A DNA stretch of 35,384 nt from Lachnospiraceae bacterium (GTDB lineage: Bacteria; Bacillota; Clostridia; Lachnospirales; Lachnospiraceae): the NCBI GenBank assembly GCA_029067805.1, contig JAIEDW010000260.1, positions 1 through 35,384 of the forward strand, read 5' to 3'. The position numbers and the translations under genes were made by a program. Under the pieces are notes generated by a model. That model searched no databases. It was not told where the DNA came from and saw nothing but the letters and a program-made list of their open reading frames with translations. Shown one piece after another: positions 1 to 35,384 of the stretch (position 1 is the stretch's first letter; each line of letters opens with the position of its first letter).

Positions 1-194
1 GTTGCACCGTTCTCGACAGCCCAGTCCTTCATCGCTTTTGCCACGACATCCGCCGTCGCCATGGAAAGCTCTCCGCCTTGTTCCATGACTCTCCTAACTT
101 CCTGAAAGACCTTTTTCGGAAGTCTTTCCTTCATCTTTGTGACTGTGAAAACCTTTTCTCCAAAGATGCTTTCCACGTTTAATAACTCGCTCAT
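1..194 (-). CDS. glnN: glutamine synthetase type III (GlnN-like), N-terminal fragment truncated by the window edge
   Basis: Own translation from ATG at 194: MSELLNVESIFGEKVFTVTKMKERLPKKVFQEVRRVMEQGGELSMATADVVAKAMKDWAVENGAT; typical GSIII N-terminus (MKERLPKKVF...VVAKAMKDWAVENGAT). AGGAGG RBS just upstream. Absent from the ORF track because it has no stop inside the window. Confidence 0.88.
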   Translation of the reverse strand, partial: MSELLNVESIFGEKVFTVTKMKERLPKKVFQEVRRVMEQGGELSMATADVVAKAMKDWAVENGA

Positions 195-257
195 ATTTTT
201 CCTCCTCATACTTATATGTTATAATGTATATTTTGTGCGTCATACCGTTCAAGTCTA

Positions 258-303
258 TGAAAAAAAAGAGTTCCAAAAAAAAGATATTATTCTTTTCCGG
301 AAC
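258..303 (-). terminator. probable intrinsic terminator (or leader attenuator) upstream of glnN
   Basis: Minus strand: GTTCC-gg-AAAAGA-ataata-TCTTTT-ttttt-GGAAC followed by TCTTTTTTTTC. Confidence 0.5.
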
Positions 304-480
304 ACCTTTGTTCATCATATTTTAAATATATAGTTTTATATTGAAATCTGTTGCTTTTTCTAAAATAATATATCTTTTCCAAAAAATCAATACTTTTATA
401 AAAAATTTGGCAAATTTTCTTTTTTTTCTGCATGTTGCATAGATTATTTTTTTATAAAAGTTTATTTTTGTTGAAATATA

Positions 481-1116
481 CTACCTTACTCTATCACGTT
501 TCTTTTCAATGCTGACAAGCACGCCCAAAAACCCTATGATAAAAAAGATAAATCCTTTATACCACATACTCTCTTTTTCATTGGGATCAATGATTTTTAA
601 TTGGTATTTTTCCGAAACCATTTGCTTGAGTTTCGTCGTATCACGGATACCGGTGCAATAAATGAGTCCTTTCATAACAGAATCATTGTATGCCGGTTTG
701 AATTTTAACTTTTCAATCCTTCCGTATACATGATATGTTCTTTTTTCACCGTCGATGAACTGCTGCATCTCCTTCTGAAATTCAGGCGGCACAACCAAGC
801 ATATGTAATATTCTTTGTTTTCTCCCGTCGCAACAAAATAATGGTTATCCATGGTAGACGCGTCGGTCGTGTAGACGGGACCGACTCCTTCATGCAATAA
901 TCCTTTGTGATAATTTCTCAATAGCTGTTCCAAAGAGATATCATATTGAAAACAATCCCCCAAACGTATTTCCGACGGATCACAAGTATTTTTTATATGG
1001 ATTCTTTGCTGTTGTCTGATCAGCCCCTTCACAGTAAAGATGCCTCCAAGTATACAGATCACAAAGAAAACGACCGCAAATTTAGAAATATAATATGTGG
1101 GTATGCGCTTTTTCAC
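481..1116 (-). CDS. membrane-anchored protein of unknown function, paralogue 1
   Basis: 211 aa, N-terminal and C-terminal TM segments; N-terminus nearly identical to the protein at 1147-1758. Confidence 0.8.
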   Translation of the reverse strand: MKKRIPTYYISKFAVVFFVICILGGIFTVKGLIRQQQRIHIKNTCDPSEIRLGDCFQYDISLEQLLRNYHKGLLHEGVGPVYTTDASTMDNHYFVATGENKEYYICLVVPPEFQKEMQQFIDGEKRTYHVYGRIEKLKFKPAYNDSVMKGLIYCTGIRDTTKLKQMVSEKYQLKIIDPNEKESMWYKGFIFFIIGFLGVLVSIEKKRDRVR

Positions 1117-1146
1117 AAATTATCCTCCGCATTTTTCGCAAAAAAT

Positions 1147-1758
1147 TTATTTTGTTTCACGTTTCTTTTCGATGCTGACAAGCATGCCCAAAATTCCCAC
1201 GATAAAGAAGATAAGTCCTTTATACCACATACTCTCCTTCTTATTTGCATCAATTACTTTTAATTCGTATTTTGTCGAAACCATTTGCTTGAGTTTCGTC
1301 ATATCACGAACACCGGTACAATTTGTAATCGAATCATAATGCAATTCGTGCTTTAATTTTTCAATCCTTCCGTATACATGATATGTTTTCGTTTCACCGT
1401 CGATCAAACGTTGCAGCTCCGGCAGAAATTCACGCGATGCGATCAAGGATATGTAATATTCTTTGTTTTCCTTTGTCGCGACAAGGTATTGGGTCTCCGA
1501 GGTATACGCGTCGACAACGCAATGGGGAAAGTATTTGCTCGAATCTTCGGAATAATTTCCCATTATCTGTTCCCGAGAGATATCAAATTCAATAAAGTCC
1601 CCCAAGCGTATTTCCGACTGATCGTAAGCATTTTTGATATGGATCCTGTGCTGTTGACGAATCAGACCTTTCACAGTAAAGATGCCTCCGAGAATACACA
1701 TCACGAAGAAAATTACCGTAAATTTAGAAATATAATATGTGGGTATGCGTTTTTTCAC
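1147..1758 (-). CDS. membrane-anchored protein of unknown function, paralogue 2
   Basis: 203 aa; MKKRIPTYYISKFTVIFFVMCILGGIFTVKGLIRQQ; tandem paralogue of 481-1116. Confidence 0.8.
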   Translation of the reverse strand: MKKRIPTYYISKFTVIFFVMCILGGIFTVKGLIRQQHRIHIKNAYDQSEIRLGDFIEFDISREQIMGNYSEDSSKYFPHCVVDAYTSETQYLVATKENKEYYISLIASREFLPELQRLIDGETKTYHVYGRIEKLKHELHYDSITNCTGVRDMTKLKQMVSTKYELKVIDANKKESMWYKGLIFFIVGILGMLVSIEKKRETK

Positions 1759-1782
1759 AAATGATCCTCCGAAATTTTCGCT

Positions 1783-3033
1783 TTAATGTTTTTTCTCCGC
1801 TTCCGTCCGCATAATATCATACTTCTCCGGCATCTCGCTAAGTTCGACATACAATATCTGTTTTGAGTGGGGGCAGCTCTCCACAGCCTCGCCCTCTTCA
1901 TTATACATCGAAAGCACTTTCGCGCTGACATTTCTTCCGTCCGGTTTCATGATCTCGATCACATCGCCCACGCAGAATTTATTTTTCTGTTCAAACTTCG
2001 CAAATCCCCGCTCGTCAACAGAATCTACAATTCCCAGAAAAACAGACTCATTGACATACGTATTGCTGTCATAAATCTGTGTATTCTCGTTCGGCTTTCC
2101 GAAATAAAATCCCGTGGTAAACTGTCTGTATGTGCATTTCGCAATCTCCGCACGATACCACTCCATATTCGCACGGTATTTTTCTTCCGACTCGAAAAAG
2201 TCATCAATCGCCTTTCTGTAAGTGCGCGCCACACACGCCACATACAGCGCGGTTTTCATGCGCCCCTCGATTTTCAAGCTGTCAATCCCCGCCGCTGCAA
2301 GCTCGGGAACGTACTCAATCATGCACAAATCTTTCGAGTTAAAAATATAAGTCCCCCGTTCGTTTTCATAGACGGGAAAATACTCCCCCGGTCTTTGCTC
2401 CTCCACAACGGCATACTTCCAGCGGCACGGATGCGTACACGCTCCGCGGTTTGCATCTCTACCCGTAAAATAGCTCGACAACAGACAACGCCCCGAATAC
2501 GAAATACACATCGCACCGTGGATAAAGCTCTCAATCTCCATCTCCTGTGGAATATGATCGCGTATCTGTCTGATTTCCGCAAGCGACAGCTCACGCGCCG
2601 ATACAACACGCTTTGCGCCCTGCTGCCACCAGAAAAGATATGTTTGATAATTCGTGTTATTTGCCTGTGTCGAAATATGAATCTCGATTTCGGGACAAAC
2701 TTCCTTCGCAATCATAAACATTCCGGGATCGGAAATAATCAATGCATCCGGCTTTATCGCTCTCAATTCCTCAAAATATTTACGCGCGCCTTCCAAATCA
2801 CCGTTGTGCGCAAGGATATTCGCAGTGACATACACCTTGACGTTTTGCGCGTGTGCAAACGCAATGCCCTCCGCCATCTCTTCCATTGAAAAATTTTTCG
2901 CTTTCGCGCGAAGTCCGAATGCCTCTCCTCCGATATAAACGGCGTCTGCGCCGAATACCACAGCGGTTTTTAATACCTCCAAACTGCTTGCGGGCACCAA
3001 AAGCTCGGGTTTTCCTTGTCTTTTATTATTCAT
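1783..3033 (-). CDS. peptidase U32 family protein (TrhP/RlhA-like, probable RNA hydroxylation)
   Basis: 416 aa; PELLVPASSLEVLKTAVVFGADAVYIGG, FIHGAMCISYSGRCLLSSYFTGRDANRGACTHPCRWKY, DSLKIEGRMK: U32 hallmarks. Confidence 0.93.
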   Translation of the reverse strand: MNNKRQGKPELLVPASSLEVLKTAVVFGADAVYIGGEAFGLRAKAKNFSMEEMAEGIAFAHAQNVKVYVTANILAHNGDLEGARKYFEELRAIKPDALIISDPGMFMIAKEVCPEIEIHISTQANNTNYQTYLFWWQQGAKRVVSARELSLAEIRQIRDHIPQEMEIESFIHGAMCISYSGRCLLSSYFTGRDANRGACTHPCRWKYAVVEEQRPGEYFPVYENERGTYIFNSKDLCMIEYVPELAAAGIDSLKIEGRMKTALYVACVARTYRKAIDDFFESEEKYRANMEWYRAEIAKCTYRQFTTGFYFGKPNENTQIYDSNTYVNESVFLGIVDSVDERGFAKFEQKNKFCVGDVIEIMKPDGRNVSAKVLSMYNEEGEAVESCPHSKQILYVELSEMPEKYDIMRTEAEKKH

Positions 3034-3036
3034 CTT

Positions 3037-3705
3037 TCACTCCACTTTTTCTTTTTCTGCAGAAATTTTCACGGAAAGCGTCACCCCGTCCGCGATTGGC
3101 AGTATCATCGTTTCCAGCATGTCTTCGTGCGTCAATGCGTAAAGATATTCCCGCATACGATTGTGAATCGTGCGGTTTCTGCGCGTCACGGCGTACTTTG
3201 ACTCAATCAATTCTCCCTCTTGCAGAATATTGTCCGACACCAACATTCCGTTCGGCGCAAGAAGACGCAGAATATCGGGCAAAAAATGAATATACTGCCC
3301 CTTTGCCGCATCCATAAAAATCATATCATACGCCCCATCATCGGAAAGCGTAGACAAAATTTCCACGGCATCTCCCTCAAGAAGTGTGATGTCATTTTCT
3401 TTTCCGTATTTCACAAAGTTTTCTTTTGCAATCGGTATCCGCTTTTCGTACTTTTCAATCGTCGTGATATGACAGCCCTTGGGCGCATACTCACTCATAA
3501 ATAACGCAGAAAAACCAATCGCCGTTCCCACCTCAAGAATGCGCATCGGTTTTCCCCATGTAACGAGCAGTCTCAGTAAACTCTGCATCTGAGGTCTGAT
3601 GATCGGCACATTGGTTTCCAATGAATACTGCTCCAGTTCATTCAAATAATCCGGCTTTTCCCTGTCAAAAGAATGGATAAAAGTCAACATTCTCTCGTCA
3701 GTCAT
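3037..3705 (-). CDS. SAM-dependent O-methyltransferase family 3 (YrrM/TrmR-like)
   Basis: 222 aa; RILEVGTAIGFSALFMSEYAPKGCHITTIEKYEKR, DMIFMDAAKGQYIHFLP; start overlaps the stop of 3702-4094 and the gene abuts the U32 gene. Confidence 0.92.
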   Translation of the reverse strand: MTDERMLTFIHSFDREKPDYLNELEQYSLETNVPIIRPQMQSLLRLLVTWGKPMRILEVGTAIGFSALFMSEYAPKGCHITTIEKYEKRIPIAKENFVKYGKENDITLLEGDAVEILSTLSDDGAYDMIFMDAAKGQYIHFLPDILRLLAPNGMLVSDNILQEGELIESKYAVTRRNRTIHNRMREYLYALTHEDMLETMILPIADGVTLSVKISAEKEKVE

Positions 3706-4094
3706 TCCTCTTCTTCCTCCTCGACGTGGCAGAGTATTTCGAGCATCTCCTCCGAGTTCATCGCTGTGCTAAGCTCATATGTGCCGGGCTGTATCATACC
3801 TCTGTAATCATCGGAAAGCTGTTCCTGAATATAAAACACATACGAATAATTGATCAGTCCCTTCTGCTCTAAAATTTTAGCCAGCTCTTTGCTGCTTTGT
3901 CCGTCTGAAACGACAACGCTGACAATCCTGCCCTCGCCGTCGCTCACGGGAATATCCGCAAACACCTGATAACCAAAGTCGTACGCGCTAATCGCAAGAC
4001 GAAATACGACCACGATGATCGCTACCGCCACTGCTGTCTTTATGATCATAGCTGATATCGCTCCCAAAAGCTGTTTTGTATTCATATCAATCAC
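3702..4094 (-). CDS. short endolytic transglycosylase MltG-like / YceG-like protein
   Basis: 130 aa; N-terminal TM, SDGQSSKELAKILEQKGLINYSYVFYIQEQLSDDYRGMIQPGTYELSTAMNSEEMLEIL matches the N-terminal MltG region; the catalytic domain is absent. Confidence 0.72.
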   Translation of the reverse strand: MIDMNTKQLLGAISAMIIKTAVAVAIIVVVFRLAISAYDFGYQVFADIPVSDGEGRIVSVVVSDGQSSKELAKILEQKGLINYSYVFYIQEQLSDDYRGMIQPGTYELSTAMNSEEMLEILCHVEEEEEE

Positions 4095-4103
4095 TATGCT
4101 CCT

Positions 4104-5777
4104 TTATATCTCCATTATGATAGGCAGTATCATCGGGCGCCGTTTTGTTTTCTTCCACACAAAATCGCTCAGCGTATCTTTAATCGTTCCCTTGATTTTG
4201 CCCCAGTCCGTAATATTTTTCTTTAGGCAGCCAAGTACCGCCTTTTCAATCACCTTATGCGCTTCTTCCAAAAGCGCATCCGATTCTTTTACATATACAA
4301 AGCCGCGCGATACAATGTCGGGACCCGCAAGCAGTTCCCCCGTCGCACCGTCAAGCGACATCACAACGATCAGAATTCCGTCCTCCGCAAGGTGCTGTCT
4401 GTCGCGCAAAACCACGTTTCCGACATCGCCCACGCCGAGTCCGTCCACAAGCACAGCTCCCACAGGAACCTTGTCTACAACTTGTGCGCTCTCCTCATTC
4501 ATTGCAAGAACATCGCCCGATTGCAGGATAAACACATCCTCTTTCTCGTACCCCAAGTCTCGTGCAATCCTTGCCTGTGCCTTCAAATGCTTATACTCAC
4601 CGTGCACGGGAACAGCATATTTCGGCTTTGTGAGCGCGTAAATCAGCTTAATTTCCTCCTGACAGGCATGTCCCGAAACATGCGTTTCCTGGAAGATAAC
4701 ATCCGCGCCTTTTTTGAACAACTCATTTATGACACGCGTGACAGCTTTTTCGTTTCCGGGAATCGGGCTTGAAGAAAAGATGACTGTATCGCCCGCACCG
4801 ATAGAAATTCGCTTATGCATACCGTTCGCCATACGGCTTAACGCCGCCATGCTCTCCCCTTGGCTTCCCGTTGTAATGATTACCGTCTTATCTCGCGGAT
4901 AATTTTTCAGCCGCTCAATATCAATCAACGTGTTGTCGGGAATGCTGATACGGTTTAATCCGGACGCCGTTTCGATGATGTTCACCATACTGCGCCCTTC
5001 CACGACAACCTTTCTTCCGAATTTATATGCCGTATTGATAATCTGCTGTACTCTGTCCACATTGGATGCAAACGTCGCTATGATAATGCGCGTCTTTTTG
5101 TGCTCCTCAAATAGAGTGTCAAACACATGCCCGAGCGTTTTTTCGGAAGGTGTAAAACCCTGACGCTCCGCATTGGTGGAGTCGCACATCAGCGCAAGCA
5201 CGCCCTTTTTGCCAAGCTCCGCAAAACGCTGTAAATCAATCGCATCACCGTATACAGGCGTGTAGTCTACCTTGAAATCGCCTGTGTGCACGACAACTCC
5301 CGCCGGCGAATAAATTGCAAGCGCCGCCGCATCTACGATGCTATGATTCGTCTTGATAAACTCAATCCGAAAACATCCTAAATTGATGTTTTGTCCGAAT
5401 TTTACAACTTTTCTGCGCACATTGTGGATCAGATTATGCTCCTCAAGCTTGTTCTCGATAATTCCCATCGTAAGCTTTGTGGCATAAACGGGCACATTCA
5501 TCTCCTTCAACACATAAGGAAGCGCACCGATGTGATCCTCGTGTCCGTGCGTGATGACAAAACCCTTTACTTTGTCCTGATTGCTCTTTAAATAAGTGAT
5601 ATCGGGAATCACCAAATCGACTCCGAGCATATCATCCGCAGGGAAACTAAGACCGCAGTCCACCACAACAATACTGTCTTCATACTCAAAGGCAGTAATG
5701 TTCATTCCAATCTGCTCAAGTCCCCCCAAAGGAATAATCTTGAGCTTCGCCGTATGTTGTTTTTTGTTCTGTTTCAA
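4104..5777 (-). CDS. rnj: ribonuclease J
   Basis: 557 aa; LKIIPLGGLEQIGMNITAFEYEDSIVVVDCGLSFPADDMLGVDLVIPD, TH[G]HEDHIGALPYVLKE, HVSGHACQEEIKL: beta-CASP RNase J motifs. Confidence 0.97.
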   Translation of the reverse strand: MKQNKKQHTAKLKIIPLGGLEQIGMNITAFEYEDSIVVVDCGLSFPADDMLGVDLVIPDITYLKSNQDKVKGFVITHGHEDHIGALPYVLKEMNVPVYATKLTMGIIENKLEEHNLIHNVRRKVVKFGQNINLGCFRIEFIKTNHSIVDAAALAIYSPAGVVVHTGDFKVDYTPVYGDAIDLQRFAELGKKGVLALMCDSTNAERQGFTPSEKTLGHVFDTLFEEHKKTRIIIATFASNVDRVQQIINTAYKFGRKVVVEGRSMVNIIETASGLNRISIPDNTLIDIERLKNYPRDKTVIITTGSQGESMAALSRMANGMHKRISIGAGDTVIFSSSPIPGNEKAVTRVINELFKKGADVIFQETHVSGHACQEEIKLIYALTKPKYAVPVHGEYKHLKAQARIARDLGYEKEDVFILQSGDVLAMNEESAQVVDKVPVGAVLVDGLGVGDVGNVVLRDRQHLAEDGILIVVMSLDGATGELLAGPDIVSRGFVYVKESDALLEEAHKVIEKAVLGCLKKNITDWGKIKGTIKDTLSDFVWKKTKRRPMILPIIMEI

Positions 5778-5850
5778 ATTAAACCTCCTATAAATTCTTT
5801 CGCGGTAATGCCTTCAGTCCCAAAGCGATTACCTTTCACGTTCATTCTTT

Positions 5851-6108
5851 TTAGATAAAATCGATGTCATCCAACATATTTTCAAAAACGCCCGATACAG
5901 CCGCAAGTTCGTTATCATCGTCCACCATGCGATACACCTGCTCATTACTCTCCGCATCGGATTCCGTCTTTAAAATATACGCCTCGCCATCTTCATCATC
6001 TTCCGCATCTGTTACTAAAATATAGTTCACCCCACCGATCGTCGTCTGCTCCAGCACATAAAAGTCCACAGCATCACCACCGTCCGGCATAAAGGTAATC
6101 TTTTCCAT
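5851..6108 (-). CDS. DUF1292 domain-containing protein
   Basis: 85 aa acidic protein; ITFMPDGGDAVDFYVLEQTTIGGVNYILVTDAEDDEDGEAYILK; located between ruvX and rnj. Confidence 0.85.
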   Translation of the reverse strand: MEKITFMPDGGDAVDFYVLEQTTIGGVNYILVTDAEDDEDGEAYILKTESDAESNEQVYRMVDDDNELAAVSGVFENMLDDIDFI

Positions 6109-6116
6109 AAGACGTA

Positions 6117-6545
6117 TTACTCCTTATTTTTCAAATAGTCCAAATATCCTTGCAAAATAAAAACCGCCGCTATCTTGTCAACGTGTTCTTTCCGCTCCTC
6201 ACGTCTTATACCGGCATCTATCATCGCTTTATCTGCTGCCACTGTAGTCAAACGCTCATCCCATAACTGTACATCAAGCCCTGTCCTTCTCTCAAGCATT
6301 TCCCGAAACGCAAGTGTTTTCTCTGCGCGCTCTCCCAAAGTGTCATTCATGTTTTTGGGAAAACCAAGCACAATCTCATCGACCTCGTACTCCAAGATCA
6401 GCGCTTCTATACGAGCCAAAGTCTGACGAAGTTTATTCTCAGACTTTCTACGTATAATCTCCAATCCCTGTGCTGTAATCAACAACGGGTCGCTTACAGC
6501 TACTCCAACCGTCTTTGAACCAAAGTCCAACCCCATTTTTCTCAT
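6117..6545 (-). CDS. ruvX: Holliday junction resolvase RuvX (YqgF)
   Basis: 142 aa; [64 protein letters not shown]. Confidence 0.95.
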
Positions 6546-6551
6546 GTGTCT

Positions 6552-6839
6552 CTAAAATCTCCTAATGCTGCTCCAACCCTGACTGACGATATAGTTTTTG
6601 AGCAACTCCTCAACAAGCTCGTCCCGCTCTACTTTCATGATCATCGCTCGCGCGCCCTTGTGGCTTGTTATGTAAGTCGGATCACCTGACATAATATAGC
6701 CGACAATCTGATTGACGGGATTGTATCCTTTTTCCGTAAGAGCGGCATACACGGAAGACAACACATCCTTAACCGAAACAGCCTCTCCCAAATCTTCCGG
6801 CGTCAACTGTATAAATTGTGTGCGTGTTAAATCTTCCAT
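6552..6839 (-). CDS. IreB family regulatory phosphoprotein (UPF0297)
   Basis: [55 protein letters not shown]. Confidence 0.93.
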
Positions 6840-6950
6840 TCCTATAATCCAACTCCTTCCAACAAACTTGCTCCTATTTGCTTATCCGAATCTATCTTTT
6901 CCTACGTTTACAAACACTTATAAATATAATAACTTAATTTTACATAAAAT

Positions 6951-8273
6951 TCAATAAATACTTTTTGAAATCTCCATAAGTAGCACGTCGGAAGCCGTAA
7001 ATCCTACGATTTTTCCGCTGATTAACCTGTTTTCAAAATTACGATCACCTATCGACTTGCAGTCTATTGCCACTTTTACATACTCTCTTGTATGTCCTGT
7101 AAAATATCTGGTTCCGTCTATCTCTTTTTCTTCCTCAAACAGGACTTCGACTTCCTTTCCCATATAATATGCCCTGAATTTTTCAGAATCCATGCGCTCA
7201 ATCTCCTGCAATATCGCGCTTCTTTTCGTCTTTACAGCCTCCGAAATCTGATTTGGCATCACTGCTGCCTTTGTCCCTTTTCTCTTGGAATACTTGAAAA
7301 TGTGCATTTCATAAAAATTGACTTCCTTTACAAAGGAAACAGTCTGTGCAAATTCCTCGTCCGTTTCTCCCGGAAACCCCACGATCACATCTGTCGTAAT
7401 TGCCGGGTGGTCAAATGCCGCGCGCAGCCGTTTTACTCCCTCGATATATTCCACGGGCGTGTAATGGCGGTTCATCCGCTTTAAGACACTCTCGCAGCCG
7501 CTCTGCAGTGAAAGATGAAAGTGCGGACAAATATGATTTAATCTGGAGAGCCTGTCCGCAAATTCCGCTGTGACAATGCGCGGCTCCAACGAGCCTAACC
7601 GGATACGCGCTACGCCTTCGATCGCATCAATGGCCTCGATCAGCTCCAAAAGAGAACTGTCGCCGTACGAGCTGATATGGATCCCCGTCAACACAAATTC
7701 TTTGTATCCAGCATTTACAAGCCCCCTTATTTCCTCCAGAATATCCGCTTTTTTTCTGCTCCGCACCCGCCCTCTCGCATAAGGTATCATGCAGTAAGTG
7801 CAAAACTGATTGCAGCCGTCCTGTATTTTGATGTAGGCGCGCGTGTGTTCCGCGGTCGCCGTCAGCTTCATCTCTTCATATTCAAGCGTGTGGTTGATGT
7901 CTATTACATTCTCCTGTTCCACACCGTCAAAGTAATTTTCAAGAATTTCAACCAAATCTCTTTTTTTGTTGTTTCCTATCATTAAATCCACGGACGCGTC
8001 TGCTTTTACTGCCTCCGTGTCTGACTGTACATAACAGCCCACGGCGACGACAATCCCCTCCGGATTCGTCTTTTTTGCCTTGTGCAGCATCTGACGGCTT
8101 TTCCTGTCGGCAATGTTTGTGACAGTGCATGTATTTACAATATAAATGTCCGCTTTCTCCTCAAACGGTACAATCTCATAACCTTTCTGCCGCAATGATT
8201 GCAGCATTGCGTCCATCTCATAGGAATTTACTTTACAGCCGAGATTGTGATATGCTACGGTTTTTCTATTCAT
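6951..8273 (-). CDS. mtaB: tRNA (N6-L-threonylcarbamoyladenosine(37)-C2)-methylthiotransferase MtaB
   Basis: YHNLGCKVNSYEMDAM, radical SAM DGCNQFCTYCMIPYARGR, TDVIVGFPGETDEEF; start set at MNRKTVAYHN (ORF track extends to 8300). Confidence 0.95.
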   Translation of the reverse strand: MNRKTVAYHNLGCKVNSYEMDAMLQSLRQKGYEIVPFEEKADIYIVNTCTVTNIADRKSRQMLHKAKKTNPEGIVVAVGCYVQSDTEAVKADASVDLMIGNNKKRDLVEILENYFDGVEQENVIDINHTLEYEEMKLTATAEHTRAYIKIQDGCNQFCTYCMIPYARGRVRSRKKADILEEIRGLVNAGYKEFVLTGIHISSYGDSSLLELIEAIDAIEGVARIRLGSLEPRIVTAEFADRLSRLNHICPHFHLSLQSGCESVLKRMNRHYTPVEYIEGVKRLRAAFDHPAITTDVIVGFPGETDEEFAQTVSFVKEVNFYEMHIFKYSKRKGTKAAVMPNQISEAVKTKRSAILQEIERMDSEKFRAYYMGKEVEVLFEEEKEIDGTRYFTGHTREYVKVAIDCKSIGDRNFENRLISGKIVGFTASDVLLMEISKSIY

Positions 8274-8451
8274 TTTCAGCCTCCATTCCTGTACCTCCAC
8301 AAAACCGATTATCGTTTTTTATTATAAATCTTGAAGACTTTTCACGCTAAAATACGAATTTTTATTGGCACTTTTGTACGCCACATGTCAACCTGTATAC
8401 TTTTTTGCCATTTTTTTGTCAATTTTCATTCAAACTGTTTTTTAACTTTAG

Positions 8452-8510
8452 TTGACTTTTCAAGTGATTACCTTTATTATAATAGATGAAACCGCAAACA
8501 ATAAAGGAGG
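8452..8510 (+). promoter_or_regulatory. probable sigma-A-type promoter and RBS for the HPr-like gene
   Basis: TTGACT (8452-8457), 17-nt spacer, TATTAT/TATAAT (8475-8483), RBS AAAGGAGG ending at 8510, ATG at 8520. Confidence 0.65.
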
Positions 8511-8519
8511 TATATTGAA

Positions 8520-8750
8520 ATGAAAACAGTTCAGATTTCTTTAAACTCGATTGATAAGGTAAAGTCATTTGTTAATGATATCACAAAGTTTGATTATGAT
8601 TTTGACCTTGTTTCTGGCAGATATGTCATTGATGCAAAGTCAATCATGGGAATCTTCAGCTTGGATTTATCAAAGCAGATTGACTTAAATATTCATACGG
8701 AAGGCGATACAACCGAGATTATGGATGTATTGAAGCCTTATTTAATCTAA
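8520..8750 (+). CDS. HPr-like phosphocarrier-family protein lacking the canonical His15 region
   Basis: 76 aa; KSIMGIFSLDLSKQIDLNIHTEG matches the HPr Ser46 region; GIHARPA motif replaced by SIDKVKSF. Strong RBS and promoter. Confidence 0.85.
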   Translation: MKTVQISLNSIDKVKSFVNDITKFDYDFDLVSGRYVIDAKSIMGIFSLDLSKQIDLNIHTEGDTTEIMDVLKPYLI

Positions 8751-8778
8751 GCTTGAATTAACATTACATAAAAGCTTA

Positions 8779-8816
8779 TCAGGTACAGAAGTTTTCTGTA
8801 CCTGATTTTGTTTTTG
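8779..8816 (+). terminator. intrinsic terminator of the HPr-like gene
   Basis: TCAGGTACAGAA-GTT-TTCTGTACCTGA perfect 12-bp stem followed by TTTTGTTTTTG. Confidence 0.85.
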
Positions 8817-8825
8817 TGTAAAGTT

Positions 8826-10007
8826 TCACACAATCTCCACAACCTCATCTGTTTCCAGTGCGGTCTGCACAAGCTCCTCAATCCGTTCCTCAAGATTTTT
8901 CTCATGAATGCGAATCACATTCAAATTCGGTTTTGTCACAGGATGCTTTGCCACAAAAATCGTGCAGCAGTCTTCATACGGAAGAATCGAAGTTTCGTAT
9001 GTGTCAATCTTTTCCGAAATCTCGACAATTTCCTGTTTATCCATACCGATGAGCGGTCTGTACACAGGCATCGTGCACACGTCGTTTGTCGCCATAAGCG
9101 ACTGCATCGTCTGCGATGCCACCTGTCCGATGCTCTCTCCCGTAATGAGTCCCAAACTTCCGCTCTTTTTGGCGATCTCTTCTGCAATACGCATCATGTA
9201 ACGGCGCATAATAATGGTCAATTCATCATGCGGACATTTATCATAAATATAAAGCTGTATCTCCGTAAAATTAATGATATGAAGCGTAATAGGACCGCTG
9301 TACTTTGACACAATTTTGGCAAGATCCATGACTTTCTGCGTCGCGCGCTCGCTTGTATAGGGCGGTGCGCTGAAATACACAGCGTCTATTTTAACGCCGC
9401 GCTTCGCGATCATATAGCCTGCCACAGGCGAGTCGATACCGCCCGACAGCAAAAGCGTTCCCTTTCCGTTCGTACCAATCGGAAGTCCGCCCGGTCCCGG
9501 AATAACAACGGAATATACATTAATTTTTTCACGAATTTCTATTCGTAAAAGCACATCGGGGTTATGCACATCTACTCTGATTTCGGGAAACGTCTTTAAC
9601 AGAAACTCACCTATGTCGCAGTTAATCTCGATTGAGTTTTTGGGATAATTCTTTCGCGCGCGTCTTGTTTCGACCTTAAAGGTGATTTTCTTGTCGGGAT
9701 AGACTTCCTCGATATATTTTGCAACATCCTCGCAGAGCTGCTCAAAACCCTCGTCCTCAAGCTGTACAACGGGACAAATACCCGTAACGCCAAACACCGT
9801 CTTTAGATTTTCCACGACCTCATCATAGTCGTAATAGCCATCTATATTGACATAGATTCTTCCCTGTGACTTTGTAACATTAAATTCGCCGTCACAGCGC
9901 TTTAGCGCATAACGGATCTGGTCGCACAATCTGTCCTCAAACAGATATCTGTTTTTTCCCTTTACACCAATCTCCGCGTACTTTATTAAAAATGCTTTGT
10001 ATTCCAT
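8826..10007 (-). CDS. thiI: tRNA uracil 4-sulfurtransferase ThiI (no rhodanese domain)
   Basis: 393 aa; KYAEIGVKGKNRYLFEDRL, THUMP region, LLLSGGIDSPVAGYMIAKRGVKIDAVYFSAPPYTS, ITGESIGQVASQT; C-terminus ends without a rhodanese extension. Confidence 0.95.
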   Translation of the reverse strand: MEYKAFLIKYAEIGVKGKNRYLFEDRLCDQIRYALKRCDGEFNVTKSQGRIYVNIDGYYDYDEVVENLKTVFGVTGICPVVQLEDEGFEQLCEDVAKYIEEVYPDKKITFKVETRRARKNYPKNSIEINCDIGEFLLKTFPEIRVDVHNPDVLLRIEIREKINVYSVVIPGPGGLPIGTNGKGTLLLSGGIDSPVAGYMIAKRGVKIDAVYFSAPPYTSERATQKVMDLAKIVSKYSGPITLHIINFTEIQLYIYDKCPHDELTIIMRRYMMRIAEEIAKKSGSLGLITGESIGQVASQTMQSLMATNDVCTMPVYRPLIGMDKQEIVEISEKIDTYETSILPYEDCCTIFVAKHPVTKPNLNVIRIHEKNLEERIEELVQTALETDEVVEIV

Positions 10008-10027
10008 TTCTCCTCCAAAATTCTATG

Positions 10028-11185
10028 CTAGTGGCGCGTATACCGCCTTAGCGTGGGAATAAGCTCCTTCATGCAGCTTATTGTATAGTCAATGTCTTCC
10101 TCAGTCGTAAACAAACTAAAGCTAAACCGGATTGTCGAGTCAAGGAACTGCTTTTCGACACCGATGGATTTTAACGTGGCAGATGTCGAAGGTCTGTTTG
10201 ACGAGCAGGCGCTTCCCGCCGACACATAAATGCCTTTTTCCTCAAGCGCGTGCAGCATTACCTCACTGCGCACTCCCTGTATGGAAACGCTCACAATATG
10301 AGGCGCTCCCTCGCTGCCGAAAGGTCCGTTTATTTTGATGCCTTCAATACCGCTTACACCCGCGACAAAACGCTCCCTGATGTTATATAAATAATCGATT
10401 TTCGCCTCAAAGTCTTCATAGACCATTTCCACAGCTTTTGCCATACCCGCAATGCCGGGAACATTTTCCGTGCCCGAACGCATCCCTTTTTGCTGTCCGC
10501 CGCCAAAAATAATCGGACGCACTTTTGCTTTTTCGTTGATATACAAAAAGCCAACGCCCTTTGGTCCGTGTATCTTGTGCGAGCTTACAGACAACAGATC
10601 AATATTCATACGCTTCGGATAAATTCGGAATTTTCCAAATCCCTGAACAGCATCTACGTGAAACAGCGTATTGGGATTCATACGTTTGATGAGCGCTCCC
10701 GCCTCGGCGATTGGCTGCGTTGAACCGATTTCGTTATTTGTGTGCATAATGGAAACGAGTATCGTATTGCGCGTCATCGCTCTTTCAAGGTCGCTAAGCC
10801 GAATTACCCCGTTTGCATCCACGGGAAGATATGTCACATCAAATCCCTGTTCCTCCAAATATGCGCACGGCTGCGCAACCGCCGGGTGTTCGATCCGCGT
10901 GGTAATAATATGTCTGCCCGCCCTGTGGTTTGCATACGCACCGCCAATCAACGCGATATTGTTTGACTCTGTTCCTCCCGATGTAAAGAGGATTTCCTTT
11001 TCCTGTACTTTCATGCATTTTGCAATCGTTTCTCTGGCGTAACGCACATATTTTTCGCTCTCGATACCTTTTTTGTGCATACTTGAGGGATTTCCGTAAT
11101 CCTCGCACATGATATGCGTCATGAGCGCTGCTGCTTCCGGCAGACATCTTGTTGTCGCCGAATTGTCAAGGTAAACTTCTTTCAT
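10028..11185 (-). CDS. cysteine desulfurase (NifS/IscS family), probable ThiI sulfur donor
   Basis: 385 aa; YLDNSATTRCLPEA, FTSGGTESNNIALIG, SSHKIHGPKGVGFLYI, SAGSACSSNRPS. Confidence 0.95.
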   Translation of the reverse strand: MKEVYLDNSATTRCLPEAAALMTHIMCEDYGNPSSMHKKGIESEKYVRYARETIAKCMKVQEKEILFTSGGTESNNIALIGGAYANHRAGRHIITTRIEHPAVAQPCAYLEEQGFDVTYLPVDANGVIRLSDLERAMTRNTILVSIMHTNNEIGSTQPIAEAGALIKRMNPNTLFHVDAVQGFGKFRIYPKRMNIDLLSVSSHKIHGPKGVGFLYINEKAKVRPIIFGGGQQKGMRSGTENVPGIAGMAKAVEMVYEDFEAKIDYLYNIRERFVAGVSGIEGIKINGPFGSEGAPHIVSVSIQGVRSEVMLHALEEKGIYVSAGSACSSNRPSTSATLKSIGVEKQFLDSTIRFSFSLFTTEEDIDYTISCMKELIPTLRRYTRH

Positions 11186-11203
11186 ATTAATTCTCCATTC
11201 TTG

Positions 11204-11272
11204 TCAAGAGCACACTATCCTCATTGTACTTATTCCAAGTCTGCAAAGGACATTTTGCAGACTTGCTCTTGA
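11204..11272 (-). repeat. multi-hairpin intergenic element A, in the leader of the cysteine desulfurase gene
   Basis: Outer stem TCAAGAGC(A)/(T)GCTCTTGA enclosing perfect 12-bp stem CAAGTCTGCAAA/TTTGCAGACTTG. Confidence 0.65.
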
Positions 11273-11407
11273 ACAGTATTTATATATAAAATATGCGCTA
11301 TTTTGTCGTTTGGTTCGCGTGCTATATTACATCTTAACAGAATGGACTTATTACTTCAAGACTCGAGTGAAAACTTCAATGAAAATCGAAAAAGCATTGC
11401 TCATAAA

Positions 11408-11446
11408 AATATCCCACAATCTATACGGAAGAGATTGTGGGATATT
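11408..11446 (-). terminator. intrinsic terminator downstream of uxuB
   Basis: AATATCCCACAATCT/AGATTGTGGGATATT 15-bp perfect stem followed on the minus strand by TTTTTATG. Confidence 0.85.
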
Positions 11447-11465
11447 TAATATTTTCTATTTCCCG

Positions 11466-13079
11466 CTATCCATATACTCTCTCTAACAAGCCTGCAATCG
11501 CGCCTGTTCCCTGTATCATTTCGGTAAACATCGCGATCACTTTCTCACCTAATACAGACTGGGTTAAGTCAACTCCAAAAATATCGTCCCGCTTCAAAAT
11601 CGGTGAAATTACCGCCTTCACATCACAGTCAGCTCCCAGCTTGACATCCGCAAGCAGTGGCATCAATGTTTCAAGCAATGGATCGGGACTTGGCGTAAAG
11701 GGATTTCCTTTATCATCAACTCCCATCAGATACCGGAGCCACCCTGCAAATACAAGCGGAATTCCCTCCAGCGAATCCACATCCAACTCTTTAGATGCCA
11801 TATACGCCTTAATCGTTTCACCAAAACGAATCGGCAGTTTTTGCGAAGTATCCGTCGCAATTCGCTGCGGCGTGTCGGGCATAAATGGGTTGGGAATGCG
11901 CAACTGCAGCACTTCATCGATAAACTTCTTCGGCTCAAGAATTCCCGGATTGACAACTACGGGCAATCCCTCCTGATATCCGATGCGCTCCACCAATTTC
12001 TTTAACGCCGGATTTTTCATTTCCTCGGAAATCAACTCATATCCAAGCAGACAGCCATACACGGCAAGCGTTGTATGCAGCGGATTTAGACAGGTGCACA
12101 CCTTCATTTTTTCCACCTTGTCTACCGTTTCCCGCGCGGTAAAAATCACGCCAGTTTCTTCGAGCGCCGGTCTTCCGTTCGGAAATGCGTCTTCGATAAC
12201 AAGATACTGGCACTCTTCCGCATTTACAAAAGGCGCCACCCATGTGTTTTTGCTTGTTACCGCTTTTTCCAATCCTTCAATATTATCCGCTTCCAAGATT
12301 GCCTCTACCTTCGGGTCGGGACGTGGCGTAATCTTGTCAATCATGCTCCACGGGAACGACAACTTTGTTACATCATTAACATAGTCCATAAATCCCGCTT
12401 CCGCCGTTCCTGCCTCTGTCCAGCCTTTGGCAAATGCAACTACCGCCTGCTTTAACTTATCGCCGTTATGCGAACAGTTATCCATGCTGACAAGCGCAAG
12501 CGGAAGTTTCCCTTGCAGATACCGTTCATATACCAGCGCACATACCTTACCGAGATAGCTCTCCGGTTTCTTTGGTCCGTTCTCCAAATCCCTCTGGATT
12601 GCGGGCAGCATATCGCCTTTTCCGTCCACCAGACTGTAACCTTTTTCCGTAATCGTGAAACTTGCCATTTGTAAAGACGGCGCAGCAAAAATCTCCTTTA
12701 GACGGGAAAACTCCGCCTCATTTTCGCTGTCCAAAATCAGCGATTCCACGATACTGCCAATGACTGTTTTTTCGACATCTCCGTTGCCCTTCAATGTGAC
12801 AAGAATACTGTAGTCATCGTGCGGACGATACATTTTTTCAATGATTTCATAATCAAAACCTTCTGCCACGATCAAGCCTGTATCGCTCTTTCCTTCCTCC
12901 ATCAACTGCTGCATCAAATTCGCCTGATACGCGCGGAAAATATTGCCTGCCCCAAAATGGATCCATTCGGGTTTCTTTTTTGTATTTTCTGTAAGCTTCT
13001 CTCTGTCATACGCCGGAACATGATATCCCGCAGCCTTCCATGCCGCGCTGTCCTGTAAACCTTCTTTGTCTAATCTCAT
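11466..13079 (-). CDS. uxuB: mannitol dehydrogenase family protein / fructuronate reductase
   Basis: IHFGAGNIFRAYQANLMQQL, VSMDNCSHNGDKLKQAVV, DKITPRPDP, TCLNPLHTTLAVYGCLLGYE; RBS GGAGGG before MRLDKEG; directly downstream of uxuA. Confidence 0.9.
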   Translation of the reverse strand: MRLDKEGLQDSAAWKAAGYHVPAYDREKLTENTKKKPEWIHFGAGNIFRAYQANLMQQLMEEGKSDTGLIVAEGFDYEIIEKMYRPHDDYSILVTLKGNGDVEKTVIGSIVESLILDSENEAEFSRLKEIFAAPSLQMASFTITEKGYSLVDGKGDMLPAIQRDLENGPKKPESYLGKVCALVYERYLQGKLPLALVSMDNCSHNGDKLKQAVVAFAKGWTEAGTAEAGFMDYVNDVTKLSFPWSMIDKITPRPDPKVEAILEADNIEGLEKAVTSKNTWVAPFVNAEECQYLVIEDAFPNGRPALEETGVIFTARETVDKVEKMKVCTCLNPLHTTLAVYGCLLGYELISEEMKNPALKKLVERIGYQEGLPVVVNPGILEPKKFIDEVLQLRIPNPFMPDTPQRIATDTSQKLPIRFGETIKAYMASKELDVDSLEGIPLVFAGWLRYLMGVDDKGNPFTPSPDPLLETLMPLLADVKLGADCDVKAVISPILKRDDIFGVDLTQSVLGEKVIAMFTEMIQGTGAIAGLLERVYG

Positions 13080-13115
13080 CTTAACCCTCCATTCCACATC
13101 TTTCATTCTACTATA

Positions 13116-13219
13116 GAAGAACGCCGCCCTTGCGTTCTTCCTTTACGAAAAAGGTTCGTCTACGAACCGTAGTAATTCTTAGTAAGCGTCTTTTGCTTAC
13201 TTAGAATTACTTTTCGTAA
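13116..13219 (-). repeat. multi-hairpin intergenic element B between uxuA and uxuB
   Basis: TTACGAAAA/TTTTCGTAA outer stem; GGTTCG-tcta-CGAACC; AGTAATTCTTAGTAAGC/GCTTACTTAGAATTACT (17 bp, one mismatch); adjacent GAAGAACGC/GCGTTCTTC. Overlaps the uxuA stop codon. Confidence 0.75.
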
Positions 13220-14267
13220 TAGCTTCCCAAAGCCCGTTCAAGTAAGTCGCGCCTAACGCTCTGTCATACAAACCATAGCCCGGCATTGCCACCTCGCCCC
13301 AGATCATGCGTCCGTGGTCGGGACGAATCGGTCCATCAAATTTGATATCATACAACGCTTTCATAATCTCGTACATGTCAAAACTTCCGTCTGCGGACAG
13401 ATGTGCCGCCTCCTCGAAATCACCCGGATAATTGTGCTGCAAATTGCGCACGTGCGCAAAATGAACGCGTCCCTCCAATGCACGGATCATTCCCGGAAGA
13501 TCATTGTCGGGATTCGTGCCGTAAGAACCGGAACAGAACGTAACACCATTGTGCTTATTGTCCACCATCTTCATCATACGCTGGATATTCGGCAGATTCG
13601 TGATAATACGCGGCAGTCCGAACACACTCCATGCAGGATCGTCGGGGTGGATTGCCATATTAATATCATACTTGTCACACACAGGCATGATTGCCTCCAA
13701 AAAGTATTGCAGATTGGCAAACAGCTTCTCCTCGTCTACATCTTTATATAAGCTGAACAACTCTTTAATCCGCTCCATGCGCTCAGGCTCCCAGCCCGGC
13801 ATTACAAAGCCGTTCGTGTCGCCCGAAATGGATTCAAACATTTTCTCGGGATTGAGATTGTCCACCGTTTCCTGATGATATGCAAGCACAGTCGAACCGT
13901 CGGGACGCTTTCTTGCAAGCTCCGTTCTCGTCCAGTCAAAGACAGGCATGAAATTATAGCATACCATGTGAATGCCTTCCTGGCCAAGCTTTTCCAGCGT
14001 CTTGATATAATTGTCGATATACCGGTCCCGTTCTTTCGAACCGATCTTAATCGCATCATGAATATTCACGCTCTCGATGCCCGCGATATGCATTCCGCTT
14101 GCCTCTACCTCCGCCTTCAACGCGCGGATTTCCTCGAGGCTCCACTCATCACCGGGCGCCGTTTCATACAAGGTTGTGATAACACCTTTCACTCCCGGAA
14201 TCTGACGAATCTGCTCCAATGTCACAGAATCCGATTTACTCCCATACCAACGCAATGTCATTTCCAT
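13197..14267 (-). CDS. uxuA: mannonate dehydratase
   Basis: 356 aa; MTLRWYGSKSDSVTLEQIRQIPGVKGVITTLYETAPGDEW, FCSGSYGTNPDNDLPGMIR, VHFAHVRNLQ, RPDHGRMIWGE. Confidence 0.97.
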   Translation of the reverse strand: MEMTLRWYGSKSDSVTLEQIRQIPGVKGVITTLYETAPGDEWSLEEIRALKAEVEASGMHIAGIESVNIHDAIKIGSKERDRYIDNYIKTLEKLGQEGIHMVCYNFMPVFDWTRTELARKRPDGSTVLAYHQETVDNLNPEKMFESISGDTNGFVMPGWEPERMERIKELFSLYKDVDEEKLFANLQYFLEAIMPVCDKYDINMAIHPDDPAWSVFGLPRIITNLPNIQRMMKMVDNKHNGVTFCSGSYGTNPDNDLPGMIRALEGRVHFAHVRNLQHNYPGDFEEAAHLSADGSFDMYEIMKALYDIKFDGPIRPDHGRMIWGEVAMPGYGLYDRALGATYLNGLWEAITKSNSK

Positions 14268-14299
14268 ATTAACGCTCTCCTTTCCAATCTCTTCCTCTT

Positions 14300-15490
14300 T
14301 TAATCTGCAAAATCTTTTTGATTTCGTTTGATATATAAATTCAGCCCAATGATCAATGCCAGATCAATCAGCACGACCACGACAATCGAGCTCATTCCGT
14401 ATGCAATGCCCGCATGTTCCGCAATCTTTCCGATAATCGTCGGCATCAAAATCGAGCCAAAGCTCGCCAATGTCAAAATAAAACTCCATGCCATCGAATA
14501 TTTCTGAATCAGTTTCCCGCAAAATGACACGGTTGTCGGATAAATGCCCGCCATACTGTACCCAAATCCCATAATGCCAAGCACAATTGGCACTGTGCTT
14601 TTCGAGAACAACAGCCAGAAGAAAAATCCCACAAATCCCACGCCCATAATGAGCAGCAGCCTTTCTTTCCGGACTTTCTGGGACGCTTTTGCAACCGTAA
14701 GACGCCCCGCTAAGATCATAACCCAAAGCACGCTTGCCATGAGCTGTGACAGAGAATTGCTCAGCAGTCCCGTATCAACGAAATATGTGATCAGCCAGCC
14801 GATAACGCCCTGCTCCGCACACAGATAGAAAAACAAGGTAAATGTACACAGGTAAAACAGCGGTTCTTTGAAAAAACCGACACTACTGTCATTTTTCTTC
14901 TTCTCTGTCTTTTCCTTCGGCGTTTCGGAAGACGGAATTAAAAAGTATAAAATCCAGCTTAAAAGCCCCATTGCAATCAGAAAATAGCACGCATAGACCC
15001 ATCTGTCCGCATTTGTGCGCGTCAAAATCGTCAGCAGAATCGGAAACAAAAATGCACCGATTGAAAACATCGCATGTAACGCATTCAAAAATCCCGCCTT
15101 GCCCGGCGCAAGACTATTCACGGTATAATTTGCAAAATTGCTGGACGCTCCTCTAGCCAGCCCCGTCATCAGAAAGGCAAGCGCGAGCATGATATTTCCA
15201 GTTCCGTAAAGAATCATCACATACGAAAGCGCATAACATGCATTAAACAGCAGAATGCTCTTTTTCCGTCCCAGAAAAACCGAAAGCGTTCCCGAGGCAA
15301 AGCTCGAAAACAAATTTCCGACGGAATGCAGACTGACGATCAGACCCGCAAACGCGTAATTCAATCCCTTGGAATCCCGTATAAACGGCAACAGCGAGCC
15401 AATCGACAACGCAAGAATACCGTTTAACATAAAAGCAAGATAGGTAAAACATAATTGCTTTTTTTCGTCCGCAGTTTTCAGATAACCCAT
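14300..15490 (-). CDS. MFS transporter (FucP-like, possibly hexuronate)
   Basis: 396 aa with about 12 hydrophobic segments; GTLSVFLGRKKSILLFN loop motif; between uxuA and the SBP gene. Confidence 0.88.
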   Translation of the reverse strand: MGYLKTADEKKQLCFTYLAFMLNGILALSIGSLLPFIRDSKGLNYAFAGLIVSLHSVGNLFSSFASGTLSVFLGRKKSILLFNACYALSYVMILYGTGNIMLALAFLMTGLARGASSNFANYTVNSLAPGKAGFLNALHAMFSIGAFLFPILLTILTRTNADRWVYACYFLIAMGLLSWILYFLIPSSETPKEKTEKKKNDSSVGFFKEPLFYLCTFTLFFYLCAEQGVIGWLITYFVDTGLLSNSLSQLMASVLWVMILAGRLTVAKASQKVRKERLLLIMGVGFVGFFFWLLFSKSTVPIVLGIMGFGYSMAGIYPTTVSFCGKLIQKYSMAWSFILTLASFGSILMPTIIGKIAEHAGIAYGMSSIVVVVLIDLALIIGLNLYIKRNQKDFAD

Positions 15491-15517
15491 TTTTTCATTT
15501 CCTTTCCTTCGCCGTAA

Positions 15518-16546
15518 TTATTGCGCGCCCAGAGCGCGAATCTGTGCAATATCTTCGCCGTAGTCCGCCTCATACCGTTCATAAATCGGCTTTACAGCCT
15601 CTTGAAATTTCTTTTTCTCCTCCGCGGAAAGCACAATCTCCTCCACCTGATTTTCGAGCACCGTCTTTCTTGCCGTCTTCTCATATTCCGTCCAAAGCTT
15701 TCGCTCGTAAAGCGCCGATTCTTTGGCACATTCCAAAATAATCGCCCTGTCTTCCTCCGAAAGCTGTTCCCATGTATGCTTTGCACAAATCTGCATCTCC
15801 GGAATCCGAATATGTTCATCAACCGTATAATACGGTGCCACCTCATAATGCTGCATCGCCTCGTAAGACGACCAATTGTTTTCCGCGCCGTCCACCTGAT
15901 TACGCTCCAAGGCGGCATATACGCGGTCATAAGAAAGCTGTACGGGTATCGCCCCAAGCGCCGTCATCATTTCCGACATCATTTCGGATTCCTGTACACG
16001 AATGGACATTCCCTGCATGTCCTCCAACGCCCTCACAGGCTTTGTCGAACAATAAATATTTCTTGCCCCGGCATCATACCACGAAAGGCCGATGAGATCA
16101 TACTGCTCCGGATACTGCAAAAAACGCGCGCCGATTTCTCCGTCCAAAACCCGCCACATGTGGGAAGCGTCCTCGTACAAATAAGGGAGCTGGAGCACCT
16201 TCATTTCGGGAATATAGTCCGCAACCTGCGCCAGCGATATTCTCGCAAAGTCAATGCCCCCATAGCGCATCTGCCGAATAACCTCCTGTTCCGAACCGAA
16301 TACGCCTTCTGCCTGTACCTGAATACGAATGCGTCCCTGTGTCCGCTCCTCCACCAACTCCGCAAACCGTATTCCGCCCATTGTTGTCGGATAGTCCTGT
16401 GTCTGATTTTCAGCATAAGAAAAAACATATTCGGGCACAACCGTCTTTTTGCGATGAAAAAGGAACAGTCCTGCCGCCAATAAGAAAACCGCTGCTGTGG
16501 CTAAAAACAAATACACTTTTTTCCTGTTGTGATTTCCTACTTTCAT
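15518..16546 (-). CDS. TRAP-type (DctP family) substrate-binding protein, probably sensory
   Basis: 342 aa; VEERTQGRIRIQVQAEGVFGSEQEVIRQMRYGGIDFARIS, GMSIRVQESEMM, QVDGAENNWSSY; N-terminal TM without lipobox Cys. Confidence 0.9.
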   Translation of the reverse strand: MKVGNHNRKKVYLFLATAAVFLLAAGLFLFHRKKTVVPEYVFSYAENQTQDYPTTMGGIRFAELVEERTQGRIRIQVQAEGVFGSEQEVIRQMRYGGIDFARISLAQVADYIPEMKVLQLPYLYEDASHMWRVLDGEIGARFLQYPEQYDLIGLSWYDAGARNIYCSTKPVRALEDMQGMSIRVQESEMMSEMMTALGAIPVQLSYDRVYAALERNQVDGAENNWSSYEAMQHYEVAPYYTVDEHIRIPEMQICAKHTWEQLSEEDRAIILECAKESALYERKLWTEYEKTARKTVLENQVEEIVLSAEEKKKFQEAVKPIYERYEADYGEDIAQIRALGAQ

Positions 16547-16552
16547 ATCCGC

Positions 16553-17350
16553 TCAACCGCCATATCTGTATTCGCTCGGCGTCACGCCGGTAAACCGCTT
16601 AAAAACCTTGGTAAAATAACTCGAATCCCGATATCCCACCTTTTGTCCGATATCCTTTACATTAATCGTGATATCCGCCAACAGCTCTTTTGCTTTCGCG
16701 ATCCGTAGCTCCGATAAGTATACAATAAAACTCTTGTCGAAATTCTGCTTGAAAAATTTGCAAAAATACGCGTCGGAATAATGTAACTGCTCCGCCGCAT
16801 CCTGTAAGGAAATATCCTCCATATAATGTGTCGCAAGATACTCCCGTATATGTTCCGCCAAAACCTGATTTTTAATCACATCAAGTTTCTCGTCCTTTTC
16901 CTCTGTTTCCGCCCTGTCCAAAGGAGCCTTTGTCTGTACCGAATCCTGTCTGCCAAGATATACAGCCTCCTCCAAAACGGCAATCAAATCCTCTTTCGTG
17001 CTCGGCTTTAACAGATAATCCAGCGCGCGCACCCTAATTGCCCGTTTCGCATAATCAAACTCGTCATATGCCGTCAGAAAAATAATACTGCACGTCTGAC
17101 TGCCCTTGCGAATTTCCTCTGCTGCCTCCAATCCATCAATCCCCGGCATGGAAATATCCAGCAAGGCAATATGACAGTCCTTCTCCCGAAAGACTGCAAT
17201 CGCTTCCCGCCCGTTCTCCGCCTGAAAAATTTCCAGTTCATCACCGAAGTAATTCTGTATCGTCTTACTGATTACCATTCTTTCGATCGGTTCATCATCG
17301 GCAATCAAAATACGGCATTTTTCATTCTCCAAAAAGTTATCCCCTCTCAT
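16553..17350 (-). CDS. response regulator, REC + AraC-type HTH (YesN-like)
   Basis: ILIADDEPIERMVISKTI, IALLDISMPGIDGLEAAEEI, C-terminal GYRDSSYFTKVFKRFTGVTPSEYR. Start uncertain: ATG 17350/17353 overlapping the HK stop, or TTG near 17332. Confidence 0.93.
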   Translation of the reverse strand: MRGDNFLENEKCRILIADDEPIERMVISKTIQNYFGDELEIFQAENGREAIAVFREKDCHIALLDISMPGIDGLEAAEEIRKGSQTCSIIFLTAYDEFDYAKRAIRVRALDYLLKPSTKEDLIAVLEEAVYLGRQDSVQTKAPLDRAETEEKDEKLDVIKNQVLAEHIREYLATHYMEDISLQDAAEQLHYSDAYFCKFFKQNFDKSFIVYLSELRIAKAKELLADITINVKDIGQKVGYRDSSYFTKVFKRFTGVTPSEYRYGG

Positions 17351-18830
17351 CATCGATCCAAATCCGAATAATCGTACCGACGTCCGATTTGCTGTGAATC
17401 TGCATTGCTCCGCCTTCATACATCATATGGATTCTTCTGTAAATATTGGAAAGTCCGATGCTTGTACGATTCATCCGTCCCGCTTTATCCTCTTGCAGTT
17501 CCTGTCGCAGACGCTTCAGTGTTTCCAAATCCATTCCAATACCGTTATCCGCTACGATAATACAAATTCTTCCCCGCCGTTCCCGAATTCGAATCAAAAT
17601 ACGCCCGCCCTTTTCTTTCGGAGCAAGACCATGTATGATCGCATTTTCCACAAGCGGCTGGAACGTAAAGGACGGAATCATCACAATCTCCGCATCGGTC
17701 CGACAGTCCACCTCGTAAGTAATTCTGCTGCCAAACCGCATTTCCTGCAAAAACATATAATCCTTAACAACCTTTAACTCCCGCGCCAACGTTACCTTTT
17801 TCTCCGGTGTTTTCAGATTGTAGCGAAACAGAAAACTAAGCGACTGTATCATCGCTTCTGTTGTGTGAGCCTCTTCCAGATTTGCCATACCGCCAATTAC
17901 ATTTAACGTGTTAAACAAAAAATGCGGATTAATCTGACTTTTTAACAAATCCAGCTCCATCGCATCCAATCGTGCCGCTATTTCCAGCTTTTCCAGTTCC
18001 TCCGCATGGTATAAATCCAACGCCTTACGCCGCTCCTCCAATACCTTGATATATTCTCCCGTAGCGTATTTCATTTTGTTAAAAGCGACCACCAGTTCTC
18101 CTAGTTCATCCTCACTCTGCGCGCTGATATCTTCGAAAAAATAATCGTTTTCCGCAATCCGCCGCGACGCCTCCGCCAAATCCATCACAGGCGAAACAAT
18201 CGAGCTGTTCATAAGCTCCGACAATTTTCGAATACAAAAGAAAAACAGCAGCTCAAACAAGATCAACACAATCGGTATCGCAACTATCGTTCTGACTTTT
18301 CCCGCGTAAAGACTGACGCCGTCCTCCAGCGTATCACGCATCAGCTCCTTTGCGTAACTTTGCAGATAACCCTGCATGTCATAGACTTCATACAGATCCG
18401 TAATATACTCCGCCGTCTTTTCTTCCTTGCGCAGGACATGATTTCTTTTCTCACAGTATACCTGATACATGTTCAAGATCGACCATGTCTTGGCGAAACG
18501 TTCTTCTCCGATTTTCGCATAATCATACGGAAGCTGCGCGACAACCTTTTCCGTATGTGAGATAACACGCTCCAATTCCGCATAGGCAGTTTCCGTTCCC
18601 GTCTTAACATACGCCTCAAAGAAGCCTGTTTCATCTTCTATGCACTGTACAAAATCACTTACGATCGAATTGCCGTTTAAGATAGCGGAAAAATCGAGCA
18701 ATGAATACTTCACCGTCCAGACAGCCAAAAAAATCGACAATAAAATCAGCACAAATACAATATTGGTAAACAATTTTATTTTCTGCTTGATCTTTAACGA
18801 CTGCCAAACCCTTGTCAGGCGATGCTTCAT
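17337..18830 (-). CDS. sensor histidine kinase (LytS/YesM-like, His_kinase PF06580 type)
   Basis: 497 aa; two TMs, HAMP-like region, LKSQINPHFLFNTLNVIGGMA, QPLVENAIIHGL, DNGIGM. Confidence 0.95.
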   Translation of the reverse strand: MKHRLTRVWQSLKIKQKIKLFTNIVFVLILLSIFLAVWTVKYSLLDFSAILNGNSIVSDFVQCIEDETGFFEAYVKTGTETAYAELERVISHTEKVVAQLPYDYAKIGEERFAKTWSILNMYQVYCEKRNHVLRKEEKTAEYITDLYEVYDMQGYLQSYAKELMRDTLEDGVSLYAGKVRTIVAIPIVLILFELLFFFCIRKLSELMNSSIVSPVMDLAEASRRIAENDYFFEDISAQSEDELGELVVAFNKMKYATGEYIKVLEERRKALDLYHAEELEKLEIAARLDAMELDLLKSQINPHFLFNTLNVIGGMANLEEAHTTEAMIQSLSFLFRYNLKTPEKKVTLARELKVVKDYMFLQEMRFGSRITYEVDCRTDAEIVMIPSFTFQPLVENAIIHGLAPKEKGGRILIRIRERRGRICIIVADNGIGMDLETLKRLRQELQEDKAGRMNRTSIGLSNIYRRIHMMYEGGAMQIHSKSDVGTIIRIWIDDERG

Positions 18831-18865
18831 AGCGATACCACCCTTATCTTAAAATCCCTTTTGCG

Positions 18866-19372
18866 CTAACCCTTCTTGTTGGAAGCAGGGGCATGCTTTT
18901 TGATTTGCGACTCCACATCACGATAAAACGCCTCTTTATCCTCTCCCAAAACACGATTCGTAAGCATATAACCATGATTGACATCTGTATAGACGATTAC
19001 AATTCCTGCTTCCTTTCTGACTCCCCGCACTTTATCCCATCGAATGTGCTGCTGCTCACTGCCAAGCGTCACATGAATACCGTCTTCCGCAAAGAGAAGT
19101 TCTGTCCCTTGCGGAATGACGGACACCTGTGCTTTTGCCTTCAAATAAACGCCGAGCGGCTGTATCACAGGAATCAAAAGACAAGCCAAAAACAAAACCG
19201 CCTGCATCACATCACCGACCCGGTTCCAAAACCGCACAGTCAAAAGGATCATTGCAATGCCGAAAACAATATTGCAGACTCCCACAAGCGAGTGGTACGT
19301 GCGATACATGGACAATGCCCAAAAATCCGCCGCCCGTACCTTACTTTGATATTGATAACGCATAAACAACAA
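18866..19372 (-). CDS. YcxB family protein
   Basis: 168 aa; two TMs then FAEDGIHVTLGSEQQHIRWDKVRGVRKEAGIVIVYTD. Confidence 0.75.
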   Translation of the reverse strand: MLFMRYQYQSKVRAADFWALSMYRTYHSLVGVCNIVFGIAMILLTVRFWNRVGDVMQAVLFLACLLIPVIQPLGVYLKAKAQVSVIPQGTELLFAEDGIHVTLGSEQQHIRWDKVRGVRKEAGIVIVYTDVNHGYMLTNRVLGEDKEAFYRDVESQIKKHAPASNKKG

Positions 19373-19412
19373 TCCCTTTCTCTCATATATACATTAGAAA
19401 ATTGTTAAAATC

Positions 19413-20705
19413 TTAACCAAATAAATTCGGAAGGAACATTGTAATTCCCGGGAAGAAGGTCAATAACAGCAATACTGCAATCATGCATACATAGAACGGC
19501 AATGTCGCCTTAACGACCTTTTCCATTTTTACCTTACCAACTGCGGAACCGATAAACAATACAGAACCTACCGGCGGTGTCAGTAATCCGATACCGCAGT
19601 TTAATACGATCATAATACCAAACTGAATCGGATTAATGCCAATCGAAGTTGCAATCGGAAGCAAGATCGGCGTTGCGATCAGAATAATCGGCGCCATATC
19701 CATAATACAACCCAGTATCAGTAAAATAAAATTCAGCAGTAACGCAATCAAAATCGGATTGTCTGTCAAACCAATAATCGCGTTTGCCGCAAGACTCGGC
19801 ACATGCAGCGTTGTCAGGCAGTAACCGAAAATGCTGGAAGTCGAAATCAAAATCAATACGATCGACAACGTATCAACACAGTTCTCCAATACCTTCCATA
19901 CGCCTTTCCAGTCCAATCCCTTATAAATATACACGCTGACGATCAAGCTGTAAATAACCGCAATCGCTGCCGACTCCGTTGCCGTAAACCAGCCGCCTAC
20001 AACACCGACTACAACGATAATAACCGCCGCCAATGCCCAGAAAGAAACGCCAAACTGTTTGATCAAATTCTTAAGGCTGAATTTGTCACCTTTCGGATAA
20101 TGTTTCCGTTTGGAAATAATGTAAGAACCGATCATCAGGGAAACCGCAAGCAACGCTCCCGGAATATATCCTGCAAGGAATAAGCTTCCCACGGAAACAC
20201 CGCCGGCAGACATTGCATAAATAACCATGTTGTGGCTGGGCGGTACCAAAAGTCCCTCACAAGAAGATGTAATCGTAACAGCCGTAGAGAAGTCATCATC
20301 ATAACCCTGATCAACCATCATCGGGATCAAGATACTTCCGAGAGACGCCGTATCCGCTGCTGCCGAACCGGAAATACCACCAAAGAAATAAGATGCAACG
20401 ATATTTACCATTGCCATACCACCGGTCATCCAGCCAACACAGGCATCTGCCAGCGCAATCAGTTTTTCCGAAATACCTCCGCTGCCCATCAGACAGCCCA
20501 TCGTGATAAAAAACGGCACAGCCATCAAACTGAACGAGTTAATACCCTTTACCATCTGCTGGCAAATCGTCGTAAACGGTAATCCCTGATACAATAAACA
20601 TAGAAGGGACGAAAGCGCAACCGCGTACGCAATCGGAAAGCGCAGAAAAATCATTACCGCAAAACTAACGAGTAATACCAAAATTGCTATTGTCTGTGTA
20701 CTCAT
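19413..20705 (-). CDS. dctM: TRAP transporter large permease (DctM)
   Basis: 430 aa; FFGGISGSAAADTASLGSILIPMMVDQGYDDDFSTAVTITSS, VPPSHNMVIY, NCGIGLLTPPVGSVLF. Confidence 0.96.
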   Translation of the reverse strand: MSTQTIAILVLLVSFAVMIFLRFPIAYAVALSSLLCLLYQGLPFTTICQQMVKGINSFSLMAVPFFITMGCLMGSGGISEKLIALADACVGWMTGGMAMVNIVASYFFGGISGSAAADTASLGSILIPMMVDQGYDDDFSTAVTITSSCEGLLVPPSHNMVIYAMSAGGVSVGSLFLAGYIPGALLAVSLMIGSYIISKRKHYPKGDKFSLKNLIKQFGVSFWALAAVIIVVVGVVGGWFTATESAAIAVIYSLIVSVYIYKGLDWKGVWKVLENCVDTLSIVLILISTSSIFGYCLTTLHVPSLAANAIIGLTDNPILIALLLNFILLILGCIMDMAPIILIATPILLPIATSIGINPIQFGIMIVLNCGIGLLTPPVGSVLFIGSAVGKVKMEKVVKATLPFYVCMIAVLLLLTFFPGITMFLPNLFG

Positions 20706-21226
20706 GCTTTCCCCTCCTTTAATACAATACTTTTCAGGTGATTGTAGAGTGTTTCCACCTCAAAGATCACCATTGCGATACCTGCTACAGGCACCGGAAA
20801 ATACATCCAAAATCTTGATAACCACGGCATACTAACGTATGTTCCCTTTGCTCCAAGACCTGCCGCATACCTCCAGCCTACCACAATCATCACGACTGCC
20901 AGAATCAGAACGCTGATATCTGCCAAAATATCCAAAAAGCGAATCAGTCCGGCCGGCAGATAGCGATCAAGCGCTGTCATGCGAATGTGTGCCCCCCGTC
21001 GAATCGCAAGCGCAGCTGACAAAACTGCCATATACGCCATACAAGTCAGCACAACTTCCTCACTCCATGCGGGATCCGGAATAAACGAAACATATCTGCC
21101 AATAACACTCATCGTTGTGATCAAAATATCAGCGATCAGCAACAGTTTGCATACAAACAGTACGATTTTATATGTTATGTCAAAAATAGGCTTTATTTTA
21201 TCTACCCGTTCAAAAAAAGCTGACAT
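20702..21226 (-). CDS. dctQ: TRAP transporter small permease (DctQ)
   Basis: WSEEVVLTCMAYMAVLSAALAIRRGAHIRMTALDRYLP; ATGA-type overlap with dctM. ORF track extends to 21259; start at MSAFFERVDK. Confidence 0.93.
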   Translation of the reverse strand: MSAFFERVDKIKPIFDITYKIVLFVCKLLLIADILITTMSVIGRYVSFIPDPAWSEEVVLTCMAYMAVLSAALAIRRGAHIRMTALDRYLPAGLIRFLDILADISVLILAVVMIVVGWRYAAGLGAKGTYVSMPWLSRFWMYFPVPVAGIAMVIFEVETLYNHLKSIVLKEGKA

Positions 21227-21260
21227 AGAACCCCTCCTCTCACAATAGGAACTTACCATA

Positions 21261-21289
21261 AGAGCGCAAAGGGTAATCCAATGCGCTCT
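21261..21289 (-). other. intercistronic hairpin between dctP and dctQ
   Basis: AGAGCGCA...TGCGCTCT perfect 8-bp stem, 13-nt loop, no U-tract on the minus strand. Confidence 0.55.
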
Positions 21290-21307
21290 TTAACGGTATT
21301 CGACTTT

Positions 21308-22414
21308 TTATTTTGCTAAGTCAAGGATCTGCTGATATAAATCTTCCTGACCCTTTGTATTTTCTTCAATAACACTCTTTACAGCTTCCTGCCAAGGAGT
21401 AACGTCATTTACTTCCACAACGTTTACGCCGTCTGCCTTCAACTGTTCCAAAACTTCATTTTCAGCATCCTCAGAAATCTGTCTGTTGAACTGTGATGCA
21501 TACTCGCCTGCCTCAACCAAGATGTTCTGCTGCTCCTCTGTCAATGAGTCCCACGCATCATCTGTGATGATAACCTGAATTGCGCCCAATGTGTGACCGT
21601 CCAAAATCAGGTTTGCGGCAACTTCATTGAATGCGTTTGACTTGTAGTTTGCGATTGGCTGCTCTGCACCGTCTACAACACCTGTCTGCAATGCGGAATA
21701 CAACTCGTTAAACGATACTACCGTAGGATTTGCGCCTAATGACTCAACCAAACCGTTCATAACAGGGTCATTGGAAACACGAAGCTTCATGCCTGCCAAA
21801 TCGTCCATTCCCGAAATTTCCTTTGTTGTAAAGAAATGACGGAAACCTTCCTCACCGTAGAACAATCCTCTTACGCCACTGCCATTTTCATGCGGCTCAA
21901 GCAAGAATTCTTCTGCCAGATCCGATGTCGCAAATGACCAGAAATGCTCACGGTTTACAAATGTGTACGGAAGGGAAAGCAACATTGACTTCTCTCCGCC
22001 GTAGCTTGTCAGCGCGAATGCAGAGATACGTGACATATCGATTGTACCGCCGCCGCCTAACATGGTGTCCAAAACGTCGTTCTCAGAACCAAGCACACCG
22101 CTTGCCTGAATATCAATCTTCATTGTGCCGCCGGAAAGCTCTGCTACCTTATCAGCAAATGCTGTTGCTGTCTGTCCTACAATGGTGTCAAGCGGGTTTA
22201 CTTCCGCATATACCAATGTTACCTCAGGCTCTGCTGCCGGCGTTGTTGTATCTGCCGGCGCCGCTGTTGTTTCAGCAGGCGCTGCTGCCGCTCCTGTGTC
22301 TGCTGCAGGTGTTCCTGTTCCCGAAGATGATGTATCGGGTGACTTCAGCCCGCAGGCTGTTACAGATACGATCATACTCATAGCAAGCACGATTGACAAT
22401 ATCTTCTTTTTCAT
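21308..22414 (-). CDS. dctP: TRAP transporter substrate-binding lipoprotein (DctP)
   Basis: 368 aa; lipobox VTACG, low-complexity Ala/Thr/Pro linker, GVLGSENDVLDTMLGGGGTIDMSRIS, GMKLRVSNDPVM, VVDGAEQPIANY. Confidence 0.95.
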   Translation of the reverse strand: MKKKILSIVLAMSMIVSVTACGLKSPDTSSSGTGTPAADTGAAAAPAETTAAPADTTTPAAEPEVTLVYAEVNPLDTIVGQTATAFADKVAELSGGTMKIDIQASGVLGSENDVLDTMLGGGGTIDMSRISAFALTSYGGEKSMLLSLPYTFVNREHFWSFATSDLAEEFLLEPHENGSGVRGLFYGEEGFRHFFTTKEISGMDDLAGMKLRVSNDPVMNGLVESLGANPTVVSFNELYSALQTGVVDGAEQPIANYKSNAFNEVAANLILDGHTLGAIQVIITDDAWDSLTEEQQNILVEAGEYASQFNRQISEDAENEVLEQLKADGVNVVEVNDVTPWQEAVKSVIEENTKGQEDLYQQILDLAK

Positions 22415-22438
22415 AGTAAAAAATCCTCCTTTTCTTCG

Positions 22439-22455
22439 GGGTATTTTAAATACCC
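22439..22455. promoter_or_regulatory. 17-bp palindrome in the dctP leader, candidate operator
   Basis: GGGTATTT-T-AAATACCC, perfect 8-bp arms; lies downstream of a minus-strand TATAAT (22473-22478) and upstream of the dctP RBS. Confidence 0.5.
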
Positions 22456-22555
22456 TCTTTGTTTACATGTTCATTATACAAGTTTTTTTGCATAAAAAAA
22501 ACCCTATATTTTTAATATTTTTGGTAAAATATTGACATTATATCAATTTTTTCTT

Positions 22556-23314
22556 CTATTTCTCCAATTGATACATAATCCAAGCCATAACTGTCATTCC
22601 CGCCGTTTCCGTGCGCAAGATGCGCCTGCCAAGCGTGACAGGTTTCATTCCAAGGGCGATTGCATCGTTAATTTCACTCTCCTCAAAACCACCTTCCGGA
22701 CCTATAAAAATTGCAATACGTTGTCCATGCTCTAAGCTGTCTATGATTTTCCTGGTCCCCTCCATTCCCGATGAGCCGTCCAAAATATTCTCCATTTCGT
22801 AAGGTACAAGTTTTACGTCCATATCTTTTGCGTATTCCAATGCCTGTTGATATGTCATCACATGATTAATCTGCGGAATAACGGCTCGCTTGCTCTGCTT
22901 TGCGGCAGCCTCTGCGATACCCTGCCACCTTGCGATTTTTGATTTTGCCTTTTTCTCGTCCAGTTTCACGACACAGCGTTTCATTGCTACGGGTATGATT
23001 TCATAGACGCCAAGCTCAACCATTTTTTGAATGATAAATTCCATCTTATCACCTTTTGGCAGTCCTTGAAAAAGATATACCTTTGAAGGCAGCTCCACAC
23101 CATCCTCCTTGATAAACCGCAGCTTGCATACTACCTGCGTTTCCGTAATTTCCTCTATTTCACAGCGGTAATCTTTTCCGTCTATTCCGTTGCTTACGCT
23201 GATCTCATCACCGATTTTCAGACGGATTACATTTTTGATATGATTAACATCTTCTCCTGTTATCATGACATTTGTGTCACAAATCTGATGCGGTTCGACA
23301 AAAAAATGATACAT
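22556..23314 (-). CDS. rsmE: 16S rRNA (uracil(1498)-N(3))-methyltransferase
   Basis: MYHFFVEPHQ, LFQGLPKGDKMEFIIQKMVELGVYEIIPV, FIGPEGGFEESEI, LGRRILRTETA; ORF track extends to 23356. Confidence 0.95.
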   Translation of the reverse strand: MYHFFVEPHQICDTNVMITGEDVNHIKNVIRLKIGDEISVSNGIDGKDYRCEIEEITETQVVCKLRFIKEDGVELPSKVYLFQGLPKGDKMEFIIQKMVELGVYEIIPVAMKRCVVKLDEKKAKSKIARWQGIAEAAAKQSKRAVIPQINHVMTYQQALEYAKDMDVKLVPYEMENILDGSSGMEGTRKIIDSLEHGQRIAIFIGPEGGFEESEINDAIALGMKPVTLGRRILRTETAGMTVMAWIMYQLEK

Positions 23315-23416
23315 TGTGATTTCCTCTTTCTTTTGGATATCTGTAAATATGTCCATTTATCCGGTAGTTTATTTAAATATTATGGCAATCTATTACTTTT
23401 TTGACCAGCTGCCACC

Positions 23417-23926
23417 CTACGCTTCCCGTATCAAGGAATACATTCTCATATCCAACACCTTACCGTTTTTGACAGCATTATTTCGGAGAAGTCCCTCAAA
23501 TTCAAATCCTGCTTTTTCGAGCACGCGGCAGGACGCGACATTCTCACTAAAGGGCTCCGCAAAGATTCGGATGATATCTGTATGTTCAAATATATACTGG
23601 CAAGTCTGCTTTACTGCGCTTGTCATGATACCTTTCCCCCAATACGGTTCACCGATATAGTAACCCATTTCCGCAGTTCTGAAATGAATATTCTCACACC
23701 TAAAAACGCCGATACTGCCTATCACTTTATCATCAAGCGTGATTGCAAAAGCAAATGTTTTTTCCTGATCTGCTGAAAGCATTGCAGTAATATATTCTTC
23801 CGCATCCTTTACGGTATATGGATATGGCAATCCGTCACGCAAATTGTCTAAAATCTTTTTATTATTCAGCATTTCCGCCAAATTGACAGCATCTTTTATA
23901 TTCCATTTTCTGATAGAACATTCCAT
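23417..23926 (-). CDS. GNAT family N-acetyltransferase (RimJ/RimL-like)
   Basis: MGYYIGEPYWGKGIMTSAVKQ, RIFAEPFSENVASCRVLEKAGFEFEGLLRNNAVKNGKVLDMRMYSLI; start about 18 nt after the Thg1-like stop. Confidence 0.9.
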   Translation of the reverse strand: MECSIRKWNIKDAVNLAEMLNNKKILDNLRDGLPYPYTVKDAEEYITAMLSADQEKTFAFAITLDDKVIGSIGVFRCENIHFRTAEMGYYIGEPYWGKGIMTSAVKQTCQYIFEHTDIIRIFAEPFSENVASCRVLEKAGFEFEGLLRNNAVKNGKVLDMRMYSLIREA

Positions 23927-23944
23927 AGCCAAAACACCTCTCTA

Positions 23945-24718
23945 TTATTCACCGTCTGCAAACGTCGCAACCCATTCGCCATATTCCCTGCCAAGCACAA
24001 GTTCATAATCCACTATAAGCTCACGCCTTGTTGTCTGCACCGTTTCCTTGGTCACAGGATTGAAGCCTTCCTTCGCGGTATCTTGAAAATAGATACCAAT
24101 ACCGCGTTTCTGCCAATTCGGAAGTTCATTATAATTAATGCCTTTTTGAAACAACAGTTCATTTTTAAAGGCTACCGATTTGCCTTCCAACATTGCCGTT
24201 GCCTGTCCCTGTCCGATACCCTCTTTTCGCAACGCCCAATAGCAATGCGCATTGAGGGAATTTCTATGAGCATCTTCCTGTCGCCATATAAAATAATCAG
24301 CGACTCTTTCAAGATTCGGCAGCGGAATCACGCGGCAGTCAAATGTCGCAACTTTTCCTAATTTTAAAGAAAACACTGCACTTGCCTCTCCTGCAAGTGT
24401 CGAATTTATTTTCCGTACTTTTCTGCCAAACGTATTGTCCGTTGCATGAAATAAAAGTGAAATCTCATCACTCTCCGTAAAGCCGTAGACAACGCGAAAT
24501 CCACACCCCATAAGGTACTTCACCGTTTCCACCATATAATCCCTGAACCGCACATCAAAGGGCGCTTCAAATTTACAGATTTCCTTTGTCAGCCTTGTAA
24601 ACGACCTGCCGTCAAGCCTTGCTACAAGATACATATCCGGCAGTATGTATTGGTCAAGCGATTCCTCATAAATACGCATCTGCCTGTCAAAATCATCAAA
24701 TTTCATCTCTATCACCAT
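23945..24718 (-). CDS. Thg1-like protein (tRNA(His) guanylyltransferase family, 3'-5' RNA polymerase)
   Basis: LVARLDGRSFTRLT, GFTESDEISLLFH (paired catalytic-Asp motifs), GRKVRKINSTLAGEASAVFS, FDCRVIPLPNLERVADYFIWRQEDAHRNSLNAHCYWALR, KNELLFQKGINYNELPNWQKRG. Start may be ATG at 24706. Confidence 0.93.
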   Translation of the reverse strand: MVIEMKFDDFDRQMRIYEESLDQYILPDMYLVARLDGRSFTRLTKEICKFEAPFDVRFRDYMVETVKYLMGCGFRVVYGFTESDEISLLFHATDNTFGRKVRKINSTLAGEASAVFSLKLGKVATFDCRVIPLPNLERVADYFIWRQEDAHRNSLNAHCYWALRKEGIGQGQATAMLEGKSVAFKNELLFQKGINYNELPNWQKRGIGIYFQDTAKEGFNPVTKETVQTTRRELIVDYELVLGREYGEWVATFADGE

Positions 24719-24751
24719 ACTCCTTTCACAGTCTGCGAATTCTAATGTACA

Positions 24752-25207
24752 TTAATCTTCTCCCACTTTCCAGTCTTCCACAATCATCTGCTCGTTCTCC
24801 ATATGAACAAAATACAATTGGTCAAAACCTTCCGTATAACTTGGCATCTCCAATTTATTGGAAGTCGCTGCAATCGCATTTCTTGGTACTTTAGCTTTTC
24901 CTTCTCTTTTCTCATTGCGCTCCACACAATCACTGATGCGCGATTGAAAAAAATATCCCGTTACATGATATCCGCTTTCTTTTGCCCTGCTGATATATCC
25001 TTGCCTGTCTGCCACTGTCGGATTTGTATTATCAATAACCATACTTCTCCCCAAAGCAAAGCATTCCTCCAACGCAATCCGCTCCTTATTGCGGGTGTGA
25101 AGAGTATCCAAGTTAATATGTGCATATTGCGCAAATTGTTTATGATAAAACGTCGTCTTACCACTCGCCTGTATTCCTATGAAAATAACCATTTCTTTAT
25201 TGTTCAT
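24752..25207 (-). CDS. AAA/P-loop kinase resembling the 5'-kinase domain of polynucleotide kinase (PNK)
   Basis: GIQASGKTTF Walker A; HINLDTLH (candidate catalytic Asp); VIDNTNPTVADRQGYISRAKESGYHVTGYFF; CVERNEKREGKAKVP. Start set at ATG 25207; the ORF track begins at GTG 25249. Confidence 0.82.
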   Translation of the reverse strand: MNNKEMVIFIGIQASGKTTFYHKQFAQYAHINLDTLHTRNKERIALEECFALGRSMVIDNTNPTVADRQGYISRAKESGYHVTGYFFQSRISDCVERNEKREGKAKVPRNAIAATSNKLEMPSYTEGFDQLYFVHMENEQMIVEDWKVGED

Positions 25208-25291
25208 GTTCTTTTCTACCTGTTTATCTCTGCTATTATTTACAAACACATGATAATTTCATCGCTAATTATTAATTTTTATTTGCATTTT

Positions 25292-25319
25292 GTAATTATG
25301 ACATATATGTCATAATTAC
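25292..25319. promoter_or_regulatory. perfect 28-bp palindrome between prmA and the PNK/Thg1 cassette, candidate operator
   Basis: GTAATTATGACATATATGTCATAATTAC equals its own reverse complement; no U-tract on either side. Confidence 0.6.
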
Positions 25320-25324
25320 TCAGT

Positions 25325-26293
25325 TTACACATGCTTCCGCGCCGTCACATTTACCCACTCCCCTTGATAGGTAACGTCAATAACCTCAAGTCCTGCCTGC
25401 TCCACCGCGTCACGGACGACTTGTTCCTTATTATCAATAATACCCGATGTAATATAAATGCCGCCTGGCTTTAGTTGGTTTACAATAATGGGTGTGAGCG
25501 GAACTAACACATCTGCCAAAATATTTGCGACAACAATGTCATATTTTTCATAACCCACTTTGTCCTGCACAGCTTTATCAGTAATAATATTCCCAATCAT
25601 CATCTCAAAACATTCAGGCTTAATATCATTCGTCTTCATATTTTCGCGTACAGCCTCCACCGCACATGGGTCCAAATCCGTTCCCATCGCATGCTTAATA
25701 CCATACATTAAGGAAATAATTGCAAGGATTCCGCTGCCCGTTCCCACATCAAGCAGCTCTGTTTCCGGTGTGATATATTTTTTTAACTGTCTGATGCAAA
25801 GCTGCGTCGTTTCATGCATTCCGGTTCCAAATGCCGTTCCGGGATCAATATGCAGTATCTTCTTATCCTTATCCTCGGGTTTTACCTCTTCCCATGACGG
25901 AATCACAAGCAAATCATCAATATAAAATTGATGGAAAAACTGTTTCCAGTTGTTGATCCAGTCAATATCCTCCGTTTCCGACACCATAATCGTGCCCTCG
26001 CCCACATCCATAAAATTCCGCAGACCGTCCAACTCCTGCTTGATGTTTGCAACTATTTCGTCTGTGTCAACAGGATTTTCCTCACTATCCTCCACAAAAA
26101 AACTAAGATACGCAATCCCATCGTCTTCCGGTCCGTCGGGAAGAATATCAACAAACATCTGCTCTTTCTCCAGCGGCGTCAACGGAACCTTATCTTCAAT
26201 CTGGGCACCCTCCAACCCAATATCATAGAGCGTGCTGATAATGATATCCTCAGCATCCGTAATCGTTTTTACCGTAAATTTTTTCCACTTCAT
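25325..26293 (-). CDS. prmA: 50S ribosomal protein L11 methyltransferase
   Basis: MKWKKFTVKT, DPGTAFGTGMHETTQLCI, LLDVGTGSGILAI, DIVVANILADVLVPL; ORF track extends to 26317. Confidence 0.96.
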   Translation of the reverse strand: MKWKKFTVKTITDAEDIIISTLYDIGLEGAQIEDKVPLTPLEKEQMFVDILPDGPEDDGIAYLSFFVEDSEENPVDTDEIVANIKQELDGLRNFMDVGEGTIMVSETEDIDWINNWKQFFHQFYIDDLLVIPSWEEVKPEDKDKKILHIDPGTAFGTGMHETTQLCIRQLKKYITPETELLDVGTGSGILAIISLMYGIKHAMGTDLDPCAVEAVRENMKTNDIKPECFEMMIGNIITDKAVQDKVGYEKYDIVVANILADVLVPLTPIIVNQLKPGGIYITSGIIDNKEQVVRDAVEQAGLEVIDVTYQGEWVNVTARKHV

Positions 26294-26353
26294 CTGTTTA
26301 TCCCCTTTCACAACCAAACATCGACACGCTGCCGCGAGTCATTTTATTGGATG

Positions 26354-26408
26354 AAAAAACTTCCGCATGAAATAATATCTTAATCAATATCATACCATAC
26401 GGAAGTTT
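26354..26408 (-). terminator. intrinsic terminator downstream of dnaJ
   Basis: Minus strand AAACTTCCG ... CGGAAGTTT followed by a T-run (plus-strand aaaaaa 26354-26359); long AT-rich loop. Confidence 0.65.
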
Positions 26409-26414
26409 GAATTA

Positions 26415-27584
26415 CTATTTATTAAAGAAACTTTTACGCTTCTTTTTGTCCTTGTCGTCATTGCTGTCATGGTTATCCATATTCTTAACAGACTCCAGAC
26501 TGTTTCCCGTTTCCTTATCAAACTGACGCAGCAAATCCTTTGCCTCGCTTGAAAGCTTTTCGGGAACCTGTACCACAAGTGTGACATAATGGTCGCCGCG
26601 CACTTCTTTATTCCGAAGAGAAGGAACACCCTTTCCGCGCAATCTGACACGCGTGTCAGTTTGTGTGCCTGCTTTTACGTCATAAACGACCTTGCCGTCA
26701 ACCGTATCAATCAGCACTTCTCCGCCAAGCGCCGCTACCGCGAAAGAAACCGGCACTGTCGAGAATATGTTCATATCCTGCCGCTGGAAAATAGGGTGTC
26801 TGTCAACCACAACTTCCACAAGCAAATCGCCTCTTGGTCCGCCGTTTACACCCGGCTCGCCCTTATCTCTGATGCGCACGCTCTGGCCATTGTCGATACC
26901 TGCCGGAATGGACACCTGTATCTTCTTTCTGCCCGAAATATAACCGCTTCCGCCACAATCAGGGCACTTATCTTTGATCGTCTTTCCAGTACCGCCACAA
27001 TCGGGACAAGTCTGTGAATTCTGAATTGTTCCAAACGGAGTCTGGCGTCTTGTCACTACCTGACCACGCCCGCCGCAGCGATGACATGTTTCCGGAGAAG
27101 TTCCGGGTTTTGCCCCACTTCCGTTACAAGTTTTACAGGTATCTTTCAGATTCAAGTCAAGCTCTTTTTCTACGCCAAACACAGCCTCCGAAAATGATAT
27201 CCGGACGCTGGTTCGAAGATTCGCTCCGCGCATCGGCCCGTTGCTTGCACGACGGCTTCCGCCTCCGAAAAAGTCCCCAAAAATATCGCCGAATATGTCT
27301 GAGAAATCCGCTCCGCTAAAATCAAAACCGCCGAAACCGCCGGCTCCTCCACCCTCAAACGCAGCATGACCAAACTGGTCATACTGACGCCTTTTGTCAG
27401 GGTCACTCAGAACTGCATATGCCTCCGACGCTTCCTTAAATTTCTTCTCCGCTTCTGCATCTCCCGGATTCATATCAGGATGATATTTCTTGGCAAGCTG
27501 TCTGTATGCTTTTTTGATCGAGGCATCATCGGCGCCGCGCTCGACGCCCAATACCTCATAATAATCTCTTTTCTGCTCCGCCAT
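26415..27584 (-). CDS. dnaJ: molecular chaperone DnaJ
   Basis: J-domain [35 protein letters not shown] region, four CxxCxGxG-type zinc motifs. Confidence 0.98.
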
Positions 27585-27590
27585 ATTAGA

Positions 27591-29471
<1,881 letters not shown>

Positions 29472-29532
29472 CTATATTTGAAATCCTTTTAATTTGTTAT
29501 TTTTTATTATCTTACTTTTTCTCAATGCGCGA

Positions 29533-29618
29533 ATTTGTGCCTCTGCACAAATCTGCTGCGTGAAGTTTTAGAAATTGTTAGTCTGCGTACTTTGCAGGCT
29601 TAGAATTTCTCTTCACGC
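29533..29618 (-). repeat. multi-hairpin intergenic element C between grpE and dnaK
   Basis: GCGTGAAG/CTTCACGC outer stem enclosing imperfect AGAAATT..TAGTCTGC-gtactt-TGCAGGCTTA..AATTTCT; flanking ATTTGTGC-ctct-GCACAAAT hairpin. Ends 1 nt from the grpE stop. Confidence 0.7.
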
Positions 29619-29619
29619 T

Positions 29620-30252
29620 TTATTCTACGACCGCTACCATGCTATGGCGCACGACGCTGTCGCGGTAAGTATAGCCTTTTTGCAATTCCTGTGCGACGAT
29701 GCCCGAATCGTATTCCTCGCTTGCCGTCTGCATCACCGCATTGTGAAGTTCCGGATTAAATTCGCATCCGACTGCCTCAATCGGCTTTACCTCAAGCTTT
29801 TCAAGCTCGGTAATAAGCTGTTTATATACCATGTTCATACCTTCCGCAAAAGGTTGTTTCATTTCCTCCTCGGAAAGTCCCGCAAGTCCTCTTTCGAAAT
29901 TGTCTACCACCGGTAAGATCTTTTCAATCACGCTCTTTGCACCGGTTTCAAACATTGCTGCCTTCTCTTTCTCGGAACGCTTTCTGAAATTGTCAAACTC
30001 CGCCATCTGGCGTTTGACCCTGTCCTCAAGCTCATCCACTTTTTCTTGAAGTTTATTGGACTTTTTTTCTTTTCCCAAAATGGATTTTTTCTTTCCTTTT
30101 TTCTCACCCGACTCGGCATCTTCCGCTGCGGTTTCCTCGAGTGCGGCATCTTCTTCCAATGTTGTATCTTCGGAAACGGGTTCTTCGGAATTGGTATTCT
30201 CAGAATCGGTATTTTCCAACGTATCCTGTTTGTCTAATTCTTTTTCTTCCAC
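29620..30252 (-). CDS. grpE: nucleotide exchange factor GrpE
   Basis: Acidic N-terminus, FDNFRKRSEKEKAAMFETGAKSVIEKILPVVDNFERGL, YKQLITELEKLEVKPIEAVGCEFNPELHNAV. Confidence 0.97.
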   Translation of the reverse strand: MEEKELDKQDTLENTDSENTNSEEPVSEDTTLEEDAALEETAAEDAESGEKKGKKKSILGKEKKSNKLQEKVDELEDRVKRQMAEFDNFRKRSEKEKAAMFETGAKSVIEKILPVVDNFERGLAGLSEEEMKQPFAEGMNMVYKQLITELEKLEVKPIEAVGCEFNPELHNAVMQTASEEYDSGIVAQELQKGYTYRDSVVRHSMVAVVE

Positions 30253-30288
30253 TCTTACTCGTCGTCCTTTCTATATAAAATATCTATA

Positions 30289-31350
30289 TTAAGTCTGCCC
30301 ATCCTCTTTTTTGTAGATCGTGTCGAGCTGACTCTTTAACGTCTTCAAGGTGTGGATTACCTTATCATAATCCATACGCCGCGGTCCGATGATGCCAATC
30401 GTTCCTTTTACGCCCTCCTCAAGTTCGTAAGTCGCCGTGACCACGCTGCAATCCTTCATTGTTTTTACGGGCGTTTCGTTTCCTATATATACTTGTATTC
30501 CCGTACCCGTTTCATCGGTAAGCGTTTCGTTGACCAGTTCGGTCAAGAGTTGTTTTTCCTCAAATGTGGTAATCAGCTCGCTTGCCCTTTGATTGTCCGC
30601 AAGCTCGGGATATTTAAAAATATTGTTTGTGCCGCTTGTGTAAATTTCAATATCTTCATCGCTCTTGATTTCTGCCGCCACGGCATCCATCACTTCTGCC
30701 ACAATTCCGGCATAAGTTCCTGCCTGCTGCTTAAGCTTTGATATCATCGCAAGATTGATTTCCTCAATCGGCAGTCCATTTAAATTCGTGTTTAACAAAA
30801 TATTGAGCTTTAACAGCGTTTCATCATCCAGAGGATCGTCAACGGATATCATACTGTTTCTGATCACGTTTCCCTCGATGACAATCGTGGTGAGCAGCTG
30901 TCCCTTGTCAACTCTTGAGAGCTGTATAAATTTCAGCTTGTTGCCTCTCACTTGAGGCGCCGTTATCATGGTGGCGTAATTTGTATTGACGGCAAGCATT
31001 TTTGCCATCTGTTTCAGCACCGACTCCATTTTGTCTTCGCGCTCGAGGAGGATGCGCTGCATTTCCTTGACTTCCTGCGTCGCTTGGTTGAGCTGTTCCT
31101 CTTTTTCAAGCATCATGCGGTCTACATATAGCCGATATCCCTTGTCTGACGGGATACGCCCCGCAGAAGTATGCGGCTGGATGATATAACCGAGCTCCTC
31201 TAAGTCGGACATCTCATTTCGGATTGTGGCAGAACTTAGGTTTAAATCGGTGTACTTTGAAATGGTTCTGCTGCCCACCGGTTCGCCTGTTTCCAAATAG
31301 TTTTGGATAATCGCCTGAAGAATTTTCTGCTTCCGCTCATCTAAATCCAA
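30289..31350 (-). CDS. hrcA: heat-inducible transcriptional repressor HrcA
   Basis: LDERKQKILQAIIQNYLETGEPVGSRTISKYTDLNLSSATIRNEMSDLEELGYIIQPHTSAGRIPSDKGYRLYVD. Confidence 0.98.
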   Translation of the reverse strand: MDLDERKQKILQAIIQNYLETGEPVGSRTISKYTDLNLSSATIRNEMSDLEELGYIIQPHTSAGRIPSDKGYRLYVDRMMLEKEEQLNQATQEVKEMQRILLEREDKMESVLKQMAKMLAVNTNYATMITAPQVRGNKLKFIQLSRVDKGQLLTTIVIEGNVIRNSMISVDDPLDDETLLKLNILLNTNLNGLPIEEINLAMISKLKQQAGTYAGIVAEVMDAVAAEIKSDEDIEIYTSGTNNIFKYPELADNQRASELITTFEEKQLLTELVNETLTDETGTGIQVYIGNETPVKTMKDCSVVTATYELEEGVKGTIGIIGPRRMDYDKVIHTLKTLKSQLDTIYKKEDGQT

Positions 31351-31388
31351 TCTGCCACGCCTCCTTCTGTCCGTATTTTATAAACTTA

Positions 31389-31415
31389 TTAGCACTCGTT
31401 TCAATGGAGTGCTAA
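31389..31415. promoter_or_regulatory. CIRCE operator (HrcA binding site)
   Basis: TTAGCACTC-N9-GAGTGCTAA, perfect 9/9/9 match, upstream of hrcA; a TTGACA lies further upstream on the minus strand. Confidence 0.98.
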
Positions 31416-31590
31416 TATTTACATATATTAACTTACTACTTTCCAATTTTATTGTCAACAATCTTTTTCTAATTATTTATAAAGATTTTCTAAATTATGC
31501 CGTTCTATCCACTATTATACAGATGATAGGATGTCAACAGTTTTTTGCAACATCAGACGTCAGTACACTTCGCAAGCTGCCTTATTGAAT

Positions 31591-31618
31591 CAAAACAGCG
31601 CCGCTTTGCAGCGACGCT
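31591..31618 (-). terminator. intrinsic terminator of the cupin gene
   Basis: RNA AGCGUCGCU-GCAA-AGCGGCGCU (GNRA loop, one G-U pair) followed by GUUUUGAUU. Confidence 0.6.
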
Positions 31619-31644
31619 TGCTAATTTTTTACACATGCTTCTAT

Positions 31645-31989
31645 TTATTTAACAAACTCTTCGCGCATGGGATTGAAGATATCGAGCAGAATTCCTTCCT
31701 CCAGGCAAACGCAGCCATGCTCAATTCCGTTTCGTTTTAAGAGCACATCGCCTGCTTTGACAATTTTCTTTTCTTCGCCGACTGTAAATTCAAACTGCCC
31801 TGATACGACATATGTGATCTGCGTGTGCGGGTGGCTGTGCATTGCGCCGATTGAACCTTTGCTAAAGTGGTTTTCCACGCACATCATCTCGTCAGCGTAT
31901 GCCATGATTTTACGCTCTACGCCTTCTCCGCAAACCTCCGCATCAATCTCGCTGTTAAAGTTCCAAATGTTGTTTTTTGTTGTTTTCAT
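31645..31989 (-). CDS. cupin domain-containing protein
   Basis: 114 aa from MKTTKNNIWNF with upstream AAGGAAA; MHSHPHTQITYVVSGQFEFTVGEEKKIVKAGDVLLKRNGIEHGCVCLEEGILLDIFNP. Confidence 0.9.
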   Translation of the reverse strand: MKTTKNNIWNFNSEIDAEVCGEGVERKIMAYADEMMCVENHFSKGSIGAMHSHPHTQITYVVSGQFEFTVGEEKKIVKAGDVLLKRNGIEHGCVCLEEGILLDIFNPMREEFVK

Positions 31990-32189
31990 GGTATTTATTT
32001 CCTTTCTGTTTCTTTTATAACTTGTGGCTATTATACCATTGTCTGTTCTTATCCGCAATGTAAAGCCAAATAATTTACCAGCATGATACACTCTTCTTTG
32101 GCGCCGGGAATATTCCCTTATTCCCAGCTCTTTCACATTCCCGGTACTGGCACTGTCCATTTCTGATAAATAGACTCTATAAATTTTTA

Positions 32190-32222
32190 AATAAAACAAA
32201 TCCGGACCACATCATGTGGCCC
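32190..32222 (-). terminator. intrinsic terminator downstream of the 32422-33069 transcription unit
   Basis: RNA GGGCCAC-AUGAU-GUGGUCC then GGAUUUGUUUUAUUU. Confidence 0.6.
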
Positions 32223-32246
32223 GAGTTTGATCTCTATATCTGTTCT

Positions 32247-32372
32247 TTATCCTTGTATAATTAATTTGTTGTGAGCTCTACACTTAGGGCATACAAAAGA
32301 ACTGTTCTTCTTAGTGTGCTTCCTTACCGGAGCCCCAACTGTTTCACCCGGTATTAAATGTCCGCACTTATT
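32247..32372 (-). pseudogene. zinc-ribbon-like peptide remnant with no start codon
   Basis: Open frame NKCGHLIPGETVGAPVRKHTKKNSSFVCPKCRAHNKLIIQG* with paired Cys motifs; preceded in frame by TAA (32373-32375) and then VVVED. Confidence 0.4.
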
Positions 32373-32421
32373 TTAATCCTCTACAACAACATATTTTTGA
32401 CTTTCTTTTATGTAATAAGGT

Positions 32422-33069
32422 TTACTTGTCAAGTATTTTCATTAGTTTTCGCAATTGCGGTCGGGGCTGCTTCATTTCTTTATGTTGCTCACCGCCATAG
32501 AATACAAATGGACTTGCTTTTAGTTTGACCTCTTCCGGATTGTATCCAAAATCCGTTATCAGTCTATCATTATTGGCAGTTTTCAAATATGTGTAACCTT
32601 CCAAAACACAGCGAAGCATCGTTTCTTTACTGTCGGGCTTCTTGAGTTCCAATATCCGCATTATCTTACCGTCACAAGAAAGCAGATCTATTTTACCTGC
32701 TTCATCATCGGCACTTGATTTAAGCGGCGTTTGATAATCCTCAATTTGTCCAATCAAACTAAATGCGCCATAATCTCTGCTTTGTAGGAAAAAGCGCATG
32801 GCGATTTTCTCTTCTTCACGGTTTGAATCGGCATCATATTGTCCATCGTGTCCATTAGTTTTATAGGAACTTTTTCGTGTAATACAATCAATCCCGTTAA
32901 TATAATCGGTTATGTTATCACATAAAAATTCGGCTATGACTTCGGTATAATACTCTCTGGTATCTGTAGTTTTACCTCTATAATTTATAAATTCTTTTTT
33001 ATAAAAAGTGTTTTTATTCTGGAAGGCTTTTCTGCATTGTTCAAGAATTTGCTCCCTTGTATAACCCAT
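32422..33069 (-). CDS. uncharacterised protein, probable PD-(D/E)XK-type nuclease fold
   Basis: 215 aa; GKIDLLSCDGKIMRILELKKPDSKETMLRCVLEGYTYLK resembles the D-Xn-(E/D)XK core; no other recognisable domain. Confidence 0.6.
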   Translation of the reverse strand: MGYTREQILEQCRKAFQNKNTFYKKEFINYRGKTTDTREYYTEVIAEFLCDNITDYINGIDCITRKSSYKTNGHDGQYDADSNREEEKIAMRFFLQSRDYGAFSLIGQIEDYQTPLKSSADDEAGKIDLLSCDGKIMRILELKKPDSKETMLRCVLEGYTYLKTANNDRLITDFGYNPEEVKLKASPFVFYGGEQHKEMKQPRPQLRKLMKILDK

Positions 33070-33215
33070 TTTTATACCTCATTTTTTAATAAATAAGTAG
33101 CTGTTTTTACTTTGAAATATTTATTCATACAAACAGCAACACCTTGATTCCCTTGTTTTTTTAATTCTTTATTCGAATTCTGTCAAACTATTAACGATTT
33201 TTCAAAAATTCATTC

Positions 33216-33896
33216 CTACCTTGACGGTACCATCCTAATAATGCGTCCTGCAAAATCATTGAAATTCTGTGTCTGTAAAATAACCTTGCCTGGTCCCGTC
33301 AGTTTTGTCAAAAATAGTCCTTCGCCGCCCAAAAAGATATTTTTCAGTCCCTTTACTGCTTCAATATCATACTTCACTGATTTTTCGAACGCAACCACAT
33401 TTCCTGTATCAACTTTAAGGACTTCCCCGGGCGCCAGATTTTTTTCCACTTTGTTTCCGTCAATCTCCAGAAAAACCATTCCAGTACCGCTAATATCCTG
33501 CAGGATAAATCCCTCACCACCAAAAAATCCGGCAGAAAACTTCTTGGTAAATGTCACATTCAGATGTACTGTTTCCTGCGCACAGAGAAAAGCGCCCTTC
33601 TGACAGATCATGCCGCCACTGGCTCCCACGTCAATCGGTAACACCTCACCCGCAACGGTGGATGCAAACGCTATCATGCTGCCAGCGCGTTCCGCCTTAT
33701 ATGTTGCCATAAACAATGACTCTCCCGAGAACATTCTGCCAATGCCTTTGCCCAGACCGCCTTTCATATTGGAATCCATGGCAACGCCATCTGACATCCA
33801 TGCCATTCCGCCCGACTGCGTGTACATAGACTCTCCCGGTGCGTCAAAAAGCACTTCCACTGCCGGCATTGTATTTCCAATAATTTTGTACTTCAT
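33216..33896 (-). CDS. AIM24 / TIGR00266 family protein
   Basis: 226 aa; YKIIGNTMPAVEVLFDAPGESMYTQSGGMAWMSDGVAMDSNMKGGLGKGIGRMFSGESLFMATYKA. Confidence 0.92.
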   Translation of the reverse strand: MKYKIIGNTMPAVEVLFDAPGESMYTQSGGMAWMSDGVAMDSNMKGGLGKGIGRMFSGESLFMATYKAERAGSMIAFASTVAGEVLPIDVGASGGMICQKGAFLCAQETVHLNVTFTKKFSAGFFGGEGFILQDISGTGMVFLEIDGNKVEKNLAPGEVLKVDTGNVVAFEKSVKYDIEAVKGLKNIFLGGEGLFLTKLTGPGKVILQTQNFNDFAGRIIRMVPSR

Positions 33897-33927
33897 AATG
33901 CATTTCCTCCTTCATAAAAATTCTATC

Positions 33928-34764
33928 CTATACCGTAATCACACCGCACATTCCAAGCGCAATCACAATGATGCCAAGTATAATCCGATACCATCCAAAC
34001 ACTTGAAAATCATGCTTTTTAATATAATCCATAAGAAACTTGATTACAAACACTGATACCACAAACGCCACAACCATACCAACAATCAGTATACACGCCT
34101 CTGTTCCAGTAAAGGTAAAACCGAATTTCAGTATTTTCAAAAGGCTTGCGCCAAACATGACCGGAATCGCAAGGAAAAAGGTAAACTCTGCCGCCACACT
34201 CCTTGAAACGCCAATGAGCAGTGCGCCGACAATCGTTGCACCGGAGCGTGAGGTTCCCGGGAAGATTGCGGCGATTAACTGGAACACCCCAATAATCAGT
34301 GCTGTCTGAAATGTAATGTCGTTAAGCGTTTTTATTTTTGCCTTTTTCCCCTTATTTTTTCTTTCTACAATAATAAATGCGATACCAAAAACAATCAGCG
34401 CGATTGCTACGGGAATTGCGTGGTAGAAAAGTTCCTCGCAGATATCGTCGAACAGCAGCCCCACAACCGCCGCCGGAATACATGCTGCCACAATTTTCAG
34501 CCATAGCATGATCTTATCCATCTCAATTACGGGCTTTGATTTATCATTGAATTGGAACGGAAATATTTTTTTCCAAAAGAGAATTACTACGGCAAGGATC
34601 GCACCGAGCTGTATCACCACGAGAAACATTTCAAGGAATTCCGGTGTGCAGTCAAGTTTTACAAACTCGTCAAGAATAATCATATGCCCTGTACTGCTGA
34701 CGGGCAGCCATTCTGTGATACCTTCTACAATTCCAAATAATATTGCCTTTAAAATTTCTATCAT
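33928..34764 (-). CDS. uppP: undecaprenyl-diphosphate phosphatase
   Basis: 278 aa; LFGIVEGITEWLPVSSTGHMII, FPGTSRSGATIVGALLIGVSRSVAAEFTFFLAIPVM. Confidence 0.97.
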   Translation of the reverse strand: MIEILKAILFGIVEGITEWLPVSSTGHMIILDEFVKLDCTPEFLEMFLVVIQLGAILAVVILFWKKIFPFQFNDKSKPVIEMDKIMLWLKIVAACIPAAVVGLLFDDICEELFYHAIPVAIALIVFGIAFIIVERKNKGKKAKIKTLNDITFQTALIIGVFQLIAAIFPGTSRSGATIVGALLIGVSRSVAAEFTFFLAIPVMFGASLLKILKFGFTFTGTEACILIVGMVVAFVVSVFVIKFLMDYIKKHDFQVFGWYRIILGIIVIALGMCGVITV

Positions 34765-34766
34765 AG

Positions 34767-35384
34767 TTATCCTTTCACGCCGTATTCCGTTTCGACAAAC
34801 TTGCGAAGTGCCACCATCGCGCGTTCCACCTTCTCTGTTTCAATACAATATGCCATTCTGAAATATCCCGGGCATCCAAATGAGTCTGCCGGTACAAGCA
34901 CAAGGTCATAGTCTTTTGCCTTATTACAGAATGCAATGGAATCCTCCTCAAGCGCCTTCGGGAAAATATAAAACGTTCCGCCCGGCTTTACAACCTCAAA
35001 CCCTAAACTGACAAGCGTGTCATAAATAATATTCATGTTTTTCTCATACACCGATAAATCAGAAGTCACGCCAAGAATATCCGCTACTGCTATCTGTATG
35101 ATGGACGGTGGGCAATTATGACCGATTCCCCGTGAAATCTGACCGCACATCACGGAAATCAACTCACTGTCCGTACACTTCGGATTCGCCGCCACATATC
35201 CAAGACGCTCGCCCGGTATCGACATGGACTTTGCAAACGAATAGCACGAGAGGGTATTGTCATAAAACTTTGACACATAAGGTGCATCAACTCCCGCAAA
35301 AATAATGTCTCTGTAAGGCTCGTCCGATATGATAAAGATATCATGTCCGTATTCTTTCTGTTTTTCCTCCAAAATTGCGGCAAG
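34767..35384 (-). CDS. pyridoxal phosphate-dependent aminotransferase (class I/II), C-terminal part, truncated by the window edge
   Basis: IISDEPYRDIIFAGVDAPYVSKFYDNTLSCYSFAKSMSIPGERLGYVAANP (SxSKxxxxPGxRxG PLP-Lys region); frame open to the window end. Confidence 0.92.
   Translation of the reverse strand, partial: LAAILEEKQKEYGHDIFIISDEPYRDIIFAGVDAPYVSKFYDNTLSCYSFAKSMSIPGERLGYVAANPKCTDSELISVMCGQISRGIGHNCPPSIIQIAVADILGVTSDLSVYEKNMNIIYDTLVSLGFEVVKPGGTFYIFPKALEEDSIAFCNKAKDYDLVLVPADSFGCPGYFRMAYCIETEKVERAMVALRKFVETEYGVKG

What the first reader, a model, noticed from the sequence alone, without database searches (positions are those of the whole stretch)
23945..25207. PNK-like kinase plus Thg1-like 3'-5' polymerase: a candidate RNA 5'-end repair module
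Seen: two tightly spaced co-directional genes. The upstream one (24752-25207) has a Walker A (GIQASGKTTF), a NLD motif, VIDNTNPTVADR and ERNEKREGKAKVP, in the same order as in the 5'-kinase domain of T4 Pnkp. The downstream one (23945-24718) keeps both Thg1 catalytic motifs (RLDGRSF, ESDEISLLF), but has HRNSLN where eukaryotic Thg1 has HINNLYN, as in Thg1-like proteins (TLPs). Established: Thg1/TLP enzymes add nucleotides 3'->5' and activate a 5'-monophosphate RNA end; bacterial TLPs can repair 5'-truncated tRNA in vitro; bacterial tRNA(His) normally encodes G-1, so G-1 addition is not an obvious need. Inference: the kinase converts 5'-OH ends left by ribonuclease or toxin cleavage into 5'-P ends, which the TLP then extends on a template. 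No RNA ligase or phosphatase lies nearby, so the model is 5' rebuilding rather than sealing.
Basis: partly seen in the sequence, partly recalled or inferred. Interest (0 to 1): 0.86.

Follow-up and report, generated by a model that had tools for sequence, protein, structure and literature searches.

The report
Kinase and reverse-polymerase RNA repair pair
Two neighbouring genes in a gut bacterium encode an enzyme that puts a phosphate on broken RNA ends and an unusual polymerase that rebuilds RNA backwards; the pairing is real, widespread and mobile, but it was already predicted in 2010 and, as far as I could find, has never been tested.

Summary
The upstream gene (24752-25207, -) is a stand-alone PNKP-type 5'-kinase domain: best matches by sequence and predicted fold are mammalian PNKP, ahead of small-molecule kinases and zeta toxins. 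The downstream gene (23945-24718, -) is a Thg1-like protein (TLP), closest to Methanosarcina TLP. The pair is conserved: 61 of 80 best related loci have the kinase beside the TLP, and in 98 related genomes the kinase occurred 13 times, always next to a TLP. It moves as a unit: sister species show prmA-GNAT without it.

The central idea is not new. Anantharaman, Iyer and Aravind (2010) reported the kinase-Thg1 gene neighbourhood and proposed that the kinase makes the 5'-phosphate for Thg1 in RNA repair.

Sealing is not excluded: this genome carries an RNA ligase plus HD-kinase operon elsewhere, and same-clade TLPs in Butyrivibrio sit in ligase operons. The lysine used in the TLP activation step is alanine in this clade, which predicts altered 5'-end activation. 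tRNA-His of carrier relatives encodes G-1, so G-1 addition is not the need. Substrate and activity are untested.

The parts
24752..25207 (-). PNKP-type P-loop 5'-OH polynucleotide kinase domain, 151 aa, stand-alone (no phosphatase or ligase domain)
25154..25177 (-). Walker A GIQASGKT (residues 11-18; K17 aligns with T4 Pnkp K15)
25106..25108 (-). D34, aligned with T4 Pnkp catalytic D35; invariant in 15 relatives
24905..24919 (-). lid motif RNEKR (R97 and R101, aligned with T4 Pnkp R122 and R126)
23945..24718 (-). Thg1-like 3'-5' polymerase (TLP), 257 aa; homologues start at the ATG at 24706
24599..24619 (-). RLDGRSF: metal ligand D36 and NTP-binding R34
24563..24565 (-). A52, at the position of the activation-step lysine (BtTLP K43 / ScThg1 K44); Ala in nearly all of this clade
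24464..24472 (-). SDE (S83, D84, E85): activation-site Ser, metal ligand and third carboxylate
24251..24268 (-). HRNSLN in place of eukaryotic HINNLYN
23942..25332 (.). approximate extent of the inserted cassette: homology with the sister genome G010 breaks at 25333 (prmA end) and resumes at 23941 (before GNAT)
25293..25318 (.). perfect 26-bp palindrome TAATTATGACATATATGTCATAATTA between prmA and the kinase; single copy in the genome; hairpin or operator, undecided

Best explanation
This is a mobile two-gene RNA 5'-end repair cassette. A metal-independent RNase, a toxin or chemical hydrolysis leaves an RNA with a 5'-OH end (inferred). The PNKP-type kinase moves the gamma-phosphate of an NTP onto that end, giving a 5'-phosphate (family inference). 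The TLP then activates the 5'-phosphate with an NTP and adds nucleotides 3'->5', copied from the opposite strand of a stem such as the tRNA acceptor stem, until the helix is complete (shown for other TLPs in vitro, inferred here). The tight, co-inherited, nearly exclusive gene pairing is shown here; activity, substrate and the order of steps are inferred. Whether the rebuilt end is the final product or is then sealed by a ligase encoded elsewhere is open.
For: Family and fold: kinase TIGR01663 PNK-3'Pase 1.4e-14, PDB profile search PNKP 5.1e-18 versus seryl-tRNA kinase 3.9e-5, Foldseek PNKP 3.9e-12 with TM 0.76-0.84, C. thermocellum Pnkp 7e-9, gluconate kinase 7e-6, zeta toxin about 2e-5; TLP to M. 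acetivorans TLP 2.9e-33 and 3.2e-21 by fold. Linkage: 61 of 80 loci; 65 pairs, all on the same strand, 58 within 50 nt, median overlap 11 nt, Mantel r 0.78 with 0 of 2000 permutations as high; 13 of 13 kinases next to a TLP in 98 genomes; 4 of 5 Bacteroidota TLPs; reversed gene order with a distant TLP clade in two Bacillota genomes. RNA-repair company of sister TLPs: RNA ligases, KptA, RlaP, Hen1. G-1 and C73 encoded in carrier relatives. TLPs repair 5'-truncated tRNA in vitro (PMC3701042, PMC6471195).
Against: No biochemical test of any kinase-TLP pair was found. The activation lysine of characterised TLPs is Ala here. 19 of 80 loci have the TLP without the kinase, including the two TLPs nearest to the window's (80-81% identical), so the kinase is not obligatory for this TLP. 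The genome already has another predicted 5'-kinase (HD + AAA_33), so a dedicated kinase is not obviously needed. Loops have no template, so only stem-internal 5' damage could be rebuilt.
Confidence: 0.62

Rival explanations
1. Gap-filling before sealing: kinase and TLP restore nucleotides lost from the 5' end of a cleaved RNA, and a ligase encoded elsewhere (RNA ligase + HD-kinase operon, or RtcB) rejoins the halves. The TLP would be the 5' counterpart of RlaP.
For: Own genome has an RNA ligase followed by an HD+AAA_33 kinase gene and an RtcB-family gene. In 24 genus genomes the ligase is in 8 of 8 carriers and 3 of 16 others (Fisher p 2e-4). Butyrivibrio TLPs of the same clade overlap or touch RNA ligase genes. 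A jumbo-phage review assigns RlaP a nucleotide-restoring role before ligation (PMC7824862).
Against: Corrected for relatedness only 1-2 informative independent pairs remain, sign test p 0.5; genome size also differs. The ligase is on another contig. TLP products carry a 5'-triphosphate (family knowledge) that would have to be trimmed to a monophosphate before ligation.
Confidence: 0.2
2. 5'-end tagging rather than rebuilding: kinase plus TLP convert 5'-OH RNA into NppRNA or pppN-RNA, protecting or marking it, as a stress or anti-phage response.
For: Loss of the activation lysine suggests changed activation chemistry; patchy, mobile distribution; TLPs in phage-like contigs.
Against: No defence-family match in PADLOC; no recurrent defence neighbour among 80 loci; no direct evidence for tagging.
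Confidence: 0.08
3. Back-up G-1 addition to tRNA-His, with the kinase as an incidental neighbour.
For: Bacterial and archaeal TLPs tested in the literature can add G-1 opposite C73 in vitro (PMC6471195).
Against: Carrier relatives encode G-1 and C73 in the tRNA-His gene, exactly as non-carriers do; kinase pairing is far from incidental. The window's own tRNA-His gene was not found in the assembly.
Confidence: 0.04
4. The AAA_33 protein is a small-molecule kinase or a zeta-type toxin linked by chance.
For: 10 of 15 relatives also hit Pfam Zeta_toxin weakly (best 2.4e-7); AAA_33 is a broad family.
Against: PNKP is the best match by many orders of magnitude in sequence and fold; T4-type lid RN..R and catalytic Asp conserved; no antitoxin-like partner recurs.
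Confidence: 0.04

Closest known systems
PNK-Thg1 conserved gene neighbourhood (Anantharaman, Iyer & Aravind 2010, Biol Direct 5:43, PMC2904730)
   Same: [quoted passage not shown] proposed that the kinase makes the 5'-phosphate Thg1 uses; RNA repair role.
   Different: Added here: the cassette's insertion site, near-exclusive kinase linkage, Lys-to-Ala change, and a ligase operon elsewhere in the genome. The paper's MACRO partner was not looked for; no ligase is adjacent here.
Bacillus thuringiensis TLP (4KGK/4KGM)
   Same: Same superfamily, about 35% identity; three carboxylates and nucleotidyl-transfer residues kept.
   Different: BtTLP has K43, the window has A52; the listed neighbours of BtTLP on its plasmid include no kinase.
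Methanosarcina acetivorans TLP (5AXK)
   Same: Closest solved structure by sequence and fold. That 5AXK is the M. acetivorans protein is from my own knowledge.
   Different: Lys present at the activation position.
Mammalian PNKP kinase domain; C. thermocellum Pnkp; T4 Pnkp
   Same: Same kinase fold, P-loop, catalytic Asp, lid arginines.
   Different: No 3'-phosphatase or ligase domain; T4 R38 not at the aligned position.
Phage and Butyrivibrio RNA-repair operons (RNA ligases, KptA, RlaP, phosphoesterases)
   Same: Same-clade TLPs take part in them.
   Different: The window locus has none of these genes adjacent.

Membership tests
PNKP-type 5'-OH polynucleotide kinase | P-loop kinase fold nearest to PNK structures | tested here: met
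PNKP-type 5'-OH polynucleotide kinase | Walker A Lys, general-base Asp (T4 D35), lid Arg (T4 R126) | tested here: met
   K17, D34, R101 aligned and invariant
PNKP-type 5'-OH polynucleotide kinase | T4 R38-type acceptor-binding arginine | tested here: inconclusive
   H37 at the T4 position, with an invariant R39 two residues on; mammalian PNKP shows no Arg there either
PNKP-type 5'-OH polynucleotide kinase | phosphorylates 5'-OH RNA or DNA | not testable with these tools
   needs purified protein
T4/mammalian bifunctional Pnkp | 3'-phosphatase domain in the same chain | tested here: not met
   151 aa, kinase domain only
Thg1/TLP superfamily | Thg1 and Thg1C domains and Thg1 fold | tested here: met
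Thg1/TLP superfamily | three carboxylates (BtTLP D30, D75, E76) and activation Ser | tested here: met
   D36, D84, E85, S83
Thg1/TLP superfamily | nucleotidyl-transfer residues (ScThg1 R27, K96, R133) | tested here: met
   R34, K103, R129 invariant in the alignment
Thg1/TLP superfamily | activation-step lysine (BtTLP K43 / ScThg1 K44); a catalytic residue, not a family-defining one | tested here: not met
   A52; MAFFT instead puts K49 there, but K49 is variable in relatives
Eukaryotic-type Thg1 | HINNLYN motif | tested here: not met
   HRNSLN
PNK-Thg1 gene neighbourhood (2010) | kinase and Thg1 adjacent, co-directional | tested here: met
PNK-Thg1 gene neighbourhood (2010) | MACRO protein or RNA ligase in a subset | tested here: inconclusive
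   ligase not adjacent in the window; present beside same-clade TLPs elsewhere; MACRO not searched

The most novel reading that the evidence does not exclude
The clade's TLP has lost the ATP-positioning lysine because it activates 5'-phosphates differently (GTP-only, or ends handed over by its kinase partner), and the cassette is the 5' gap-filling step of a ligase-dependent RNA repair pathway. That would be a coupled kinase, reverse-polymerase and ligase repair system not described biochemically.
Probability: 0.2. Interest if true: 0.7.

Novelty: new member of a known kind. Interest (0 to 1): 0.4.

Why it matters
What bacterial TLPs do in cells is an open question (PMC6471195). This cassette offers a compact two-gene unit with a natural empty site in sister species, so a clean gain or loss comparison is possible. 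If the pair rebuilds 5'-OH-damaged RNA, it would be a repair route that polymerises backwards, and possibly a counter to RNA-cutting toxins. The Lys-to-Ala change and the ligase co-occurrence give specific predictions; I did not see them in the parts of the 2010 paper that I read.

Tried and rejected
GNAT (23417-23932) as third gene of the module: rejected, because sister genomes have the same GNAT behind prmA without kinase or TLP. Palindrome 25293-25318 as a repeated mobile-element end: rejected, single copy in the genome. Phages as the main home of the pair: only 2 phage records are hit by the kinase, both at 27% identity, and only 2 viral-collection loci; TLPs are common in phages (125 records), mostly without this kinase. 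A recurrent third partner: after the kinase (61 loci) the next most common neighbour families are in 11 of 80 loci and generic (response regulators, ABC ATPases, HTH). Ligase co-occurrence as proof of a joint pathway: not independent after the tree is considered. PADLOC gave nothing. Own-genome tRNA-His could not be read because it was not found in the assembly; relatives were used. PDB searches with the HD-kinase and the ligase found nothing at E 0.01. A literature search for HD-Pnk found no dedicated paper in the held library.

Full report
What is there. On the minus strand of the window, between prmA (25325-26317) and a GNAT gene (23417-23932), lie two co-directional genes 33 nt apart: a 151-aa kinase (24752-25207) and a 257-aa Thg1-like protein (23945-24718). 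Relatives of the TLP start at M5 of the annotated protein.

Kinase identity. Pfam gives AAA_33 (53.7 bits); the best NCBIfam model is PNK-3'Pase, 1.4e-14, far under its whole-protein cut-off because only the kinase domain is present. The best solved relatives are mammalian PNKP (single sequence 5.7e-12; profile 5.1e-18), then two fungal kinases, C. thermocellum Pnkp and seryl-tRNA kinase. A model with mean pLDDT 90 is nearest to PNKP by Foldseek (3.9e-12, TM 0.76-0.84), then C. thermocellum Pnkp (7e-9); gluconate kinases and zeta toxins follow at about 1e-5. Against T4 Pnkp, K17, D34, R97 and R101 align with K15, D35, R122 and R126; R38 has no counterpart at its position. The numbering and roles of those T4 residues are from my own knowledge.

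TLP identity. Thg1 and Thg1C domains are well over cut-off; the TLP structure 5AXK is nearest by sequence (2.9e-33) and by fold (3.2e-21). The three carboxylates (D36, D84, E85), S83, R34, K103 and R129 are kept. One residue is not. The lysine that positions ATP in the activation step (BtTLP K43, ScThg1 K44; PMC3701042) aligns with A52 in the pairwise matches to 5AXK and human Thg1. Among the genome loci and the window this position is Ala in about nine of ten, while it is Arg or Lys in most TLPs from the viral collection. MAFFT's gap placement puts K49 there instead, but K49 is variable in relatives. In the BtTLP crystals K43 touched ATP but not GTP, so GTP-based activation is a reasonable prediction. 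It is an inference.

The pair is conserved. A scan of species genomes with a TLP alignment gave 80 best loci in Lachnospiraceae, Oscillospiraceae, Chloroflexota, Bacteroidota and others; 61 have the kinase within 350 nt on the same strand. Over 65 pairs including viral-collection contigs, 63 are kinase first and 2 TLP first, the median gap is -11 nt, 58 lie within 50 nt, and kinase and TLP distances correlate (Mantel r 0.78; best of 2000 permutations 0.35). In 98 relatives, 14 genomes have a TLP, 13 have the kinase, and every kinase sits beside a TLP. In 397 Bacteroidota, 5 have a TLP and 4 of these the kinase. Two Bacillota genomes of another family have a distant TLP with the same kinase family in the opposite gene order. 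Prevalence is low: 3 of 399 genomes across the phylum.

It is a mobile unit. In sister genomes G010 and G012 the same GNAT lies ahead of rsmE without kinase or TLP; in G010 it directly follows prmA, and homology to the window breaks at 25333 and resumes at 23941. On the rsmE tree TLP carriage needs 5 changes among 21 genomes. The GNAT is older at the site and is not part of the unit.

What same-clade TLPs do elsewhere. In 19 of 80 loci the kinase is missing. In Butyrivibrio and Oribacterium the TLP gene overlaps or lies just before an RNA ligase (PF21189+PF09414), often followed by metallophosphoesterases and a T4-RnlA-type ligase; one has KptA instead; a Clostridia MAG and a Thiodictyon plasmid have RlaP. 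A Deinococcus plasmid has kinase-TLP followed within a few genes by Hen1 and RlaP. Phage-like contigs carry window-type TLPs, one near KptA. The TLP therefore belongs to RNA repair in general and is paired with different partners.

Sealing is possible in this genome. A 3.1-kb contig of the same assembly holds an RNA ligase followed by an HD-domain + AAA_33 kinase gene, and another holds an RtcB-family gene. This resembles the HD-Pnk enzymes known to me from memory only. In 24 genus genomes the ligase is in 8 of 8 TLP-kinase carriers and 3 of 16 others (Fisher 2e-4), but too few independent changes remain on the tree to call it significant. So 'no ligase nearby' does not favour rebuilding over sealing.

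G-1 addition is not the need. In five carrier relatives (G002, G003, G015, G022, G023) the tRNA-His gene encodes G-1 and C73, as in non-carriers. The window's own tRNA-His gene was not found in the assembly.

Novelty. Anantharaman, Iyer and Aravind (2010) describe the persistent bacterial association of Thg1 with a polynucleotide-kinase-family P-loop kinase, propose the 5'-phosphate hand-over and RNA repair, and list Clostridiales among their organisms. Later papers read or listed here do not test the pair; journals under other licences were not searchable. The finding is a new member of a known, untested kind, with three additions of its own: the mobile cassette with an empty site, the lost activation lysine, and the ligase context.

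Noticed in passing
window 23338-23366: Short stretch that looks like the remnant of a NUDIX-like gene, which lies between GNAT and rsmE in sister genome G010 (L258); the prmA-rsmE gap is a variable spot for accessory genes.
   Followed up: partly
window 25293-25318: Perfect 26-bp AT-rich palindrome between prmA and the kinase, single copy in the genome; could be an operator or a hairpin behind prmA.
   Followed up: partly
L312 (own genome, contig C414) 3-1846: RNA ligase gene followed by an HD-domain + AAA_33 kinase fusion gene: a probable heal-and-seal RNA repair operon in the same genome.
   Followed up: partly
L053, L064, L071, L073, L075, L086, L089: Butyrivibrio and Oribacterium operons with TLP, two kinds of RNA ligase, phosphoesterases and in one case KptA.
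   Followed up: partly
L255 4953-7336: Viral-collection contig of 273 kb with the kinase followed by two tandem TLPs; the first has QVTG where RxDG is expected and may be inactive.
   Followed up: no
L069 4335-6002: Kinase fused behind a repeat region that looks leucine-rich (555-aa ORF), directly upstream of the TLP.
   Followed up: no
L020, L021 about 5490-6770: The two TLPs closest to the window's (80-81% identity) have no kinase beside them; an EamA-like transporter ORF lies upstream instead.
   Followed up: no
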